From assembly GCA_947445035.1 (NCBI GenBank), contig CANFCK010000022.1, positions 16,231 through 80,230 on the forward strand: a stretch of DNA of 64,000 bases, in the 5' to 3' direction. Below are positions 1 through 64,000 of the stretch, piece by piece; the first letter of the stretch is position 1; the number at the start of each line of letters is the position of its first letter. The stretch comes from Deltaproteobacteria bacterium (GTDB lineage: Bacteria; Myxococcota_A; UBA796; SXON01). Under the pieces are notes generated by a model. The model worked only from the letters and a program-made list of their open reading frames with translations, made no database searches and was not told the DNA's origin. The translations under genes were made by a program, and so were the position numbers.

Positions 1-2
1 TG

Positions 3-767
3 AGAGAGGCGGCGCGCATCTCTTGCGACGCGCACATCCGGGCGATGGCAACCGGGCGCCCTGGCGTCGCCGAGTACGAAGTCGAGGCCGTGGTCGATGG
101 CCACTTCCGGCGCCAGGGCGGCAACGGCCCCGGGTACACCACCATCGTGGGCGGTGGAAAGAATGCCTGTATCCTACACTATGTCACAAACCGGGAGCGG
201 CTGCGTGACGGCGACCTTTGCCTCGTCGATGCCGGGTGCGAGGTCAACTACTACACCGCGGACATCACGCGCACCTGGCCGGTGGGCGGGCGCTTCTCGG
301 GCGCGCAGCGGCAGCTCTACGAGGTGGTCCTCGCCGCACAGATCGACGCGATCGATGCCGCTCGCGTGGGCCGGCCCTACCGGGAGATGCACGACGTCGC
401 GGTGCGCCGACTGACCGAGGGCATGGTGCGCCTCGGCATCCTCCAGGGCGACGTGGCCGAGAACATCCACAACGAGAGCTTCAAGCGGTACTACATGCAC
501 GGGACCGGCCACTGGCTGGGCCTCGACGTGCACGACGCCGGTGTGTACTGGCACGGGTTCAAGAGCCGCACCCTCGAGGCCGGCATGGTTTTGACTGTCG
601 AGCCCGGGCTCTACATCCCGCCGGACGACACCCTCGCGCCCGAAGCGTTCCGCGGCATCGGGATTCGCATCGAAGACGACATCCACGTCACCGCCGATGG
701 TCCTGAAAACCTGACCGCAGCGTGCCCGAAGCACGTGGGCGACGTCGAGGCGGCCTGTCGGGCCTGA
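3..767 (+). CDS. pepP: Xaa-Pro aminopeptidase (aminopeptidase P), C-terminal part
   Basis: The gene begins before the window; the reading frame is open from base 3, so the ATG at 45 in the ORF track is internal. About 254 residues of the pita-bread (creatinase/aminopeptidase) catalytic domain are present. The five metal ligands of the family can be placed in order: Asp in LVDAG, Asp in TADITR, His in HGTGHWLG, Glu in VEPGLY and Glu in IRIEDD. The ILHYVTNR stretch matches the substrate-binding His region of PepP. The enzyme removes N-terminal residues preceding proline, using a dinuclear metal centre in the cytoplasm. The next gene starts 18 bp downstream and has its own promoter-like box. Confidence 0.93.
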   Translation, partial: REAARISCDAHIRAMATGRPGVAEYEVEAVVDGHFRRQGGNGPGYTTIVGGGKNACILHYVTNRERLRDGDLCLVDAGCEVNYYTADITRTWPVGGRFSGAQRQLYEVVLAAQIDAIDAARVGRPYREMHDVAVRRLTEGMVRLGILQGDVAENIHNESFKRYYMHGTGHWLGLDVHDAGVYWHGFKSRTLEAGMVLTVEPGLYIPPDDTLAPEAFRGIGIRIEDDIHVTADGPENLTAACPKHVGDVEAACRA

Positions 768-773
768 CCCTGC

Positions 774-779
774 TATCCT
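774..779 (+). promoter_or_regulatory. -10-like box TATCCT, 6 nt before ATG (leaderless candidate)
   Basis: TATCCT is followed by accggg and then the ATG of the CotH-kinase lipoprotein gene. No Shine-Dalgarno sequence is visible, and no recognisable -35 lies 17 bp upstream. The spacing would put transcription initiation at or within a base or two of the start codon. Confidence 0.5.
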
Positions 780-785
780 ACCGGG

Positions 786-2351
786 ATGCACCTGTTCCTT
801 TTGCTGTTGGCGTGCAAACCGGTCTCCTCAGTCGGGCTGGACTCTGGCGCTGACGCGCCGGTCGACCCAGCCGATACCGCGGCCGAGAACCTCCCTGGGG
901 ACAGTGACCCCGCCACCGTCGAGTTCGGCTGCGCTCCCCAGGCCAAGGACCAGGACGTCGATGAGCGCGACGCGGTCGTGCTTGCCTTCCATTGCACGGG
1001 CAGCACCCCTGCCGATTCCTGGGAGCTGGTGTCTGGACCACCCGCCGCGCTCTTCGATGAGGCCACGGGCGAGCTGACGTGGCAGACGGACCTCGCTTCG
1101 GGGGGAGAGTGGCCGGTCGTCGTCCACGCGCTGCACGGGACGGACCGTGAAGAGGGGAAGGCCACGATCTGGGTGGTCGACGCCTGGGATGCGCGCGGCA
1201 ACGAGGAGATCAATCCCACCACGTACACCATGGAGCATGGGATCCCGGTCATCCATCTGGAGGGCGTCGACGCGCTGGAGCAGTGGTCCATGCAGCCCGT
1301 TGATGTCACCTACAAGGGGCACCGCTTCGTCGGCACCGCGGGCCAGATCCGCGGCGCGGCATCCAGCTACTACCCCAAGAAGTCCTATCGCATCGACTTT
1401 GCGCCAGACGACGAGTTCGAGGACGAAGACGAGGGCTTTCCCAACCGCCGCAGCATCGTCCTGACCACGCTCTTCGACGACAACGCGTACTTTCGACAGC
1501 TGATGGTCTTCGACATCTGGAACCTGCTGGGCGAGCCCCGTCCCGTCGTGACCAGCTTCGTCGTCGTCTTCTTGGACCGGGAGTACCAGGGGCTCTACCT
1601 CATCGGTGATCACATCGATGGCGAGTGGTTCGAAGACCAGGGTTACCCCGAGGACGGCAACCTCTACAAATCCGTCGATCACTCCGCCAACTTCTACGAG
1701 ACCCACGGCGGGAATGCGAAGTCCAGCTGGCACTCCGGCTACGAAAAGAAGGACGGGCTGCCCGAAGAGGACTTCTCGGACCTGGACGAGCTGGTGGAGT
1801 TCGTCGCGACGGCCTCCGACGCCGAGTTCGACGCTGGAATCGCCGATCGTGTGGACCTGGAGGACGTGTACGATTGGTGGGCGTTGGTGATCTTCACCGA
1901 GGCCGACGACTCCGGCGGGAAGAACTGCTACCTCTACAACGACCCCGCAGCGCCACTTTTCCGCTTTGAACCTTGGGACTACAACCACTCGCTGGGCCAA
2001 ACCTGGCAGACCGAGCGCGAGTCGGCGCGATACGACTACGACTTCTCAGGGAACAACGGGCTGTTCGCGCGGCTGATGGCGTCCGAGACCTACGGGCCGG
2101 AGATCAGCGAGCGCTTCCGCACCGCTCGCGAGACGGTGCTCACCAACGACCAGATGCAGGCCCTCATCGACACCTACATCGAGCGGATCGACGAGAGCGC
2201 TCGTCGTGACTGGGACAAGTGGGAGGCCGAGTATCGCGCTTACGCCGGCTGGAACTGGCGCATGGACTGGACCAGCTACGACGAAGAAGTGGAGTACGTA
2301 CGCGATTGGGTTCAGGTCCGGGTCGACTTCATCGACCAGTGGGATCCGTAG
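786..2351 (+). CDS. CotH-kinase family lipoprotein
   Basis: A 521-residue protein with a short lipoprotein signal (MHLFLLLLAC), so it is probably exported and lipid-anchored. The body matches the spore-coat CotH kinase family, an atypical kinase fold. It shows the KKSYRIDF segment, the FVVVFLDREYQGLYLIGD core typical of CotH nucleotide/metal-binding sites, and EPWDYNHSLGQ near residue 400 in place of the family's PWDYD motif. CotH in Bacillus phosphorylates spore-coat proteins; secreted homologues in non-sporulating bacteria have unknown substrates. The C-terminal 120 residues are charged and helical. Its 3' end overlaps the 3' end of the convergent hydrolase gene by 23 bp. Family assignment is confident; kinase activity is inferred. 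Confidence 0.82.
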   Translation: MHLFLLLLACKPVSSVGLDSGADAPVDPADTAAENLPGDSDPATVEFGCAPQAKDQDVDERDAVVLAFHCTGSTPADSWELVSGPPAALFDEATGELTWQTDLASGGEWPVVVHALHGTDREEGKATIWVVDAWDARGNEEINPTTYTMEHGIPVIHLEGVDALEQWSMQPVDVTYKGHRFVGTAGQIRGAASSYYPKKSYRIDFAPDDEFEDEDEGFPNRRSIVLTTLFDDNAYFRQLMVFDIWNLLGEPRPVVTSFVVVFLDREYQGLYLIGDHIDGEWFEDQGYPEDGNLYKSVDHSANFYETHGGNAKSSWHSGYEKKDGLPEEDFSDLDELVEFVATASDAEFDAGIADRVDLEDVYDWWALVIFTEADDSGGKNCYLYNDPAAPLFRFEPWDYNHSLGQTWQTERESARYDYDFSGNNGLFARLMASETYGPEISERFRTARETVLTNDQMQALIDTYIERIDESARRDWDKWEAEYRAYAGWNWRMDWTSYDEEVEYVRDWVQVRVDFIDQWDP

Positions 2352-2982
2352 CGGCGCGTCGCAACCACCGGACGACCTCGCTGGGATGGCTCAGGTGCGG
2401 ACGGTGTCCCCCGGGAAGAATGTTGGGTAGGTGGCCTGCCGCGAGGACACTGGCGTGGTCCCAGGTGACGAAGGGGTCAGTAGCCCCCCACAACCAGGAC
2501 GCGGTCACGGAAGGACGGGGTGGCAGCGCCCACCCACCGATGGCGCGCAACCTCGCTGCGAGAACGCTCTGGGCTGGCTCGTAGACGCGAAGCCGCAGCT
2601 CGATGTCCGCGCCGTCCGTCGCGAGTGAGTCCCGGATGCGGCCCCGGCACCATCGGCGGTACAGCTCTGCAGGAAGCAAGGGGAGCCATCGTCCGACGTG
2701 ACGGCAACGCCTCACCGCCGGCGTTGGGTACGGGAGCGTCCCGATCGTGGTGAGCGAGCGGAGCCGGTTCGCGGGGAGCGCCCACGCGACGAGACCGCCG
2801 AAGCTGACCCCGAGGACGTCGTGGGCCCCTGGAGGCAAAAGGTCCTCGACCAGGGCAGCGATCTCGGGGAGGGTGTCCGCGGTGGAGTCGGGCAGGTCGA
2901 GCGCGAGGTGCTCGCCCAAAAGCGGTCGAAGGCGCTCGAACTCGGCGAGCCCAGCCTGGATGCCGGGAAGGAGCACCAACAT
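2329..2982 (-). CDS. alpha/beta-hydrolase family protein
   Basis: A 217-residue single-domain alpha/beta hydrolase. The nucleophile elbow GVSFGG places Ser at about residue 60, the acid is probably Asp in WGATDPFV (about 169), and the catalytic His lies in GGHRPHLSHP (about 193), the usual ending of small esterases in this family. The start was chosen at MLVLLPGIQAG because it begins exactly at the stop of the upstream FG-GAP gene (TGATG overlap), implying translational coupling. The ORF track extends this frame to 3876, but that extension is the shadow of the FG-GAP gene. No signal peptide, so probably cytoplasmic; substrate unknown. Confidence 0.78.
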   Translation of the reverse strand: MLVLLPGIQAGLAEFERLRPLLGEHLALDLPDSTADTLPEIAALVEDLLPPGAHDVLGVSFGGLVAWALPANRLRSLTTIGTLPYPTPAVRRCRHVGRWLPLLPAELYRRWCRGRIRDSLATDGADIELRLRVYEPAQSVLAARLRAIGGWALPPRPSVTASWLWGATDPFVTWDHASVLAAGHLPNILPGGHRPHLSHPSEVVRWLRRAATDPTGR

Positions 2983-3914
2983 CAGCGCATCGGGAGCGAG
3001 ACGACACGCCCAGCGCCCGCCGCCGGTCCGGGCGCCCCGATGTAGAGCCGGCTCCCGTCGATGGTGAGGGCGCTGCCGAGTTCGTCGAAGGGTTCGCCTG
3101 ACTGGAGAAGCTCCGGCTCCCCCAGCCCCACCAGCCGAAAAACTGCGCCCTCGTGCAGCGTCCCGGCCGCGGGCGCACCGACGTACAGCTCGCCGGGGGT
3201 GCTGCCGCAGGCGAGTGCGGCGCCAAAGCGGCCGGTCCCTGGGCCGTACGCCCGCCCGTCCACCAGGATCACGCCCCGCCCGGGCGCGCCGACCACCACC
3301 TCGCTGACGCCGTCGCGATCGGTGTCGCAGTGAAGCAACGCGAAGCCAGCTTCGTCGCCCCGCGTGGTCCGCGGGCTCGGCGTGGCGTCCCGCCACGTGC
3401 TGGTCTCGCCGAACGCGGCGCCCGCCACGACGACGGCCTGGTCTTCCAGCAGGGCGTGCGGGCGCCTGCCGAGCTCCCCGCGCGTCCCGTCGGCCGCCAG
3501 CCACCCCGTCGACGTAGACGCGACCCACCCGCCGGGGCCAGCGGCCAAAAGCCCCCCGATCCCCGCCTCCTCCGCCACCACCACGCCGTCCGCCCACACC
3601 CGCCCGGGAACCGGCTCCCCCACCACCAGGACCCCGCCGCTCATCGCAAGCCCGGCGCCGAAAAAGCTTCCTGGCGCTCCCGCCGAAACTTCGACGGGGC
3701 CGGCATCGTCGAGCCGGTACACCCCGCCCGCGAAGGGCGCCGCGGCGTAGACGACCGAGTGATTCGCGGCCAACCGCGCCCCGAAGCCGCCGTCGAGGAC
3801 GGTCCCGGCCCATTCGGTTGTCGGACGGGCCTCCGCCTCCGCCACGCTGTCCACCCCCGGCGCGGCGCCGTCGCATGCGACGAAGAGCAGGAACGGCGAC
3901 AACCGGAACAGCAT
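2982..3914 (-). CDS. FG-GAP/integrin-alpha-like repeat lipoprotein
   Basis: A 310-residue exported lipoprotein: signal peptide with lipobox LLFVAC at the start, then blades of a small beta-propeller. FG-GAP hallmarks include GGFGARLAANHSVVYAAAP, FFGAGLAMSGGVLVVGEP, DRDGVSEVVVGAPG (with a DxDG calcium-type loop), FGAALACGSTPGELYVGAP and ELGSALTIDGSRLYIGAP, spaced as in integrin-alpha propellers. Such proteins are usually surface adhesion or scaffold factors. It is co-transcribed with the downstream hydrolase (1-bp overlap). A TACGTT box lies 6 nt before the ATG. Function unknown. Confidence 0.75.
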   Translation of the reverse strand: MLFRLSPFLLFVACDGAAPGVDSVAEAEARPTTEWAGTVLDGGFGARLAANHSVVYAAAPFAGGVYRLDDAGPVEVSAGAPGSFFGAGLAMSGGVLVVGEPVPGRVWADGVVVAEEAGIGGLLAAGPGGWVASTSTGWLAADGTRGELGRRPHALLEDQAVVVAGAAFGETSTWRDATPSPRTTRGDEAGFALLHCDTDRDGVSEVVVGAPGRGVILVDGRAYGPGTGRFGAALACGSTPGELYVGAPAAGTLHEGAVFRLVGLGEPELLQSGEPFDELGSALTIDGSRLYIGAPGPAAGAGRVVSLPMR

Positions 3915-3920
3915 TCCCGA

Positions 3921-3926
3921 AACGTA
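3921..3926 (-). promoter_or_regulatory. -10-like box TACGTT, 6 nt before ATG (leaderless candidate)
   Basis: On the minus strand TACGTT, then tcggga, then the ATG of the FG-GAP lipoprotein. There is no Shine-Dalgarno sequence between box and start, and no clear -35. Confidence 0.5.
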
Positions 3927-3965
3927 GCCGGCGCCGCGTCCGACGGCGGGCTAAGCCGCACCTCC

Positions 3966-4376
3966 ATGGCCACTGTACGTCGTCAGATCATCATCGATGC
4001 GAGCACGCGCACCATCTGGGCCGCGCTCACCACGCCCGACGGGCTCAAGTCTTGGCTGGCGGACGAGGCCACCGTGAACCTTTCGGCGGCCGGGCGCATC
4101 GGCATCACCCTGGAAGGGGATGACGGCCCGATCACCGAGTCCGGCCGCTTCCACACCGTGCGGCCCACCTCGAAGCTGGAAATCCACTTCGAAAAGCACA
4201 GCCCCGGCCCGTGGAAGGACACCGCACTGGAGTACACCATCGCCCGGGAAGGCAAACAGTCGGTGGTCAGCCTGGTGCACAGCGGCGCCAGCCTCGACGA
4301 CCCAGCGGTTTTCAAGGAAGTGGACGACAGCTGGCGGCGGGCGCTCGTCGCGTTGCGGGATGGCTTAGAGGGGTAG
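3966..4376 (+). CDS. SRPBCC/AHSA1-type (activator of Hsp90 ATPase-like) protein
   Basis: A 136-residue protein with the START-like helix-grip fold of the AHSA1 family. It opens with RRQIIIDASTRTIWAALTTPDGLKSWLA, the standard beta1-alpha1-alpha2 signature, and ends with DDSWRRALVALRDGLEG, the long C-terminal helix that closes the ligand cavity. Such proteins bind hydrophobic ligands or act as small stress/co-chaperone-like factors; the ligand cannot be read from the sequence. The ATG at 3966 was chosen because it gives the family's usual N-terminus; the upstream extension in the track is the antisense of the FG-GAP gene. It ends 4 bp from the convergent MopE gene. Confidence 0.85.
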   Translation: MATVRRQIIIDASTRTIWAALTTPDGLKSWLADEATVNLSAAGRIGITLEGDDGPITESGRFHTVRPTSKLEIHFEKHSPGPWKDTALEYTIAREGKQSVVSLVHSGASLDDPAVFKEVDDSWRRALVALRDGLEG

Positions 4377-4380
4377 GGGT

Positions 4381-5259
4381 TCAGCGTCGCCGACGACGGA
4401 TGAGCGCCGCACCGGCCAGCGCTGCAACCAAGCCGGCCGAGGCCGAGCCGGCGTCGCACCCGCAGTCCCCGGACGCCTGCACCTCGTCGCAGGCGAGGTC
4501 GGCGCCGGAGCAATCCTGGTCGATCTCGTCGCTGCAGATCTCGGCGGCGCTCGCGTTGATCTCGGCCGCGCTGTCGTCACAATCGGGCCCGCCGGCCTCC
4601 GAACCGGCGGCACCATCCCCGTCCAGATCGTCCAGATCCGCGCCATCGCAATCCTGGTCGACCCCATCGTAGCTGACCTCCACGCCGGTGGGTCCCACGC
4701 TTGCGTCGGCGTCATTGCAGTCCGGTCCCCCATACGCGGCGGCTACCGCCCCGTCCGCATCGCTGTCGGCGGGTTCGGAGTCGATGGTCATGTCGTAGTA
4801 GTAGTCTTCCAAGTCCGGCGGGTCGAAGGCATCAGGCGTCGCGTCGACCGCGACCCGGTAGGAGCCGACGACCTCACCAAACCAGGGATCGTCAGAGCTA
4901 TCGGAGTAGTAGTACACCCAGGAGCCGCCCACGTAGGCACCGACGGCGTACTGCTCGCCCGGCTGCAGCACCCAGGCGACCTCGCCGGAATCCGCGACGC
5001 CGTCGCCACCATCGGGAAGGCCCGACGCCGCGGCGGAGCCGAGGAGCGAATATTCCTCATCCACCAACTGGTACACCACGAGATCGACAGCGTCGGTACC
5101 GCGCTCGTCCGAAAGGGCGAAGCGAACGCGGGTGATCGCGACCACCTCATCGACCTCGACAGCGACCAACTTGAGCATGTCGCCTTCATTGTTGTCGGCG
5201 TCATTTCCCCCGATCTGGTCGGTTTCGGCGAGCGCGAGCGAAGCAATGAGGAGTACCAT
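4381..5259 (-). CDS. secreted MopE-type metal-binding protein with MYXO-CTERM tail
   Basis: A 292-residue exported protein: signal peptide MVLLIASLALAET, an acidic beta-rich N-terminal domain of about 140 residues, then two MopE-like putative metal-binding repeats (PDCNDADASVGPTGVEVS...DQDCDG and PDCDDSAAEINASAAEICS...DQDCSG). The C-terminus (CGCDAGSASAG, hydrophobic stretch, IRRRRR) matches the MYXO-CTERM sorting signal, predicted to be processed by a rhombosortase/myxosortase-type enzyme for surface anchoring. The N-terminal domain is not recognised. A TACCAG box sits 6 nt before the ATG. Stands alone between convergent and head-to-tail neighbours. Confidence 0.75.
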   Translation of the reverse strand: MVLLIASLALAETDQIGGNDADNNEGDMLKLVAVEVDEVVAITRVRFALSDERGTDAVDLVVYQLVDEEYSLLGSAAASGLPDGGDGVADSGEVAWVLQPGEQYAVGAYVGGSWVYYYSDSSDDPWFGEVVGSYRVAVDATPDAFDPPDLEDYYYDMTIDSEPADSDADGAVAAAYGGPDCNDADASVGPTGVEVSYDGVDQDCDGADLDDLDGDGAAGSEAGGPDCDDSAAEINASAAEICSDEIDQDCSGADLACDEVQASGDCGCDAGSASAGLVAALAGAALIRRRRR

Positions 5260-5265
5260 GCGGCG

Positions 5266-5271
5266 CTGGTA
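5266..5271 (-). promoter_or_regulatory. -10-like box TACCAG, 6 nt before ATG
   Basis: Minus strand TACCAG, cgccgc, ATG. Same position as the TANNNT boxes of other genes here but with G at the sixth base. The identical hexamer occurs at the same distance before the genes starting at 35798 and 53440. Confidence 0.35.
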
Positions 5272-5274
5272 TCC

Positions 5275-6687
5275 TCACCGCAGGTCCACCGCCACCGTCG
5301 CACCCGCCGTCGACAGATCACCGGACTCGCGACGCAGGTCCTCCCCCCCGCCGCCTGTCGGTGGGACATCGACATAAAGCCCCACCCGCACGGTCCCGGG
5401 CTTGCGGCTGACTTGCACCGTCACGCGCGCCTCGCCGTCACGCGCTTCCCCCGGTGCGATGGGCGCGCTGCCCAACGCAACCGCGCCCGGCGTCGCGGCA
5501 TCACGCACGTCGAGCACCATCGGCGCCGCGATGATGGGCAGGTTCACCTCGAAAACCAGGGCCTCCGGACGCAGTGCCGCCGCTTCCACGATGCTGCCGT
5601 GGCCCTCGAAGCGGTCGGTGATCGCGGGCGGCGCGCCGTCCGGAGTCCGCACGCGCAGCGGCGCCGCGGGCCAGCCCACCCCAGAAAGCGTGCTGGCGAC
5701 GGCTTCGTAGAGCCACCGGTGCCCCTCCGCAGTCGGGTGCATCAGGTCCAGAAAGAGCGCGTCCGCGCTCTCCCCAGTCGCGCGGAACGCGGCGGGGCCG
5801 TCGACCAGAGGGGCGCCGCACCGGTCCGCGGCAGAGCGCATCACGTCGCGGTAGGGACCCCACGCCGGCTCGGCCGCCTCCGCCGCGATGTCTTCGCGAT
5901 TGGGCAAAAGCACGAAGACGACACCGCTACCGCGTGCCGCCATGATTGAGCAGAAGGTCTCGAGGTTCCGCGCGTAGTCTGCGATCGCGACACGCCGGTC
6001 GCCGGATCGGGGATCATCGCCACCAACCTGCCACCCAACGGTACGGGCGCGGTCCGACGTGCCCTTGATCCGAAGCCGATAGTCCAGCCCTCGAAACAGC
6101 GCCGATGCGCCGAGCGATTGACGAACCGTGGCCGCGGGCGTTTCGCTCCAGCCGACGTACGACGCCAAGAGATCCACGTCCGAGAAGCTGTCGAAGTTGT
6201 TGTCCGACCAGAGGGTGCCGACGAGTAGCAGGTCCGGGTCCAAGGCCAGACCGCGGCCGCGCAACAGGTTGAGCGCCTGGAAGCTCGAATAGCCGGGCAC
6301 GCCGCCGTTGATGACGTCGGCGTCGACGCTCCTCTCCAACCGCGCGGTGAAAACATCCTCGTCGTCATTGCCGAAGCCGTAGACGCTGCTGTCGCCCAGT
6401 GCGAGGACCCGCGGCCGAGTTTTGGCTCCACGCTCCCGGTCGCGAAAACCGAGCCCGTTGACGTGGACATGTCCGCCGCGTTCGACGTGATCCCCAGGAA
6501 TGAGCTCCCACAACAGCCACGGGTTCCCGTTCATGAGCGTGTCCCCGCCGGACTGCGCCGCCGGCACCTCCCCGACCGAGGGTGGCGGAAAGGTCCGAAA
6601 CCACGATTCGCCTGCCACTAGCACCGCCCCGCCGACGGTGAGTCCAGCCAGCGCGCGGCGAGCCCGGGCGCCCGCCCTCCCGTTCAC
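5275..6687 (-). CDS. SGNH/GDSL-family hydrolase, membrane-anchored
   Basis: A 470-residue protein with an N-terminal signal anchor (RRALAGLTVGGAVLVAGESW) and an SGNH hydrolase domain. Block I is VLALGDSSVYGFG (Ser about 100), block II is NGGVPGYSSFQ (Gly), block III contains TLWSDNN (Asn), and block V is DLMHPTAEGH (Asp and His). All four SGNH residues are therefore present, consistent with an active esterase or O-acyl (e.g. acetyl) hydrolase outside the cytoplasm. The C-terminal 110 residues form a separate beta-sandwich-like extension. The start overlaps the stop of the upstream lipoprotein gene (ATGA), so the two are translationally coupled. Confidence 0.82.
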   Translation of the reverse strand: MNGRAGARARRALAGLTVGGAVLVAGESWFRTFPPPSVGEVPAAQSGGDTLMNGNPWLLWELIPGDHVERGGHVHVNGLGFRDRERGAKTRPRVLALGDSSVYGFGNDDEDVFTARLERSVDADVINGGVPGYSSFQALNLLRGRGLALDPDLLLVGTLWSDNNFDSFSDVDLLASYVGWSETPAATVRQSLGASALFRGLDYRLRIKGTSDRARTVGWQVGGDDPRSGDRRVAIADYARNLETFCSIMAARGSGVVFVLLPNREDIAAEAAEPAWGPYRDVMRSAADRCGAPLVDGPAAFRATGESADALFLDLMHPTAEGHRWLYEAVASTLSGVGWPAAPLRVRTPDGAPPAITDRFEGHGSIVEAAALRPEALVFEVNLPIIAAPMVLDVRDAATPGAVALGSAPIAPGEARDGEARVTVQVSRKPGTVRVGLYVDVPPTGGGGEDLRRESGDLSTAGATVAVDLR

Positions 6688-7853
6688 TCCTTGGTCCGCA
6701 CGACGCGCAGCTCGCCGCCGAGGAGCAGCGTGTGGGCGAGGCCAGACACCTGCGTTGCGGTGGCCTTGAGCCCGACGACGCCGAGACTTTCTTTGTGGGC
6801 GGCCGGGAGCGTACGATCAAGGTTGGTGGCGATCGCTTCGAGAATTTTCGCCTGGAAGAGCGCGGCGAGCGGATCCGCGAGGCCGGCGCCAGGGGAGGAC
6901 GCGACCTGCTTCACGAGCCGCTCGTCGGTGCGCAGGCGCAGCTTCCCGTTCTCGATTGCGAGGGTGCCCTGCACGTCGTAGTCTCGCCACCAGCCCTTTC
7001 CTTCGAGGCGCCAGATCCGGAGATCGAGGCCGAACCGATCGCCCTCGACCGTGACCGCGCGGGGATCGACGGCGATGTTCATCTCGTGAAGCCCAGACGC
7101 GTACGCCTCCCGCCGCAACAAGCCTGCCAGCGCAGTCTCGGAGATACCAACGATGATGCCCTCGCGACCAGGGTCAGGCACGACGGCAGGGAGCGCCCCG
7201 GGCACGTCGGTCAGCACTTCGATGCGGATGGCGTCTTTTCCATTCTTGATGCGGACCAGGCGGATCGGCAGCCCACTTTCGGCCAGATCGACCAAGGGCA
7301 CCGGTGGCAGCGCCTCGCCGATCGCCGCCCGAACGTAGTCTTGAAGCAGGGCTGACGGATCGACACGCAAGGCACCGAAGTCGGCGCCAGCGATGACAAC
7401 TTTGCCGACGCGGAACGGTCGCGCGACCACCTTGGTGCCGTTCTCGACAAGAATCTGCAGCTGCCCGCCCACCTCGACATGCACCGGAAAGCTGCCCCCC
7501 AGCACGCCAAGGGACCACTTGACGTCACCGCGCAGGTCCAGGTCAAAATGCAGGCAGCTGTCGCAGCCCTCGCCGGGCTTCAGCTCAGCCTTGGTCACCC
7601 GGAGCTTGGGTTTGAGTTGGGCGGCAGCACCGAGGGGCAGGCTCAGCTCCAGGAGCTTTGCTGAGCGCTCCAGGGCTTCGGTGCCGGCGGCATCGACAGC
7701 GTGGCCGAGCGCAGCCTCGCCAATGCCGATGACCAGGTCCGGCGCCCACTGGGTCGGCGCATCCGTGGCGATGATCGCGGCGCGGGCCTTTTCCTCCTCG
7801 TACAGGGGTCGCACATCCGGCACGCATCCCCACAGGCCGAGCAAGAGCAGCAT
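6684..7853 (-). CDS. lipoprotein of unknown function with an internal duplication
   Basis: A 389-residue exported lipoprotein (lipobox LLGLWGC near residue 10). The mature protein has two similar halves: DLVIGIGEAALGHAVDAAG near the N-terminus and GIIVGISETALAGLLRREA near residue 225. Each is followed by a long run of alternating hydrophobic/polar beta strands (e.g. LRVTKAELKPG, LDLRIWRLEGKGWW). This layout resembles tubular lipid-binding (TULIP/DUF1439-like) proteins, but no family can be named with confidence. The start at 7853 was preferred over the run-on ORF to 9161 because it gives a signal peptide and because a TACGCT box lies 6 nt upstream. It overlaps the SGNH gene by 4 bp. Confidence 0.65.
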   Translation of the reverse strand: MLLLLGLWGCVPDVRPLYEEEKARAAIIATDAPTQWAPDLVIGIGEAALGHAVDAAGTEALERSAKLLELSLPLGAAAQLKPKLRVTKAELKPGEGCDSCLHFDLDLRGDVKWSLGVLGGSFPVHVEVGGQLQILVENGTKVVARPFRVGKVVIAGADFGALRVDPSALLQDYVRAAIGEALPPVPLVDLAESGLPIRLVRIKNGKDAIRIEVLTDVPGALPAVVPDPGREGIIVGISETALAGLLRREAYASGLHEMNIAVDPRAVTVEGDRFGLDLRIWRLEGKGWWRDYDVQGTLAIENGKLRLRTDERLVKQVASSPGAGLADPLAALFQAKILEAIATNLDRTLPAAHKESLGVVGLKATATQVSGLAHTLLLGGELRVVRTKE

Positions 7854-7859
7854 AGGCTC

Positions 7860-7865
7860 AGCGTA
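7860..7865 (-). promoter_or_regulatory. -10-like box TACGCT, 6 nt before ATG (leaderless candidate)
   Basis: Minus strand TACGCT, gagcct, ATG of the lipoprotein gene. The divergent HEAT/TPR gene starts at 7881, so both promoters must fit into 27 bp. Confidence 0.5.
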
Positions 7866-7880
7866 ACCTCCAGAGTGCCC

Positions 7881-9086
7881 ATGCCCGAGACCGAGGACCC
7901 GATCGCCGCGCTCGACGCAAAGGACATTCCTACCCGAGCCGCCGGCGCCCGCGACCTTTCGTTGGCCGGGGTGCCGGCCGCGATCCCCCGCCTGCTTGCG
8001 GCGGCGGTCAGCGACAAGTCGCCAGGCGTGCGCCTCGCGGCGGCGGCGGCCGTTGCCGACATCCTGAGCCGGCACCGCTTTTTGCCGCGAAGCGAGGGAA
8101 TCTCGCTGGAAAAGCGGCAAGAATGGTTCCGCCTGGTGGCCGGGCTCGACCCCATCCACAACACCGGGCTGTTCGCCGTTTGTGGCACCCTCGCGACGGC
8201 GGAAGGCTTCAACCGGGTCATGGTCGGCCTGCGAGATCCGCGCCAGGATGTTCGGGCGGGGGCCTGCGTCGGGCTGTGGCGTGCCGTCGCAAGCGCCGCC
8301 TACAATGGTGATGTCGCGACCGAGGCGAGGGTGGTCGCCACGCTCGCTGACGCCCGCATCCGCGTGGAGACCCGCGTCGAGATCGCGCGTATCTGCGCCG
8401 ACGTCGGCTATTTCTCGGCGCTCGATGCGGCGCGTCCCCTCGTCGAACAGTGTGTCCGTCAGAACCTGGCGTTGGCCGAGTCGTTGATTCAGCGGCTGGA
8501 AGCGCCCCCGTCGCCGCTCGGGCTCTGGGTCTGCACCGGGCTGGACGTCTCTGCGGTCGATCCCAAGGCATCCCGGTCCGATCTGCTCTGCGTGTTGGGC
8601 GTGTCCGACGCCGTGCTCGCCCCGGACTCCGGTGCGGTCGAGCGGCTCGTTCCCGCCGGTGCCTTCCGCGTCCTGCACGCGCGGGCGGCCGATCGCGAGG
8701 CGGTGGGCCTGGTCGTCCAGGTGGGGGAGCGCTCCTACTGGCCCGCGGGCAACGAGGAGTTGTGTACCTTCGGCGATCGCCTGTGCGCGGCCGGCCGGCA
8801 CGATCTGATCGATCTTTGCGAGGGCGCCTTCGGGGTCGGGGCCGCGGGGCTTCGGGTGCGCGGAGCGTCGTTGCTCGCCCGTGGGGACGCTGCGGGCGCG
8901 CTCCTGGCGTTGGAGGAAGCGATTGAGGGCAAGCGGGTGCCCGCCGACACGTGGTGGTTCTTGGCGGATGCGCTCAGCCGCGTGGGCAGGGCCGGAGACG
9001 CCAAGCCACATCTGGAACAATACGTCTCCAAAGCGGCAAAGCGCGCGCCATACGTCGAAGAGGCCAAGCGGAGGATTGCGCAGTGA
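7881..9086 (+). CDS. HEAT-repeat plus TPR-like helical protein
   Basis: A 401-residue, cysteine-containing but signal-less protein, presumably cytoplasmic. The first half is built of HEAT-like helical pairs (e.g. IPRLLAAAVSDKSPGVRLAAAAAVADIL and VGLRDPRQDVRAGACVGLWRAV). The C-terminal 110 residues look like TPR units (LRVRGASLLARGDAAGALLALEEAIEGK, TWWFLADALSRVGRAGDAKPHLEQYV). It is therefore a protein-protein interaction scaffold; no catalytic motif is visible. The start at 7881 is the first ATG that leaves room for the divergent lipoprotein gene; the track's upstream extension is antisense to that gene. Partner unknown. Confidence 0.75.
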   Translation: MPETEDPIAALDAKDIPTRAAGARDLSLAGVPAAIPRLLAAAVSDKSPGVRLAAAAAVADILSRHRFLPRSEGISLEKRQEWFRLVAGLDPIHNTGLFAVCGTLATAEGFNRVMVGLRDPRQDVRAGACVGLWRAVASAAYNGDVATEARVVATLADARIRVETRVEIARICADVGYFSALDAARPLVEQCVRQNLALAESLIQRLEAPPSPLGLWVCTGLDVSAVDPKASRSDLLCVLGVSDAVLAPDSGAVERLVPAGAFRVLHARAADREAVGLVVQVGERSYWPAGNEELCTFGDRLCAAGRHDLIDLCEGAFGVGAAGLRVRGASLLARGDAAGALLALEEAIEGKRVPADTWWFLADALSRVGRAGDAKPHLEQYVSKAAKRAPYVEEAKRRIAQ

Positions 9087-9118
9087 TCGGGCTGCGGCAT
9101 CGCGACGGCGTGGGTGGG

Positions 9119-10126
9119 TCAATCCCGACGCGGCGGCGGTCCTGAGGGCAGGTCGTCCCACTTGATGACGCCGGGCTCGTAGATGGTCGCGGTGAACTGG
9201 CGATGCACGACCTTCTCCTCGCGCGCCGTCGGGTCTTCGGACTGGTGCCGCTCCACAAACGCGGTGCGAGCGGCGTCATCGTAGGGAGTGAGGGGAATGC
9301 CAAACGTGGTCGCCATCGACGCGCCGTCGACTGCGCTGGAGTGGGAGTACAGCACCGCCAACGCCCGCGCGTGGTTGCTCCAACGTCGGCCCAGCGGCCT
9401 GGCGACCGCAGCGAGCGCCCGCAGCCCTGAGGGGGGCAGCGGCCAATGCGCGGCGGGGAGGCCGTTGACTTGGCACATCCGAGAAAAGGCTTCCTGAATC
9501 GTCATGCTCTCTGGCCCACCCACCCGGACGGTGGCATTTTTGAGCGCCGGTAGCTCCAGACTGGCGAGCGCCATCAGCGCGAGGTCGCGGGTGTGGATCG
9601 GGCTCACCGACGTCCTTGGGCTCCCAGGCAGAAAGACATTCCCGTTGGTTTCGACCCGTCGAGCCAGGTCGGCGAAGTTTTGCACGAAAAGCCCGGGCCG
9701 GAGCACGGTGTAGGACAGTCCGCTCGACGCCAACGCCGTTTCAGCGGCACGCTTGCTGGATAGGGCAGGGACGTCATCGTCCGCCTCCACCGCCGCGCAG
9801 CTGATGTAGACCACGTGTTCGACACCCCGCGACCGTGCCGCGGCGAACAAGGTCGCGCTGCCGCCCGCGTTGACCGCTCGGTGGTCATTGCCGGTGCGTT
9901 CCACCCGAACCCCATGGGCGGCAATGACGTGCCGCACCCCGTTCATCGCCCGCTCAACGCTGGCCTGATCCCGAAGATCGCCGAAGAAGTAGGCGGCGCC
10001 CGTGTCGTTGAGCCAAAAGTACTCGCTGCCCTTCCGCACAAGGCAGCGCACGTCCAACCCGATGGAGCGCAGCACGCGCACCACTTGCGTGCCCAGTCTT
10101 CCCGTCGCGCCGGTCACGAGGATCAT
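9119..10126 (-). CDS. NmrA/atypical-SDR family NAD(P)-binding protein
   Basis: A 335-residue Rossmann-fold protein. The N-terminal MILVTGATGRLGTQVVRVL is the atypical SDR nucleotide-binding motif GxxGxxG. LVRKGSEYFWLNDTGAAYFFGDLRD is the region that normally selects the cofactor and senses the second segment, and YISCAAVEADDDVPALSSKRAAE carries the Ser-rich active-site region without a canonical YxxxK. Members are NAD(P)-dependent reductases, epimerases or redox-sensing regulators, so activity is uncertain. The C-terminal 30 residues extend past the usual fold. Convergent with the HEAT/TPR gene; the upstream region leads to tRNA-Ala on the other strand. Confidence 0.78.
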   Translation of the reverse strand: MILVTGATGRLGTQVVRVLRSIGLDVRCLVRKGSEYFWLNDTGAAYFFGDLRDQASVERAMNGVRHVIAAHGVRVERTGNDHRAVNAGGSATLFAAARSRGVEHVVYISCAAVEADDDVPALSSKRAAETALASSGLSYTVLRPGLFVQNFADLARRVETNGNVFLPGSPRTSVSPIHTRDLALMALASLELPALKNATVRVGGPESMTIQEAFSRMCQVNGLPAAHWPLPPSGLRALAAVARPLGRRWSNHARALAVLYSHSSAVDGASMATTFGIPLTPYDDAARTAFVERHQSEDPTAREEKVVHRQFTATIYEPGVIKWDDLPSGPPPRRD

Positions 10127-10184
10127 GGGTCGCCGGCTAACCCGCGGCGCAACCGTCAGCTTTCAGCCATCAGCCCTTGGCCCC

Positions 10185-10213
10185 TTGACCCCAGGCCCTC
10201 TTGGAAATAGTAG
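10185..10213 (+). promoter_or_regulatory. probable tRNA-Ala promoter
   Basis: TTGACC (10185-10190) and TAGTAG (10208-10213) are separated by exactly 17 bp, and the 5' end of the tRNA lies 13 bp after the -10 box. The -35 is a good match to TTGACA, the -10 weak. Inferred from position and spacing. Confidence 0.45.
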
Positions 10214-10225
10214 GCGCCGCGTCTT

Positions 10226-10302
10226 GGGGCTGTAGCTCAGCTTGGGAGAGCATCAGAATGGCATTCTGGGGGTCACCGGTTCGATCCCGGTCAGCTCCAC
10301 CA
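10226..10302 (+). tRNA. tRNA-Ala (anticodon GGC)
   Basis: A full cloverleaf folds by eye. Acceptor GGGGCTG pairs with CAGCTCC, the D stem is GCTC/GAGC, the anticodon stem TCAGA/TCTGG encloses loop ATGGCAT with anticodon GGC at 10260-10262, the variable loop is GGGTC, and the T arm is ACCGG-TTCGATC-CCGGT. The CCA end is encoded. The G3:U70 wobble pair that identifies alanine tRNAs is present, and so is the A32-U38 combination typical of tRNA-Ala(GGC). It reads the GCC/GCU alanine codons, GCC being abundant in this GC-rich window. Confidence 0.97.
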
Positions 10303-10314
10303 CTTCGCACTATG

Positions 10315-10350
10315 ACCGCCCGCTCTGGAGAAATCTGGGGCGGGCGGTTT
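10315..10350 (+). terminator. Rho-independent-like terminator after tRNA-Ala
   Basis: ACCGCCCGct (10315-10324) pairs with ggCGGGCGGT (10339-10348), a GC-rich stem of about 10 bp followed by TTTCGCTTTCC. It lies 12 bp after the tRNA CCA end, as expected for a single-tRNA transcript. Confidence 0.7.
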
Positions 10351-10390
10351 CGCTTTCCGTTAGACGCCGACCTCGCGCCTGAGGAATCCC

Positions 10391-10717
10391 ATGGCTGACA
10401 AACCACCCGACCTCGCTGACTTCGTCGGCAAGTTCTTCTCGCGAGCCCAGGGCGAGGCCACCCGTGCGGCCCGGTATGGTCGGGACCTGCTGTCGCTTCG
10501 ACAGCTCCGCAGCGACCGGGACGTGATGTTCGTCAAGCTCGGCAAAGAAGTACGCCAGTTGGTGGACGCGGGAGAGGTGGCGCATCCCGGGCTCGTGCGC
10601 GGGGTGGCCCGCATCGCGGAGTTCGAGGAGAAGATCCGGCAGGGGGAAGATGCGCTGCGGCGGGAGGGGCTGGATCCCGACAACAATCCATCGGACGGCG
10701 GCAGCCACAGCGGTTAG
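10391..10717 (+). CDS. small conserved-looking helical protein, unknown function
   Basis: A 108-residue soluble protein, not recognised. It is mostly helical and charged, with a likely amphipathic segment (FVGKFFSRAQGEATRAARYGRDLLSLRQL) and a coiled-coil-like stretch (ARIAEFEEKIRQGEDALRREG). There is no signal peptide, membrane segment or cysteine. TGAGGAA about 6 nt before the ATG is a reasonable ribosome-binding site. It ends 25 bp before the acyl-CoA dehydrogenase, so the two are probably co-transcribed, but nothing in the sequence links it to fatty-acid metabolism. Confidence 0.6.
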   Translation: MADKPPDLADFVGKFFSRAQGEATRAARYGRDLLSLRQLRSDRDVMFVKLGKEVRQLVDAGEVAHPGLVRGVARIAEFEEKIRQGEDALRREGLDPDNNPSDGGSHSG

Positions 10718-10742
10718 CTCCCGCGCTCCCCGAGGGCGGCCC

Positions 10743-11888
10743 GTGTTCAGCCTCACCGAAGAGCAGAAAGCGCTGGTGGATGCAGCGCGTACCGCCAGCG
10801 TCGACGCCATCGGCCCGACTGTGAAACAAGACGACGAGACGGAGACCTTTCGTCCCGAGATCTTCCGTCAACTCGGCGCCGCGGGCCTTTGCGGCATCCC
10901 CACGGCGGAAGCCTGGGGTGGCCTCGGCCTCGGCTATGTCGAGTACGCGCTGGCCCTTGAAGAGATCGCCAAGATCGCCCCCAGTTGGGCGGTGTGCGTC
11001 GCGGTGAACGGTCTCCCTCAGATCATCCTCACCCTTTTCGGCAACGACGCGCAGCGTGCGCGTCACCTTCCCCAACTCGCCAGCGGGGAAAAGCTCGGCG
11101 CCTTCGCACTTTCAGAGCCTGGCAGCGGCTCAGATGCCGCGTCGTTGCGCACCACGGCCGTCCGAGATGGCGACCATTACGTGCTCAACGGCACCAAGTT
11201 CTGGATCACGCACGGCGGCTACGCGGACGTCTATGTGGTGATGGCACGCACCGGCGGTGCCGGGCCCCGTGGCATCAGCGCATTCCTGGTCGAAAAGGGA
11301 ACCGCTGGTCTTGGCTATGGCAAAAAGGAAGAAAAGATGGGCCTGCGGGCCTCGCCCACGGTCGAGCTGGTGCTGGACAACGCCCGAATCCCGGTGGAGA
11401 ACCTGCTTGGAGGCGAAGGAGATGGGTTTCGTGTCGCGATGAGCGCGCTCGACTCGGGGCGCATCACCATCGCCGCCACGAGCGTGGGTCTGGCGCAAGC
11501 GGCCCTTGATTGCGCTGCGGCCTACGCCTGCCAACGTCGGCAGTTCGACACGCAGATTATCGACTTTCAGGGGGTAGGCTTCATGCTCGCAGACATGGCG
11601 AGCAGGGTCGAGACCGCGCGGCTGCTCGTCCATAAAGCGGCCTGGCTGCGCGACCAGGGCCAGCCCTACAGCCACATCGCTGCGATGGCCAAATGCGTGG
11701 CCACCGATGCAGCCATGGCGGTGTCCACCGACGCCGTACAGGTGCTCGGCGGGTATGGCTACACCCGAGAATACCCTGTCGAACGCCTGATGCGGGACGC
11801 CAAGGTCATGCAGATCGTGGAGGGTACCAACCAAGTGCAGCGCGTCGTGATCGCCCGGCATCTCAAGCGCACGTATGGAGGCGGTTAG
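10743..11888 (+). CDS. acyl-CoA dehydrogenase
   Basis: A 381-residue flavoenzyme of normal family length, catalysing FAD-dependent alpha,beta-dehydrogenation of acyl-CoA. N-terminal helical domain with FSLTEEQKALVDAAR; FAD/substrate motifs FALSEPGSGSDAASLRT and YVLNGTKFWITHGGYAD in the middle beta domain; C-terminal helical domain with VQVLGGYGYTREYPVERLMRDAKVMQIVEGTNQVQRVVIARHL. The Glu in VEGTNQ is in the place of the catalytic base. The GTG at 10743 was chosen because it gives the canonical N-terminus; the track's earlier start overlaps the preceding ORF. Chain-length specificity cannot be read. A second paralogue lies at 29646. Confidence 0.92.
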   Translation: MFSLTEEQKALVDAARTASVDAIGPTVKQDDETETFRPEIFRQLGAAGLCGIPTAEAWGGLGLGYVEYALALEEIAKIAPSWAVCVAVNGLPQIILTLFGNDAQRARHLPQLASGEKLGAFALSEPGSGSDAASLRTTAVRDGDHYVLNGTKFWITHGGYADVYVVMARTGGAGPRGISAFLVEKGTAGLGYGKKEEKMGLRASPTVELVLDNARIPVENLLGGEGDGFRVAMSALDSGRITIAATSVGLAQAALDCAAAYACQRRQFDTQIIDFQGVGFMLADMASRVETARLLVHKAAWLRDQGQPYSHIAAMAKCVATDAAMAVSTDAVQVLGGYGYTREYPVERLMRDAKVMQIVEGTNQVQRVVIARHLKRTYGGG

Positions 11889-11944
11889 GTGCGCGCATCC
11901 GGCCCACCCGGTAAGCTACGCATCCTGATGCCCTGGTCCCCCCG

Positions 11945-13393
11945 ATGAAGGCCTGCCCGCTCTGCAAGAACTCCTACGAAGACTGGGTAGAGTTCTGCTT
12001 CCAAGACGGCATGCCGCTGGTGGCTCCTGCCGCGGCCAAGCCAGCCCCTCCGGCCCAGGCGCCGACGCTGGCCTCGGCGCCATCGTTGCCCCCCGACCTC
12101 GCCGACGGCGGTCTGCCCTCGTTCGATGCCTTCGATGCGCCCGAGCCCACGCTCATCCGGATGGGCAAGCTCAAGGCGGCCCAACTGGCGCCGGTCGAGG
12201 CGCCGACCCTGCCGGCTCAACGGGCACGGGCCGAGGTTGCCGCGGATGTCCCCGATCGCGCGCGCGCCGAGGACTTGCCACGTGAGCGCGCTCCGGTGGC
12301 GGAGGCGGTCGAGGAGTCCCCTGTGCGCGCCGCGCCGGTGGTGCGCCGGCGTGACGCAGCGCCGCCAACCCCTGCCGAAGCCCCCGCCCCGGCCGCGATC
12401 GACGAGTTCGAATTCCCGCGCCCCGATGAAGACAGTCGCGGCACCGTCCCGATGTACACCGCGGAGCCACAGCCCGCGCCCAAGCGCGACAAGGCGCGGG
12501 AGGGGGTAGGCGTCGCGCCTGCCGCCGCCGGAATCGGCGTGGTGATGATCGCCGCGATCGCCATCGGCGTCCTCGTCGTCGCGGGTGGGGGCTACATGTG
12601 GTGGAGCGGTCAGAAGAAGGCCGATCCGCCGCTGGTCGTCGACAGCCGGCCACCGCCGCCCAAGCCCGCGCCGCTCCCCAAGCCCGTCCCGGTGCCGCCT
12701 CCGGCGCCCGAACCGATCGTTGCTGACCCGATCGTCGCCCCTGAGCCGGTCGCCGCTCCCGTTCTACCCGAGCCGGTTGCGCCCCCGAAGGCCGCGCCGG
12801 TCACGACGCCCCCGCCGAAGCCGACCCCGCCTCCCGTACCCCCGCCAAAACCCGTCACCCCGACCAAGCCGACCGTCCCGGTCACGGCGCCGAAGCCCGT
12901 CACGCCCCCGCCCGTCCCCACGACCACGACGACCTCCGACAACCCCTGGGGCGCCGAATCGGCCATCTCCAGGGGCAAGCTCACGATCACCAGCGATCCT
13001 GCGGGAGCCACGGTGACGATCGACGATCGCGCCCGCGGCGCCGCGCCGGTGACGGTCGAGCTCGACTACGGCAAACACAAGGTGAAGGTGTCGGCGCCGG
13101 GCCACAAGGCTGAAACCAGCGACGTGAACCTGAGCGTGCAGAGCATGTCGGTGCCCTTCCGGCTGCAGGCCGACAAGGTCACCGGGTTGGTGACGGTCTT
13201 CGGTCCCACTGGCGGCGGCGCTTTTGTGGATGGTCGCGACATGGGCCCATTGCCCGTTTCCTCCACACTGGAAGAAGGCGTCCACACCTTCAAGCTCGTC
13301 CAGGCCGATGGCACGTCGTGTCAGACCTCGCGGGATGTTCGCTTCCCAGCGGGGGGGCGGCCGGTTCAGGTGAACCTCTCCGGCTGCGAGTAG
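11945..13393 (+). CDS. zinc-ribbon / transmembrane / PEGA-domain protein
   Basis: A 482-residue membrane protein of a type common in Myxococcota. The N-terminus is a short zinc-ribbon-like module (CPLC...FCFQDG) in the cytoplasm. A Pro/Ala-rich linker follows to about residue 190, then one transmembrane helix (VVMIAAIAIGVLVVAGGGYMWW), a second Pro/Lys-rich spacer, and a C-terminal PEGA domain starting at GKLTITSDPAGATVTID. A second PEGA-like repeat starts at GLVTVFGPTGGGAFVDG. PEGA domains are external beta-sandwiches associated with surface layers or cell-envelope binding. One base separates its stop from the next ATG, so it heads a transcript with the GPI-like gene. Confidence 0.8.
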   Translation: MKACPLCKNSYEDWVEFCFQDGMPLVAPAAAKPAPPAQAPTLASAPSLPPDLADGGLPSFDAFDAPEPTLIRMGKLKAAQLAPVEAPTLPAQRARAEVAADVPDRARAEDLPRERAPVAEAVEESPVRAAPVVRRRDAAPPTPAEAPAPAAIDEFEFPRPDEDSRGTVPMYTAEPQPAPKRDKAREGVGVAPAAAGIGVVMIAAIAIGVLVVAGGGYMWWSGQKKADPPLVVDSRPPPPKPAPLPKPVPVPPPAPEPIVADPIVAPEPVAAPVLPEPVAPPKAAPVTTPPPKPTPPPVPPPKPVTPTKPTVPVTAPKPVTPPPVPTTTTTSDNPWGAESAISRGKLTITSDPAGATVTIDDRARGAAPVTVELDYGKHKVKVSAPGHKAETSDVNLSVQSMSVPFRLQADKVTGLVTVFGPTGGGAFVDGRDMGPLPVSSTLEEGVHTFKLVQADGTSCQTSRDVRFPAGGRPVQVNLSGCE

Positions 13394-13394
13394 C

Positions 13395-14363
13395 ATGGGG
13401 CGCGGGGTCGTTGTTGGCCTCGGCGGTGTGTTTCTGGCGTCACCGGGGGTGCGGCGCCGATGGGCCGACGTTTCCGCGCTGGCGCCACTGGCGACCCGCT
13501 TGCGGGAGTCGATGCTTTTGGCCTCTCTTCCGAGGGCAGAGGCGGTAGCGGCGGCCATGCACGCCCTCGGGGGGCAGCCGACAAGGCTGATCGGTCAGCC
13601 GGGAGCCTTGGCAGCCGCAGGGGCCTGGAGCGCCGCCCTGGGCGTGTCCGTGGGCGTCGGGGATGGCTCCCTGGTCGCACTGCTCGGCAGCGCCCTGGTC
13701 GAAGCCACCATTGACGAGGCCCTGGCGGCTGGGAAGCGGGTGGGCGTGGCGTGCGGAACGGATGGGGGGGAGCCGGTCGAGCCGCCGCCTGGCGGGATCT
13801 GGATCGACGACCCCTGGGCCGGGGAGGGGACGCGCGGCGTCCTCGGGGCGGGCGTGCTGGTCGCTGCAGGTCTCGCGGGGGTGGACGTCGGCGCCGCGCT
13901 CCGCGGGGCTGACGCGATGAGGGAGGCGTGCGAAGCACCGGTCGCTGAGAATCCCGCGTGGTCGTTGGCGCGCGCCCTGCGCGGCCTCGCGCAGGAGAAC
14001 CGGATCGACGTCATCGCCCACGCCGCGGGAGAGCCGGCGCTGGCCGGCTTCGCAGCGTGGGCATCGCGAGCGCAGTCCTGCTTGTTGGCTGCTTCCAGTC
14101 CGACTTTTCCTGCGCGGCCGCTGCCCATCCACATGCTCGAAGCCGACGAGGAATGGCTGCGCGCTTTAGGCACCGGGCGCGACCGGGTGCTTCTGGTCTG
14201 GGAGACGGGCACCGGCCCGCTCCCCCGCGCCGTCCACGACGGCGGCCCCACGCGGCTCCGCGTCCAGCTCCCTGGGCTCGACGCCGAAGCGCTGGGTGGC
14301 GCCTTCTTCCTGTGGCTGCGGGCATTGGAATTGCTGGCGGCGCTGGAAGACCGCGGCCGGTAG
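13395..14363 (+). CDS. degenerate glucose-6-phosphate isomerase-like (SIS-fold) protein
   Basis: A 322-residue protein that looks like a shortened, diverged phosphoglucose isomerase. The segment TRGVLGAGVLVAAGLAGVDVGAALRGADAMREACEAP parallels the GPI block RFSVLSxVGLLPAALAGID...LLxGAxxM, and the final ALGGAFFLWLRALELLAAL parallels the GPI C-terminal helix. The regions that should supply the catalytic Glu (QxxxES-GK) and His (DQHSQ) carry unrelated residues here, so isomerase activity is unlikely. A GPI of this type is normally 450-550 residues. It follows the PEGA gene with 1 bp spacing. It may be a pseudoenzyme or a sugar-phosphate sensor; this is inference. Confidence 0.5.
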   Translation: MGRGVVVGLGGVFLASPGVRRRWADVSALAPLATRLRESMLLASLPRAEAVAAAMHALGGQPTRLIGQPGALAAAGAWSAALGVSVGVGDGSLVALLGSALVEATIDEALAAGKRVGVACGTDGGEPVEPPPGGIWIDDPWAGEGTRGVLGAGVLVAAGLAGVDVGAALRGADAMREACEAPVAENPAWSLARALRGLAQENRIDVIAHAAGEPALAGFAAWASRAQSCLLAASSPTFPARPLPIHMLEADEEWLRALGTGRDRVLLVWETGTGPLPRAVHDGGPTRLRVQLPGLDAEALGGAFFLWLRALELLAALEDRGR

Positions 14364-14365
14364 CG

Positions 14366-14409
14366 GCCAGCAACCCTCGAGGTGAGCCGCCCCCTCGGCA
14401 GTTGCTGGC
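14366..14409 (+). terminator. strong hairpin, possible terminator or attenuator
   Basis: GCCAGCAAC (14366-14374) is perfectly complementary to GTTGCTGGC (14401-14409), with an inner CGAGG/CCTCG helix. It begins 3 bp after the GPI-like stop codon. No T-run follows, so it may terminate by another route or act as an RNA processing/stability element before the YfgM-like gene. Confidence 0.4.
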
Positions 14410-14484
14410 ACCGCCGCGCTCAAGGGCCGCTTTCCCGACGGGCCGCGACCGTCGCGCCGTGATAGAACCCCGTCCGCCGAGTTC

Positions 14485-15282
14485 GTGTTGGCCACCTCAG
14501 ACAACCCCGAAAAGCCGCCGCCGCATCCCGAACCGCCGGAGTCGCCTGACGAAGACTACGTCGTCAAGGCGCAGATGGCGTTCAGCGAGTTCATGCTCGG
14601 CCATTGGCACTATTTCGGCTACGCGCTGGGCTTGGTGCTGGTGGGCGCCGCCGCATACGGGACGTGGAGTTCCTGGTCGGCAGGTCGCGCCGAGGAACAG
14701 TACGGGGCCATCGCCGAGATCGACCATCGCATGCCGGTTATCGACCAGATGGCGATGTACGGATTGACGCCCAAGGACGACCCGACCGACACCGCAAGGA
14801 CCGCCACGCTTGAAGAGGGCGCGCGTCGCTACGAGGCCCTCGCCGCCTCGCACTCGGGCGATGCCGCCGTCGTGGCGTGGCTCAAGGCCGAGGACGCGTG
14901 GACACGGGCGGGCAAGCCGGACGCCGCAAGGTCTGCGGCAGAAAATGCCGCTTCAGACGGTGGAATGTCCGTGATCGCGTTTGCCGCGGATACCACCGTC
15001 GTTCGCGCGTTGTCCGACGCGGGCAAGCAGGACGAGGCGGAGGCGCGCCTGCGCGAGATGGCGGGCCGATATAGCGCCTTCTTCGCCGAACAGTCACTGA
15101 TTCGCCTCGCCGGGGTCCAACTGGACGGCGGGAAAGCCGACGCCGCGATGACCACCTACGCCGAGGTCGAGACGCGCTTTCCCAAGAGCACCGATCCCGC
15201 GTCGATCGGCGCGCTCGCGTCGCGACTCGGAAAGCCCAAGCCCAAGGCGGAGCCGGCGGCGGCACCTGGGGGAACACCGTAG
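14485..15282 (+). CDS. YfgM-like membrane-anchored TPR protein
   Basis: A 265-residue bitopic protein: a short acidic/Pro-rich cytoplasmic N-terminus, one transmembrane helix (FGYALGLVLVGAAAYGTW, about residues 44-61), then helical TPR-like repeats outside (e.g. ARRYEALAASHSGDAAVVAWLKAEDAW, AEARLREMAGRYSAFFAEQSLIRLAGVQLDGGKADAAMTTYAEVE in part). In E. coli, YfgM is an ancillary SecYEG-associated chaperone adaptor encoded next to BamB; the same order (TPR protein then BamB-like propeller) is seen here. The track start is a GTG at 14485; a TTG directly after it is the alternative. The stop is 2 bp before the propeller gene. Confidence 0.7.
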   Translation: MLATSDNPEKPPPHPEPPESPDEDYVVKAQMAFSEFMLGHWHYFGYALGLVLVGAAAYGTWSSWSAGRAEEQYGAIAEIDHRMPVIDQMAMYGLTPKDDPTDTARTATLEEGARRYEALAASHSGDAAVVAWLKAEDAWTRAGKPDAARSAAENAASDGGMSVIAFAADTTVVRALSDAGKQDEAEARLREMAGRYSAFFAEQSLIRLAGVQLDGGKADAAMTTYAEVETRFPKSTDPASIGALASRLGKPKPKAEPAAAPGGTP

Positions 15283-15284
15283 CC

Positions 15285-16478
15285 ATGGGCATCACGGAAG
15301 CGCTCACCGCTGCCTGGCTCGCCTCCGGCCTCGGCATCCCGACGCCCATTGCCACCGAGACGCGCGCGGACGCGCCGTTGTCGGCGATGCCGGTACTTCG
15401 CTGGGCGGTCAACCTTCCGGGGCTGGTGCCCAACGTCGCAACCCCCACCGAGCCCGGCGGCCCTGCCGTCTCGGCGCGGGAAATCTTCGTCGGCTACAGC
15501 GGACAGAGCGGGCTCCTGGTGCTCGACCGGGCCGACGGACGGCTTCGCAGCGTGCTCGACGCCCGGGCCCCGGTGGGCACCACGCCGATCCTCATCGGTG
15601 AGGATCGGGTCATCTTTGCAGATAGCGCTGGGTACACCAGTGCTTATTCGCGCCAAAAGGGCGCTTGGATTCGAGACTGGGAGCACTACAGCGGCGCGCC
15701 CGTGGTCAGCACGCCGACGCTCGCCGACGGCGTGCTCTACGTGACCAACGTCGACGAGTTGGTGTTCGCGCTCGACGGCGCAACCGGCGAATTGCGCTGG
15801 CGCTACGAACATAAACTTGATGTGGCACGCGCCGCGTCCTTGGAGCTCTTCGGTGCTCCCGCGCCGACCCTGTCCGCGGACACTGCGTTTGTCGGCTTCT
15901 CCGACGGCTTCCTTGTCGCGCTCGACCGGGCGACAGGCAGCGAGCGCTGGAAGGCTCAAGTGGGGGAGGGGACCTACCCCGATCTGATCGCTCCCGTCGT
16001 CATCGTAGGCGACGGCGCCGTGCTGGTGGCCGGGTACACCAAGCCGTTGGTCCACCTGGACTTGGAGTCGCGCGCGCCCTCGTGGCGTATCGACGCGGGC
16101 TCGGCCGCGGTGCCGACGCTCAGCGGTGACACCTGCTACCACCCTGGCAGCGACGGCAAGCTCCGCCGGATCGACACCCGCACCGGCACGCTCGCGTGGA
16201 CGTGGGATTCGGCGACGTCGGGGCCGCTTTTGGCCCCCCAAGTCACCCCGCTGGGCATTCTGGTTGCCAGCACCGACAGCACGTTGTTCTTGATCGATCC
16301 CGAGTCCGGCACGCAGCTCTGGAAGCTCGATCCCGAGCCGCTACTCACGGGGTTCGGTGTCGCCCCGACGGTGGCCGGCGACGAAATCTACGCGTTGAGC
16401 AACGGCGGCGTGCTCTACGCGCTGGCAGGCCGATCCGGGCCGGCAGCGCCCGTGGCGGCGGACTGGGTGACGCCCTGA
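15285..16478 (+). CDS. BamB-like PQQ/WD40-type beta-propeller protein
   Basis: A 397-residue beta-propeller with PQQ-like blade motifs ending in Gly-x-x-x-Trp: FALDGATGELRW, VALDRATGSERW, RRIDTRTGTLAW and FLIDPESGTQLW. Order and size match BamB, the outer-membrane assembly lipoprotein that in E. coli lies downstream of yfgM. Unlike BamB it shows no lipobox and only a weak hydrophobic N-terminus (ALTAAWLASGLGI), so anchoring is uncertain. Its last blade is followed directly by a hairpin at 16481. The neighbouring Era operon on the other strand recalls the E. coli yfgM-bamB-der cluster in containing a ribosome-assembly GTPase, but the orientation differs. Confidence 0.72.
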   Translation: MGITEALTAAWLASGLGIPTPIATETRADAPLSAMPVLRWAVNLPGLVPNVATPTEPGGPAVSAREIFVGYSGQSGLLVLDRADGRLRSVLDARAPVGTTPILIGEDRVIFADSAGYTSAYSRQKGAWIRDWEHYSGAPVVSTPTLADGVLYVTNVDELVFALDGATGELRWRYEHKLDVARAASLELFGAPAPTLSADTAFVGFSDGFLVALDRATGSERWKAQVGEGTYPDLIAPVVIVGDGAVLVAGYTKPLVHLDLESRAPSWRIDAGSAAVPTLSGDTCYHPGSDGKLRRIDTRTGTLAWTWDSATSGPLLAPQVTPLGILVASTDSTLFLIDPESGTQLWKLDPEPLLTGFGVAPTVAGDEIYALSNGGVLYALAGRSGPAAPVAADWVTP

Positions 16479-16480
16479 GG

Positions 16481-16497
16481 GGCTGGAGGCCCCAGCC
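16481..16497 (+). terminator. hairpin directly after the BamB-like gene
   Basis: GGCTGG-aggcc-CCAGCC starts 3 bp after the stop codon. Stem of 6 bp, GC-rich, no T-run. Candidate terminator only. Confidence 0.4.
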
Positions 16498-16688
16498 AGG
16501 GTGGCGCTCGCGGCCGTCGGCTATCTATCCCGGCTCAGTTCCCTGCCCTGTCATGCTTCCGATAATGTATATTATGTCAAGTAGGAGTGGGGGTGTCAAA
16601 GCATGGCACCTCTGGGCGGCGCGCCGGGACCGGGCGTCTGGTCGGGCATGCGCAGCCCGCGCGCCGCGGCGGAGTCGCCACAACCACC
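16498..16688. other. convergent intergenic region with an AT-rich inverted repeat
   Basis: This region lies between two convergent genes. It holds the most AT-rich patch noticed in the window, ATAAT-gtat-ATTAT (16562-16575). On the minus strand TTGACA stands directly before that patch. No ORF with plausible codon use and no tRNA was seen. It could hold a small transcript, an operator or a remnant of past insertion; none of these can be decided by eye. Confidence 0.4.
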
Positions 16689-17807
16689 TCACCCCGGCAG
16701 GTCCATCTCGCTGAAAATCCCCGTCTTGATCCCCGCCAGCGAGGCCAACATCTGGCGGCGGTACCACCCCCAGGCGCTGAGCGGCCCAGCGAAGCGATCG
16801 CGCGGCGCCGCGAGGATGGGCAGGCTCGACTGAAAGAACGGCGTGAGCGCCCTCGACGCCATGCTGTAGAAGCCTACCTGCGCCTTTCGACGGCGGCTGT
16901 AGTCGGAAAGATCGGCGCAATCAGCCAGCGCCGCGGCATCTTGCAACGCAAGGTTCGCACCCTGTCCCAGCTGCGGGCTCATGGCATGGGCCGCGTCCCC
17001 GAGCCACACCATGCGCTTGCTGTGCCAGGCGGGCGCCACGACGTCGAAGTACGGCGCGAAGATGACCTGCTCGGGCTCTACCAGATCGTCGAGCGGAACC
17101 TCCGGCATCAGGGCGGCCATCTCGTCCTTCCATGCGTTGAGCCCCGCGGACTTCCAGGACTCGACCGCGTCGGCACGTACGCTCCAGAAGACGCTCACGG
17201 TGCCGTCGCCGCTGGGAAGCAGTCCGATCATCTTCCGGGTGTCGCGGTAGCGCTGGTACAGCACGCCGGGCATCGGGTCGGCCTTGGCCACGAACCAGAG
17301 CGCGCCCCACGGGTACGGGGTCGCCCGCGCCCGTGGCGGCCGCAGCGGGGAGCGCGCGCCGCTGGCGATCACCACACGATCGAAGGCATCACCCTCGATC
17401 ATCGCCCTGTCATCATCCTCGCGGAGCGAGTGAACGTCTACGCCAACACGACGTTCAATCGCCGGCTCGGCGCAGACCGCGTCCCAAAGCGCCGAAAAGA
17501 GCGCGCCGCGGGTGATGCCGAGGCCGTAGAGGTCGGGCCGCAGGTCGGCATAGGCCAGGTCCAGCACCATGCGCCCGCCCGCGGTCAGCCCCCACAGCCG
17601 ATCCACACGTGACCCGTGGGCGAGCACCCGCTGCAAAAGCCCCAGCCGTCGCAAAACCGCCATTCCCGTGGGTTGCAGCAAGAGCCCGGCGCCCACTGCG
17701 GTGGGCTCGCTGACGCGCTCGAAGAGCGTGACCGCCTGTCCCTGCCGCGCCAAAAGCAGCGCCGACGCCAATCCCCCGGTGCCGGCACCGATGATGCCCC
17801 AGCGCAC
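16689..17807 (-). CDS. FAD-dependent aromatic-ring monooxygenase family protein
   Basis: A 372-residue class A flavoprotein monooxygenase (PHBH/UbiH type). The N-terminal GIIGAGTGGLASALLLARQGQAVTLFE is the dinucleotide-binding motif, FDRVVIASGARSPLR is the DG/ATG-type motif, and WLGDAAHAMSPQLGQGANLALQDA is the GD motif that contacts FAD ribityl and phosphate. The enzyme would hydroxylate an aromatic, quinone-precursor or polyketide substrate using NAD(P)H and O2; the substrate is not readable. It starts with GTG directly after the era stop codon, so it is the last gene of the RNA-maturation operon, although no functional link is obvious. Confidence 0.85.
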   Translation of the reverse strand: MRWGIIGAGTGGLASALLLARQGQAVTLFERVSEPTAVGAGLLLQPTGMAVLRRLGLLQRVLAHGSRVDRLWGLTAGGRMVLDLAYADLRPDLYGLGITRGALFSALWDAVCAEPAIERRVGVDVHSLREDDDRAMIEGDAFDRVVIASGARSPLRPPRARATPYPWGALWFVAKADPMPGVLYQRYRDTRKMIGLLPSGDGTVSVFWSVRADAVESWKSAGLNAWKDEMAALMPEVPLDDLVEPEQVIFAPYFDVVAPAWHSKRMVWLGDAAHAMSPQLGQGANLALQDAAALADCADLSDYSRRRKAQVGFYSMASRALTPFFQSSLPILAAPRDRFAGPLSAWGWYRRQMLASLAGIKTGIFSEMDLPG

Positions 17808-18683
17808 CTATTCGCCGGTGTAGCCGAGCTCGCGCAGGAGCCGGGGGTTCGCGGTCCAGTCCTTTTCGACCACCACGAAAAGGCGAAGGTCGACTTTGGC
17901 GTCCAGCAGGGCCTCGATGCGCTTGCGGGCATCGGTGCCGATGCGCTTGATCATCTTCCCGCCCGCCCCGACCACGATGGCCTTCTGGCTCTGCTTTTCG
18001 ACCAGGATCCGCGCGTGGATGACCACGTAGCCTTCGGCGCGACGGGCTTCGTCAAAGCCTTCGATCTCGATGGCCGTGACGTACGGAATCTCCTGGCCGC
18101 ACAACAGAAAGACCTGTTCGCGGATCAGCTCGGCGCAGATGTCGCGTTCATGGGCGTCGGTGATCTGGTCGTCCGGGTAGAGCGCGTCGCCCACGGGGAG
18201 CGCTTTGGCCCACTCGGCGAGCAGGACGTCGGTCCCCTCCCCCGTCAGCGCTGAGATCGGCACCACCACGCCATTCTGGCCGTAGGCGCCCATCAACGGG
18301 AGCAACTTCGCCTTCTCAGCGAAGCCGTCGACCTTGTTGAGGGCGACGATCACCTTTTTGCCAACGAAACGCGCGGCGAGCTCCTCGTCGTGGGGCCGAA
18401 AGGCATCGACGATCCAGCAGAGCAGGTCGACTTCGGCCATCGCCGCCTCGGCCGCCATCACCATCCGGCGATTGAGCTCGCTCTTGGCGCCGTGCAACCC
18501 CGGAGTGTCCACCAGGACGGCTTGAAGCCCGGGGACGGTGACCACGCCCATGATCCGGTTGCGCGTGGTCTGTGGGCGCGGCGACACCGCGGCGATCCGG
18601 GCGCCAACGAGCTGATTAAGCAGGGTGCTCTTTCCTGCGTTCGGACGCCCGATGAGCGCGACAGTACCGGTGTGGTTGGCCAT
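17808..18683 (-). CDS. era: GTPase Era
   Basis: A 291-residue ribosome-assembly GTPase that binds the 3' end of 16S rRNA and helps mature the 30S subunit. G1 is GRPNAGKS, G2 is the TTRNR stretch, G3 is DTPG, G4 is NKVD, and G5 is SAL. The C-terminal KH domain carries IVVGAGGKMIKRIGTDARKRIE, the GxxG RNA-binding loop. Length and order match Era exactly. It follows RNase III with 9 bp spacing, the arrangement known from rnc-era operons in many bacteria, and is followed without gap by the FAD monooxygenase. Confidence 0.97.
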   Translation of the reverse strand: MANHTGTVALIGRPNAGKSTLLNQLVGARIAAVSPRPQTTRNRIMGVVTVPGLQAVLVDTPGLHGAKSELNRRMVMAAEAAMAEVDLLCWIVDAFRPHDEELAARFVGKKVIVALNKVDGFAEKAKLLPLMGAYGQNGVVVPISALTGEGTDVLLAEWAKALPVGDALYPDDQITDAHERDICAELIREQVFLLCGQEIPYVTAIEIEGFDEARRAEGYVVIHARILVEKQSQKAIVVGAGGKMIKRIGTDARKRIEALLDAKVDLRLFVVVEKDWTANPRLLRELGYTGE

Positions 18684-18692
18684 TGGCGGCCG

Positions 18693-19346
18693 CTAACCCG
18701 CGGGCACCAGCGTAGCGACGGCAAGCGTCGCCGCCGCCACTTTGGCGGCACGGAGACTCGATCCGGAGGCGGGCCCAAAGACCTGCCCGGCGACCGAAAC
18801 TTCGCAGTCGAACCGTCGCGCGTGATCGGGGCCCGACGCGCCGAGCGCCCGATAGTCGGGCGCGCCAAGACCCCTCCCCGCCGCCCATTCCTGCAACGTG
18901 CTGCGCGGGTTGACCGCCTCATCGGCGCGCAGCAACCACGGCATCAACGCCGGGATCACCAGCCGACGCACCACGTCGAGCCCCCCGTCCAGGTAGACCG
19001 CGCCGAGCACCGCCTCCAGGGCATCGGACCGGACGTTCACGCTCTGTCGGGTGCCGTCGCGCTCGGCACCGGGGCCGAGGCGCAACGCGGCGGGAATCTC
19101 GAAGTGATCGGCGAGCGCGGCAAGGGTCTCTTTGCGCACCACCGCCGCCCGCGCCTTCGACATGCGACCTTCGGACCAGCTCGGGTGCGTGGCCACCAGC
19201 CAGTCGGTCACCAGCAGCTGCAAAACCGCGTCGCCCAGGAACTCGAGCCGCTGGTTGGTGGGAGCGCCGCTCTCTGCCACTGCGCTGGGGTGGGTCAGCG
19301 CCAGGGCCAGGAGGGCCTCGTCGCCGAAGCGGTGGCCGAGCGTCAC
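18693..19346 (-). CDS. rnc: ribonuclease III
   Basis: A 217-residue dsRNA endonuclease: catalytic domain with the signature NQRLEFLGDAVL and the second acidic site SDALEAVLGAVYLDGG, then a dsRNA-binding domain beginning near NPRSTLQEWAAGRG and ending in SLRAAKVAAATLAVATL. The first Glu of the usual ERLEFLGD signature is Gln here, while the second Glu, the Asp and the later Asp/Glu pair are kept. It processes rRNA precursors and structured mRNAs. The start overlaps the mnmA stop (ATGA), and era follows. Confidence 0.95.
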   Translation of the reverse strand: MTLGHRFGDEALLALALTHPSAVAESGAPTNQRLEFLGDAVLQLLVTDWLVATHPSWSEGRMSKARAAVVRKETLAALADHFEIPAALRLGPGAERDGTRQSVNVRSDALEAVLGAVYLDGGLDVVRRLVIPALMPWLLRADEAVNPRSTLQEWAAGRGLGAPDYRALGASGPDHARRFDCEVSVAGQVFGPASGSSLRAAKVAAATLAVATLVPAG

Positions 19347-20428
19347 GGGGAGCCAGCGGGGCCCGCGGTGGCAGCGGGTGCGGGGCGGTCCGAAGCGCGG
19401 CGGATGAAGGCCCCGAGGACCACCTCATCGCCATCGTAGACGACCACCGACTGCCCTGGCGTGACGGCGCGCACCGGCGCCGAGAGCGCGATTTCGAGCG
19501 GCTCGGCGGAGACGATTGTGCAGGGGGCCAACGCTCCACGGTGCCGCACACGCGCATGGAGCGGACGCCCGAGGAGCGACTCTCGTGGGCGCAACCAGTT
19601 GGGACCCCGCGCCAGAATGCTGGTCGAGGCCAACCCCGCCTCGGTCCCGACCACCACGCGAGCCCGAGCGGCATCGACCTCCAGCACGTACCAGGGACCG
19701 CCCGCAAGGCCAAGTCCGCGCCGTTGACCCAGGGTGTACCGCCAATACCCGTCGTGGCGTCCGAGGACCTTCCCCTCCCCGTCCACGATGTCACCCGCGC
19801 CGTCAAGCTCGGGCCGCGCCTCGGCCACGAAGCGGGCGTGATCGTGGTCGGGGATGAAACACACCTCCATCGACTCCGCCTTTTCAGCGGTGATGAGCCC
19901 CAGGCGACGGGCGTGGGCGCGCACCTCGGGTTTCGAGAATCCACCGAGTGGAAACCTGGTTTTACGCAGCGCCTCGGCGGTGACCGGGTGCAAGAAGTAG
20001 GACTGGTCCTTGTCCCCGTCCACCGCCGCAAACAGGCGGCCGTCCTCGGTTCTTGCATAGTGCCCGGTGGCGATCGCTTCGGCCCCTAGCGCCATCGCTC
20101 GGCGCAGCAGCACGTGAAATTTCAACACGCCGTTGCACTGCACGCAGGGGTTGGGCGTGAACCCTGCCACGTAGCTCTTGACGAGGTCATCGACGACGGC
20201 CTCCTGGAAGGCCTGGCGTAGGTCCATGACGTAAAACGGAATTTCGAGTGTGTCGGCAACCCGACGCGCATCCCAGGCGTCGTCCAGCCCACAGCAGTGG
20301 CCGGGGCCCCCGCCCTCGGCCTCGTGCAACTTCATGTGGACGCCGATGACCTCGTGCCCCTCCTCCTTCAGCAAGGCCGCAGCGACGGAGCTGTCGACCC
20401 CGCCGGACATGGCACACACAATGCGCAT
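19343..20428 (-). CDS. mnmA: tRNA-specific 2-thiouridylase MnmA
   Basis: A 361-residue enzyme that installs the 2-thio group on U34 of Glu, Gln and Lys tRNAs. The PP-loop ATPase motif SGGVDSSVAAAL is at the N-terminus. The two catalytic cysteines are in NPCVQCN (about residue 100) and MEVCFIPD (about 195), and the TGHYAR, GDKDQSYFL and LGQRRGLG blocks are standard for the family. Sulfur comes from a cysteine desulfurase through a relay or directly; a desulfurase gene lies two genes upstream in the same operon. The ATG at 20428 overlaps the previous stop by one base (TGATG). Confidence 0.97.
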   Translation of the reverse strand: MRIVCAMSGGVDSSVAAALLKEEGHEVIGVHMKLHEAEGGGPGHCCGLDDAWDARRVADTLEIPFYVMDLRQAFQEAVVDDLVKSYVAGFTPNPCVQCNGVLKFHVLLRRAMALGAEAIATGHYARTEDGRLFAAVDGDKDQSYFLHPVTAEALRKTRFPLGGFSKPEVRAHARRLGLITAEKAESMEVCFIPDHDHARFVAEARPELDGAGDIVDGEGKVLGRHDGYWRYTLGQRRGLGLAGGPWYVLEVDAARARVVVGTEAGLASTSILARGPNWLRPRESLLGRPLHARVRHRGALAPCTIVSAEPLEIALSAPVRAVTPGQSVVVYDGDEVVLGAFIRRASDRPAPAATAGPAGSP

Positions 20429-22398
20429 CAGGGCTCCTCGACCGGGACGTACTGCAACTCGGCGCGGTCGTAACTCCCGAGCACGATGCCCTGGTCGCCG
20501 TCGTCGCCGCGAACGGCAAATCCCGGGAAGCCCCACGGCGCGGGGGACGTCGGCGCGGAGAAGGTGACCGACCGTGCCGCATCCATCCGAATGACCTGAG
20601 ACGCGACGGATGACCACGCCATGAGCCCGCCGGCGCCGGCATCGCGGACCACCAGGACGTCGTCGGTCAGCGACTCGGCCTCGGCCAGCGTCAACGCGTC
20701 GAACGCCCAAGGGCCAGACCAGACGCGGAGGCCGTCGTCGGAGACCGCCAGGCTGTCGAGCGCGTGGCCGCGAACCACGAAGTGAGTCGAACGACCATCC
20801 GCCGTCGCCGAGAGGACGGCGCCGCTGTCCGGATCTAGCCGTCGCAGCTCACCATCACTGTTCCGCAGCGCCACGAGCCCCCCGGCCGCCACAGCGAGCT
20901 CCAGGCGCCCGGGCGTGTCCGCATCCGGCGTGGCCCCCAGGAGCGACCAGGCCCCCGCGATGGCACCCGAGTCGACGTCGAGCGCGGCGACGTCGCCGGT
21001 GCCGCCGTTGCTGACATACAACCAGCCGCGCTCGGCGTCCGCGGCAAGGTCTGACAGCGTCAGCGTCGAGTTGGGCCCGAGCCCCACATCAAAGCGTTGC
21101 ATCACCGAAAGTGAGATGGGATCGAGCTCGACGACCGTGCTGGTCAAGTCATCCAGCATGAATAGTCGCGACCCAATGAAGCACGGCGACACCGGCCACG
21201 TCAGGGTGTCCTCGACGACCACGAGCTCGCCGGTCCGGAGGTTCGCGCGGCCAACCGACGACGACAAGCGCCCAGTGAAGACCACGACGTCGGGTGCTGA
21301 GGGGTCGATGGTGATGGACTCGACATGGGCGCCGAGCCGGACCCGGGCCTCGACCTCGCCCGACTCGGGGCGCCACGCCCACACCTCACCGGTGCCCTCG
21401 GAGTTCATCCACACCAGGCCCGTGGCGGGATCGCGCGCGCCGTAGCCGCTGTTCTTCCCCACCTGGACGGCGTCGCGGGTCTCGGACAACGCCGAGTCGA
21501 ACGTGCGCGCCAGCCCCCAGTTCCGGTCTGCCCCGCCGACCCGGTCCAGCACGGCGAAGGTGCCGTCGGAAAGGCCGAAGACCGCGTAGTTTTCGCCGGG
21601 CACGGGCAACTCGTTCCAAAGCCCGGTTCCACAGTCGAGCGCGGCCACCGTCCTGCCCTGCGAAATCGCGAAGCCGACGCCTGGCAGCTCATCGAACCAG
21701 GAAAAGCCCGAGCTTGCGTCCTGCCCGTCCGCGAGCGCGCAACGGGCCTGCTCGACGAGCGTGTCCCCCGACAGCGTCACCATCGCCGCCGGGGGCTCGG
21801 CGCGTGCATCCGAGACCAAGGCGTTGACCCCGCCTCCGGTGGCAGGGTCCAGGCCGAGAACGGAACCCACGAGGTCGAACTGAAGCGGTGACGTGTCCTG
21901 ACGTAGCGCCAGAAGGACGTCGTGCCCGCCCTCTGTCGCGGCCCCCGCCGCGACAGCACCGCCGCCCTCAACGGAAACCAGCGCGTGGACCTGGGCGACC
22001 CGGACGTCTACGACCGTGTACACCCCCTTGGTCGGGTCGAAGGACGCCAGCGGAGCCCCCTTCTGAAAGCCCAGCCACACGAGGCCCTCCTCGTCGGCGG
22101 CGACCAGCGGATGAAGCGCGCTCATCTCTGAAAGGTCGTGCACCGCGACCAGCGCTGCCGCGTCGAGATCGACCTCCGCCAGGGTGGGCAGGCCGTTGCT
22201 GCTGACGTACAGCCGGCGTCCGATGGGATCGAGGCCCACCTGAATCGGCACGAGTAGATTCGCCTGACCCGCGGGCAGCAGGCTCACGGTGGCGGCCGGC
22301 AGCGGGTCCACCGGAGGGCGGTCGCTGTCGGCGGGCTCGTCCATCGTCTCGCACCCGAGGGACAGGAGCCAGACTGACGAGAAGGAGGGTCGAATCAT
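20428..22398 (-). CDS. beta-propeller lipoprotein embedded in the RNA-maturation operon
   Basis: A 656-residue exported lipoprotein (signal peptide with lipobox LLSLGC, then an acidic/Pro linker). The body consists of YVTN/PQQ-like blades, for example GRRLYVSSNGLPTLAEVDLDAAA, RGWLYVSNGGTGDVAALDVDSG and GELRRLDPDSGAVLSATADG. It is therefore a large periplasmic or outer-membrane propeller of unknown role. The start at 22398 gives the signal peptide; the track's extension to 22914 is the antisense/alternative frame of the desulfurase. It sits 28 bp after the desulfurase and overlaps mnmA by one base, which is unexpected for a cell-surface protein. Confidence 0.75.
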   Translation of the reverse strand: MIRPSFSSVWLLSLGCETMDEPADSDRPPVDPLPAATVSLLPAGQANLLVPIQVGLDPIGRRLYVSSNGLPTLAEVDLDAAALVAVHDLSEMSALHPLVAADEEGLVWLGFQKGAPLASFDPTKGVYTVVDVRVAQVHALVSVEGGGAVAAGAATEGGHDVLLALRQDTSPLQFDLVGSVLGLDPATGGGVNALVSDARAEPPAAMVTLSGDTLVEQARCALADGQDASSGFSWFDELPGVGFAISQGRTVAALDCGTGLWNELPVPGENYAVFGLSDGTFAVLDRVGGADRNWGLARTFDSALSETRDAVQVGKNSGYGARDPATGLVWMNSEGTGEVWAWRPESGEVEARVRLGAHVESITIDPSAPDVVVFTGRLSSSVGRANLRTGELVVVEDTLTWPVSPCFIGSRLFMLDDLTSTVVELDPISLSVMQRFDVGLGPNSTLTLSDLAADAERGWLYVSNGGTGDVAALDVDSGAIAGAWSLLGATPDADTPGRLELAVAAGGLVALRNSDGELRRLDPDSGAVLSATADGRSTHFVVRGHALDSLAVSDDGLRVWSGPWAFDALTLAEAESLTDDVLVVRDAGAGGLMAWSSVASQVIRMDAARSVTFSAPTSPAPWGFPGFAVRGDDGDQGIVLGSYDRAELQYVPVEEP

Positions 22399-22426
22399 CC
22401 GGCCACCAGCGTACACACCGGCGCGG

Positions 22427-23464
22427 TCATCCGTCCACGAACCCGGGGAGGATCCGGGCCATCGCCGCCAGGGTGGCGTCAATTTCGGCCTCGGTGGTCC
22501 CAGTTCCCAGCGAGAAGCGCACGCCGCTACCCAAAAAACCCATCGCCTGGAGCACGGAGGAAGGCCGGGCCGCGCCCGACGCGCACGCGCTGCCCGCGCT
22601 GGCGGCAATCCCCGCGAGGTCGAGGGCAGCGACCAGATCGGGCGCCAACGCCTTGCCGAAGGCCACGCAGGTGGTGTTGGGCAACCGCGGCGCCCCGACC
22701 CCCGCGACCGCACCGCCGAGCGCGCACAGGCCCGCCTCCAGCCGATCACGCAGGGTTGCCGGGAGGCACGCCCCACGCGCGACGACCGAGGCCGCGCCGA
22801 AACCGACAATGCCCGCCACGTTGTGGGTCCCGGCGCGCCAACCGCGCTCCTGCGCAGCGCCGCGGACCATGGGGGCAGGCGCGCTGGCTCGCGCCACGCA
22901 CAGCGCGCCCACACCCTGGGGGCCGCCGAGCTTGTGGGAGGCCAACGTCACGAAGTCGGCCCCCGCCAGTGCGTCGAGCGCCACGCGTCCAGGCGCCTGC
23001 GACGCATCCACATGCACCCGCAATCCCCGGCGACGCCCGATCGCGATGACCTCGGCAACCGGCTGGATGACACCGGTCTCATTGTTCGCAAACATGACGC
23101 TGACGCCGTCGATGCCCTCGAGCGTTGCCAGCGCTGCGAGGTCGATGACACCGTGCTCATCGACGGGAACGACCTCCACCGCCCACGCGCGGACCGAGGG
23201 GTGCTCCACGGCTGAAGCCGCCCAACGTCCATTGGAAAAAACCGTCGCGTTGCTCTCCGACGCGCCACTGGTGAAGACCACTCCGTCCCGTGCCCACCCG
23301 ACAAGGTCGGCCACTTGCTGCCGGGCCCGATCCACCGCCATCGCGGCGTCGCGCCCGAGGCGATGCGCTGCGCTGGGGTTGGCGGGGACGCCCCACCAGG
23401 GCTCCATCGCGGCGCGGGCCTCGGCGAAGAGCGGCGCGGTTGCGTTGTAGTCCAGGTAGATCAA
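22427..23464 (-). CDS. cysteine desulfurase, NifS/IscS-like
   Basis: A 345-residue class V PLP enzyme that releases sulfur from cysteine as an enzyme persulfide. It starts with IYLDYNATAPLF, has the His/Asn cofactor residues in VEHPSV and FANNETGV, the PLP lysine in TLASHKLGGPQGVGAL, and the mobile active-site Cys in SAGSACASGA. It is slightly shorter than IscS (about 400). A TTG start at 23464 is the only start that keeps the family N-terminus and lies 2 nt after the ComEA-like stop. As mnmA is in the same operon, a role in tRNA thiolation is likely. Confidence 0.92.
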   Translation of the reverse strand: MIYLDYNATAPLFAEARAAMEPWWGVPANPSAAHRLGRDAAMAVDRARQQVADLVGWARDGVVFTSGASESNATVFSNGRWAASAVEHPSVRAWAVEVVPVDEHGVIDLAALATLEGIDGVSVMFANNETGVIQPVAEVIAIGRRRGLRVHVDASQAPGRVALDALAGADFVTLASHKLGGPQGVGALCVARASAPAPMVRGAAQERGWRAGTHNVAGIVGFGAASVVARGACLPATLRDRLEAGLCALGGAVAGVGAPRLPNTTCVAFGKALAPDLVAALDLAGIAASAGSACASGAARPSSVLQAMGFLGSGVRFSLGTGTTEAEIDATLAAMARILPGFVDG

Positions 23465-23465
23465 C

Positions 23466-24086
23466 TCACAGCTCCACAAGCGGGGCGAGCCGGGCGTAGG
23501 TGCGCGGGCCGATGCCACGTACCCGATCCAGGGCCGCGACGGCGCCAAAGGGACGCGCGGCGACGATTCGCGCGGCCAGGGCGGGGCCGATCCCCGGCAG
23601 CGCCTCCAACTCCTCGACCGAGGCGCCGTTGAGCGAGACCCTCGCCCCAACGGCCAGCGCCTGTTTCGCCGCTGGGACCTCGATGGCAGCGGGCCCGACG
23701 GCGCTTCCAGCCGACTCGCCGAGGCGACGGAGCGCCCACTGCTCCCCGTCCGCGGCACGTCGCGGGAGCCCGGGGACCGCGGCCGCATCGACCCAACCGA
23801 GCCCGGCGACGTGGACCACCCGCTCCGGCACCACGGCGCCAGCGACGGGCAGCAACAACCAGGCCGCGAAGGCCATGAGCATCGCAGAGACCACGAGGCG
23901 CTCGACCACCGCACCGAACCGGAACGGGACCACCGCGAGCGTCAGGCGCTCGATCGCCCACCGGTCGATGCGGGCCAGCGCGTGCTGACGGCGGGGCAGG
24001 ACAGAATCGGGGCGCACGCCGCGCAGGATGGACACCGCGCCGAATAGGTCAAGCGAGGACGGGCACCAACGCCTGATGTCGAGCAT
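23466..24086 (-). CDS. ComEA-like helix-hairpin-helix protein
   Basis: A 206-residue bitopic protein: basic N-terminus, one transmembrane helix (VVSAMLMAFAAWLLLPVAGAVV, about residues 65-86), a linker, and at the C-terminus a double helix-hairpin-helix domain (LNGASVEELEALPGIGPALAARIVAARP and LDRVRGIGPRTYARLAPL). This is the architecture of the ComEA DNA receptor used in natural transformation, although the membrane helix here is farther from the N-terminus than usual. The track start overlaps the tsaE 3' end by 38 bp; a GTG at 24035 would avoid that and is an alternative start. Confidence 0.78.
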   Translation of the reverse strand: MLDIRRWCPSSLDLFGAVSILRGVRPDSVLPRRQHALARIDRWAIERLTLAVVPFRFGAVVERLVVSAMLMAFAAWLLLPVAGAVVPERVVHVAGLGWVDAAAVPGLPRRAADGEQWALRRLGESAGSAVGPAAIEVPAAKQALAVGARVSLNGASVEELEALPGIGPALAARIVAARPFGAVAALDRVRGIGPRTYARLAPLVEL

Positions 24087-24495
24087 CTGTCGCCAAGAAC
24101 GACACCCGCCTCCCCTCTCCCGTCCCCTCGATCCGCACCTCCAAACGTGCGTCCGGCCAGGCCCCCTCGAAGCGCTCCGCCCACTCTACGAGCCAGGCCC
24201 CATCGACCCCGATGCGCTCGTCGATGCCGGCCGAGATCAGCTCGTCGGCGTGCATCAGGCGGTAGACGTCGGCGTGTCGGAACGGGACCCGCGCCGCCGG
24301 ATATTCGTGGACCAACGCAAACGTGGGGCTGGGCACGGGCCCGGTCACGCCGATCCCGCGGGCGACACCCTGGGCAAACGTGGTCTTCCCTGCGCCAAGC
24401 TCACCGTTGACCAAGACCACCGCACCCATGAAGAGTCCGGCCCCCAAGCCTTCGCCCAGGCGCTGCATCTCCCCAGTATTCGCGATGTGGTGCAC
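24049..24495 (-). CDS. tsaE: tRNA threonylcarbamoyladenosine biosynthesis ATPase TsaE
   Basis: A 148-residue ATPase, first gene of the RNA-maturation operon. TsaE works with TsaB and TsaD to make t6A at position 37 of ANN-reading tRNAs. It has the Walker A motif NGELGAGKTTFAQGVARGIG, SPTFALVHEYP (switch region) and FRHADVYRLM, all diagnostic. A GTG at 24495 was chosen because GAGGAG stands 7 nt upstream; a TTG one codon earlier is possible. The track's run-on to 25005 is antisense to the DUF475 gene. Confidence 0.93.
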   Translation of the reverse strand: MHHIANTGEMQRLGEGLGAGLFMGAVVLVNGELGAGKTTFAQGVARGIGVTGPVPSPTFALVHEYPAARVPFRHADVYRLMHADELISAGIDERIGVDGAWLVEWAERFEGAWPDARLEVRIEGTGEGRRVSFLATDARHQALVPVLA

Positions 24496-24574
24496 CAAAC
24501 TTGCTCCTCGTGACCGCCTATCCCTTGCCGAAGCGGGTTGGCCGCGCCATGTTCGCGGCCCCCCCGGCTGCCCG

Positions 24575-25609
24575 TTGTTGTCGAAATACTTTTCTGGTTC
24601 GATCCTCTTCACCGTCGTTGCCCTTGCCCTCGCCGCCTGGGTCGGCTGGGACAGTGGTGGCACTCCGGCGATGCTCCAGATCCTGTTCATCGTGGCGGTG
24701 CTGGGCGTGCTCGAGGTCAGCCTGTCCTTCGACAACGCAGTGGTCAACGCCACCGTGCTGCGCGACATGGACGCGGTCTGGCGGCGGCGCTTCCTCACCT
24801 GGGGCATCTTGATCGCAGTTTTCGGGATGCGGGTGGTCTTCCCGCTGGTGATCGTGGCGGTGATCGCCCAGATTTCGCCGTGGGCGGCGGTGATGATGGC
24901 GGCGACGGAGCCTTCCGAGTACGCCCGGGTCTTGACCAGCGCGCACCTCACCGTTTCGGCCTTCGGTGGCGCGTTCTTGGCGATGGTCGGACTCAAACAC
25001 TTCATCAGCCATCAGCGTGATGAGTATTGGCTGTCCGCGTTCGAGCGGCCGCTCAATCGGCTCGGAAAGATCGAGGCGATCGAGCTGGGGTTGGTGATGA
25101 CCGTGCTCTATGTCGTGTCACGATGGTTGCCCCCGCAGGGCCAGCTCGAATTCATCATCGCGGGGATGTTCGGCCTGCTTTGTTTCATCGTCGTGGACGG
25201 GATCAGCGCGCTGTTGGAGGACAGCGGCGACCGCGCCACCGGCGTGGTCGTGCGCTCGGGCCTGGGCTCCTTCCTGTACCTGGAGGTGCTCGACGCCTCG
25301 TTTTCCTTCGACGGCGTGATCGGCGCCTTCGCGCTCTCCACCAACCTCATCGTGATCGCGCTGGGGCTCGGGATCGGCGCGATGTTCGTTCGAAGCCTCA
25401 CCATCTGGATGGTGGAGGAGGGCACCCTCGCCGCGTACCGCTACCTGGAGGCGGGGGCGTTCTGGGCCATTCTGGCGTTGGCCGCGATCATGTTTTTGCA
25501 GCCGGTGGTTCATATTCCCGAAATCGTCACCGGGTTGATTGGCGCCGGCTTCATCGGCCTCGCCTTCGCGAACTCGGTGCAATACAATCGGCGTCTCCCC
25601 GGACCGTGA
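24575..25609 (+). CDS. DUF475/TerC-like integral membrane protein
   Basis: A polytopic protein of about 340 residues with eight or nine transmembrane helices. Two conserved pseudo-repeats are present: VLEVSLSFDNAVVNA near the N-terminus and LEVLDASFSFDGVIGAFAL in the second half. Both are the Asp-containing motif of the TerC/YkoY/DUF475 group, whose members are linked to manganese or other metal export and tellurite resistance. No ATG gives a sensible N-terminus, and the TTGs at 24575/24578 just before SKYFSGSILFTVVALALAAW fit best. Followed with no gap by a small membrane protein, so probably a two-gene transcript. Confidence 0.82.
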   Translation: MLSKYFSGSILFTVVALALAAWVGWDSGGTPAMLQILFIVAVLGVLEVSLSFDNAVVNATVLRDMDAVWRRRFLTWGILIAVFGMRVVFPLVIVAVIAQISPWAAVMMAATEPSEYARVLTSAHLTVSAFGGAFLAMVGLKHFISHQRDEYWLSAFERPLNRLGKIEAIELGLVMTVLYVVSRWLPPQGQLEFIIAGMFGLLCFIVVDGISALLEDSGDRATGVVVRSGLGSFLYLEVLDASFSFDGVIGAFALSTNLIVIALGLGIGAMFVRSLTIWMVEEGTLAAYRYLEAGAFWAILALAAIMFLQPVVHIPEIVTGLIGAGFIGLAFANSVQYNRRLPGP

Positions 25610-25924
25610 TTGGACGAGCTTCCTGGATACGCGCCCCCCGCTGGCCTCAACCCCTTCGCCATCGCCTCGCTGATCCTGGGCGTGGTTGGGGGCTTGGTCT
25701 ATTGCTGCGGCAGCTTCCTCTGCATCGGCTGGCTGGGCTTTTTCGTGTGGTTGGCCGGTGCGGTCTGCGCAGTCGTGGCGTTGGTACAGAAGCCCGAAGG
25801 CAACAGCAAGATCATGGCGTGGGTCGGCCTCGCCCTCAACCTGATGTTGCCGGTGGCGTTGTTCGGGCTGATGGCCGTGCTCATGACCTTCGGAATGTTG
25901 GGCGAGTTGGCGAAGGAGATGTAG
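25610..25924 (+). CDS. small membrane protein, DUF4190-like
   Basis: A 104-residue protein with three hydrophobic helices: PFAIASLILGVVGGLVYCCGSFLCIGWLG, then FFVWLAGAVCAVVALV, then IMAWVGLALNLMLPVALFGLMAVLM. The N-terminal Pro/Ala stretch followed by NPFAIASLILG resembles DUF4190-type proteins. It begins with TTG directly after the TerC-like stop codon, implying coupled translation. Function unknown; possibly an accessory of the metal-transport protein. Confidence 0.65.
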   Translation: MDELPGYAPPAGLNPFAIASLILGVVGGLVYCCGSFLCIGWLGFFVWLAGAVCAVVALVQKPEGNSKIMAWVGLALNLMLPVALFGLMAVLMTFGMLGELAKEM

Positions 25925-25961
25925 TTGGTGTTCGGCGGCGACATCTGATATCCGCGCCGCC

Positions 25962-28562
25962 ATGCGCGCCGCCCTCCTCCTCCTGAGCCTCGCCTGCAGC
26001 TGCAACGACGATGGCGCCTCGTCCAAAGGCCCCGTCGACTACGCACCGCCGGAGGCCCCGGCTACGCCAGCCCCGGTCACGTTGGACCGCCCGGGGGGCG
26101 CCAGCGCCTGGCATCTGCTCGACCACCTCAGCGAGGGGACCTATGCGTTTTCGGCAGGCACCAGTCCGGTCAGCGATGGGCGCTTCGTGCTGGAGGGAAA
26201 GTGGAAGGACGAGGGTGTGCGCAAGAGCGGGTGGCACGTGTACAGCACACCCCTCCCCTTCGCCAGCGCGATGCCCAAGCCAAACTACGCCCCGCTGGGC
26301 GCAAGAATGGTCCGGGGCGAGCGCGACATCCCCTTCGAAAGCACGGTTTCGGGTCCTGCGACCGAGCCGAGGATTCGGTGGTGGGTGGACCACGGCCGGG
26401 TCATGCTTCTGGCGCCGGAAAACCCCACGAGCTGGCCAACCGCCGCGCTGCTCCAGGTGGATGAGCTCGCGGCGCTGACCAAGAAGATGTCCTTCGCCAC
26501 GGCCGGGCTTTCGGCGGCGGCGTTCGCCCGCACCACGCTCACGAGGGTGCAGGCGACCCGGCCGGCCCTCTTCCTGCCGGCGCCCGCCACGGCGACGTTC
26601 ACCGTCCCCATTCCTGCCCAGGGCCAGCTCCACTTCGGCCTGGCCCTCTTGGACGATCCGACGTCGGGGCGGACCACGGGCGACGGCGCCGACGTACAGG
26701 TAAGCCTGAATGGCGTATCCATTTGGCAGGGTCGTATCGCCGGTGATGAGCACCAGGACATCGTCGTCGACCTTCCAAACGGCCCCGCCCGTTCAGCCTC
26801 GGTCTCTGTCGCGACTGCGCCCGGGGCCACGGAATTGGGCGACCACGTCGTGCTCACCGCCCCCACCATCGTACAGACCGGCGGGACGCCCCGTCGCATC
26901 GTCGTCGTGGGCATCGACACCCTTCGATGGGACGCGCTCGGCATCAATGGGGCCAAACGGCCGACCTCACCGGAGCTGGACGCATGGCTCGCGCAGAGCG
27001 TCCGCTTCGACAACGCCTACGCGCCAGCGCCCCGGACCAAACCGAGCTTCCGCACCGCGTTCACCGGCGCCTGGCCCAGCAGTCCCGACCCAGTCAACAT
27101 CGCTGAGGTGCTCGCCGGGGAAGGGTTTGCGACCGCCGGCATTTCGGGAAATGTACACCTTGTGCCTCGCTTCGGCTTCGCCAAGGGCATGGACTTCTGG
27201 ACCTACGAAAACGGGGCGAAGGCCAACGACCAGGTGGACCGTGCGCTGGCCTGGGCCGAAGCGCACCAGGGCCAGGACAGCTTTTTGTTCGTCCACATCA
27301 TGGACCCCCACACCATCTACGAGGCTCCGGACCCCTTCAAAGGCAGCTTTCAGGGCGAAGCGAAGCGGCCCAAAGGTGTGCCGGCTCGCTTCAACCGCTG
27401 GACCATCTACGGCCTGATGAAGAAGCAGCGGCTGGGCGAGGCGGGCAAGGAGTGGATCCGCGCCGCCTACGACGAGGAGGTCGCGTTTGTCTCGCAGCAG
27501 GTGGCGCGGCTTTTCACGGGGCTCGAAAAACTCCCGGGCCAGACCCTGACTGTGCTTCATGCGGACCACGGCGAGGAGTTCTGGGAGCACGAAGCCTACG
27601 AGCACAATCACTCGCTCTATGACGAACTCGTGCATGTTCCGCTCGCGATTCGTCTCCCAGGGGGGCACCAGGGTACGCCCGTCGTCACCGATAACGTCGG
27701 CCTCGTCGATATCGCGGGCACGCTCTACGATTTCGTCGGGGTGCCGGCAGCGCGGCGCCCCCGCACCGACGGCACGAGCCTGCGCGCCTTCGTGGATCCC
27801 GCCGCCGCCCCGGGGGTCGAGGCCCTGAAGGCCGAGCTGTTCGGGCGTCCGCTGCTGCTCGGGCATCTGCGCTACAACCGGGACCGTTGGGGGGTCGTCT
27901 ACCAGAAATACAAGTATATCCTACATAGTTCTGGAGGAAACCAGGAGCTCTACGATCTGGAGGCTGACCCCGGCGAGACCACCAACCTCGCCAAGGACGC
28001 CGACGACACGAGCCTCGGGCTGATGCAGCGGGCGCTCGCGGACGCGAGCGGCTGGCCCACGCGTCCCGGCTACCGCATTCGGGTGCCGTCCGACGCCACC
28101 CGCACCACTTTTACATTCGGCGCGCCGATCTTCGACGCCGAAGTCATGGACCCTGAACTCAAAGCGATGATCAGCGCCAATGTGGAGTGGGGTGAAAAAC
28201 CGGAGCAGGTCCCGCAGGACATCGGCGCTGTCATGCTTTCAGCGGATCGGCTCTCGTTTGTGTTTGAGCCTGGTCCCCAGCCGAGGGGCGGCACGATCAT
28301 GGTGCTCTGCGAGGCCGCGCCGTGTCCGATCGGCAGGCTCAACATGGGGGGCAAGACCGGCAGTGTCGGCGGCGTCGAACGCTCGGGGGGCGCCGGCTAC
28401 GCGGTCGAGCCGGGCACAGTGATGATCCCGCGTGACCGCAGCGACGATCCCGACCGGAGCGCCGAGGCCAGCGTGGACGATCGGGAGCGCGAGCAGCTGG
28501 AGACGCTCGGCTACTTGCGGCCGGAGGACGACCAGGATCACCACGACGAGGACGAGCCGTAG
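25962..28562 (+). CDS. sulfatase/alkaline-phosphatase-superfamily lipoprotein
   Basis: An 866-residue exported lipoprotein (lipobox LLSLAC). Residues 1-300 form an uncharacterised beta-rich domain. From about residue 310 a sulfatase-type domain begins with VVVGIDTLRWDALG (first metal ligand). The nucleophile region reads PRTKPSFRTAFTG at about 357-369, where a classical sulfatase has Cys/Ser-x-Pro-x-Arg; Thr stands in the Cys position. HADHGEEFWEH (about 534) and HNHSLYDELVHVPL supply the remaining metal and His motifs. Such cysteine-free members are often phosphotransferases or phosphodiesterases rather than sulfatases. C-terminal 200 residues form another beta domain ending in an acidic tail. 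Confidence 0.8.
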   Translation: MRAALLLLSLACSCNDDGASSKGPVDYAPPEAPATPAPVTLDRPGGASAWHLLDHLSEGTYAFSAGTSPVSDGRFVLEGKWKDEGVRKSGWHVYSTPLPFASAMPKPNYAPLGARMVRGERDIPFESTVSGPATEPRIRWWVDHGRVMLLAPENPTSWPTAALLQVDELAALTKKMSFATAGLSAAAFARTTLTRVQATRPALFLPAPATATFTVPIPAQGQLHFGLALLDDPTSGRTTGDGADVQVSLNGVSIWQGRIAGDEHQDIVVDLPNGPARSASVSVATAPGATELGDHVVLTAPTIVQTGGTPRRIVVVGIDTLRWDALGINGAKRPTSPELDAWLAQSVRFDNAYAPAPRTKPSFRTAFTGAWPSSPDPVNIAEVLAGEGFATAGISGNVHLVPRFGFAKGMDFWTYENGAKANDQVDRALAWAEAHQGQDSFLFVHIMDPHTIYEAPDPFKGSFQGEAKRPKGVPARFNRWTIYGLMKKQRLGEAGKEWIRAAYDEEVAFVSQQVARLFTGLEKLPGQTLTVLHADHGEEFWEHEAYEHNHSLYDELVHVPLAIRLPGGHQGTPVVTDNVGLVDIAGTLYDFVGVPAARRPRTDGTSLRAFVDPAAAPGVEALKAELFGRPLLLGHLRYNRDRWGVVYQKYKYILHSSGGNQELYDLEADPGETTNLAKDADDTSLGLMQRALADASGWPTRPGYRIRVPSDATRTTFTFGAPIFDAEVMDPELKAMISANVEWGEKPEQVPQDIGAVMLSADRLSFVFEPGPQPRGGTIMVLCEAAPCPIGRLNMGGKTGSVGGVERSGGAGYAVEPGTVMIPRDRSDDPDRSAEASVDDREREQLETLGYLRPEDDQDHHDEDEP

Positions 28563-28572
28563 GCTCTTGCGG

Positions 28573-29133
28573 CTACCCCAGCCCGTCCAGAACCCGTTCC
28601 ACCCCGGCGTAGCTCCACGGGTCCAGCTTGTACGCGGCGGGTGCCCTCAGCGGGTCGAGTCCGCGTGCGCGGCAGGCGTCCGCCACGAAACGACGGCGGC
28701 CACCGCCCACGGGGAAGCGCAGGAGCAAGGACGCGCGGAGCTCGCACGGAAGCTCCGGGTAGAGCAACGAAATCGACATGTCCGCTGCGCCTTGGACCAG
28801 CACCGTCCGACGTCCTGCCGCCGCCCGCGCGCGTAGCAGTTCCCCGATCAGCTGCACCGCACCGTACCGCCGGTGCAGGCAGTCGACGCCGTCCAGGAGC
28901 AGGCCCGGGCTTTCGAGCAGCGTGTCACTCCAGACGCGATGCCGCGCAGCCTGGTTGAGCCCCGTGCGCATGCAGTCGCCATCACACTCGTGGAATCCCT
29001 GGGGCAACAACCGCCGCGCCACCGTGGTCTTTCCAGAGCCGAGCTCGCCGAGCACGAAGATGACCGGACGCAGACGCACGACTGTGGGCAACGCGCGGTC
29101 GCCCAACAGTTCCCGCGACGTGCGTGTCAGCAT
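28573..29133 (-). CDS. small P-loop ATPase, possibly Hda/DnaA-like
   Basis: A 186-residue protein from the ATG at 29133 (the track begins at a TTG at 29187). Walker A is LGELGSGKTTVARRL, a Walker B-like LLLDGVDCLH follows at about 80, and ELPCELRASLLLRFPVG near 135 resembles the arginine-finger Box VII of DnaA/Hda. The spacing LLLDG...HRRYGAVQLIGELLRARAAAGRRTVLVQG also parallels DnaA. There is no DNA-binding domain IV, so an Hda-type regulator of replication initiation is one possibility. The resemblance is modest and other AAA+ or kinase-like folds are not excluded. Confidence 0.5.
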   Translation of the reverse strand: MLTRTSRELLGDRALPTVVRLRPVIFVLGELGSGKTTVARRLLPQGFHECDGDCMRTGLNQAARHRVWSDTLLESPGLLLDGVDCLHRRYGAVQLIGELLRARAAAGRRTVLVQGAADMSISLLYPELPCELRASLLLRFPVGGGRRRFVADACRARGLDPLRAPAAYKLDPWSYAGVERVLDGLG

Positions 29134-29175
29134 CGCCGCCTGCGGACGCGGCTCCGCCGCAGATGAGGCTTGGTA

Positions 29176-29187
29176 TTGACCAGTCAA
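29176..29187. promoter_or_regulatory. inverted repeat TTGAC-ca-GTCAA
   Basis: A perfect 5-bp inverted repeat with a 2-nt spacer, located 43 bp upstream of the P-loop ATPase start. The same TTGAC-NN-GTCAA arrangement occurs at 33514, over the -35 of parA. Possible operator; also compatible with chance. Confidence 0.3.
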
Positions 29188-29246
29188 GCTTACGAATCTC
29201 TCTCTTCAACTACCGAGGTGCGGCCCCTCCCGCAACACCATCGTCA

Positions 29247-29642
29247 TCAGTTTGACACCCGATTTTTGATCGCGGCGACGATTGTCCCCACCGCGGTCCC
29301 CGGTCCGAAAACAAGCGCCACCCCGGCCGCGTGCAGCGCCGACACATCTTCGTCGGGAATGATGCCGCCGACCAGCACCACCGCGTCGCCACGCCCCTCC
29401 GCACGGAGGCCAAGGACCACTTCGGGCACCAACCGGTCGTGGGCGCCGGAGAGCACCGAGAGCCCCACCACATCGACGTCCTCATCGACCGCCGCCCGCA
29501 CGATCTGCTCGGGTGTTCGGTGGAGGCCGGTGTAGACCACTTCCATCCCCGCGTCCCGCAAGCCCCGCGCGACGACCTTGGCGCCGCGGTCGTGGCCGTC
29601 GAGGCCGGGCTTGGCGATGAGCACGCGGATGGGGCGGTCCAT
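29247..29642 (-). CDS. cobalamin-binding subunit of a methylmalonyl-CoA mutase-type enzyme
   Basis: A 131-residue stand-alone B12-binding domain. The cobalamin signature DxHxxG is DGHDRG at residues 15-20, followed by GLSVLSGAHD (SxL motif) and VLVGGIIPDED (GG motif), all in the canonical order. In most bacteria this domain is the C-terminus of the large mutase chain; a free version means a split mutase whose catalytic (TIM-barrel) chain must be encoded elsewhere, since none is in the window. Starts 3 bp after the acyl-CoA dehydrogenase stop, so the two are co-transcribed and may serve acyl-CoA or branched-chain degradation. Confidence 0.9.
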   Translation of the reverse strand: MDRPIRVLIAKPGLDGHDRGAKVVARGLRDAGMEVVYTGLHRTPEQIVRAAVDEDVDVVGLSVLSGAHDRLVPEVVLGLRAEGRGDAVVLVGGIIPDEDVSALHAAGVALVFGPGTAVGTIVAAIKNRVSN

Positions 29643-29645
29643 GGG

Positions 29646-30788
29646 CTAGGCCAAGTAGCCGCGCGCGATCACAATGCGCTGGATTTCGCTGGTACCTTCG
29701 TACAGCGTGGTGATGCGGGCGTCGCGGAAAAGGCGTTCGACCTCGTATTCCTTGGAGTACCCGTAGCCGCCGTGAATCTGCAGCGCTTTGTCGGCGCAGA
29801 AGTTGGCCGTTTCCGAAGCGGCGAGCTTCGCCATCGAACAGTGGTGGCTGGCCGTAGCTTTGTCGCCTTTGTCCTTGGAGACGGCGGCCCGCCACGTCAA
29901 CAACCGCGCCGACTCGATGCGGGTGGCCATGTCGGCGACCATCCACTGGATCGCCTGGTTCGCAGCGATGGGCTTGCCGAACGCCTCGCGCTGCTTGGCG
30001 TAGGCCACCGCGAGGTCGAAGGCCCGCTGGGCGATGCCGAGCGCCTGGGCGGCGATCCCGATGCGCCCGCCGTCCAAGGTGGCCATCGCGATGCCAAACC
30101 CTTTGCGCTCCTCTGCAAGCCGGTTGGCGACAGGCACGAAGAGCTTGTCGAAGTTAAGCTCACTGGTCGCCGACGAGGTGATCCCCAGCTTGTCCTCGGG
30201 CTTGCCGATCCCGTACCCCGCCCAGTCCGCTTCGAGGATGAAGGCGGTGACGCCCTTGTGGCGTTCTTCCACCGCGAGGTTGGCGTAGGCCACGCACACC
30301 TGCGCCTTGGGCGCGTTGGTGATCCAGATCTTCGAGCCGTCCAGCTGGTACCCACCTTCGACCGGGGTGGCCTTGGTGCGCTGCGCCCCGGCATCGGAGC
30401 CGGCGTTGGGCTCGGTCAGGGCGTAGCAGCCGAGCTTTCGGCCCGAGGCGAGGTCGGGCAGGTACTTCGACTTCTGCGCTTCGTTGCCGTAGGTGAGGAT
30501 CGGCCAGCACACCAGCGAGTTGTTCACGCTCATGGTGACGCCCACCGACGCGTCCGCGTAGCATATTTCCTCGAGCGCCACGACGTAGGCCAACGTCGAC
30601 ATGCCCGCGCCGCCGTAGGCCTCGGGCACGCACATTCCCAAAAAACCCATCTCCGCGAGGCTTTGCACCTGGGCGGTAGGGAAGCTGTGCGCATGGTCGC
30701 GTGCCTGCGCGCCCGGCATCACCTCGCTACGAGCGAAGTCCCGTGCCAGTTTCTGGATTTCCTGGATGTCGTCCGGGAGCTCAAACAT
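29646..30788 (-). CDS. acyl-CoA dehydrogenase (short/branched-chain type)
   Basis: A 380-residue FAD enzyme. N-terminal LARDFARSEVMPGAQARDH, middle motifs CYALTEPNAGSDAGAQRTKA and YQLDGSKIWITNAPKAQ, and C-terminal ALQIHGGYGYSKEYEVERLFRDARITTLYEGTSEIQRIVIARGYL, with the catalytic Glu in YEGTSE. Overall it is closer to butyryl-CoA or short-chain dehydrogenases than the paralogue at 10743. GAGG about 5 nt before the ATG is a plausible ribosome-binding site. Followed by the B12-binding subunit with 3 bp spacing. Confidence 0.93.
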   Translation of the reverse strand: MFELPDDIQEIQKLARDFARSEVMPGAQARDHAHSFPTAQVQSLAEMGFLGMCVPEAYGGAGMSTLAYVVALEEICYADASVGVTMSVNNSLVCWPILTYGNEAQKSKYLPDLASGRKLGCYALTEPNAGSDAGAQRTKATPVEGGYQLDGSKIWITNAPKAQVCVAYANLAVEERHKGVTAFILEADWAGYGIGKPEDKLGITSSATSELNFDKLFVPVANRLAEERKGFGIAMATLDGGRIGIAAQALGIAQRAFDLAVAYAKQREAFGKPIAANQAIQWMVADMATRIESARLLTWRAAVSKDKGDKATASHHCSMAKLAASETANFCADKALQIHGGYGYSKEYEVERLFRDARITTLYEGTSEIQRIVIARGYLA

Positions 30789-30843
30789 GGTGGCCTCGCA
30801 AAGCCCGTGTCTTATCCTGAATGGCGCTTCATTTCCAGCGGGC

Positions 30844-31428
30844 TCAGGCCTGCTCGGGCCGTTTCATCCACTTGACGTCGGCCGGCGCCCTCCACGCCGC
30901 CATCGCGTCGAGCAGCGGCCCCGGCTCCGTCCCCCGGATCAGCCGGCCGCCATCGACCGGGCGGACGAAGCCCTCCGCCACGAGGTGATCGACCGCGCCG
31001 AGGAGCGGCGCCCACAGACCGGCGATGTCCAGCACGGCGACCGGCTTCTGGTGCAGTCCGAGTAGCCCCCAGGTGTAGACCTCGAAGAGCTCCTCAAGGG
31101 TGCCGACGCCCCCGGGAAGCGCGACAAAACCGTCGGCGAGCTCGGCCATGCGGGCCTTGCGGACGTGCATCGACGGCACGACCTCCAGCCGGGTGAGGCC
31201 GGGGTGGCCGACCTCCTTTTCCTCCAGGTGCGCGGGAATCACCCCGATCACCGGCACGCCGCGAGCCAGAGCCGCGTCGGCAAGAATGCCCATGATGCCC
31301 ACGCCACCGCCACCATAGACGAGCTGCATCTGCCGCACGGCAAGCTCGTCGGCGAGGGCGATGGCAGCGTCGGCGTAGACGGGGCGCACGCCGGTCAGGG
31401 AACCACAAAAGACCGCGAGAGAGCGCAT
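30844..31428 (-). CDS. LOG-family (TIGR00730) nucleotide phosphoribohydrolase
   Basis: A 194-residue Rossmann-fold protein of the LOG family. [10 protein letters not shown] opens the fold, [19 protein letters not shown] binds the nucleotide, and [23 protein letters not shown] is the PGGxGTxxE signature. Family members release the free base from nucleoside 5'-monophosphates; plant and some bacterial enzymes make cytokinins this way, while in most bacteria the role is nucleotide salvage. Single gene with 55 bp to the acyl-CoA dehydrogenase downstream. Confidence 0.92.
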
Positions 31429-31556
31429 AGCGGCGGCTATCCTCTAAAGTTGGAACCAACCCGGGCGATGCAGACACCCCAGGGACGCCATGCGGTCATG
31501 AACTCGGTGACACCCGGCTGCGCGGGCGGCGAATCCTGGTCGGCGCAGGCGGGCCG

Positions 31557-32183
31557 CTACCCCCCGACACAATGCCGCGACAGCGCCGCATCCCACGCCG
31601 CCCTCGACGCCACCGACCCCTCGGGAATCCATCCGGGCGGCGGCCGCTCCGCCGCACAGGGGATCGCGAGGCTGTGGACGGTAGCTTCGAGCTCGCGGCC
31701 GCCAGCGTCGCGACACACTCTGGACGGACAGGCCTCGATCGCCGGGGCGTCGCCGCGGTCGATGTGGGTGCGCCAGAAGCCGCGCCAGTAGTCGAAGGCG
31801 AAGCGCTCGTTGGTGTGGGGGGCGAGAAGCGCCCAGCGCTCGCCGGCATCGGTCACCGCTTCGGTGCGGCGGGCTTGTTGTCCGGCGACGTGCGTGGCAC
31901 AGCCGACCTCGTAGATCGTGGAGTGGCAGAGCGCGAAGGCGGCGGGACCGTCATCGGTGCGCTCCACGGCCTCGGCCTGGCGGAACCGGCACTCGTCGTC
32001 CCAGGGGTGGGGAACGTCGGGACAGCGGGGCCACTCGGCGAAGCGAACCACTGCCTCCATCTTACAGGCACCGTCAAGCTCGGGGCAGGTGGACATCGCC
32101 GTGGGGAAGTCGGCGGCGTCCCCCGACGCGCGCACCCGTTCGGCGTCGGAGAGGCCCGCACAGGCGAGCAAAACCAGCGTCAC
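31557..32183 (-). CDS. hypothetical lipoprotein, cysteine-rich
   Basis: A 208-residue exported lipoprotein starting at a GTG that overlaps the DUF2330 stop (GTGA). The signal is very short: VTLVLLAC. The mature part is rich in cysteines in pairs (CPELDGAC, CPDVPHPWDDEC, CHSTIYEVGC, CPSRVC) and in Trp/Arg, suggesting a disulfide-bonded periplasmic or surface domain. No known family is recognised. The track extends the frame to 32372, but that part is antisense-like reading of the upstream gene's tail. Function unknown; partner of the DUF2330 protein by operon position. Confidence 0.6.
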   Translation of the reverse strand: MTLVLLACAGLSDAERVRASGDAADFPTAMSTCPELDGACKMEAVVRFAEWPRCPDVPHPWDDECRFRQAEAVERTDDGPAAFALCHSTIYEVGCATHVAGQQARRTEAVTDAGERWALLAPHTNERFAFDYWRGFWRTHIDRGDAPAIEACPSRVCRDAGGRELEATVHSLAIPCAAERPPPGWIPEGSVASRAAWDAALSRHCVGG

Positions 32184-33439
32184 CGGCGAACGCGCCGACG
32201 CCACAGCCCCGGCGCTGCCAAAAGCAGGAGCGCCGGAGCGCCGGCACAGCTCGACGTCTCCGCCTCCGCCTCGTCTTCCACCGGCAGCGGCGGCTCTCCC
32301 CAAACGCCGTCTTCGCCGGTGTCCTGGGCCGCGTCCTCGCAGTCGTGCTCGCCGACGATCCCCTCCCCGCACAGCGCGACCAGCCCGTCCAACTCCTCGG
32401 TGTAGGTGAGGAACCAGGCGCTTTGGGGTTCATAGAGCCCGCTCGGGTAGATCACCACGTCCTGCGTGGCTTCTTCTGGGGCGTAGCGCAGATGGAGGCG
32501 GGTGAGGAAGGGGGAGGAGACCTCCGAGCCGGCGGCGACGAGCTCGTCGCTGGTCAGGGGCGAGGCGCTCCAGAGCACGCTCTGTTCCCATAGCGCTGCG
32601 CCCGCGTACTCGGTGAGCCAGGTGCCACCCAGGAACGCTTCGGTCAACTGGCCCGCGTAGAAGGCAGCGAAGTCCTCGTCGCGCACCATGCACGCAGCCT
32701 CCATCGTGGTCTCAGCCATGTTGCTGATCCCCACCCGGTACGCTGGAGAGTCGGTCAACACGTACGCAACGAGGTCCTGTTCCCCCGGAGACACGGTGGC
32801 GCCCAGCCGAATCGGCAGCACGACGGTGTCCCCCGTCGACGCGTAGCGAAGCTGAATCGGCTCCAACCAGATCGGCTCGGTGTCGGGCAGCAGGTCCAGC
32901 CCGATGCGGGCGGCGAGCATGTACTGCCCCGCGTCGAGGTACTCCTGAACGACGGGCTCGGAAGCCTCCGGAATCACGAAGCCTTCGCCATCGAGCCAGG
33001 CGACGAGGCCCCCCGCATCGCTCGCGTCGAGCACAAAGAACTCATAGGTCCCGACCACAAAGGTCGACAGGATCGCCACCCCATCGGAGGGCTCGCCGGG
33101 CGCGCCCCCGCCAGTGTCGGAGCCGGTGTCGGTCGTGTCGAGGTCAAACCATTCACAGCCCAACGTCCCGATCCGCGGCGCCGTGTAGGCATCGAAGCGC
33201 GCGAACAACTCGTTGCTCACGACGCTGACATCCTGCGCCGTCAGCACCGCAGGGACCGGGACGATCAGCGCGAAGTCGGTCGGTGCCAAAAGTGCGTCCA
33301 CCGCCATGGTGATCGCGAGCCGGTCGGCGTTCTGGGCGATGATCACCTGCGAGGCGCTCGTGAGCACCGGCGTGCCCGGCCGGGCGCCCCATGTTCCGCA
33401 GCCCGCCTCTGCCGCCGTCACCAAGAAGGACAACCACAT
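32180..33439 (-). CDS. DUF2330 family exported protein with MYXO-CTERM-like tail
   Basis: A 419-residue exported protein. The N-terminal signal MWLSFLVTAAEAGCGTWGA and the following VIIAQNADRLAITMAVDALLAPTDFALIVPVPAV segment are typical of DUF2330 proteins. The tail SSCAGAPALLLLAAPGLWRRRVRR resembles the MYXO-CTERM sorting signal. The start at 33439 rather than 33520 is supported by a strong ribosome-binding site (GGAGGTGAG immediately upstream) and by the signal peptide. Function unknown. Translationally coupled to the downstream lipoprotein. Confidence 0.78.
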   Translation of the reverse strand: MWLSFLVTAAEAGCGTWGARPGTPVLTSASQVIIAQNADRLAITMAVDALLAPTDFALIVPVPAVLTAQDVSVVSNELFARFDAYTAPRIGTLGCEWFDLDTTDTGSDTGGGAPGEPSDGVAILSTFVVGTYEFFVLDASDAGGLVAWLDGEGFVIPEASEPVVQEYLDAGQYMLAARIGLDLLPDTEPIWLEPIQLRYASTGDTVVLPIRLGATVSPGEQDLVAYVLTDSPAYRVGISNMAETTMEAACMVRDEDFAAFYAGQLTEAFLGGTWLTEYAGAALWEQSVLWSASPLTSDELVAAGSEVSSPFLTRLHLRYAPEEATQDVVIYPSGLYEPQSAWFLTYTEELDGLVALCGEGIVGEHDCEDAAQDTGEDGVWGEPPLPVEDEAEAETSSCAGAPALLLLAAPGLWRRRVRR

Positions 33440-33513
33440 CTCACCTCCGTAGCCGCTACGGCTCGACCGTGCTCTGTTGGGGTGGAAGCAGGTCGCGTCG
33501 AACCACAGCTCTC

Positions 33514-33542
33514 TTGACACGTCAACCCCACCATGCGACGAT
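33514..33542 (+). promoter_or_regulatory. probable parA promoter with overlapping inverted repeat
   Basis: A perfect -35 TTGACA (33514-33519), 17-bp spacer and weak -10 GACGAT (33537-33542). The -35 is part of TTGAC-ac-GTCAA, an inverted repeat that could bind a repressor. Predicted start of transcription near 33549, which favours the ATG at 33565. Confidence 0.45.
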
Positions 33543-33564
33543 GCCCCCCACTGTGGGTGGTGCC

Positions 33565-34488
33565 ATGCGCCTTTCGATGGGTTCGGTCGGCTTCGTCAAG
33601 AAGGAAGCGGCCAAGTCGCTCGCGCCGGGGAACAAACAGGCGGTGGTCATCGCCGTCGCCGCGCAGAAGGGCGGGGTTGGCAAAACGACGACCACCGTGA
33701 CCCTGGGCGCGGCGTTGGCCCGCTACTTCGAGATGGAGGTGCTGCTCGTCGATCTGGACGCCCAGGCCCACGTCAACCTCGCGCTTCGCAGCATCGTCCA
33801 CGCCGGTGGCGACTCGCTCGCAGAGCTTTTGGAGGAGCCGACTACGCGGGAGGTGGCAGAGATCGCCGTCGGCACGAAGGTGCCGGGGCTGGAGATCACG
33901 CCCGGCTGCCCAGAGCTGGCCCGCGCCGAGAATCGGCTCTCCACGCGCATCGGCAAGGAGCTGGTGCTGCGCGAGCTGTTGAGCGTCAGTCGCACCCACT
34001 ACGACATCATCCTGCTCGACTGCCCGCCGAACCTCGGCAACCTCACCATCAACGGGCTCGTCGCGGCCGACTGCGTGCTGGTTCCCTGCAATCCGGCGAT
34101 GCTGGCCGTTTCCGGTGTGGAGGGCCTGCTCGGCGCGGTGGCTGAGGTCCGCGCCGCCCTCAACCCTTCGCTCGAGGTGCTCGGACTCGTGCTCACCCGC
34201 GTCGATCAGCGAAGCGGGGCCACCAACCAGATGATCACCCAGCTCCTGATCGAGAACTGGGAGGACCTGCTGGCGCCGGTCCAGATCAGCGCGGACGCAG
34301 CCCTGGCCAAGGCCCAGATCGAGGGGACCGATGTGTACGCCTTCGACGCTCACAGCCGTGCCGCTGGGCAGTACGTCGAGCTGGCCGAGTGGACGATCGC
34401 TCGACTGGCGGCGATGGGACTTCGTCGTGAGGGTGCGGCGACGGAGACCGGCGATCAGGCGCCTGGCGTCGTGGCTTCGGAAGGATAG
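33565..34488 (+). CDS. ParA/Soj family ATPase
   Basis: A 307-residue ParA-type ATPase with the deviant Walker A motif QKGGVGKTTTTVTLG (about residues 34-48), Walker A' LLVDLDAQAH and Walker B-type IILLDCPPNLGNLTING. ParA proteins move DNA or protein cargo over the nucleoid. No ParB gene or parS-like site is adjacent, so this is an orphan, possibly serving cargo other than chromosomes (chemoreceptors, carboxysome-like bodies, secretion systems). ATGs at 33541 and 33577 are alternatives. The 3' end overlaps the convergent beta-helix gene by 34 bp. Confidence 0.9.
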   Translation: MRLSMGSVGFVKKEAAKSLAPGNKQAVVIAVAAQKGGVGKTTTTVTLGAALARYFEMEVLLVDLDAQAHVNLALRSIVHAGGDSLAELLEEPTTREVAEIAVGTKVPGLEITPGCPELARAENRLSTRIGKELVLRELLSVSRTHYDIILLDCPPNLGNLTINGLVAADCVLVPCNPAMLAVSGVEGLLGAVAEVRAALNPSLEVLGLVLTRVDQRSGATNQMITQLLIENWEDLLAPVQISADAALAKAQIEGTDVYAFDAHSRAAGQYVELAEWTIARLAAMGLRREGAATETGDQAPGVVASEG

Positions 34489-35798
34489 CCTCCGCCCGCG
34501 CGCCGACGACGAACGAGCGTCCCCGCCGCCAGCAGCGCTCCGCAACCAGCGCTCCCACCCGCGTCGCAACCACAGTCCGTGGCCGGCGTGCTCACGCTGT
34601 CGCGGCCGCCGTCCTCCGAAGAATCGCCTTCCCCCATATCCGCGGTGTCCCCGGTGTCCTGGATCTCGTCGGGAATGCCCTCGTTTCCGTACTCGAAGGC
34701 GCCGATGTCCCACGCGGCGTTCATCAGGTTGCGCGGCCACTCGTTGGCGGGGTGCACATATTCGGACTGAGGACCGAGCTCGCCGGGGTCGGTCCCGGCG
34801 TCGATGAGGAGCGAGGTCGCCGCCAGCGTGAAATCCAGTTGGGAGCCGTTCACGAACTCGGGATTCCCGTCCGCGTCACTCCAACTCGTGGTGTAGACCG
34901 CCGCCGCCTGTGAGCTGAGGCTCCCGGGCCCTGAAAGTACGGTGTTGACGACCTCGGCAGGGGTCTCCATGTCGGCGCCGATGCTCAGGAAAAGACCCCG
35001 GTTGTGGTGGTTGACCAACGTGCTGTTGATCACGTGGAGCGCGTGGATGGGGTTCATGCCGCTCGCCTCCAGTCCATAGGAGATGAGCGCGTTGTTGGAG
35101 GTCGTGCTCACCTGCTCGACGATGCTGCCGATGATCCAGGCGTCCCCTGCGTTCGGGAGGTCGATCTCGTAGCTGGCGGTGCCGCCCTCCTCGTCGGTCA
35201 AGCGGCTCACCAGGATGACGTTGCGCAGGGCGCGGGACTTGAACAGGTGGCCGACGTTGCCGCGGTGGCTCCAGGAGGAGCGAAACATCACCGACGCGTA
35301 GTGACCCAGGTACAGATTGTGGGAGTACCCATCCCCGGCGCCGTTGTGGTCGAACTCGCTTCGGACAATCTCCACATTCCCCGTGCCGTCCTCGGCCGGG
35401 GAGCCGAGGATGCCGTTCTGGTTGTCGCGGAAGAGGCAGTCGCGCACGATGAGGTTCGTGCCCTGATGGCGGATGCCGGCCCCGTTGGCGTCCGGAACCG
35501 ACGCGCCGATGAAGTTGAGGTTCTCGATGGTGGCCGTGGGCGCCTGGATCACGAAGATGCCCTTGTCCTGCGCCAGCGCCGCACCGGTCCCGTCGAGCGT
35601 CGGGCGGCCGTTGACCCCCCGAATGGTCAGATTGTCGGTGCTCCAGGCGCAACTGTCGCCGGCGTAGTCGCCCTCGGCCTCCACCTCGATCACGTCGCCA
35701 GCAGCGGCCGCGGCGATCGCAGCGCACGGTTGGGGGTAGGTGCCGGACGGGCCAACGGTCAGGGTCGCGGCGAAGGACGAGGCGAGGAGAAAAAGCAT
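34455..35798 (-). CDS. right-handed beta-helix protein with MYXO-CTERM tail
   Basis: A 447-residue secreted protein. Signal peptide MLFLLASSFAATL, then parallel beta-helix coils of the pectate-lyase/PbH1 type (e.g. NLTIRGVNGRPTLDG, ATIENLNFIGASVPDANGAGIRHQGTNLIVRDCLF in part, NVEIVRSEFDHNG). A Gly/Asp/Thr linker and a MYXO-CTERM-like end (DCGCDAGGSAGCGALLAAGTLVRRRR) follow. Thirteen residues follow the Arg cluster, more than usual. Such proteins bind or cleave polysaccharides, but no catalytic residues were identified. Start by signal peptide; the track extension to 36323 is antisense to the hydratase. TACCAG lies 6 nt before the ATG. Confidence 0.78.
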   Translation of the reverse strand: MLFLLASSFAATLTVGPSGTYPQPCAAIAAAAAGDVIEVEAEGDYAGDSCAWSTDNLTIRGVNGRPTLDGTGAALAQDKGIFVIQAPTATIENLNFIGASVPDANGAGIRHQGTNLIVRDCLFRDNQNGILGSPAEDGTGNVEIVRSEFDHNGAGDGYSHNLYLGHYASVMFRSSWSHRGNVGHLFKSRALRNVILVSRLTDEEGGTASYEIDLPNAGDAWIIGSIVEQVSTTSNNALISYGLEASGMNPIHALHVINSTLVNHHNRGLFLSIGADMETPAEVVNTVLSGPGSLSSQAAAVYTTSWSDADGNPEFVNGSQLDFTLAATSLLIDAGTDPGELGPQSEYVHPANEWPRNLMNAAWDIGAFEYGNEGIPDEIQDTGDTADMGEGDSSEDGGRDSVSTPATDCGCDAGGSAGCGALLAAGTLVRRRRAGGGYPSEATTPGA

Positions 35799-35804
35799 CG
35801 GGGG

Positions 35805-35810
35805 CTGGTA
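35805..35810 (-). promoter_or_regulatory. -10-like box TACCAG, 6 nt before ATG
   Basis: Minus strand TACCAG, cccccg, ATG of the beta-helix gene. Same hexamer and distance as before the genes at 5259 and 53440. Confidence 0.35.
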
Positions 35811-35816
35811 ACGTGT

Positions 35817-35833
35817 CACCTGAAAAGCAGGTG
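35817..35833 (-). promoter_or_regulatory. inverted repeat CACCTG-N5-CAGGTG upstream of the beta-helix gene
   Basis: A perfect 6-bp inverted repeat with a 5-nt spacer, just upstream of the TACCAG box. It could be an operator or, in RNA, a small hairpin with a CUUUU loop. Confidence 0.35.
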
Positions 35834-35855
35834 GGCGCGCGCTCACGGGGCAGCC

Positions 35856-35871
35856 GGCTACTCCCGTAGCC
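35856..35871 (-). terminator. short hairpin GGCTAC-GGGA-GTAGCC after the hydratase gene
   Basis: A 6-bp stem closed by a GNRA-type tetraloop, 11 bp after the enoyl-CoA hydratase stop. No T-run follows. Candidate 3' end or processing element. Confidence 0.35.
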
Positions 35872-35881
35872 CCGAGGTGGG

Positions 35882-36646
35882 CTAGCTCCCGGCGAAGTCC
35901 GCCTTTCGCCGAGCCAGGAACGCGGCCATTCCCTCCTTCTGGTCGGCGGTCGCAAAGCACAGTGCGAAGAGCTGCCGTTCGCTGACCAGCGCGGCGCTGA
36001 GGGACTGCCCATCGTTGTCGAGGATGGCGCGCTTGCACAAACGCACCGCGACCGGACCGTTGGCGGCGATCTGGTGGCCGAGCGCGATCGCCTCGGCCAC
36101 CACGTCCTCGCAGACGCGCAACGCGAGTCCGAGTTGCACGGCCTCTTCCGCTTTGACGTTGCGACCGGTGTAGCAGAGCTCCCGCGCGCGCTGAGAGCCG
36201 ACGCGGCGCACGAGGCGCTGGGTTCCGCCGAAGCCGGGGATCACGCCAAGCTTCACCTCGGGCTGGCCGAAGACCGCGCTCGGCGACGCGAGGATCAGAT
36301 CGCAGGCCATCGCCAGCTCGCACCCACCGCCCAGGGCGAAGCCGTTGACTGCCGCGATCGTGGGAATCGGCAGCGCTTCGAGCCGGTCGAGCACGCCCTG
36401 TCCGAACGCGGCGAAGGCGTGTGCCTGCATGGTGTCCATCTCGACCATCGCCGCGATGTCGGCGCCAGCGACGAAGGCCTTTTCGCCCCCGCCGCGGAGC
36501 ACCAAGGCGCGCGCGTCCCCCACATCTGCCAGGATGGCGGCCAGCTCGTCCAGCACCTGCCGGTTCAGGGCGTTGAGCGCCTTGGGCCGGTCGATGGTGA
36601 CCAGGAGCAGGGCTCCCGTCACCTCGCCGTGGACGAACTCGCCCAC
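35882..36646 (-). CDS. enoyl-CoA hydratase/isomerase
   Basis: A 254-residue crotonase-family enzyme that hydrates enoyl-CoA to 3-hydroxyacyl-CoA in beta-oxidation. It has the oxyanion-hole segment EKAFVAGADIAAM, then NGFALGGGCELAMACD and FGQPEVKLGVIPGFGGTQRL. The two glutamates (CEL and PEV) expected of a true hydratase are both present. The GTG at 36646 gives the normal N-terminus (VGEFVHGEVTGALLLVTIDRP) and lies 4 bp after the dehydrogenase stop; the upstream extension in the track is not needed. With the next gene it forms two consecutive steps of the pathway. Confidence 0.93.
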   Translation of the reverse strand: MGEFVHGEVTGALLLVTIDRPKALNALNRQVLDELAAILADVGDARALVLRGGGEKAFVAGADIAAMVEMDTMQAHAFAAFGQGVLDRLEALPIPTIAAVNGFALGGGCELAMACDLILASPSAVFGQPEVKLGVIPGFGGTQRLVRRVGSQRARELCYTGRNVKAEEAVQLGLALRVCEDVVAEAIALGHQIAANGPVAVRLCKRAILDNDGQSLSAALVSERQLFALCFATADQKEGMAAFLARRKADFAGS

Positions 36647-36650
36647 GCGC

Positions 36651-37508
36651 TTACCGCGCCTCGTAGGTGTAGAAGCCGCGGCCGGACTTGCGGCCCAGCC
36701 AGCCGGCTTCGACATACTTCCGGAGCAGCGGGCTCGGTCGATATTTGCTGTCGCCGAGGCCGCCGTGCAGCACCTCCATGATCGCCAGGCAGGTATCCAG
36801 CCCGATGAAATCGGCGAGGGTCAGCGGCCCCATCGGCACGTTGGTACCGAGCTTCATGGTGGTGTCGATGTCTTCACGCGTGCCGATGCCTTCGTACAGC
36901 GCCTGCACCGCCTCGTTGATGTAGGGCATCAGGATGCGGTTGGCGATGAACCCGGGAATGTCCCGCGACAGCGTCGTCGTCTTGCCCATCTTTTCCGCCG
37001 CCGCCTTGACCGCGTCGTAGGTCTCGTCGGTGGTGGCCATGCCGCGGATAAGCTCCACCAGCTGCATCAACGGCACTGGGTTCATGAAGTGCATGCCCAT
37101 CACCCGCCCGGGGCGGTCGGAGTGCGCCGCGATCGCCGTCACCGAAATGCTGGAGGTGTTGGTCGCCAACAGCGAGCTCTTCCGCACCTTCTGGCTGAGG
37201 TCCTCAAAAATCTTGTACTTGAGCGCCACGTTCTCGGTGGCGGCCTCAATCACGAGGTCACCGTCCTCGTGCAGCGCGGTGTCCGTTCCCCAGCGGATGC
37301 GGCTGACGATGCCTGCCGCCGCCGCTTCGTCGATCGTGCCTTTCTTCACCAGGCGGCCGAGCGAGTTCTTGACGGTGCCCAGGCCCTTGTCGAGTGCGCC
37401 TTGCGCGATGTCGGTCACCGTCACGTCGAAGCCCGCGGCGGCCGCGACCTGCGCGATGCCGTTGCCCATTTGTCCTGCGCCAACGACGCCGATCCTGACG
37501 ATGTTCAT
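36651..37508 (-). CDS. 3-hydroxybutyryl-CoA/3-hydroxyacyl-CoA dehydrogenase
   Basis: A 285-residue NAD-dependent dehydrogenase that oxidises 3-hydroxyacyl-CoA to 3-ketoacyl-CoA. N-terminal GVVGAGQMGNGIAQVAAAAG binds NAD. ATNTSSISVT and GMHFMNPVPLMQLVELIRG hold the catalytic Ser/His/Asn set. The C-terminal DIPGFIANRILMPYINEAVQ and PMGPLTLADFIGLDTCL are the dimerisation/substrate domain. The length matches Hbd of butyrate-type pathways. GGAGGG stands 3 nt before the ATG. Co-transcribed with the hydratase downstream. Confidence 0.94.
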   Translation of the reverse strand: MNIVRIGVVGAGQMGNGIAQVAAAAGFDVTVTDIAQGALDKGLGTVKNSLGRLVKKGTIDEAAAAGIVSRIRWGTDTALHEDGDLVIEAATENVALKYKIFEDLSQKVRKSSLLATNTSSISVTAIAAHSDRPGRVMGMHFMNPVPLMQLVELIRGMATTDETYDAVKAAAEKMGKTTTLSRDIPGFIANRILMPYINEAVQALYEGIGTREDIDTTMKLGTNVPMGPLTLADFIGLDTCLAIMEVLHGGLGDSKYRPSPLLRKYVEAGWLGRKSGRGFYTYEAR

Positions 37509-37601
37509 CTGCCCTCCGTGAGGGGCCCGGCTAACGCATCGATGGTGGGCACGCGACGGCGGCGGCGCCCTTCGCGCTCCCCCTGCCGCGCGACCAGAAG
37601 G

Positions 37602-38174
37602 CTAACTCCCGTACTTGACCCCGCACCCATACGGCTTGATCGTGGGCGTCGCGACCGCGCGGCCAGCGGAGATGTCCGAGATCGCAGCGTTCACGTAGTT
37701 CAACGACGCTCCCGTGCCCTTGCCCATCGGGGCGTTGTCGAGCGCGCCAGAGTACACCAGCGTGCCCTTCGGGTCGACGACGAACATGTTTGGCGTGGTG
37801 GTGGCGCCGTACAGGCGGCCGACCGCGCCGCTCTCGTCGAGGAGTACGGGGTAGCTCATCCCCCAGTCGGCCACGGCCGTCTTGTTGGCGTCCAGGCCGG
37901 CGCCCTGCTTTCCAGGCGCGCCGGAGTTGACCGCGAGCCACACGACACCGCCGGCGGCGGCCGTGGCGGGTTGGGTCTTCAGCGGGCCCTCGCCGTGCGC
38001 GTACACGACGAACGGACAACCAGGGTTGAACCACTCCAACACCACGGTCTTTCCTGCGAAGGACGACAGACGCACCTCCTTGCCGGCCAGATCGGTGAGC
38101 GTGAAGTCGGGCGCGGACTGGCCGACGGTCGGGGCAGCGGCGGCGGAGAAAAGAGAAGCAATGAAGAGGGTCAT
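37602..38174 (-). CDS. secreted thioredoxin-like redoxin (peroxiredoxin-related)
   Basis: A 190-residue exported protein: signal peptide MTLFIASLFSAAAA, then a thioredoxin/AhpC-TSA fold. QSAPDFTLTDLAGKEVRLSSFAGKTVVLEWFNPGCPFV carries a single peroxidatic-type Cys (about residue 53). CxxC is absent, and PYGCGVKY near the C-terminus supplies a second conserved Cys. This matches the family of secreted redoxins with NxxCPFV and a C-terminal PYGCxVKY. Its ATG overlaps the stop of the DsbD-alpha-like gene (ATGA), so the two act together, presumably as a periplasmic reductant/peroxidase pair. Confidence 0.85.
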   Translation of the reverse strand: MTLFIASLFSAAAAPTVGQSAPDFTLTDLAGKEVRLSSFAGKTVVLEWFNPGCPFVVYAHGEGPLKTQPATAAAGGVVWLAVNSGAPGKQGAGLDANKTAVADWGMSYPVLLDESGAVGRLYGATTTPNMFVVDPKGTLVYSGALDNAPMGKGTGASLNYVNAAISDISAGRAVATPTIKPYGCGVKYGS

Positions 38175-38878
38175 CGGGGCTCCGAAGGGTTGAGGGTCAG
38201 GGTGTAGGCTTGGTCGCCCCGCGTGACCACGAGGCGTGCGTCAGGCGGGATCGGGGCGTTGAACATGGCGTCCAGCACGAGCGTCCCACTTTCTTCGTGC
38301 CAACTCGGGGCCCAGACGCCCTCGAGCGGCACCGATGGGAAGACATCGAAGGGCCCCGGCCCCGGCAGGCGGAGGTTCAGGGTCGAGCCAAGCGAGTGCT
38401 TTCCGGTGAATGGTTTCGGCAGGCGCGAGCGGTAGGAGCTCAAGGGCGGTGGAGGTGCGTCCCCCACCACGGCCACGGTCGCCCGGGCCGCGCCTTCACC
38501 TCGCACACAGATGTCGCGACACAGGAGCCACGTCGCGGCCGCGTCGAGCACGAGCGGTCCGGGCGTGTCGGTGGACACGACGAAGACAAACCCCGTCCGA
38601 CCGGTGTAGCCATAGTTGGTCAGGCCGTCCGCAGTAAAGCGCGTGGGCGCGGGCCAGGCGGGGCCGATCACCTCGGGCAAGGTCGTGAGGCGAACATCCG
38701 TAGCGAGGCCGCTCTGGCCCGGATTTTCCCAATAGATATGCCATCCGTCGGGCACGTCGAGCACCACCGCCACATCGACGCTCGACCCCAACTGTACCCG
38801 TTCGGACGCGGGCGCGACGGTCATCGTGACGGGAGGGGCGACCGAGGTGGCGGTCATCGCCAGTGGAAGCAGCAGCAC
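38171..38878 (-). CDS. DsbD N-terminal (alpha) domain-like periplasmic protein
   Basis: A 235-residue exported protein starting at GTG (signal VLLLPLAMTATSVA). The immunoglobulin-like DsbD-alpha/ScsB N-terminal features are present: GWHIYWENPGQSGLATDVRLTTLP, NYGYTG and TWLLCRDICVRGE, with the redox pair Cys120/Cys124. In DsbD this domain passes electrons from the membrane domain to periplasmic clients; the membrane and thioredoxin domains are missing here. The redoxin directly downstream may be its client. A TACCTT box lies 6 nt before the GTG. Confidence 0.82.
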   Translation of the reverse strand: MLLLPLAMTATSVAPPVTMTVAPASERVQLGSSVDVAVVLDVPDGWHIYWENPGQSGLATDVRLTTLPEVIGPAWPAPTRFTADGLTNYGYTGRTGFVFVVSTDTPGPLVLDAAATWLLCRDICVRGEGAARATVAVVGDAPPPPLSSYRSRLPKPFTGKHSLGSTLNLRLPGPGPFDVFPSVPLEGVWAPSWHEESGTLVLDAMFNAPIPPDARLVVTRGDQAYTLTLNPSEPR

Positions 38879-38884
38879 GGGGCA

Positions 38885-38890
38885 AAGGTA
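38885..38890 (-). promoter_or_regulatory. -10-like box TACCTT, 6 nt before GTG (leaderless candidate)
   Basis: Minus strand TACCTT, tgcccc, GTG of the DsbD-alpha-like gene. No ribosome-binding site is visible. Confidence 0.5.
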
Positions 38891-38944
38891 GACGCGATCG
38901 AGGCGACGTGCACGCGGGGAGACAAATTGTGTCCGGTCGATGCC

Positions 38945-39916
38945 TTACGGCACGCCATCAAAGAACGCCCACGCCGCCCTCGACGCCGAGTAGTCGCCGG
39001 TGACCCCGCCCACGAGGTCAGCGGAGAGGTACTGGGAGCCGCCAGGCCAGGTGTGTCCCCCGTCTTCGGTACGCAGAAGCTCCACCGCGGCGGCGCACCC
39101 GTCCCATCGAATGTGGCTCGTGGTCATGCCGTCGTCCGCGACGTCCTCCACCACCTCCTCCGTTGTCGTCTCCGCACATCCGTTCGCCGTGCGCCAGAAC
39201 TCCATCGACGCGTCGACCGACACGTACGGCTCACCATCGCCCTCGCACACCCCCTCGGCCGAACCGTCCCACCCCCAACAGGGGTCCTCGGTGCCGTGAA
39301 TCTGGAGGATCGGCACAGCCGCCGTGGGCGCACAGCCCGGCGCCGCTGACGCTTGGTTCGCCCCAGCCACGGCGACCACCGCCGCGTATCGATGGCTGCG
39401 CTCGCACGCGAGGCGATGACTCATCGCCGCCCCGTTCGACATGCCGGTGGCGAACACGCGCGCCTCGTCGATAGGCAACGCTTCCGTCAGGAGCGAAAAG
39501 AGATCGTCATCGTACGCGACGTCGTCCACACCGTCCTCACAGGCGGGATCGCCGACACAGCGCCAGCCGTCCTCGCCTCCCCCCGCATTCCAGCTCCGAC
39601 TGAGGCCGGCGGCGTTCCCGGTGCCATCTGCGTAGGCGACGACGAACCCTTCTTCGTCGGCGACGGTGCTGAGGCAGTTCGGCCCCCCCTCCTCGCCCTC
39701 GGAGCAGGTGCTACTGTCGAAATTCGCCGCCGTTCCGCTGTGCCCGTGGCGTGCGACCACCAGGGGCAGGGCCGTGGTCCCGTCCCAGCTCGCGGGGACG
39801 TGGACGAGGACCTCGCGGTCGTCCCAGCCGTCTACACGGCAGCGTTGGTGGTCCCCGGCGGCCAGCCCCCGGCGTTCACAATCGGCAGCGCACCCGATGA
39901 ACAGAACGAGGAACAT
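38945..39916 (-). CDS. PHB-depolymerase/feruloyl-esterase-like lipoprotein
   Basis: A 323-residue exported lipoprotein (lipobox LVLFIGC) with the alpha/beta-hydrolase fold of the LpqC/esterase-PHB family. PLVVARHGHSGTAANF opens the fold, the nucleophile is Ser in TGMSNGAAMSHRLACE (about 168), the acid is in HGTEDPCWGW, and the His is in DGGHTWPGG. The triad is thus complete. It probably hydrolyses a secreted polyester or aryl ester. A TAACGT box precedes the ATG by 6 nt and overlaps the promoter of the divergent operon. Confidence 0.85.
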   Translation of the reverse strand: MFLVLFIGCAADCERRGLAAGDHQRCRVDGWDDREVLVHVPASWDGTTALPLVVARHGHSGTAANFDSSTCSEGEEGGPNCLSTVADEEGFVVAYADGTGNAAGLSRSWNAGGGEDGWRCVGDPACEDGVDDVAYDDDLFSLLTEALPIDEARVFATGMSNGAAMSHRLACERSHRYAAVVAVAGANQASAAPGCAPTAAVPILQIHGTEDPCWGWDGSAEGVCEGDGEPYVSVDASMEFWRTANGCAETTTEEVVEDVADDGMTTSHIRWDGCAAAVELLRTEDGGHTWPGGSQYLSADLVGGVTGDYSASRAAWAFFDGVP

Positions 39917-39922
39917 CCGTCG

Positions 39923-39932
39923 ACGTTAACCG
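39923..39932. promoter_or_regulatory. overlapping divergent -10 boxes around GTTAAC
   Basis: Minus strand TAACGT (39923-39928) lies 6 nt before the esterase ATG; plus strand TAACCG (39927-39932) lies 6 nt before the GTG of the STAND ATPase gene. The palindrome GTTAAC (39925-39930) belongs to both, so the two promoters should exclude each other. Confidence 0.4.
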
Positions 39933-39938
39933 TGCCGC

Positions 39939-41678
39939 GTGACCCCGCCCTGGCTTCCACTCCCGACCGAGCTGCCCGGCCGCGGCGACGAGCTGGCAAC
40001 GCTTGCGCGCTTTTTGGGCGAGGGCGGCCTCGTCGGGGTCGAGGGGGCACCGGGCGTCGGGAAGACCACCCTCGCCGGCGCCGCGGCCCGGGCGTCGGGA
40101 CGGCCGCTCTTCGCCGTGAGCATGCGCTGTTGTCGCGATGACAACGACGCGCAGCGGGCGCTGGGGGATGCCGCCGGGAGCGTCCCGGTCGGGGACGAAG
40201 GTGCGCTGGTGGCCACGATGCGGGCCAGGGAAGGGCTTTTGGTGGTCGTGGACGACGTCGAGTCCGACACCATCTTGCGCGCCGTGGAGCGGCTCCTTGC
40301 CGCGGTCCCGGGCTCGGCTGCCCTGATTCTGTCTGAATCCCCGATGGTCGCGGCGAGCGTTGCCGTGGCCGAGGTCGGCGGTCAGCCGCAGGGCACGGCG
40401 CTCTTGGCCCGCCTTGGGGACGCGCTCGGGGTGGAGCCGCGGCGCGCGCTGGAGGCCCTGGGGCCAGAAGCGGCCCGGGTCGCCGGGTGGCCCGCGGGGC
40501 TCGCGGCGGGCACGATCGAGCGTGTCCCGACCGCGGCGCTGCGCGCTGATCTACGCGGCCGCGCCGTGCTCCGTCGGGGCATCGCGGCGCGGCTGGACGT
40601 CCCGGCGCCGACTCCCGAGGCGGCCCGGCGCTCGGTGCAGCCACTCGTCGATCTTGCGCGCGGCGCGCACCTTGCAGCGGTCCCCGACGTTCGGGACATC
40701 TTTGTCCTCCGCCAGCTCGCGGCGTCCTCCACCGATCCCACTGGCCGAGCCGAGCTGGCCGCCGCCGAGGCTCGCCTCCTGCTGGTCTTCGGCCAACCCG
40801 CCGCCGCCGGCGCCTGCCTCGCAGCCGCATCCGGGGGCGGGGCCGCAGGCGAGGCGCTCCTCGCCGCCGCCCGCAGCGAACTCGGCTTCCACCTCGGCGA
40901 CCTCGACGCCGCCTGGGTCCATGCGCTCGCCGCGGCCGATGCGTTCGGTGCCGCGGGAAGCGCCGCTGGCCGGGCGAGCTTGTGGCGGCGGGTGGCCGAG
41001 CGACTGACCGAGCGCGCTGAGGTGCAGCGCGCAGAGGAGGCGTGGCGACGCACGCGGCAGGCCTCTCGCCTCTTGGGCGACAGCACCGGACTCGCCGCGG
41101 CGCTGCGTGGGGCGGCCAGTCTGGCGCTCTCGCGCGGCGAGTGGATCGGCGCCGGGGCGCTGCACGAGGAGGCAGCCGCGGCCGACACCACCGCACAGGA
41201 GAGGTTGAACCTCCGCCTTGGCGAGGCCGCCTTGGGCCTGGTCCGGGGCGAACACGCATCGGTCCGAAGGGCGCTGGAAAGCCTCTCGCCATCCGCCACC
41301 GAGGACGCCCTTTTCGGCGCGAACCTGGCCCGCCGCCTCGGCGATGCACTTTTGCGCGACGGGGACCACGAGTCCGCGATTCTGGCCGCCGAGCGCTCCG
41401 CCGGACTGTACGCCGCCCTCGGTGAAATCGTCGCCGCCGGCTCGGCATGGCGCCTCGGCGCCGATGCGTTGGCGCTCGCTGGCCGCCTCCGCGAGGCCCA
41501 CGAGCACTACGAGAAGGCGCTCCGTCTGCAGCTTCGGTGTCGCGACTGGAATGGCCTCGCCCGAACGCTCGACCATGCCGCGCTTCTGGCCGACTCGCCC
41601 GGCAGCCCCGAGCGTGGTCGGGTCCTTCGTGAGCAGCGGGTCGCCGTGCAGCGGGCTCGCGGGGCGGGACCGTCGTGA
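39939..41678 (+). CDS. STAND-type P-loop ATPase with TPR-like repeats
   Basis: A 579-residue cytoplasmic protein beginning with GTG. The ATPase module has LPGRGDELATLARFL (ORC/LuxR-type N-motif), Walker A VEGAPGVGKTTLAGAA (Lys42) and Walker B LLVVVDDVES. From about residue 250 the protein is a solenoid of TPR-like helical pairs (e.g. LGEAALGLVRGEHASVRRALE, LGADALALAGRLREAHEHYEKAL). This is the layout of signal-responsive STAND NTPases, but no effector or HTH domain is attached. It overlaps the next gene by 4 bp (GTGA), heading a four-gene operon. Confidence 0.75.
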   Translation: MTPPWLPLPTELPGRGDELATLARFLGEGGLVGVEGAPGVGKTTLAGAAARASGRPLFAVSMRCCRDDNDAQRALGDAAGSVPVGDEGALVATMRAREGLLVVVDDVESDTILRAVERLLAAVPGSAALILSESPMVAASVAVAEVGGQPQGTALLARLGDALGVEPRRALEALGPEAARVAGWPAGLAAGTIERVPTAALRADLRGRAVLRRGIAARLDVPAPTPEAARRSVQPLVDLARGAHLAAVPDVRDIFVLRQLAASSTDPTGRAELAAAEARLLLVFGQPAAAGACLAAASGGGAAGEALLAAARSELGFHLGDLDAAWVHALAAADAFGAAGSAAGRASLWRRVAERLTERAEVQRAEEAWRRTRQASRLLGDSTGLAAALRGAASLALSRGEWIGAGALHEEAAAADTTAQERLNLRLGEAALGLVRGEHASVRRALESLSPSATEDALFGANLARRLGDALLRDGDHESAILAAERSAGLYAALGEIVAAGSAWRLGADALALAGRLREAHEHYEKALRLQLRCRDWNGLARTLDHAALLADSPGSPERGRVLREQRVAVQRARGAGPS

Positions 41679-42934
41679 CCTACGGCCCCCCTCCTGATCT
41701 CCGCGAACAGGCTGTCGCCAGCGGCGTCGCGGACGAACCGCTGGCGTGGGGCGTCTGCCTCGTCGTCGGTTTGGCGTTTTTTTGGCTCGGCCGGCGCAGC
41801 CGGCTCGCGCTTTGTTCAGGCGTCACCGTTTTTTTAACCGCGCCGGCCCTGGGGATGCTTCCCCTCGCGGTCTGGGGCGCCTACCCGACCATCGACAAGG
41901 CCGGCTCCCTCCACTTTTACGCCCTCGGCGCCCACCTCCAGGCCTTCGATACCTCTGCGGTCGCGACCCAGCTCATCGGCGTCTCGATGGGACATCTGTG
42001 GGTGACCGCGCTCTTCGACTTGGCGCTTTCGGCCTTCGCGGCGATGAACGCGCAGGCCCTGCTCAACGTCATCCTCGGCTGGTGGCTGGCCTCGGTCCTG
42101 GCGGCGGAGACGGGCACGCCGACCCGGTGGGCGCTGGTCGCGGGCTTCCCGATGGGGATGGGGCTGCACATGTTCCGCGACATCGAGTGGTACACCATCG
42201 AGAAATCGGGCACCTGGCCGCTGACGCTCTACGTTCTGGCGCTGATCCGGGCCTCGCAGCGGGGCGGATGGTGGATTCCCGCCGCTGGACTGGCGTATGG
42301 CTGGGCCTTCTTCTACAACGCCTACTGGGGCGTGCTGGGCGCGTTGGTCGGAGGCGCGGCGCTCCTCGTCGGCAATCGACAGACTCGGCTCGCCGTGGCG
42401 GCCGCCGCCCTGGCCGGCCTGCCCTTCTTGCTCCTGCAGCTGCCCGCGTTGCGAAACGCCCAGCTCCCCGCCCCGGCGGCCTTCGCAACCCGCGCCGCTC
42501 TCGACGTGTTCGCCCCCTTCGGCGACACCGTGTGGCCGCCGAACTGGAACCGCCTGGAGCTCTGGAGCGCGCTCGACCTCGTGGTGACGGTCGCCGCGCT
42601 CGCCACCGTCGTCGCCGCCGGCCGTCGCTGGCGTGCCCCGGAGTCTCGTACAACGCTGATGCTCGCCGCCGGCATCGCCATCGTCGGGGTGCTCGCGATG
42701 GGTCCGGCCACCCCCCTTTGGCGGGGTTTTGCCTCGCTTCCAGGGCTATGGCGTTTCGCCAAGCCGGAGACCTTCTTCCATCTTGTCGTGCTCGGCTCGG
42801 TGGTGCTGGCGGGACGCACGCTGGGCAAGGAGCGCGTGCCGCTGTGGGCGGTGGTCCTCGTGCAACTGGGCCTGTGGGTGCTGTTGGTGCGCGGGCACCC
42901 GGTGTACCCGGGATTTTCGGCGTGGGTGGGGTAG
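41675..42934 (+). CDS. polytopic membrane protein, possibly GT-C-like
   Basis: A 419-residue inner-membrane protein with about ten or eleven hydrophobic helices (e.g. GVCLVVGLAFFWLG, LCSGVTVFLTAPALGMLPLAVWG, WWLASVLAA, TTLMLAAGIAIVGVLAMGP, WAVVLVQLGLWVLLV). A large first outer loop (YPTIDKAGSLHFYALGAHLQ) and a Trp/Tyr-rich middle (MFRDIEWYTIEKSG) recall GT-C-type glycosyltransferases or YfhO-like proteins, but the diagnostic acidic pair is not certain. The GTG start overlaps the preceding stop. Function unknown; its operon links it to the STAND ATPase and the MoxR/VWA pair. Confidence 0.6.
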   Translation: MTYGPPPDLREQAVASGVADEPLAWGVCLVVGLAFFWLGRRSRLALCSGVTVFLTAPALGMLPLAVWGAYPTIDKAGSLHFYALGAHLQAFDTSAVATQLIGVSMGHLWVTALFDLALSAFAAMNAQALLNVILGWWLASVLAAETGTPTRWALVAGFPMGMGLHMFRDIEWYTIEKSGTWPLTLYVLALIRASQRGGWWIPAAGLAYGWAFFYNAYWGVLGALVGGAALLVGNRQTRLAVAAAALAGLPFLLLQLPALRNAQLPAPAAFATRAALDVFAPFGDTVWPPNWNRLELWSALDLVVTVAALATVVAAGRRWRAPESRTTLMLAAGIAIVGVLAMGPATPLWRGFASLPGLWRFAKPETFFHLVVLGSVVLAGRTLGKERVPLWAVVLVQLGLWVLLVRGHPVYPGFSAWVG

Positions 42935-42938
42935 GTAG

Positions 42939-43730
42939 GTGACGATGGTCTACTACCGGCCCCACGGCAACGAGATCGCGGTGTTCGAAACCGCGGCGCG
43001 GCGGCGCCTCCCCGTCCTGCTGAAGGGGCCGACCGGCTGCGGTAAAACCCGTTTTGTCCGCTACATGGCGGAGCGCTTGGGGCGCCCGCTCATCACGATC
43101 GCCTGCCAAGAGGACCTCGCTGCTGCCGACCTGACCGGGCGGTTCTTGCTCGAAGGCGGCTCGACCGTTTGGCGTGACGGGCCGCTGACCCGCGCCGTGC
43201 GGGAGGGCGCCATCTGCTACCTGGACGAGGTGGTCGAGGCCCGCAGCGACGTGATGACGGTTTTGCACCCGCTCACCGACGACCGGCGCACGCTCCCGCT
43301 CGACCGGCTGGGTGTGGAGCTGACGGCGCCCGATCCTTTCCTCGTGGTGATCAGCTACAACCCCGGCTATCAGTCCGTGTCGAAGGAGCTCAAGGAGAGC
43401 ACCCGCCAGCGCTTCGTCTCGCTCGCTTTCGACTACCCTCCGGCCGAAATCGAGGCGGAGATCGTCGTGGCCGAAGCAGGCTGCACCGCGGAGGTCGCGG
43501 CGCAGCTGGTGAAGATCGGGCGGGGGAGCCGCAATCTTCGCAGTCACGGCCTCGGCGAGGGCGCCAGCACCCGGCTGCTCATCTACGCCGGGCAGCTGGT
43601 GCTGGCGGGCCTGCCGCTTTTCGACGCGTGTGAGGCGGCCCTGGTGGGCTCACTCACCGACGACGCCGAGATGACCAAGGCCCTCCGCGAGTTGCTCAAG
43701 AGCGTGCTCGGACCCGCGCCCGGTCGCTGA
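42939..43730 (+). CDS. MoxR-type AAA+ ATPase of the CbbQ/NorQ/NirQ group
   Basis: A 263-residue AAA+ protein. [26 protein letters not shown] and Walker [13 protein letters not shown] (Lys36) are nearly identical to CbbQ/NorQ starts. Walker B is [11 protein letters not shown], followed by [33 protein letters not shown] (sensor 1 and arginine region), and the C-terminal CbbQ_C helix bundle. Such ATPases remodel metalloenzymes (RuBisCO, NO reductase) with a VWA partner. No RuBisCO or nor genes are nearby, so the client is unknown. ATG at 42945 is an alternative start. Confidence 0.92.
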
Positions 43731-43734
43731 GTCG

Positions 43735-45762
43735 ATGCCCGCGCCCATCCTCACCCCCGAAGAGCTCCAGAAGGCCACGATGGAGGAGTACGGCGTCACC
43801 GGCGCCGAGCTGGGGTTGGAGCCAGAGGACGACGAGGAGGCCGAACTGGCGCTTTTGCGGCGCTTTTTGTTCGCGGCGCCCCAACGCCAGCTGACCTCAG
43901 GAGAGCGGCACGGCCTGACCCTCGACCGCGTGCAGCGACAGCTTCGCGGCCTGTTCACGATGTTGGACGGGCGCCGCGTGGACATCGGTCACAGCGACCC
44001 GGCCTGCACCGATAACCTCCGCATCTACCTTCCCAAAGCGATGCCCGCCCCCGAGGAGCCGGACGACCTCCTGCTGTTCCAAGCCGCCGGACTGGTCCAA
44101 CTCGGCTTCTCGCGGCATGGGCTTTTGGTCGACCGTGGTGTCCTCCGCGAGCTCTACGGCGATTGGGTGCTGCGAAGCACCTTCCACCTGCTCGCGATGC
44201 GGTATGTCTTACGATTGTGGGTGGAGGAGTTTCCGGGACTGGCGGAGCCGCTGGGGCGGGTGCCGTACTCGGAAAAGGGCGGCGCACTGCGGGTGAACCT
44301 CACGAGCGTGCCTCGCGATGGTCTTCCTGGCGCGTTCGTGCCGCTGTACGAGGGGCTGGTGGTGTGCCTCAACTGGGGAGCGCCGGGCACCGAAGGGGAC
44401 GCCGCCCGACAAGCAGTCCGCACCATCGATCAGGCAGGCCCCATCGGCATCGCAGCGGTCCTAGTCGGTCAGGCGCAGCGCCTCCGTGAACACTTTCGCC
44501 GCTTACGCCTGGGGCCGCCTCCCCTGCCCTTCTGGGGCGGCATCATCCGCCCGGAGTGGATTCTCTCCGATCTGGCGCGAGACCTAGCCGCCGAAAACGA
44601 GTGGAAGAAGGGCAACCGGCCGCTGCGGCAGCTGATCGACGCCATGGCGAGGCGCGGGGCGGTTCCCGGGGAGAAGCCGCCCGACGCCCCGCGGTTGTCG
44701 CTGAAGGAGCGGCTGATGGCGCGGCTTGGCGGACCCGCCTCGGCGGCGACAGGACCCGCCTACGGGCGGCTCCGCGATGAAGCGCAGGTCTCCGCGCGGG
44801 AGGTCCGTTACGGCGCCGCGGAGTGGACAGCGACCGCGTCCCCGGCCACGCTCACCGAGGGGGCGGTGTCGAAGCCCGACGAGGATGGCGGCCGCTTCTG
44901 GGACGAGTGGGACGACGCGGCCGGGGTCTACCGCTTCGAGGCAACCCGAGTCTACACGCCCGAAGGTGCGACGGGTCCGCTCGCCGCCTACGAGCGCATC
45001 GTGGAAGCCAATCGCCCCCAACTCCAACAGATTCGGCGTCGTTTCGAGGCCCTCCGCGTAGAGGAGCGCTGGGTGGGCGGCCAGCCCGACGGCAGCGAGG
45101 TCGATCTGAACCGCGCCATCCTCGCGCTGACCGATCTCGCCGCCGGTCAGGACCCCGACGATCGCCTTTTTCGGCGCTTCGTACGGCGGAAGCGACAGGT
45201 CGCGATTCTGACGATGGTGGACCTGAGTGGCAGCACCCTCGGCCACGTGCTGCACCTGGAGCAGACGGCGCTGGTGCTCTTCGCCGAAGGTCTCAAGACC
45301 CTCGGCCTCCCGCACGCCTTCTACGGTTTCGGCAATACCCACCCGTTGGAGTGCAACCTCTTCCGCCTCAAAGGTTTCGACGAACGCTACGACGACGCCG
45401 TCTACAAGCGCCTCGCCAACCTCCGCGCCAACGGCGCCACCCGCATGGGCGCGTTCATCCGGCACGCCGCCTCACTTTTGGAGGTTCGCCCCGAAACCCG
45501 GCGCATCCTCATCGTCGTCTCCGACGGCAAGCCGGAGGATCGGGCCGAGTACCGCGGCCGGCACGGCATCCGCGACACCGCGATGGCGGTAGCCGAAGCG
45601 CGTCGTGTCGGCGTCCACGTTTTCTGCCTGTCCATCGACCCCGAGGAGGGCGCTGACGCCTACCTCACAGAGATATTCGGCGCTGGGCGCTACCTGAAGC
45701 TGGACGACGTGGACACCCTGCCGGTGCGGCTGCCGGAAGTGTTTCGGGAGCTCGTGGGGTAG
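43735..45762 (+). CDS. VWA-domain protein of the CbbO/NorD type
   Basis: A 675-residue protein, the usual partner of CbbQ/NorQ. The C-terminal von Willebrand A domain (from about 480) has a complete MIDAS metal site: MVDLSGST (DxSxS-like), Thr in NGATRMGAF and Asp in VVSDGKPED. The N-terminal 450 residues are the CbbO/NorD-type helical region with many Trp/Arg and an acidic linker. It would dock the MoxR ring onto its client. Starts 4 bp after the MoxR stop; the pair is surely co-transcribed. Last gene of the operon, followed by a hairpin. Confidence 0.88.
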   Translation: MPAPILTPEELQKATMEEYGVTGAELGLEPEDDEEAELALLRRFLFAAPQRQLTSGERHGLTLDRVQRQLRGLFTMLDGRRVDIGHSDPACTDNLRIYLPKAMPAPEEPDDLLLFQAAGLVQLGFSRHGLLVDRGVLRELYGDWVLRSTFHLLAMRYVLRLWVEEFPGLAEPLGRVPYSEKGGALRVNLTSVPRDGLPGAFVPLYEGLVVCLNWGAPGTEGDAARQAVRTIDQAGPIGIAAVLVGQAQRLREHFRRLRLGPPPLPFWGGIIRPEWILSDLARDLAAENEWKKGNRPLRQLIDAMARRGAVPGEKPPDAPRLSLKERLMARLGGPASAATGPAYGRLRDEAQVSAREVRYGAAEWTATASPATLTEGAVSKPDEDGGRFWDEWDDAAGVYRFEATRVYTPEGATGPLAAYERIVEANRPQLQQIRRRFEALRVEERWVGGQPDGSEVDLNRAILALTDLAAGQDPDDRLFRRFVRRKRQVAILTMVDLSGSTLGHVLHLEQTALVLFAEGLKTLGLPHAFYGFGNTHPLECNLFRLKGFDERYDDAVYKRLANLRANGATRMGAFIRHAASLLEVRPETRRILIVVSDGKPEDRAEYRGRHGIRDTAMAVAEARRVGVHVFCLSIDPEEGADAYLTEIFGAGRYLKLDDVDTLPVRLPEVFRELVG

Positions 45763-45794
45763 GCAGGTGCCGACCCCACTGCCCCGGACGCGCG

Positions 45795-45812
45795 TGATGT
45801 GTCGCGACATCA
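45795..45812 (+). terminator. hairpin between convergent operons
   Basis: TGATGT-gtcgcg-ACATCA, a 6-bp stem 33 bp after the VWA stop and 39 bp before the convergent MopE stop. Symmetric, so it could end transcription from both sides; the following TCGGTTCC is a weak T-tract. Confidence 0.4.
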
Positions 45813-45850
45813 TCGGTTCCGGTAGATGGCTGCTCGGTTACGGCCGGCCG

Positions 45851-47365
45851 CTACAGACACCCGGTCGTCGAACACAGAAAGGACGCATCCTCACCGTACG
45901 AATAAGCGGTCGCGACGTTCTCGGCATACACCTCGCCCGGGGCGTTGTCCGCCGCTGTGTCAGCGTCCCCGAGGTCGCACGACGTGGCGGTGAAGACGGG
46001 ACTGTCCGCGACCCAGTACAGGTAGACGGCGGCGGCCGTCGACGCTGAGTTGCCATGGAACCCCGCGATCGAGGCGGAGTCCCCCCTACAGGTGCCGGCC
46101 ATGCCGTAAGACAACACCAGCCCCCCGCCGGTCGAAGCGGTGTTCGAGTCGACGAGCGAGTTCACAAGATCGAAGTTCCCGTTCCCCTGCAGGTACAGAC
46201 CGCCACCCATGGCGGTGCCCGTATTGTCGGCCACTGTGCTGTCCTCGACCTTCACCGCGACCGAAGCAACCACCCCGAAGGACAAGATGCCGCCGCCGTA
46301 GTCGGCCACGTTCTCGGAGATCGTGGAGTTCATCACCGACACATCGCAGTCCACCGCGAAAATGGCGCCGCCGGCGTAGGCGGTGCCGCCGGTCATCCAA
46401 ACGTTGTCGACCACCACAGTGGCGCCGTCGGCCCCATCGCACAGGATGCCCCCACCGCCGTGGAAGCCGGCGATCTCAGAACTGGAACCGCTCCCGCCGA
46501 TGATGGTGAGGTCTGCAACCGCCAAGGTCACCCCCGAACCATCCGTGCGCACGGTGGAACCCTCGCCACCCGCGTCGAGCACCGTGGCCTCGCGCCCGCC
46601 ATACCCCGTGATCACAGCCGGGCCCGTCACGGTGATGTTGGTGAACCAGAGCCCGCCGCAAACGTTCAGATTGCCTCCGCTGAGCTCCGCGGCGACCGGG
46701 GAGCCAGCCTTGCCGCGCCCCAGCGCACGGGTCCAATCCGTCCAAGTCCCCGCGTCTTCGAGCCACACGCCCGCGTCCAGCGTGCTCGCGTCGCAATCGT
46801 TGTCGAGCCCGTCGCACACCTCCGACCCGGCGGGGGAGATGCCGGCGTGGTCGTCGTCACAGTCGCCTGGCACCTCCACGAACGCATCCCCCGGTGGACC
46901 GCAGTGGACGACCGCAGCCACGGTGTCGCCGTAGCCGTCGGCGTCGGCATCGGGGTACCAGCTGGTCGCGTCCGTCGCGTCGTTGTCCGCGCCGCCGTCG
47001 CAGTCGTCGTCCACCCCGTTGCAGACCTCGTCAGCGGTGGGGTTGACCTCGGCGGCGTCGTCGTCGCAGTCGGAGTCGTTGTCGACCTCGTCGGCCTCCG
47101 GCGCGCAGGTGACGCGCGCCGTGGCCGGGTCGCCGAACCCATCCAAGTCGGCGTCCGCGTAGACCGAAACGGCGTCCGTGGCGTCCACATCCGTGCTGCC
47201 ATCACAGTCGTCATCCACGTCGTTGCAGCGCTCGTCGGCGTCCGGGTGCACGGCCGCGTCGGCGTCATCGCAGTCGTCGACGGCAGCGAATCCATCGCCG
47301 TCGCCGTCGGCCGGGATTTCGGGACAACCGAAGAGGGCCAGCATCAACACCGACAAACAGGTCAT
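45851..47365 (-). CDS. MopE-type metal-binding lipoprotein with beta-helix domain
   Basis: A 504-residue exported lipoprotein (lipobox LALFGC). Residues 20-200 hold four MopE-like repeats of the form DxDxDGFGD...DCDDDAAEVNPTADEVCNGVDDDCDG, rich in Asp and with paired cysteines, likely calcium-binding. The C-terminal 300 residues form a right-handed beta-helix (e.g. VTLAVADLTIIGGSG, CDVSVMNSTISENVADYGGGILSFG). No MYXO-CTERM tail; lipid anchoring replaces it. The ATG overlaps the stop of the giant gene (ATGA), so the two are translationally coupled and probably form one surface system. Confidence 0.78.
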   Translation of the reverse strand: MTCLSVLMLALFGCPEIPADGDGDGFAAVDDCDDADAAVHPDADERCNDVDDDCDGSTDVDATDAVSVYADADLDGFGDPATARVTCAPEADEVDNDSDCDDDAAEVNPTADEVCNGVDDDCDGGADNDATDATSWYPDADADGYGDTVAAVVHCGPPGDAFVEVPGDCDDDHAGISPAGSEVCDGLDNDCDASTLDAGVWLEDAGTWTDWTRALGRGKAGSPVAAELSGGNLNVCGGLWFTNITVTGPAVITGYGGREATVLDAGGEGSTVRTDGSGVTLAVADLTIIGGSGSSSEIAGFHGGGGILCDGADGATVVVDNVWMTGGTAYAGGAIFAVDCDVSVMNSTISENVADYGGGILSFGVVASVAVKVEDSTVADNTGTAMGGGLYLQGNGNFDLVNSLVDSNTASTGGGLVLSYGMAGTCRGDSASIAGFHGNSASTAAAVYLYWVADSPVFTATSCDLGDADTAADNAPGEVYAENVATAYSYGEDASFLCSTTGCL

Positions 47366-50300
47366 GCGCGCTTCCTGGTCGGCCATCGCACCCCGCTCCG
47401 CCGACGCCGCATCCCCACCGCCACCGCGCCAACCAAGAGCCCCCAACCGACGGCGGAGCCGCCGCTGGCGCATTGGCACTCGTCGTCCTTGCCGCCGCCG
47501 TCGCCGCTGTCCTCGCCGCTGTCGGTGTCCGCTCCGGCGTCGACGCCGTCGCAGTCCTGGTCGATGCCGTCGCCGAGGAGGTCGAGGCCTCCGGGGCTGA
47601 TGGCGCCGTCGGCGTCGTTGCAGTCGTCCTCGGTGGCGGCGGCGTAGCCTTCGGGGGCCGTGCACTCCACGATCGAGACGGCGGGGTCGGTGTACCCGTC
47701 CTGGTCGGCGTCAGCGTACCAGGTGGGGGCGTCAGTGGCGCCGATGTCGTTGGTGCCGTCGCAGTCGTCGTCGAGGCCGTTGCAGACTTCGATGGCGCCG
47801 GGGTTGACGCCGGGGTTGCTGTCGTTGCATTCCTCACAGGCCGGGAAGGTGTCGGCATCCGCGTCGGCGTAGCCCACCGACCCATCGCAATTGTAGTCGT
47901 TGGGGTCGGTGCAGTCGTCCTCGGTGGCGCCTGGGTAGTAGAGCGCGCTGGCATCGTCACAATCGCCGGCGGGGTCGAGGTCTGAGGCCTCACCGGCGTC
48001 GTCGCAGTACACGTCCGCGCTCACGATTGTTGCGGGGGCGTCGGTGGTGTAGCCATCGTCGTCGGCGTCGACGACGCAGATCTCGGTGCCGTTGCAGTCG
48101 CCGTCCATCTCGTCGCCGGCGACTTCCGAGGCGTCGGGGTTGGCCCCCGCCTCGGCGTCGTTGCAGTCTTCGCAGGCGATGTACCCGTCGCCATCGACGT
48201 CTTCGCTGCCGACGGAGCCGTCGCAGTTGTTGTCGACGGTGCCGGCGCAGTCGGTCTCGGCGGCGCCTGGGTAGACGGCCGCAGAAGCGTCGTCGCACTC
48301 GGCGCAGGCGGTGAAGCCGTCGCCGTCAGCGTCGTCGGTGCCGACAGAGCCATCGCAGTTGTAGTCGATCGGGTCCGCGCAGTCGGACTCGTCGGCGCCG
48401 GGGTGTACGTCGGAGCGGGCTTCGTCGCAGTCGCCTGCGCCCGCGATGAGGGTCGTGGCGGGGTCGTCACAGGCGTCGACGGTCGAGCTGCCCGTGTACC
48501 CGTCGCCGTCCTCGTCGATGGAGAACGCCGCCGTTCCGGAGGCGCCGCTGTCGAGATCGTCGGCGAGGCCGTCGCAATCCTCGTCGGTGTTCGCCGCGTC
48601 GCAGAACTCGGTCGCAGCGGGGTTGATGGCGGCGACAGCGTCGTCGCAGTCGGTCGCGGAGGCGGCGCCCGTGCCAGACACGCAGTCGAGCGTGGAGCCG
48701 TCGATGACGACGCTGGTGCCGTAGCCGTCGGCGTCGGCATCGGTGTAGCAGTCGTCCACGCTGTCGCAGTCCTGGTCGATGCTATCGGCCACGACCTCGG
48801 CGGCGCCGCTGTTGATCGAGGCGTCGGCGTCGTCGCAGTCGGTGGCGGTCGAAGCGCCGGTGCCGGATACGCAGTCCAAGGACGAGCCGTCGACGAGCGC
48901 CGAGACCCCGTAGTTGTCGCCGTCGGCGTCGGTGTAGCAGGTGTCGATGCTGTCGCAGTTCTGGTCGATGCCGTCGGCGACCGTCTCGGCCGCGCTCGGG
49001 TACACGCTGGAGGACCCGTCGTCACAGTCGTCGTTGGTGCCCGCACCGGCGCCCGTCACGCAGGACAACGAAGAGCCGTCGCCGATGACGAGGGTCCCGA
49101 AGTTGTCGCCGTCGGCGTCGGTGTAGCAGGAGTCGACGCTGTCGCAGTCCTGGTCGATGCTGTCTGCCACCACTTCAATGCCGGCCGGATTGATCGAGGC
49201 GCTGCTGTCATCGCAGTCGGTCGCGACCGCCGAGCCGCTGCCGCTGCTGCAGGACAGGCTGGAGCCGTCCACGAGCGTGGCGATGCCGTAGTTGTCCCCG
49301 TCGCCGTCGGTGTAGCAGGTGTCCACGCTGTCGCAGTCCTGGTCCACCCCGTCCGCGGTGACCTCGGTAGCGCCGGGGTAGACGGTGCCGACGGCGTCGT
49401 CACAATCGGTTCCGGTCGCGACGTAGCCGCTGGAGGCGCTTCCGCGCGAGACCGCGGTCAACAACGGGTTCCCGTACCCGTCGCTGTCGGCATCGGCGTA
49501 CACGGTGTCGCCGAGGGTGAAGACCTGGGCGGCCATCGGCTCGCCCGATCGGCCGCCGTAAAACCAGCTGCCCCAGCCTTGGCTGCGGGCTTCCGCGGGC
49601 AGCGCAACCACGCGGGCACGCCAGTGGTAGCCAATGCCGGCGTCCAGGCCGGTGATCGCTTCGTCGATGGTGACGCCGCTGAGCCCGGAGCTGACGCCGG
49701 TTGTGGAGGTCACGAAATCGGTGCCATCGAACGCCGTCCCCAGCTCCTTGACCTCGATCTGGAGCTTGACGCGGGCACGACCCCACGGGCCGCGCGCGGT
49801 GGTCATCGCCACGTCAAAGGCCGAAGCGGACGACGAGGAGAGGCCGGCCGAGATCGGCGTGCTGGCGCCTGACTGACGGGCCTGGCCGACGCGGGCGAGG
49901 GGCGTGGTGTCGTCGGCGCCGTTGCCGAGGTAGACGCCGGCCTGGCCTTCGTTGGTCGAGCCGTTGTCGTAAAGAAAGGCGCCCACGATGACATCGCCGA
50001 AGCCGTCGCCGTTGACGTCACCCGCCGCGGCGACCGAGGTACCGAAGTAGGCCGAGGTCTGATCGGCCTCGGCGGTCCACGACGCGGCGGTGGCGAGGCC
50101 AGAGGCCGAGCCCACGTAGACCGAGGCTTGACCCTCGTTGGAGGAGCCGTTGTCGTAGTACGCGGCACCGACAATCACGTCGGCGTAGCCGTTGCCGTCG
50201 ACATCGCCGGCCGAGCCCACCGACGCGCCGAAGAAGGCGGAAGCCTGGCCCGATTCAGCCGACCACGCCGCGGTCGTCGCCAGGCCAGAGACCGAGCCGA

Positions 50301-53208
50301 GGTAGACGAAGGCCGCACCCTCGTCGGTGGACCCGTTGTCGTAGCCTTCGGCGCCGATGATGACGTCGCTGTACCCGTCCCCGTCCACGTCCCCGGCCGA
50401 GGCGACGGAGACCCCGAAGGCGGCCGAGGCCTGGTCGGACTCCGCGGTCCAGGCCGCGCTGGTCGCGAGGCCCCCGGCCGAGCCGAGGTAGACCGAGGCC
50501 CGGCCCTCGTCGGCGGAGCCGTTGTCGTAGCCCTCGGCCCCGATGATCACGTCGGCATAGCCGTCGCCATCGACGTCGCCGGCGGTGGCGACCGAGCCGC
50601 CCAAGTTGGCCCCGGTCTGGTCCGACTCGTCGGTCCAAGCGGCGGCGGTGGCCAGGCCCGATGCCGAGCCGTAGTAGACGTAGGCCAGGCCTTCGTCGGT
50701 AGACCCGTTGTCGTAATCGGGAGCGCCCACGATCACGTCGCCGTAGCCGTCCCCATTGACATCGCCTGCCCACGCCACCGCGGCGCCGTAGTGAGCGGAG
50801 ACCTGATCGGCCTGCCCGGTCCATGCGGCGCTGGTGGCAAGCCCGGAGGACGAGCCGAGGTAGACAAACGCCGCGCCCTCGTTGGACGAGCCGTCATCGT
50901 AGTTGTAGGCGCCCACGATCACGTCGCCATAGCCGTCGCCGTTGACGTCACCCGCGGACGCCACCGAAGCGCCGTACGCCGCGGAGGCCTGGTTGGCTTC
51001 GCCCGTCCACGCGGCGGTCGTCGCGACACCGGTGGAGGTGCCCAGGTACACAAAAGCGACACCTTCGTCGGTAGAGCCGTTGTCGTAGCCGTAGGCGCCG
51101 ACAATCACGTCGCCGTAGCCGTCGCCGTTGACGTCACCCGCGGACGCCACCGAAGCGCCGGCGTAGGCCGAGGTCTGGCCGGCCTCGCCGGTCCACGCCG
51201 AGGCGGTGCCCAGACCGGCGCCCGAGCCCTTGTATAGCGAGACGGAGCCTTCGTCCGTGGAGCCGTTGTCGTAGGCGTAGGAGCCCACCAGCACGTCGCC
51301 GAACCCGTCGCCATCGACATCGCCCGCGGACGCCACAGAGAAGCCGGCGTAGGCCGCTGCCTGGCCCGATTCGGCGCTCCATGCGGCGGTGGTGGCGAGG
51401 CCACCCGAGGAGCCGTAAAACGCGAAGGCCGCGCCTTCATCGGTGCTGCCGTTGTCGTAGGCGTAGGCGCCCACGACCACGTCGCCATAGCCGTCACCGT
51501 TGATGTCGCCCGCGCCGGCGACCGACCAGCCGAAGTAGGCCGCTGCCTGATCGGATTCGGCCGTCCACGCCGCAGAGCTGGCCAGTCCGGAGGAGGAGCC
51601 GAGGTACACGGAAGCTCGCCCCTCGTCGGTAGAGCCGTTGTCGTAGGCGTAAGCGCCGACGACCAGATCTCCGTAGCCGTCGCCATTGACGTCGCCGGCG
51701 GAGGCGGTCGAGTAGCCGAAGTAGGCGCTGGCCAGGTTGGACTCGCCCGTCCAGCTTGCGGTGGTGCCGAGGCCCGAGGCCGAGCCGTGGAAGACCGAGA
51801 CCCGCCCCTCGTCGGTGGAGCCGTTGTCGTAGAGGTGCGAACCGACCGCCACGTCGCCGTAACCGTCGCCGTTGACATCACCGGCCGAGGCGACCGACCA
51901 GCCAAACCAGGCGGAGGTCTGGTTCGACTCGCCGGTCCACGCGGCGCTGGTGGCCAAGCCCGAGGCCGAGCCCATGTACAGCGAGGCGCGCCCTTCGGCG
52001 GTCGAGCCGTTGGCGTACAGGTGGGCGCCCACGATCACCTCGGAGTATCCGTCCCCGTTGACGTCGCCTGCCGATGCCACAGAGACGCCCATGCGGGCGG
52101 CGGCCTGGTCGGATTCGGCGGTCCATGCCGCGCTGGTGGCCAGGCCCGAGGCCGAGCCGAGGTAAACCGAGGCCCTGCCCTCGTTCGCGGAGCCGTTGTC
52201 ATAGAGGTCGGCGCCAACGACGAGATCGCCGTAGCCGTCCCCGTTGACGTCGCCTGCGGAGGCGACCGACCAGCCGAAGTGCGCGAAGGCCTGGTTGGCC
52301 TCCCCCGTCCAGGCGGCGGTGGTGGCAAGGCCGGACCCCGCGCCGAGGTACACGTAGGCCCGCCCCTCATCGGTGGCGCCGTTGTCATAGAGATACGCGC
52401 CGATCACCACGTCGCCGAAGCCGTCGCCGTTGACGTCGCCCGCCGAGGCCACCGAGAAGCCGTAGTAGGCGGTGGCCTGATCGGAATCTTCGGCCCATCC
52501 GGCGGTGGTCAGGAGCGGATCGACGGTGATGGTGCCGATGGCGCCGGTGTCGTCGACGAGGATGCGGAGCCCGGACTCGGTCTGTTCCATGGTGGCGGGG
52601 AGCACCCGGCCGCGCTCATCCCATGCGGCCAGCTTCGAGAAGCGCAGCGGCGCGCCGCCCTCGCGCACCAGGAGCGCCTCTGCGCCGTCGATTTCGGCGC
52701 GGGCGCCCGTCAGCGCCAAGTCGAAAACCAGCGGGCCGGCCCCGTCCGGCGCCGCGGTGACGGTGAAGCCCTGCTCCAGGCCCTCGGCCCGGTTTTCCCA
52801 CCATTCCACGAGTCCCGGGCGCGCGTACTCGACGCGACGGAGGCACTCGCCAAACGGATCGATCTGTCCACCGGCGAGGCACGCACCTGCTTCCGGAGCC
52901 ACGCCGGCCGCGGCTACCAAATCTCCGTCGCGACCCCATGCGTCGAGAGAAAGTGAGACTTCGCCCACGCCCGCACGGGTGGTGACCGTCAATCCGTCGG
53001 CATCGAAGGTGCCGCGCAGGTCTTGGGCGCGGTTGGTGATCCGGAGCCCCTCGCCTTCCGCCTGGGCTGCGTATTCACCCGCGGCGATGCCCTGCTGCGC
53101 GGTAGCCGCCCACTGATCGGACGGGGCGCCCGACGGTGGGCCCGCCGCTTCGTCGGTACCGGGAACCGCGCACGAGGCGAGCAGCAGCAGAGCAGTGAGC
53201 AGACGCAT
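47362..53208 (-). CDS. giant FG-GAP plus MopE-repeat surface protein
   Basis: A 1948-residue exported protein. Lipobox LLLLASC at the N-terminus; a beta domain of about 230 residues (WAEDSD... follows); 14 tandem FG-GAP repeats of 62 residues, each with SVASAGDVNGDGYGDV-type calcium loops; a fibronectin-like domain (YHWRARVVAL); then 11 MopE-type DCDD...DQDCD repeats. The end, CQCASGGSAVGWGLLVGAVAVGMRRRR, is MYXO-CTERM-like. The start at 53208 gives the signal peptide and has GGAG 7 nt upstream; the track start at 53352 is too early. Likely a long, calcium-stiffened adhesin or surface fibre; this is inference. Confidence 0.82.
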   Translation of the reverse strand: MRLLTALLLLASCAVPGTDEAAGPPSGAPSDQWAATAQQGIAAGEYAAQAEGEGLRITNRAQDLRGTFDADGLTVTTRAGVGEVSLSLDAWGRDGDLVAAAGVAPEAGACLAGGQIDPFGECLRRVEYARPGLVEWWENRAEGLEQGFTVTAAPDGAGPLVFDLALTGARAEIDGAEALLVREGGAPLRFSKLAAWDERGRVLPATMEQTESGLRILVDDTGAIGTITVDPLLTTAGWAEDSDQATAYYGFSVASAGDVNGDGFGDVVIGAYLYDNGATDEGRAYVYLGAGSGLATTAAWTGEANQAFAHFGWSVASAGDVNGDGYGDLVVGADLYDNGSANEGRASVYLGSASGLATSAAWTAESDQAAARMGVSVASAGDVNGDGYSEVIVGAHLYANGSTAEGRASLYMGSASGLATSAAWTGESNQTSAWFGWSVASAGDVNGDGYGDVAVGSHLYDNGSTDEGRVSVFHGSASGLGTTASWTGESNLASAYFGYSTASAGDVNGDGYGDLVVGAYAYDNGSTDEGRASVYLGSSSGLASSAAWTAESDQAAAYFGWSVAGAGDINGDGYGDVVVGAYAYDNGSTDEGAAFAFYGSSGGLATTAAWSAESGQAAAYAGFSVASAGDVDGDGFGDVLVGSYAYDNGSTDEGSVSLYKGSGAGLGTASAWTGEAGQTSAYAGASVASAGDVNGDGYGDVIVGAYGYDNGSTDEGVAFVYLGTSTGVATTAAWTGEANQASAAYGASVASAGDVNGDGYGDVIVGAYNYDDGSSNEGAAFVYLGSSSGLATSAAWTGQADQVSAHYGAAVAWAGDVNGDGYGDVIVGAPDYDNGSTDEGLAYVYYGSASGLATAAAWTDESDQTGANLGGSVATAGDVDGDGYADVIIGAEGYDNGSADEGRASVYLGSAGGLATSAAWTAESDQASAAFGVSVASAGDVDGDGYSDVIIGAEGYDNGSTDEGAAFVYLGSVSGLATTAAWSAESGQASAFFGASVGSAGDVDGNGYADVIVGAAYYDNGSSNEGQASVYVGSASGLATAASWTAEADQTSAYFGTSVAAAGDVNGDGFGDVIVGAFLYDNGSTNEGQAGVYLGNGADDTTPLARVGQARQSGASTPISAGLSSSSASAFDVAMTTARGPWGRARVKLQIEVKELGTAFDGTDFVTSTTGVSSGLSGVTIDEAITGLDAGIGYHWRARVVALPAEARSQGWGSWFYGGRSGEPMAAQVFTLGDTVYADADSDGYGNPLLTAVSRGSASSGYVATGTDCDDAVGTVYPGATEVTADGVDQDCDSVDTCYTDGDGDNYGIATLVDGSSLSCSSGSGSAVATDCDDSSASINPAGIEVVADSIDQDCDSVDSCYTDADGDNFGTLVIGDGSSLSCVTGAGAGTNDDCDDGSSSVYPSAAETVADGIDQNCDSIDTCYTDADGDNYGVSALVDGSSLDCVSGTGASTATDCDDADASINSGAAEVVADSIDQDCDSVDDCYTDADADGYGTSVVIDGSTLDCVSGTGAASATDCDDAVAAINPAATEFCDAANTDEDCDGLADDLDSGASGTAAFSIDEDGDGYTGSSTVDACDDPATTLIAGAGDCDEARSDVHPGADESDCADPIDYNCDGSVGTDDADGDGFTACAECDDASAAVYPGAAETDCAGTVDNNCDGSVGSEDVDGDGYIACEDCNDAEAGANPDASEVAGDEMDGDCNGTEICVVDADDDGYTTDAPATIVSADVYCDDAGEASDLDPAGDCDDASALYYPGATEDDCTDPNDYNCDGSVGYADADADTFPACEECNDSNPGVNPGAIEVCNGLDDDCDGTNDIGATDAPTWYADADQDGYTDPAVSIVECTAPEGYAAATEDDCNDADGAISPGGLDLLGDGIDQDCDGVDAGADTDSGEDSGDGGGKDDECQCASGGSAVGWGLLVGAVAVGMRRRRSGVRWPTRKRA
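47530..49520 (-). repeat. eleven MopE-type metal-binding repeats (coding)
   Basis: Degenerate tandem repeats of roughly 50-60 codons in the C-terminal part of the giant gene, each with a DADGD loop and a DCDD...NP/YPGA...DQDCDS block. Boundaries approximate. The high GAC/GTC density makes long false ORFs on the opposite strand. Confidence 0.7.
49898..52500 (-). repeat. fourteen 186-bp tandem repeats (FG-GAP, coding)
   Basis: Fourteen consecutive 62-codon units in the giant gene, without visible spacer. The strongly conserved cores are AGDVNGDGYGDV, YDNGSTDEG and YLGSASGLATSAAWT. Near-identical units may recombine and vary in copy number. Boundaries approximate. Confidence 0.85.
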
Positions 53209-53251
53209 ACGACACTCCGAGTTTGAGCGCCGGCAAGGTAACCCGGAACCC

Positions 53252-53440
53252 CTACTCTCCGCTTGAACTGCCGGAGTCCTTGGGGCGATTGAGCTTGGCC
53301 CATTTGATCTTGGCGTCCGGATCGGGCACTCCGGGCCGCTCCATCGGCGCAATCTCGTCCGGGGCCAACGTGGAATGTTCCCCGCTCAGGCGATTGACGA
53401 CCCCCTGCACAGACTTCTTCAGACGATCTCGGAGTCCCAT
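53252..53440 (-). CDS. small charged protein, unknown function
   Basis: A 62-residue protein, MGLRDRLKKSVQGVV at the N-terminus (amphipathic, basic helix) and a Pro/Asp/Lys-rich disordered tail. It lies inside a longer track ORF (53252-53752) whose upstream part is antisense to the cyclic-nucleotide-binding gene. The ATG at 53440 is supported by a TACCAG box exactly 6 nt upstream, the same as two other genes here. It ends 43 bp before the giant FG-GAP gene and may be co-transcribed with it. No family recognised. Confidence 0.5.
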   Translation of the reverse strand: MGLRDRLKKSVQGVVNRLSGEHSTLAPDEIAPMERPGVPDPDAKIKWAKLNRPKDSGSSSGE

Positions 53441-53446
53441 TCTGCC

Positions 53447-53452
53447 CTGGTA
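53447..53452 (-). promoter_or_regulatory. -10-like box TACCAG, 6 nt before ATG
   Basis: Minus strand TACCAG, ggcaga, ATG of the 62-residue protein. Divergent from the TATGAC box of the gene at 53481. Confidence 0.35.
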
Positions 53453-53468
53453 GCCTGCGACCTTATGG

Positions 53469-53474
53469 TATGAC
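53469..53474 (+). promoter_or_regulatory. -10-like box TATGAC, 6 nt before ATG
   Basis: Plus strand TATGAC, agtgcc, ATG of the cyclic-nucleotide-binding protein gene. Weak match at the last base but the same spacing as the other candidate leaderless starts. Confidence 0.3.
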
Positions 53475-53480
53475 AGTGCC

Positions 53481-54017
53481 ATGGCCACAATCACCCTCGA
53501 GCAGATCATCACCTTCTTGTTGGAGGCGCCGATGTTCGGCGACCTCGATCCCACCCAGCTTTCGCAGGTGGTGCACATCATGCAGGTGCGGCGCGTGCGG
53601 AAGGGCCAGCCCATCTTCAAAGAAGGCGATCCGGGCGATGCCTGGTTCGTGATTTTCGAGGGTGGCGCCGACGTCACCAAGGCCACCGACTTCGGCCCCG
53701 ACAAGGTCATCGCCCAGATCGGCCCACGGGCCTGCTTCGGCGAGATGGCCATGCTGGATCACTCCTCGCGCTCCGCCTCGGTGATCGCCTCCAGCGAAAC
53801 CACCGTTTTCCGCTTCCCGCGCACCGAGTTCGAGGCCTTGCTCGAAGCTGACAACCTCGCGGCTTACAAGCTGGTGTATCAGATGGCCAAGGTCCTCACA
53901 GTGCGGGCGCGCCAGACCACGCAGCGGTTGTCCGACGCGCTCGCCGATCGGGACCGCCCGCAGCAGTTGCGCGAAACGAGCCGGTCGCTGGTCGAGGGTC
54001 AGTCCGTCTCCGAGTGA
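53481..54017 (+). CDS. cyclic-nucleotide-binding domain protein
   Basis: A 178-residue protein consisting essentially of one CNB (Crp/PKA-R type) domain: FGDLDPTQLSQVVHIMQVRRVRKGQPIFKEGDPGDAWFVIFEGGADV, then the phosphate-binding cassette ACFGEMAMLDHSSRSASVIA, in which Arg contacts the cyclic phosphate. A C-terminal helix follows (LVYQMAKVLTVRARQTTQRLSDAL), but there is no helix-turn-helix, so it is not a transcription factor of Crp type. It may be a cytoplasmic sensor subunit. Overlaps the thioredoxin-like gene by 4 bp. Confidence 0.88.
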   Translation: MATITLEQIITFLLEAPMFGDLDPTQLSQVVHIMQVRRVRKGQPIFKEGDPGDAWFVIFEGGADVTKATDFGPDKVIAQIGPRACFGEMAMLDHSSRSASVIASSETTVFRFPRTEFEALLEADNLAAYKLVYQMAKVLTVRARQTTQRLSDALADRDRPQQLRETSRSLVEGQSVSE

Positions 54018-54727
54018 TACGCTCCGCGGTGATGGCACTGCCGCGATTCGCACGAAATGTCGCCCTGGTCGTCGCCCGCATCGTCGGGCAGAACGATCTC
54101 TTCGAGAAACCGGGCGAACGTGCGCGCACGCCGTCGTTGGCCTCGCCGCGCACCGACCCCGTGCCGGTTGCCGTGACGGCTGCCCCCGCGGTAAGCCCCG
54201 CCAAGGCGAAGAAGGCGGCCTCAAAGAAGGGTCCGGCCGAAAAGTCCGCCATCCCTCTCCAGGATCCGGCGCGTCCCACCTCCGGTTGCCGTCCGGTCGA
54301 CCTTGCTGGGCTTCGGCACGCGCTCACGCCCAATGGGAAGCCCCTGGTCATCAACCACTGGGCCAGCTGGTGCGACCCCTGCGTGGACGAGCTGCCGCGG
54401 CTGGTGCGCGCCGCGGCCGGCGTCGCCGACATCGGCGAGTTCATGGGGCTGAGCTGGGACCTGTTCGACCACCCCGGCGACCCCGATGCGGTGGCGAAGA
54501 AGGTGGCTTCGTTCGCGGACAGTGTCGGCGTCGGCTACGCGAGCGTCCTCTTCGTCGGGGAGCCAGCCGAGCTCTTCGCAGCGCTCGGCCTGGACAGTGA
54601 GCTGATTCCCCAAACCGTCGTCTACGCGCCGGACGGCACCATCGCGTGGAAGAAGAATGGCGTGCTCGAACACGATGACGTCTTCCCGCTCATCCGGGCG
54701 GTCAAGGCGGCCGCGGGGGTCGCTTGA
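54014..54727 (+). CDS. thioredoxin-like protein, probably membrane-associated
   Basis: A 237-residue protein. The N-terminal 90 residues are a basic, Lys/Ala-rich linker after a weakly hydrophobic start; the thioredoxin fold follows with the active site NHWASWCDPCVDELP (CxxC, about residue 125) and the cis-Pro region IPQTVVYAPDGTI. It resembles TlpA/ResA-type thiol oxidoreductases. GTG at 54014 overlaps the previous stop; the ATG at 54032 is an alternative. No clear signal peptide, so its compartment is uncertain. Second gene of the operon. Confidence 0.8.
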   Translation: MIRSAVMALPRFARNVALVVARIVGQNDLFEKPGERARTPSLASPRTDPVPVAVTAAPAVSPAKAKKAASKKGPAEKSAIPLQDPARPTSGCRPVDLAGLRHALTPNGKPLVINHWASWCDPCVDELPRLVRAAAGVADIGEFMGLSWDLFDHPGDPDAVAKKVASFADSVGVGYASVLFVGEPAELFAALGLDSELIPQTVVYAPDGTIAWKKNGVLEHDDVFPLIRAVKAAAGVA

Positions 54728-56274
54728 TGATGCGCCGGGTAGCGGCGTCCGGCTTTCTGCTCCTCGGACTTGGGCTTGTGGCCCTTGGCTGCCCCAAGAA
54801 GGTGCCCGAACCGCTGTCGCCGCCGGGCCGCATCACCATCATGCACACCAACGACCTGCACGGGCACTACCTCCCCGAGCGCGCCGACTGGTTGACCGGC
54901 GAGCCCGAGATCGGGGGTTTTGTCCGGATGGAGCAAGAGGTGCGGGCGATTCGAACTGAACGAGGTCGCGACAACACCCTGCTTCTGGACGGGGGCGACA
55001 TCCTCACCGGGACGCCGCTGACGGCCATCAAAGAAGAGGGCGCGTGGGGCACGCCCATGCTGCGCTTCATGGAGGCGGTGGGCTACGACGCCTGGGCCGT
55101 CGGCAACCATGAATTCGACCGCGGGCTCGACAACATCGGCCTGTTGTCGTCCAAGGCTCCGTTTGCGGTGCTCAGCGCCAACGTGCGCGCCAAGGGCGGC
55201 AAGTCCCCCCTGCTGCCGAACCAAGGGTACAGTCGCGTCTTTACCGTCAACGGCCTGCGCGTGGGGGTCATCGGAGCCACGACCGACAGTCTGCGCTCGT
55301 TGGTCTCGCCCGCCGATTGGGCGCGGATGGACACGATCCCCGCCAACGACGCCCTCCGCGCCGAGGTGTCGGCGCTCGACCCGCAAACGGACGTCATCAT
55401 CGCGCTGACGCACTTGGGCGTCGATGCGGACAAGAAGCTTGCGGCGGGGGTCCCGGGCATCGACCTCATCGTCGGCGGTCACAGCCACACCCGACTGACC
55501 GCGGCGGTGAAGCAGGGCGACACCTGGATCGTGCAAGCAGGCAGCTACGGCCGCAGTCTCGGGGTCGTCGAACTCGACATCAGTAACGACGCGGTGGTCG
55601 CCTTCCACTACGAGCTGCGTGATCTCGTCCTGGACACCGCAACGGTCGAGGCCGACCCTTCGCTGGTGGGGTTGGCGGAACACTACCGCACCAACATCGA
55701 CACCTTGTACGGCGAAGAGCTCGGCAAGGCCCCGGGGAAACTCGACAAGGAGTACGCGCACGAGAGCGCGCTCGGGCGGTGGATCAGCGATGCGCTCCGC
55801 GTCACCACCCACAGCGACGTCGGGATCTACAATGGCGGCGGCCTGCGCTCCGAGATCGTCGCCGGGGTGGTCACGCGGCGGCACCTCTTCGAGTGTTTCC
55901 CTTTCGAAAATGCGGTGCTGACGTTTACGCTGCGTGGCGACCAGATTGTGAGTCTGGTGCTGAAGAACATCGCGGCCGACCTCGACGGAAAACATGGCTT
56001 CTTGCCGCTCGGCGGCGTCACCTGGTCCTGGCGCGACAAGGCCGGCGCGCCCGAGATCGCCAGCCTCTCGGTCGCTGGCCAGCCGATCGATCTCAGTCGC
56101 ACCTACACGGCTGCGTCTACGTCCTACATCGTCGAGCAGGGCCAAAAGCACCTGGGTTTTGTTCCGGCCGACGCCGTGCCGGCGGGTCTCAACGACTTCG
56201 AAGCGGCGCTGCAATACGCGCGCCAGGCTGGTTTCAGCGATTCGGGTCAGAAGCGGGGGGTCCGGGTGGAGTGA
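54727..56274 (+). CDS. 5'-nucleotidase/2',3'-cyclic-nucleotide phosphodiesterase family lipoprotein
   Basis: A 515-residue exported lipoprotein (lipobox LVALGC) of the UshA/CpdB family. The N-terminal metallophosphatase domain has HTNDLHGHY, LDGGDILTGTP, AVGNHEFDRG, ALTHLGVD and VGGHSHTRL, the complete set of dinuclear metal ligands. The C-terminal nucleotide-binding domain follows (NGGGLRSEIVAG, CFPFENAVLTFTLRGDQI). It hydrolyses extracytoplasmic nucleotides. The ATG overlaps the previous stop (TGATG). In the operon with a cyclic-nucleotide-binding protein, a link to nucleotide signalling is tempting but unproven. Confidence 0.92.
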   Translation: MMRRVAASGFLLLGLGLVALGCPKKVPEPLSPPGRITIMHTNDLHGHYLPERADWLTGEPEIGGFVRMEQEVRAIRTERGRDNTLLLDGGDILTGTPLTAIKEEGAWGTPMLRFMEAVGYDAWAVGNHEFDRGLDNIGLLSSKAPFAVLSANVRAKGGKSPLLPNQGYSRVFTVNGLRVGVIGATTDSLRSLVSPADWARMDTIPANDALRAEVSALDPQTDVIIALTHLGVDADKKLAAGVPGIDLIVGGHSHTRLTAAVKQGDTWIVQAGSYGRSLGVVELDISNDAVVAFHYELRDLVLDTATVEADPSLVGLAEHYRTNIDTLYGEELGKAPGKLDKEYAHESALGRWISDALRVTTHSDVGIYNGGGLRSEIVAGVVTRRHLFECFPFENAVLTFTLRGDQIVSLVLKNIAADLDGKHGFLPLGGVTWSWRDKAGAPEIASLSVAGQPIDLSRTYTAASTSYIVEQGQKHLGFVPADAVPAGLNDFEAALQYARQAGFSDSGQKRGVRVE

Positions 56275-58538
56275 CCGTGCTCCTGGTGTCGCTCGCGCTC
56301 GCCCACGTCACGCACGACGAAGTGGTGGCCGTCGGCGCCCCGGACGACCTCGGGGCGGGGCTTCCTTGGCTGCTGGTCCTGCTGACGCCGCCGGTGCAAG
56401 GATTGCTGCGCTCGGACGACGGCGGGGCGAGTTGGCGCCACATCACGGGACCGCCGCTGGTCGACGATCTCATCGGTGCTGCCGTGCTCGCAGATGGAAT
56501 GTGGGTGCTCGCCGGGAGCGGGCGGCTATGGACCTCGGCCGATGCGGGGGGCTCATGGGTGGCGCTCCCGTTCGACGGGGAGCTCCGCGAGATCGCGGGG
56601 AGCGGCGATGCGCTCTTGATCGCGGCCGACACCGGGTTGTGGACCGGCGCTCCCGGCGCGCTGACCAGGGTCGTGGACTCGACGATGACGGCGTTGCAAC
56701 CAGGTGAACGGCCCGCGGCGCTCGATGCGTCTGGACAGCTGTGGGTGGAGGCGGAAGGTCGTTGGAACGCCGAGGGGACGCCTGTCGCCGGGGCAACGGC
56801 GGTTGCGGCGAGCGACACCAACGTTTTCGTGGGGACCAGCGAGGGCCAGGTGTTCCGCTGGGACGGCGACGCGTGGGAGAGCTGCGCCCTGGCGCCGTCT
56901 GGGTTGGGTCACCCGGGCATCGTGCGCCTCGCTGCCGGAACCGACTCGCTCCTGGTCAGCGATGGCGACACCACCTGGCTCGCCGATGGGGACTGCGCCG
57001 GCTGGCTGGGTCCGCTCTCGCCGCTCAACACGAGCTACGACACCGAGGGCGGCATGTCCCGACCTGGGCAGGCGGCGTCCGTTTTGCGCGTCGCTGGCGA
57101 CCGTTGGCTCCACGCTGGCTGGGACGGCCTGGCGCTGGCCGCCGACGGGGGGTGGTCGACTCCCGTCGTCGTGCCACCGGACTACACCCGCGGGCTCGCG
57201 TTTGGCGACGATGGCGCGCTTTGGGTCGGGGGCTACGCGGCCGGGGTCGCGCGCACCGACGACGGCGGTCGAAGCTGGAGCACGTCGGCGGGCTCCTTCG
57301 GGCAAGGAAACGTGCAGCGGGTGGGGACGTCGGGGCCGGTCGGCTTCGCGGTGAGCAGCCACCGCGGCTGGCGAAGTGACGACGGGGGCGGCACCTGGGC
57401 GCAGCTGGACCTCCCCTTCCAGACCGTCACCGAGCTCATCGCAGAGGCGGACGGCGCTCGGGTGCTCGCGTTCTCCGACCGGCCCGCGGATGCCCCGCTC
57501 CGCAGCAACGATGGCGGCGACACCTGGAGCCGGGATGCGGAGCTGGCCGCCGCGCTTGCCGGCTCCGCCCCGCGCTCGGTCGTGCGGGTTGGACAAGGCC
57601 TGGCGGAGATCGAGGTCGTCGTCGCCGGCAAGCCCGCGCGCGTCGTGGGTCGCCGCGGCGGTGGCGCCTGGCAGGAGCTGCTGGCGCTTGGGGAAGGAGC
57701 CGGCGTCACGCACGCCGTCTCCTGGCCCCAGGAGCGCCCCAGTCGTGTCGTGTTCGCCGACGAGGAAGGCGTTCACTCGACGGCGGACGGCGTCATGTGG
57801 TCGCTCTGGAAGGGGCTCGACGACGATCCCCCCGCGCAGCTTGGTGTCGCCGGCGACAAGCTTTTCTTGACCACGCGCACCGGCGCGGTGTGGCGGTCGG
57901 CTGATGGGGGCCTGAGCTGGAGCGCGCTCGACGCGCGGATTCCCGCCCGGGTGTACGAAATCCTCGCCCGCCAGGGCCTCCCCGCTGACGTGCTCTTTGG
58001 CACCCACGACGGCATCTACACCCTCTCCGATGTCGAAGCCGACTCGCCGGACGTGCTCCGCGCGCTCGCCTGGCAGCGGGTGGACGACGCGACTTCGTTT
58101 GTGGGCTGCCAGGGCTGCGAGATGGCAGCGGGCATGGAGGGCGCCGGCCTGGGCCAGGTGACGCCGCTCGGCGACGGCGGGGTGATGAGCACCCAGCTCA
58201 GAGGAACCAGTGTGCGGGTGATCGGCACCCGGGCAGAAGGCGCGCAGGGTACGCTTCTGGTCGATGGCGTCGAGGTCGCGGAGCTCGGTGGCCCCGCGCT
58301 TTGGGAGCCGGACGTGCTCGCGGTCACGACGGGACTGGGAGAGGGCTGGCATCGCATCGAGGTGGTGGCGAGCGTCACAGGCCTCGCGATCGATGCCGTG
58401 GAGGCCACCGGCGACGGCGTGCTGCTGACGGCGCCGGTTTCGGAATGTGGCTGCGGGGTTGGTGGGCGGCGGGGGTGGCTGGGGAGTTTGCTGGTGGCGG
58501 GGATTTTTGCCCGAGGGCGGAAGAGGGGGCCCTCGTGA
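56271..58538 (+). CDS. Ycf48/BNR-type beta-propeller with MYXO-CTERM tail
   Basis: A 755-residue exported protein. It starts at a GTG overlapping the nucleotidase stop (GTGA) with signal VTVLLVSLALAHV. Six Asp-box (BNR) motifs are visible: SDDGGASWRHI, SADAGGSWVAL, TDDGGRSWSTS, SDDGGGTWAQL, SNDGGDTWSRD and SADGGLSWSAL, typical of sialidase/Ycf48-type propellers. The C-terminus ECGCGVGGRRGWLGSLLVAGIFARGRKRG is MYXO-CTERM-like. No glycosidase catalytic residues were identified, so it is likely a binding or scaffold protein. The track's upstream extension (from 55779) is a shadow of the nucleotidase. Confidence 0.78.
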   Translation: MTVLLVSLALAHVTHDEVVAVGAPDDLGAGLPWLLVLLTPPVQGLLRSDDGGASWRHITGPPLVDDLIGAAVLADGMWVLAGSGRLWTSADAGGSWVALPFDGELREIAGSGDALLIAADTGLWTGAPGALTRVVDSTMTALQPGERPAALDASGQLWVEAEGRWNAEGTPVAGATAVAASDTNVFVGTSEGQVFRWDGDAWESCALAPSGLGHPGIVRLAAGTDSLLVSDGDTTWLADGDCAGWLGPLSPLNTSYDTEGGMSRPGQAASVLRVAGDRWLHAGWDGLALAADGGWSTPVVVPPDYTRGLAFGDDGALWVGGYAAGVARTDDGGRSWSTSAGSFGQGNVQRVGTSGPVGFAVSSHRGWRSDDGGGTWAQLDLPFQTVTELIAEADGARVLAFSDRPADAPLRSNDGGDTWSRDAELAAALAGSAPRSVVRVGQGLAEIEVVVAGKPARVVGRRGGGAWQELLALGEGAGVTHAVSWPQERPSRVVFADEEGVHSTADGVMWSLWKGLDDDPPAQLGVAGDKLFLTTRTGAVWRSADGGLSWSALDARIPARVYEILARQGLPADVLFGTHDGIYTLSDVEADSPDVLRALAWQRVDDATSFVGCQGCEMAAGMEGAGLGQVTPLGDGGVMSTQLRGTSVRVIGTRAEGAQGTLLVDGVEVAELGGPALWEPDVLAVTTGLGEGWHRIEVVASVTGLAIDAVEATGDGVLLTAPVSECGCGVGGRRGWLGSLLVAGIFARGRKRGPS

Positions 58539-58595
58539 GGCCATCCCCCCGAATTTGCGATGCCGGGGCGTTTTCGGCCGCCGAAGGCGTCCGCG

Positions 58596-58618
58596 CTCGT
58601 TGAATAACTCTCAACGAG
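58596..58618 (+). promoter_or_regulatory. putative TetR operator CTCGTTGA-N7-TCAACGAG
   Basis: A perfect 8-bp inverted repeat with a 7-nt spacer, 17 bp upstream of the tetR start codon. It covers the -35 and most of the spacer of the predicted promoter, the classical place for TetR-family autorepression. Confidence 0.75.
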
Positions 58619-58628
58619 AGACTACACT
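58600..58628 (+). promoter_or_regulatory. promoter of the tetR-alkB operon, probably leaderless
   Basis: TTGAAT (58600-58605), 17-bp spacer, TACACT (58623-58628), and then six C residues before the ATG at 58635. With a usual -10-to-start distance, transcription would begin at the A of the start codon, and no ribosome-binding site is present. Confidence 0.6.
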
Positions 58629-58634
58629 CCCCCC

Positions 58635-59201
58635 ATGAGCCGTGCCGCCGCTTCCGAAGCCCGCCGCGCCGCGCTGTTGGCGCTGGGCAAACGTATTTTC
58701 GCCGAGCAGCCCTACGATCAGGTGTCCACCGAGCAGATCGCGACCGAGGCCGGGGTTTCGACGGGTCTCCTTTACCACTACTTCGAAAATAAGAAGGGCT
58801 TCTACGTGGCGACGGTCCGCGCCGCGACGGACGAGCTCCTCGCCGCGGTGAGCTTTCTTCCCGGCCGCCCGTTGGCGGAGTCGGCGCTCGGCGCGCTCGA
58901 CCAGTTCGTGGCGTTCGCCGAAGCCAACGCCGCCCTGTACCAGGGTGTGATGCGGGGGAGCGGCGCGGACCCGCGAGTGCAGGCCGTCGTGGAAGAAGTG
59001 CGATTGACCCTGACCGCACGGCTCCTCGCCGCCGCCAGCGTCGCCGCGACGCCTCGGTTGCGGCTCCAATTGTACGGCTGGCTCGGCTTCGTGGAGTTCG
59101 CGACGCTCCGCTGGCTGCGCCACCCCGACGTCGACCGCACCGAGCTCCTGACCCTGTGCCTGGGCGCCGCGCCCCCCTCGCTCTTGGAGAAATCGCCATG
59201 A
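58635..59201 (+). CDS. TetR-family transcriptional regulator
   Basis: A 188-residue one-domain regulator. The N-terminal HTH is classical: ALGKRIFAEQPYDQVSTEQIATEAGVSTGLLYHYFENKKGFYVATV (residues 16-61). The C-terminal ligand domain is helical and not informative. A perfect inverted repeat lies just upstream of its own start, so autoregulation is likely. It overlaps the alkB-like gene by 4 bp (ATGA), which suggests that it controls that hydroxylase, perhaps in response to alkanes or fatty acids. Confidence 0.9.
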   Translation: MSRAAASEARRAALLALGKRIFAEQPYDQVSTEQIATEAGVSTGLLYHYFENKKGFYVATVRAATDELLAAVSFLPGRPLAESALGALDQFVAFAEANAALYQGVMRGSGADPRVQAVVEEVRLTLTARLLAAASVAATPRLRLQLYGWLGFVEFATLRWLRHPDVDRTELLTLCLGAAPPSLLEKSP

Positions 59202-60253
59202 CTCCCTTCTTCCTCGCGTTCGTCCCACCCCTCACCCTCTTCGCCGCCACCGCACTCGGCGGACCGGCCCTCTTCCTGCCGGCCATCGTGCTCTTCGGCG
59301 TGGTGCCGCTCCTGGACCAGGTGCTGCCCCAAAACCGGGACAACACTGCGGTCGCAGGCTGGGTGCGTTCTCTGGCGAACCTGTGCGTGCTGGCCCACAT
59401 CGCCGCGGTGGCCTTTGCGCTTTACACCGTCGTCCACGGTGGGCTCAGCCCCGCCCCAGCGGGCGTCCTGGTCCTCGGCACGGGCTTTGCCGGAGCCGCG
59501 GCGATCAACGTCGCCCACGACCTGATGCACCGCCCGGGACGGGTCCCCCAGGCGCTGGCCGCGGTGCTCCTCTCGACGGTTTTGTACGCCCACTTTTGCG
59601 TCGAACATGTGCAGGGGCACCACAAGCGGGTCGGGACCTTGGCCGACCCGGCCACCTCCCGTCTCGGCGAGTCGTTGTTTCGCTTTTTGCCTAGGAGCCT
59701 ATCCGGCGGGCTCCGTTCGGCCTGGGCCATCGAGTGGGCGCGCGTGGGCCTCGCCACCGACAATCGGATGATTCGCTACGGGCTCGGTCAGGCCGTACTC
59801 GTCGCGGGGATCGGGCTAGGGCTGGGACCGCTGGGCCTGGCCGCCTTTGTCGGCCAGGCCGTCGTGGCCGTGTTGATGTTGGAGACCATCAACTACATCG
59901 AACACTACGGCCTCATCCGGGCCGAGGTGGCCCCCGGTCGCTTCGAGCGCGTCCGTCCCGAACACTCGTGGAACTCGAGCCATCGGGTGTCCAACTGGAT
60001 GTTGCTCAACCTCGCGCGGCACAGCGACCACCATGCGTTCCCGGCGCGCCCGTTCACCGAGCTGCGTCACCACGACGACGTGCCGCAGCTGCCTTGCGGC
60101 TACAGCGCCATGTTGTTGCTCGCGACGATTCCGCCCTTGTGGTTCAGGGTGATGGACCCGCGGGTGCGGACTGCGAGCAAAGCCATCGCCACCGGCGAGC
60201 GCGAGCACGGCGAGAACACCGACGCGGAGCTGACTGCCGTGGGGCGTGCATGA
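59198..60253 (+). CDS. alkB: alkane 1-monooxygenase (AlkB)-family membrane hydroxylase
   Basis: A 351-residue integral membrane di-iron hydroxylase. All four His motifs of the AlkB family are present in order: AHDLMHR (HxxxH), EHVQGHHKRVGT (HxxHH), NYIEHYGL (the AlkB-specific HYG motif) and ARHSDHH (HxxHH). Five or six transmembrane helices surround them. The enzyme hydroxylates terminal methyl groups of alkanes or fatty-acyl-like chains using O2 and electrons from rubredoxin, which is not encoded nearby. GGAG lies 11 nt before the ATG, which overlaps the TetR stop. Confidence 0.9.
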   Translation: MTPFFLAFVPPLTLFAATALGGPALFLPAIVLFGVVPLLDQVLPQNRDNTAVAGWVRSLANLCVLAHIAAVAFALYTVVHGGLSPAPAGVLVLGTGFAGAAAINVAHDLMHRPGRVPQALAAVLLSTVLYAHFCVEHVQGHHKRVGTLADPATSRLGESLFRFLPRSLSGGLRSAWAIEWARVGLATDNRMIRYGLGQAVLVAGIGLGLGPLGLAAFVGQAVVAVLMLETINYIEHYGLIRAEVAPGRFERVRPEHSWNSSHRVSNWMLLNLARHSDHHAFPARPFTELRHHDDVPQLPCGYSAMLLLATIPPLWFRVMDPRVRTASKAIATGEREHGENTDAELTAVGRA

Positions 60254-60286
60254 CCCGATCCGTAAGGCGGAATCACAACCGCGGGC

Positions 60287-61711
60287 TCAGTGCCCCCCCC
60301 CCTTCCCCTGGGGCCGCGCATTCCAAATCCGGGTACACAACAACAGCCCCACCGCCGCCACCGGGAGCATGGCCCCTGGCCAGATCTTCCAGTTGGCGGC
60401 GTCCTTCGCTGCCTCCCCAGTGGGCAACATCGCCCCGTAGAGGAAGGCCTGCGTGCCGGTGCCCAGGTAGACGAAGCCGTCGATCACGCCGGTGACGAGG
60501 CCCGCGTTCTTGGTGCCGCCGAAGTCCATCGACGCGGTGCCCGACAGCATGCCGTGGACGCCGATCACGCACAGGGACATCAACACCACGAACCAGCCCA
60601 GCAGGGGGTGGCCGAGGGTCCAGAACGCGCCGATCGCGCCGAGCAGCAAGCCCCCGTAGAGCACGCTCGACACCGGACCGCGCCGACTCCCGAAGACGTG
60701 GTCGGAAATGAACCCGGCGAACGTGCCACCCAGGATGCCCGCCACACACAAGAGCATGCCCCAGTTCTCGTAGACGAAGCTGTCGCCGTCGCCGATGGCC
60801 TTGGCATACAGCCGGTACTGCTTCATCACTCCTTGCCGCAAGAAGCCGGAGCAGAACTCGATCGCGATGATGAGCCAGATGATGCGGTTGGAGAACATGT
60901 TGCGGAGCACGTCGAGCACCGGCAACGAGCCCTTCTGGCCCGAGGTGGCATCGCCGGTGTCGAAATCGGCGTGTCCGGCCAAGGACGGCGTGTCCCTTAC
61001 GAAGAGCGCAGTCGCAACCACGCAGAGCGCGATCGCCAAGGCAGGCGTCCAGAAGGACCACGCCCAACCGAGCGACGACTTCCCGATCGCGAGGCTCCAG
61101 TCGTAGCTGAAGTAGAGCCCGAGTGAGATGAGCACGCCGAACATGCCGCCGAGCACGCCCCGCTCGCGTACGTGGAACCACGGCGCGTTCACCTTCACGA
61201 TGCTGACCGCGCCGAAGCTCTGGAAGTACATGTTGGCGGCGTTGAGCATCATCAGGTTGTCGCGAGTGGCGCCACTGTCCGCGCCGTCAGCGATCGCCTT
61301 CTGCATCGCCAACGCCATGCCGACGTTGACCAATGCCGACCCTGCGGTGCCGACGAGCATGGTGAGTCGCCCGCCGAACCGATCGGCCAACGGACCATTG
61401 ATCAGGAACGAGATCCCGTACACCCAGGCGCCCACGCCATCGATCTCGTTGAAGGTGGCCTTCGCCAGGATGCCCGCCTTGTCGAGCTCGCCAGCGATCG
61501 CCGAGAGATTGTACCGACCGAAATACAAAAATGCGTAGGTGAGCCCCAACGGCACCCAGTTCATCAGCCGCCGTCGTTTGTAGGCCTCGCTGTGGCCGAG
61601 ATCGACCTTGGGAAGCAGCGAAACCACGCCGCCGACCACCACGAGGAGGATGCAGATCGGGAGGAACTTCTGGAGCCACTCGGGCATCGGGCACAGGGGA
61701 AGACGCGACAT
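60287..61711 (-). CDS. MFS transporter of the OPA (organophosphate:phosphate antiporter) family
   Basis: A 474-residue, 12-helix transporter similar to GlpT/UhpT. RRRLMNWVPLGLTYAFLYFGRYNLSAIAGEL is the family start, GVGAWVYGISFLINGPLADRFGGRLTM the signature between helices 2 and 3, and DGFVYLGTGTQAFLYG lies in the second half. It probably exchanges a phosphorylated metabolite for phosphate; the substrate is unknown. The ATG at 61711 was chosen; ATG at 61687 is possible and the track's longer form overlaps the carbamoyltransferase gene. Convergent with alkB, 33 bp apart. Confidence 0.85.
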   Translation of the reverse strand: MSRLPLCPMPEWLQKFLPICILLVVVGGVVSLLPKVDLGHSEAYKRRRLMNWVPLGLTYAFLYFGRYNLSAIAGELDKAGILAKATFNEIDGVGAWVYGISFLINGPLADRFGGRLTMLVGTAGSALVNVGMALAMQKAIADGADSGATRDNLMMLNAANMYFQSFGAVSIVKVNAPWFHVRERGVLGGMFGVLISLGLYFSYDWSLAIGKSSLGWAWSFWTPALAIALCVVATALFVRDTPSLAGHADFDTGDATSGQKGSLPVLDVLRNMFSNRIIWLIIAIEFCSGFLRQGVMKQYRLYAKAIGDGDSFVYENWGMLLCVAGILGGTFAGFISDHVFGSRRGPVSSVLYGGLLLGAIGAFWTLGHPLLGWFVVLMSLCVIGVHGMLSGTASMDFGGTKNAGLVTGVIDGFVYLGTGTQAFLYGAMLPTGEAAKDAANWKIWPGAMLPVAAVGLLLCTRIWNARPQGKGGGH

Positions 61712-61809
61712 GTCTACCACACCCTGGTGACGAGCCGGTGCCGCGCGCTGGGTTGCGCACGAGCGCGCCCGCCTGGAGGCGACTTGCCGCCCGGTCCCGA
61801 TCGTAGGGC

Positions 61810-63546
61810 TCAGTCCAGCCCGAACTCCTCCGCCGCGGAGCGAAGCTGCAACGCTGGCTGATCTTCTTTGAGCATCACGAACGAACCACACACCAGCGCG
61901 TCCATGCCCGTGCGCATGAAGCAGCGGTAGGTGTCGTCGGCGCTGTTGACCATCGGCTCTCCGCGCACGTTCATCGAGGTGTTGATGACCACGGGTACGC
62001 CGGTGCGCTGGCCAAAACGTTCGATCAGGTCGTAGTAGAGCGCATCTTCAGCGCGGGAGATCGTCTGGATGCGGGCACTGTTGTCGACGTGGGTGATGGA
62101 CGGGAGTGGCGTCATCCCGGGTTTGACCTGGGCCACCAGAAGCATGTAGGGCGACGGCCGGTCGATCTCGAACCACTCGCTCGCGCGATCCTCGAGCACC
62201 GAGGGCGCAAAGGGCCGGAATCCCTCGCGCATCTTGATCTTGCGGTTGATGGTGTCGCGCATCTCGACATTGCGAGGATCGCCGAGAATGGTGCGATGGC
62301 CAAGCGCGCGCGGCCCCCATTCCATCCGCCCGTGGTGCCAACCGACCACCTTGCCCGCTTCGAGCAGGTCACAGGTCCGGTCGAGGAGCGCGTCACGACC
62401 AAGCTCCACGTAATTCGCGCCATACTTGTCAAGGGTGACGCGGACCTCGGCGTCAGACTCCTCCGGCCCCAAATACGCCGTGGCCAGGCGCGGGAGCCGT
62501 GGTTTCTTGAGGAGGCCATTCCAAAGTTGCAGCGCCGCGCCCATCGCACCGCCCGCATCGCCGGCGCTGGGCTGGATGTAGAGGTCCTCGACCGGCGCAC
62601 GTCGTAAGACTTCTCCATTTGCCACGCAGTTGAGCGCGACACCACCGGCCAGACAGAGCCGCGGCAGTCCGGTGCGCTGCACGATGTGGGTGGCGAGCTT
62701 CACCATCACGTCGTCGACGACGACCTGCAGAGACTTGGCCACATCCTTGTGGAACTGGGTCACCTCGCCTTCCTCCAGCGGACGGGTCGGCTGGCCGAAA
62801 AGCGCCTCCAACTTCGGCTTGTACATGCGCTGGCCGCGCTCGAAATCGAAGTAGTCCATGTCCAGGCGGAAGCTGCCATCCTCAGCCACGGTGATGAGCT
62901 TGCGGATGTGTTCGACGAAGTTCGGCTGCCCGTACGGCGCCAGCCCCATCACCTTGTACTCCGCAGAGTTGACCTTGAAGCCCAGGTAAAAGGTGATGGC
63001 CGAGTAGAGCAGCCCGAGGGAGTGAGGAAACCGGGTTTCGCCAAGAAGCGAGATGTCGTTGCCGCGGCCAGCGCCCCAGCTTGACGTGGTCCACTCCCCC
63101 ACGCCGTCGACCGTCAGAATCGACGCTTCGTCCCAGCCCGAGCAGTAAAAAGCGCTGGCGGCGTGGCTGAGGTGGTGCTCCGAATACAACACCGGCCCGC
63201 GGTAGTCGACCTCGTCCTTGAGCAGCTTGGGGAGCCGCATCTCGGTCCCGATCATCTGGGGCAGGCGCCGAATGAAGGGGGCAAGGCCGAAAGGGAAGTT
63301 GTCGACATGGGTGCGCAAAGTCCGGTCGAACTTCCGCAGTGGCTTGTCGTAGTAGATGATGGCGTCGAGACCGCCAATGTCGATGCCGCCGGCCGCGAGT
63401 GCATAGGCGATGGCCCGCTTCGGGAAGCCGGAGTCGTGTTTCTTACGGGAAAACGACTCCTCCGTCGCGGCGGCGACGATGCGCCCTTCGTCGACGAGGC
63501 AGGCGGCGGCGTCGTGATAGAAACAACTCAGTCCCAGAACGCGCAT
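61810..63546 (-). CDS. carbamoyltransferase (NodU/CmcH/TobZ family)
   Basis: A 578-residue enzyme that transfers a carbamoyl group from carbamoyl phosphate to a sugar or antibiotic hydroxyl. The N-terminal Kae1-like domain has FYHDAAACLVDEG and SEHHLSHAASAFY (metal/ATP-binding histidines) and VDGVGEWTTSSWG. The C-terminal domain has CLAGGVALNCVANG, GWHHGRMEWGPRALGHRTILGDPR and NTSMNVRGEPMV. The length fits the family. It may decorate an exported glycan or secondary metabolite. A TAGCTT box stands 7 nt before the ATG. The OPA-type transporter lies 98 bp downstream. Confidence 0.93.
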   Translation of the reverse strand: MRVLGLSCFYHDAAACLVDEGRIVAAATEESFSRKKHDSGFPKRAIAYALAAGGIDIGGLDAIIYYDKPLRKFDRTLRTHVDNFPFGLAPFIRRLPQMIGTEMRLPKLLKDEVDYRGPVLYSEHHLSHAASAFYCSGWDEASILTVDGVGEWTTSSWGAGRGNDISLLGETRFPHSLGLLYSAITFYLGFKVNSAEYKVMGLAPYGQPNFVEHIRKLITVAEDGSFRLDMDYFDFERGQRMYKPKLEALFGQPTRPLEEGEVTQFHKDVAKSLQVVVDDVMVKLATHIVQRTGLPRLCLAGGVALNCVANGEVLRRAPVEDLYIQPSAGDAGGAMGAALQLWNGLLKKPRLPRLATAYLGPEESDAEVRVTLDKYGANYVELGRDALLDRTCDLLEAGKVVGWHHGRMEWGPRALGHRTILGDPRNVEMRDTINRKIKMREGFRPFAPSVLEDRASEWFEIDRPSPYMLLVAQVKPGMTPLPSITHVDNSARIQTISRAEDALYYDLIERFGQRTGVPVVINTSMNVRGEPMVNSADDTYRCFMRTGMDALVCGSFVMLKEDQPALQLRSAAEEFGLD

Positions 63547-63553
63547 CGCTGCG

Positions 63554-63559
63554 AAGCTA
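63554..63559 (-). promoter_or_regulatory. -10-like box TAGCTT, 7 nt before ATG (leaderless candidate)
   Basis: Minus strand TAGCTT, cgcagcg, ATG of the carbamoyltransferase gene. No ribosome-binding site is visible. Confidence 0.45.
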
Positions 63560-63646
63560 TGTCAGTGTGGCGCGCGTGGCACCCCCGGTGCTTCCAGTCG
63601 TGCCGAAGCCGGGCGGCTGGGATAGACTCGCTCGGTCGGAGTTCTC

Positions 63647-64000
63647 ATGTCGTCCATTGTGTCCTCGCTCATCCTCTTGTCGCTCGTCGCCTGCGTTCCC
63701 GTCACTGTCGAGTCGGAGTACGCCAAGGACACGGTGCCGACCATCGACGAGCCGCTTCGCGAGACCGGTGAGTCCGACGCGGACACCGATACGGATACCG
63801 ATACCGATACCGATACCGATACCGATACCGATACCGATACGGATACGGATACCGATACGGCGGACACCGGCGACACCGCGGAGCCCGACACCGGCGACAC
63901 CGCGGAGCCCGACACCGGCGACACCGCGGAGCCCGACACCGGCGACACCGCGGAGCCCGACACCGGCGACACCGCGGAGCCCGACACCGGCGACACCGCG
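63647..64000 (+). CDS. lipoprotein with Asp-Thr repeat tail, N-terminal part
   Basis: Runs off the window end; 118 codons are visible. Signal peptide MSSIVSSLILLSLVAC with lipobox, then 30 ordinary residues, then 13 Asp-Thr dipeptides (residues 46-71) and an octapeptide repeat DTGDTAEP of which nearly six copies are seen. GGAG lies 6 nt before the ATG. The acidic, extended spacer probably lifts a C-terminal domain (outside the window) off the membrane. The track shows only antisense shadow ORFs here. Function unknown. Confidence 0.72.
   Translation, partial: MSSIVSSLILLSLVACVPVTVESEYAKDTVPTIDEPLRETGESDADTDTDTDTDTDTDTDTDTDTDTDTDTADTGDTAEPDTGDTAEPDTGDTAEPDTGDTAEPDTGDTAEPDTGDTA
63782..63859 (+). 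repeat. hexanucleotide microsatellite GATAC(C/G), 13 units
   Basis: Thirteen in-frame 6-bp units (the first GACACC, then GATACC or GATACG) encoding Asp-Thr. Such repeats change length by slippage without shifting the frame. Confidence 0.9.
63863..64000 (+). repeat. 24-bp tandem repeat GACACCGGCGACACCGCGGAGCCC
   Basis: Almost six identical copies visible, encoding DTGDTAEP; the array continues beyond the window. The lack of silent differences between copies suggests recent expansion or ongoing homogenisation. Confidence 0.9.

Follow-up and report, generated by a model that had tools for sequence, protein, structure and literature searches.

Gene and domain structure of the propeller locus

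The window, by which we mean the whole stretch of 64,000 nt of DNA that was analysed, carries on its reverse strand a long gene encoding a modular repeat protein. Its parts, listed from the start codon to the stop codon after the entry for the whole gene, are as follows.

47362–53208, reverse strand: whole propeller gene, with ATG at 53208 and a product of 1948 amino acids
53149–53208, reverse strand: lipoprotein-type signal peptide with lipobox LLAS/C, predicted from the sequence
52525–53148, reverse strand: N-terminal domain with the motif EWWxNxxxGLxQGF, for which a Pfam search returned no match
51223–52524, reverse strand: FG-GAP units 1–7, predicted first propeller (unit alignment, Pfam, model, counts in relatives, mark in unit 7)
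49921–51222, reverse strand: FG-GAP units 8–14, predicted second propeller (unit alignment, Pfam, AlphaFold model of units 8–14 alone)
49459–49920, reverse strand: Fn3-like stretch following the array, assigned by visual inspection and without a Pfam match
47494–49458, reverse strand: MopE region (PF11617) with 11 acidic motifs and 42 cysteines, found with Pfam
47398–47478, reverse strand: MYXO-CTERM-like tail with CQC, a transmembrane stretch and RRRR, scoring 16.8 bits against TIGR03901 (cut-off 20)

The lipobox signal peptide is likewise carried by both orthologs described below (G007 and G018). The N-terminal domain (in the following called N-domain) is common to many proteins in which FG-GAP blades may be present or absent; it is spread over record titles of many phyla, often in bladeless form. 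A match of the stretch following the array to TcdA_TcdB_pore was dismissed as chance (E 0.6; 8.8 bits against 27). In the MYXO-CTERM-like tail, the cysteine, helix and arginine cluster were recognized by eye. The genome encodes 23 MYXO-CTERM tails above the cut-off, as well as a myxosortase-like protease scoring 113.7 bits with the MrtX profile NF040593 (cut-off 180).

Next to the propeller gene follows a lipoprotein gene (45851–47365, reverse strand) with three MopE motifs and a right-handed beta-helix, whose start overlaps the propeller-gene stop (ATGA). This gene is missing from the corresponding place in the sister species.

Fourteen gapless FG-GAP units of moderate DNA similarity

The array consists of 14 consecutive FG-GAP units of 62 residues each with no indels (49921–52524, reverse strand). 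TRF recovers it with a period of 186 and 13.9 copies (score 1943), and the Pfam FG-GAP profile PF01839 matches in 14 stretches with 302 bits, far above the curated cut-off of 22.1; the corresponding E-value of 2.2e-92 indicates that the array is real and not a product of chance. The fourteen uninterrupted 62-residue repeats reported in the initial annotation are thus borne out by unit alignment, TRF and PF01839. They had been located in the right place, with positions (49898–52500) about 24 bases off those found here. A motif search detected the strict calcium loop in 13 of the 14 units.

The units had also been considered highly alike at the DNA level, which did not hold. Over all pairs, their identity is 67–78% in DNA (mean 72%) and 55–79% in amino acids (mean 67%). 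The longest exact repeat measures 45 bp and is shared by units 8 and 9, with all remaining ones at 26 bp or below. At sites encoding the same amino acid, codons agree between units at 0.606, compared with 0.572 ± 0.009 after shuffling of synonymous codons. The excess is small and synonymous sites are near saturation, which rules out recent homogenisation. The window array is neither freshly made nor an easy substrate for recombination. An assembly artefact is unlikely, given that no exact repeat exceeds 45 bp and that the sister species also has 14 blades.

Elsewhere in the window, at positions 63785–64000, lie (ACCGAT)12 and 5.8 copies of a 24-mer that are 100% identical. These repeats are far likelier to slip than the propeller array.

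Blade numbers among proteins sharing the N-domain

To compare blade numbers, we collected open reading frames carrying this N-domain from the genome to which the window belongs, 57 relatives and named genomes, and counted blades by an iterated HMM. After removing repeated copies of one gene, 165 distinct genes were obtained, 41 of them bladeless and 13 cut by a contig end. Among the other 111, raw counts gave 7 blades in 63 genes, 14 in 31, 21 in two and another number in 15. Three counts of "8" consisted of seven blades above 8 bits plus one match of 6–8 bits and were moved to the sevens. Intact arrays in distinct N-domain genes hence number 66 with 7 blades, 31 with 14 and two with 21; none of 9–13 blades was seen among the 111 genes.

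The genes with odd numbers were inspected individually. Matches were negligible in two of the 15. Another five either stop no more than ~120 bases short of a contig end or extend beyond it; at least nine blades are present in one of these five. In another three, the blades resume in a different frame, adding up to 14 (L097), 7 (L133) and ~13 weak matches (L149). Two clear exceptions to multiples of seven are L115, with six blades and an in-frame stop inside the N-domain, and L082, in which three strong blades are followed by 173 bladeless residues.

A looser first count that admitted weak matches had also yielded 8, 9, 10, 15 and 16 blades. The bit and spacing limits were raised, and the odd genes sorted, after the earlier counts had been seen; the result is therefore a strong pattern and not a test planned beforehand. 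On a FastTree phylogeny of the N-domains, parsimony places 13–14 switches between 7 and 14 blades. Well-supported branches of this tree force just one or two of them, and for this reason we do not claim a number of independent gains.

The two arrays of 21 blades belong to a Lentisphaerae MAG (L209), where all blades keep the strict 62-residue spacing, and to a Deltaproteobacteria MAG (L186). In locus L164, a second open reading frame of the same family starts 2.8 kb past the one with 14 blades and is truncated where the locus ends.

Blade number and register in orthologs

The N-domain of the sister species G007 (contig CANLGL010000054) is 77% identical, and flanking genes are retained there on both sides of the propeller gene. 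All 14 blades are in register, with 84–100% identity compared with 55–79% out of register. The ortholog in another genus, G018, with an N-domain identity of 68%, again has 14 blades of 62 residues. Here, blades in register share 65.0% identity and those out of register 64.4%, which is hardly different (permutation p 0.27), with unit 1 above expectation and unit 14 as well, to a lesser degree.

Judged from these alignments, blade-by-blade orthology appears lost between the genera while the blade number is kept. Interior blades may have been amplified or replaced about the time of the genus split without a change in number, as we infer from the three sequences. The lost interior register makes a slow turnover at constant number possible; overall, the number of blades seems to be constant and not variable.

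This bears on the suggestion in the initial annotation that recombination could alter the copy number. A surface adhesin of variable length, with frequent recombination among units and number shifts within species, would fit a tandem repetition of one unit, the 45-bp exact repeat shared by units 8 and 9 and the register lost relative to G018. We nevertheless regard it as very unlikely, since the units are 67–78% identical in DNA, their synonymous codons are near saturation, G007 is in register at 14 of 14 blades and G018 likewise has 14.

Predicted fold

AlphaFold applied to all 14 units (11 sequences) gave one fair model (pLDDT 76, pTM 0.55) and four poor ones (50–53). Confidence in the fair model falls below 50 at residues 458–476, the start of unit 8, and in Foldseek a single integrin propeller covers about half of it. 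Units 8–14 alone were predicted as a closed seven-bladed propeller (pLDDT 92.2, pTM 0.91), on which the five models agree (89–92). The best Foldseek match of this model is integrin alpha-V (8tcf_A, TM 0.74/0.76), and integrin alpha is the nearest solved fold of the array. As the model shows, seven units of this kind are able to form one closed propeller. The 8–14 cut was chosen by us, so the model does not place the border between the propellers.

Structure prediction had been proposed as a check on two complete seven-bladed propellers in tandem. For units 8–14 it returned the expected closed ring, whereas the 14-unit model is just fair. Seven blades per ring emerge both from the model of units 8–14 and from the counts in relatives. 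The proposal of two propellers is hence supported by the 7/14/21 counts, AlphaFold and Foldseek, and moderately by a mark in unit 7 described below. One closed ring of fourteen blades could be imagined because units 7 and 8 are joined without a linker and the 14-unit model is not firm. It is extremely improbable considering that most relatives have seven blades and two have 21, and that the model closes units 8–14 by themselves.

Probable position of the border between the predicted propellers

For the border, we used 34 distinct fourteen-blade genes and expressed unit scores relative to the mean of each protein. Unit 7 lies 7.1 ± 1.5 bits below this mean and unit 14 lies 12.9 ± 1.7 bits below it. 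The profiles of the two halves correlate with 0.81 in register and with 0.61 when offset by a single unit; the half-to-half value within proteins was reached in 13 of 5000 permutations. Once units 7 and 14 are removed this signal vanishes, the value being attained in 754 of 5000 permutations. Among the interior units, the minimum falls on unit 13 in ten genes and on unit 7 in nine; in the window protein, the bottom three scores belong to units 1, 7 and 8 (61 bits each). The mark in unit 7 thus lends moderate, sequence-based support to a border after this unit, and the exact border would lie between units 7 and 8.

Growth of the array

A clear excess of likeness between blades seven units apart was seen neither in the window array nor in 13 other arrays, which were picked mostly for regular spacing and included a 21-unit array. 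Its absence speaks against a doubling of the whole propeller and favours growth blade by blade, in agreement with Pereira and Lupas (PMC9218822). In a MAG titled Bdellovibrio (L191), a 14-blade array with a 115-bp exact repeat and a mean blade identity of 77% points to a younger amplification.

A tentative proposal, to which we give slightly less than even chances, is that blade number in the N-domain family is confined to multiples of seven, with interior blades replaced one by one and other numbers removed by selection. If true, it would provide a clean natural case of a structural quantum imposed on the evolution of tandem repeats.

Proposed architecture and function

Building on the observed repeat anatomy and blade counts in relatives, and on the predicted fold, we consider it quite probable that the gene encodes a surface-attached protein with two back-to-back seven-bladed propellers of the integrin type. 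Each unit would contribute three inner strands to its own blade and the outer strand to the preceding one. The rings would then be completed at unit 7 by the first strand of unit 1 and at unit 14 by that of unit 8, which would make a linker between the discs unnecessary. Judging from the motifs, every blade has a DxNxDG loop that is likely to bind calcium and to make the blade stiffer. The array would have grown by amplification of single blades, not by doubling of a complete propeller, and closure of the fold would keep it at multiples of seven, probably because other numbers leave blades unpaired.

The protein is likely located at the surface. After export, it would probably be held at the outer membrane via the lipobox, the MYXO-CTERM-like tail or both, and may serve as a platform for ligand binding and possibly adhesion. 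Literature searches on the function of such proteins returned nothing specific. The two propellers might instead be mainly structural, forming a stiff calcium-dependent spacer without ligand binding, as suggested by very uniform and very acidic blades followed by the long MopE region. We judge this rather unlikely, as VCBS-group propellers serve mostly as scaffolds for recognition (PMC9218822).

Comparison with known propeller proteins

Bacterial proteins with 14 FG-GAP repeats, for which tandem propellers were proposed, are reported in Chouhan 2011 (PMC3192720), and in the published tandem propellers an N-terminal strand closes blade 7. Because such proteins have been known since 2011, the window protein is of an already known kind. 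It shares with them 14 FG-GAP repeats of ~60 residues, a calcium motif in every blade and two tandem seven-bladed propellers, the last as predicted here. It differs in its unnamed N-domain, MopE motifs and MYXO-CTERM-like tail, and in units that are strictly 62 residues long and gapless.

The window protein resembles integrin alpha in its predicted fold (TM ~0.7–0.76), FG-GAP repeat and calcium loops. Unlike integrin alpha, to which it is ~20% identical, it has two predicted propellers and a calcium loop in every blade, and it lacks the integrin leg. After the propellers, a search for leg domains and a transmembrane region of the integrin type with Pfam gave MopE motifs alone, followed by the MYXO-CTERM-like tail.

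Pereira and Lupas 2022 (PMC9218822) present FG-GAP/alpha-integrin propellers that are highly repetitive and were amplified from single blades. These propellers have blades that are >60% identical and apparently derived from one blade, as in the window array, whose near-saturated synonymous sites, in contrast, do not indicate a fresh amplification. A rule of seven for the N-domain family was not found stated in the parts of the literature consulted. The WD40 set of the same study shows peaks with a continuum between them, whereas the N-domain family shows 7, 14 and 21. There is nothing unusual about the protein as such. The sole novelty, and the useful part, is the sharp rule of seven that the N-domain family follows across several phyla, as it couples repeat-array length to fold closure in a way that is open to testing.

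Follow-up and report, generated by a model that had tools for sequence, protein, structure and literature searches.

A predicted self-contained, autoregulated tetR-alkB lipid-oxidation switch in a bacterial lineage with no detectable rubredoxin

Most environmental medium-chain alkanes are oxidized by AlkB enzymes (PMC8918992), whose need for rubredoxin, or for a fused electron donor, is taken as general; a genome survey labels alkB/M rubredoxin-dependent (PMC9535955). The 64000 nt stretch of DNA analysed in the present study (the window) carries an AlkB-type gene that overlaps a gene for a TetR-family regulator, which raises the questions of how the two genes are controlled, to what signal they might respond and from where the enzyme might draw its electrons. 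The explanation that we consider likely, taken as a whole, is that the pair forms a self-contained, autoregulated lipid-oxidation switch. Its features are as follows.

58596..58618, no strand assigned: perfect inverted repeat CTCGTTGA-N7-TCAACGAG, the predicted operator with extended arms
58600..58614, no strand assigned: predicted operator core TTGAATAACTCTCAA, which matches TTGAA-N5-TTCAA at 9/10 positions and ends 20 nt before the start codon
58600..58605, plus strand: -35-like hexamer TTGAAT, within the operator
58623..58628, plus strand: -10-like hexamer TACACT, 6 nt before the start codon
58635..59201, plus strand: tetR, 188 aa, with TetR_N and TetR_C_46 domains
59198..59201, plus strand: ATGA, the tetR stop overlapping the alkB start
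59198..60253, plus strand: gene for an alkB-type membrane di-iron hydroxylase, 351 aa

The original prediction had placed an exact repeat across the -35 and spacer of TTGAAT-17-TACACT, and an ATGA overlap between tetR (58635-59201) and alkB (59198-60253); both are present exactly as described, with a spacer of 17 nt and the tetR ATG at 58635. Elsewhere in the window, reading by eye revealed a calcineurin-like 5'-nucleotidase ORF (54724-56274), followed, up to 58538, by a large BNR/photosystem-repeat-like ORF with a MYXO-CTERM-like tail (SECGCGVGGRRGWLG..RGRKRG), and, on the minus strand at 63562-63996, a highly repetitive SPVSGSAV/SVSVSV ORF frame that is probably low-complexity or tandem-repeat sequence. 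The MYXO-CTERM-like tail hints, tentatively, at a Myxococcota-like organism.

Searches for relatives with both the TetR and the AlkB proteins yielded six more tetR-alkB pairs within the family of the window (G004, G005, G012, G013, G015 and G018); a scan of contigs returned one real orthologue, already within our genome set. Across genera, tetR is the sole conserved neighbour of the type I alkB in the neighbourhoods examined, and the flanking genes vary. A conserved third operon gene, such as one for a ferredoxin, was considered and rejected, because no such gene is found repeatedly in the type I neighbourhoods. Four relatives (G001, G002, G003 and G007) carry a similar alkB without this tetR, and the G003 contig ends 306 bases upstream of alkB. 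In a second arrangement, seen in five genomes (G008, G010, G011, G017 and G019), alkB is followed by a different TetR gene downstream. Several of the modules of this second type (at L046, L047, L048, L050 and L052) have a GAACG..CGTTC-like palindrome just upstream of alkB, and such modules also sit in genomes without rubredoxin. All of these genomes are drafts.

The AlkB protein of the window (P0002) consists of a single FA_desaturase domain of the FA_desaturase superfamily, and matches the AlkB structures 8f6t (FtAlkBG; E 5e-69) and 8sbb (E 4e-56). A complete di-iron set of nine histidines and one glutamate is present (H107, H111, H137, H141, H142, E235, H236, H275, H278 and H279), and the ten iron ligands of FtAlkB, for which both the ligand list and the rubredoxin-docking residues Arg143, Arg148 and Arg169 have been published (PMC10113152), are kept in the window protein and in all 20 family sequences. 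The NYxEHYGL motif is represented as NYIEHYGL, and the N-terminal ferredoxin and ferredoxin reductase domains that define the ferredoxin-fused AlkBs are lacking. The substrate may nevertheless lie outside alkane catabolism: it is quite possible, although we do not prefer it, that the enzyme hydroxylates an endogenous acyl chain in lipid biosynthesis or remodelling and that the repressor senses the state of the membrane lipids, a reading compatible with the regulatory part of our explanation. TetR homologues with the same operator adjoin FA-desaturase-like ORFs (G029 and G023), and no third gene recurs by the pair, unlike in the plasmid alk clusters with their aldehyde and alcohol dehydrogenases. 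Against this, the nearest solved relatives of the enzyme are alkane hydroxylases, and fatty-acid signals induce true alkane operons too, for example alkW1-alkX (PMC8784404).

The original prediction had also stated that no rubredoxin gene lies nearby, which is correct but understated. The rubredoxin domain PF00301 was found neither in the window's own genome, nor in any of 22 family genomes (18 with AlkB; 12 of the 22 at least 90% complete with low contamination), nor in 62 of the 63 genomes of the order. The same search was sensitive enough to find rubredoxin in 26/124 genomes of the phylum and 7/14 control genomes, and across the phylum rubredoxin was missing from 46 of the 52 AlkB-positive genomes sampled. 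RUBY_RBDX (PF21349), the rubredoxin-like domain of rubrerythrin, is absent from the family too. The one rubredoxin of the order (at L055, in G022) adjoins an FprA-like flavo-di-iron ORF, and AlkB was not detected in that genome. An ordinary rubredoxin-fed AlkB, whose rubredoxin either was not assembled or has diverged beyond detection, might be argued for on the grounds that every well-studied AlkB uses rubredoxin or a fused ferredoxin (PMC8918992) and that the genome is only approx. 92% complete; we consider this unlikely in view of the zero count among the 22 family genomes, the single occurrence in the order beside an FprA-like ORF and apart from any AlkB, the demonstrated reach of the search within the phylum and the lack of RUBY_RBDX as well.

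In the AlkB tree, one fully supported clade unites FtAlkB with the plasmid enzymes that have rubredoxin neighbours, and the group to which the window protein belongs lies outside it. Rubredoxin occurs in five of the seven phylum genomes with an AlkB inside that clade, whereas it occurs in one of 33 others (Fisher p = 0.0002, an optimistic value because the genomes are related to one another). Three of the five alignable rubredoxin-docking arginines are lost in the window AlkB, which has P/Q/Q at FtAlkB positions 143/148/169; in the six AlkBs that have a rubredoxin gene no more than a few kb away, all three positions carry basic residues (K, R and K/R), and the ferredoxin-fused Polaromonas AlkB has T/L/Y. 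Some AlkBs from rubredoxin-less genomes of the phylum keep two of the three basic residues and one keeps them all, and in G071, the only rubredoxin-positive genome that falls outside the canonical clade, AlkB has none. Because AlkBs outside the rubredoxin clade keep some of these residues, the docking face alone is no proof of the donor. Given that PF00301 went undetected and that the docking arginines are partly lost, rubredoxin does not appear to be the donor as it is for a canonical AlkB, and we therefore file the protein as an AlkB homologue rather than as a canonical rubredoxin-dependent AlkB. Among 11 Fer2 matches in the genome is a short plant-type 2Fe-2S ferredoxin, on contig C6 near 43852. 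Since no rubredoxin is detectable in the lineage, the most likely source of electrons is a soluble [2Fe-2S] ferredoxin system whose genes lie elsewhere, so that the donor would be a non-rubredoxin protein and probably a [2Fe-2S] ferredoxin.

The regulator belongs to the TetR family (PF00440, E 3.7e-14; PF21943, 28.4 bits with a cut-off of 27), its AlphaFold model is helical (pLDDT 91.9), and its recognition region, S-x-GLLYHYF, is nearly invariant among its homologues. The top structural match of the model is 2qib, an uncharacterized Streptomyces TetR protein; the model also resembles FasR (TM 0.78, 22% identity), a likeness of fold that is generic for TetR proteins. The NCBIfam entry for FasR is matched only weakly (residues 8-160, score 41 with a curated cut-off of 330); the NCBIfam names were rejected for this protein, all scoring far under their cut-offs, and its PHROGs matches carry no function. 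TetR homologues adjoin FA-desaturase-like and other lipid-enzyme-like ORFs, recognized from motifs read by eye. Also by eye, we noted PF10118-type hydrolase-like ORFs and flavin (Baeyer-Villiger/AlmA-like) monooxygenase-like ORFs beside TetR homologues of the clade at L026, L030, L033 and L034. FasR detects long acyl-CoA by means of a tunnel (PMC7382501), and its likeness to the window TetR, together with the homologues that lie beside desaturase-like ORFs, points to a long-chain lipid as the candidate ligand.

Within the window the CTCGTTGA-N7-TCAACGAG repeat is the sole match at up to three mismatches (0.27 in shuffles), and a search for the same repeat elsewhere in the 5.27 Mb assembly, as suggested with the original prediction, again gave this site as the sole match with fewer than three mismatches. 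A shorter motif, TTGAA-N5-TTCAA, is found at 9-10 of 10 positions upstream of 12 of the 15 TetR homologues, some of which have other genes as neighbours. Its summed score was 130, compared with 91.3 +/- 2.7 (maximum 100) for dinucleotide shuffles, a figure that is somewhat flattering because the motif had been spotted by eye in the same sequences before it was scored; the fairer control is that of gap length, in which every gap other than N5 scored 91-107. The window repeat is a divergent copy of this predicted operator, from the core of which it differs at one position. In six of the seven tetR-alkB pairs a second, overlapping copy lies 14 nt upstream, and the window has one copy only, with longer perfect arms and no distal copy. 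The predicted operator covers the -35 position in each of the seven, and the palindrome is strongly conserved together with the TetR protein.

At up to one mismatch the core occurs in 13 places in the genome, namely this promoter, one tRNA-like sequence and 11 sites inside predicted coding ORFs, which is the control level (13 compared with 12). An extended regulon was therefore rejected. The sole perfect TTGAA-N5-TTCAA in the genome (L129 1501-1515; G000:C4:246588) lies inside an apparent tRNA gene and is for that reason no operator. As no promoter in the assembled genome other than that of tetR has a copy at this stringency, the regulator looks like a dedicated autorepressor, and TetR appears, on these sequence comparisons, to be devoted to its own operon. 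It is very unlikely that the palindrome serves another regulator, or that TetR is an activator or a global regulator: some TetR proteins do activate, as FasR does (PMC7382501), but the motif follows this TetR clade across differing neighbour genes, its place over the -35 is that of a repressor, and the genome has no second promoter copy.

Transcription of tetR is predicted to start at the A of its ATG, so that the transcript would be leaderless. With 8/12 matches to consensus the promoter is weak on consensus alone, and it is absent from the promoter scan listing, for which the scanner threshold is 9/12; it is credible because it is conserved among the tetR-alkB pairs. All seven pairs, that of the window among them, have TAnnnT at exactly 6 nt upstream of the tetR start, and six have TTGAxx 17 nt upstream of it, G005 having AATGAA there. 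The tetR ATG is the earliest possible start in its frame, the TetR N-terminus is conserved among homologues with aligned residues beginning at Met1, and reading of the upstream regions revealed no Shine-Dalgarno-like sequence before the start in any of the pairs. The same arrangement recurs well beyond this locus. In a survey of 864 kb of the same genome (L056-L095 plus the window; 1837 candidate ATG/GTG starts in 537 predicted genes), TAnnnT was observed exactly 6 nt before ATG/GTG 27 times, compared with 4.6 +/- 1.9 at background distances. The -10-like element of tetR is thus placed as expected for transcription from the start codon, and the predicted leaderless layout is a normal class in the genome and no peculiarity of tetR; here the original prediction, which had called the leaderless transcript unusual, does not hold, and we discarded the idea of an oddity of this gene. 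A literature search for leaderless genes in Myxococcota, Myxococcus or deltaproteobacteria yielded nothing useful. That the hexamers are fortuitous, and that the true start lies further upstream on a transcript with a leader, is highly improbable, for although the promoter matches consensus at only 8/12 and went unlisted, the element at 6 nt recurs in 7/7 orthologues, peaks sharply at the identical distance genome-wide and precedes starts that have no Shine-Dalgarno-like sequence. By contrast, the central claim of the prediction, a compact autoregulated repressor-enzyme module in which the operator overlies the promoter and the start is leaderless, gains support from the orthologues, in which all three elements appear to be kept.

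Taken together, we propose that a TetR dimer would bind TTGAA-N5-TTCAA where it spans the -35 and spacer of the tetR promoter, blocking RNA polymerase and silencing tetR and alkB together. A long-chain lipid, possibly a fatty acid, an acyl-CoA or a related substrate or product of AlkB, would fill the ligand cavity of TetR and cause its release. Translation of alkB would be coupled through the ATGA overlap, and the membrane di-iron hydroxylase would oxidize an alkyl chain with O2, drawing electrons from the ferredoxin system. More tentatively, and with rather less confidence than in the switch itself, we suggest that the window represents an AlkB lineage that dispenses with rubredoxin and takes its electrons from a free ferredoxin (or from some other donor), under the control of a TetR clade not described before, whose operator is TTGAA-N5-TTCAA and whose autoregulated promoter is leaderless. 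An AlkB lineage among bacteria in which no rubredoxin is detectable would make the question of the electron donor directly testable and would affect how alkB genes in metagenomes are read. The operator and its repressor, with a single target, would provide a compact sensor of long-chain lipids, defined by sequence, outside the Actinobacteria.

The closest known circuits are those of AlkX and AlkU, TetR repressors of alkB-rubredoxin operons (PMC8784404, PMC6921075). In the AlkX/AlkW1 system of Dietzia, fatty acids relieve TetR repression, with autoregulation (PMC8784404), and AlkU of Rhodococcus jostii RHA1 binds the alkB promoter region (PMC6921075); according to a review, alkB seems to be under TetR control in Actinobacteria only. 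The window resembles these circuits in having a TetR gene in the same unit as alkB. However, their regulator lies downstream of the alkB and rubredoxin genes, whereas in the window tetR is upstream and overlaps alkB, rubredoxin is undetected and the operator is different. The AlkU-like protein of R. opacus has a match to PDB 5ydp (E 8.5e-46), which we take to be AlkX. The window TetR is only 24% identical with that protein over 113 aa and 5ydp is not among its PDB matches, and on both counts we rejected it as an AlkX/AlkU orthologue.

With FtAlkBG, the AlkB-rubredoxin fusion of Fontimonas thermophila (PDB 8f6t; PMC10113152), the window AlkB shares 42% identity, the ten iron ligands and the NYIEHYGL and RHSDHH motifs, but it has no rubredoxin domain, HDLMHR and EHVQGHH replace HELGHK and EHNRGHH, and the docking arginines have given way to P/Q/Q. 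The Polaromonas ferredoxin-reductase-ferredoxin-AlkB fusion (PMC8918992; locus L104) is similar in its non-basic residues at 143/148/169 and its EHVxGHH motif, but it is approx. 30% identical, has three domains and sits on a long tree branch, whereas the window protein is not fused to any donor. FasR of Mycobacterium tuberculosis (PMC7382501) resembles the window TetR in predicted fold and through the weak NCBIfam match, but it is an activator of fatty-acid synthesis and of low sequence identity. The logic of the switch would thus be that of the AlkX/AlkU circuits, and what appears to be new is the non-orthologous regulator, the gene order, the operator and the missing rubredoxin.
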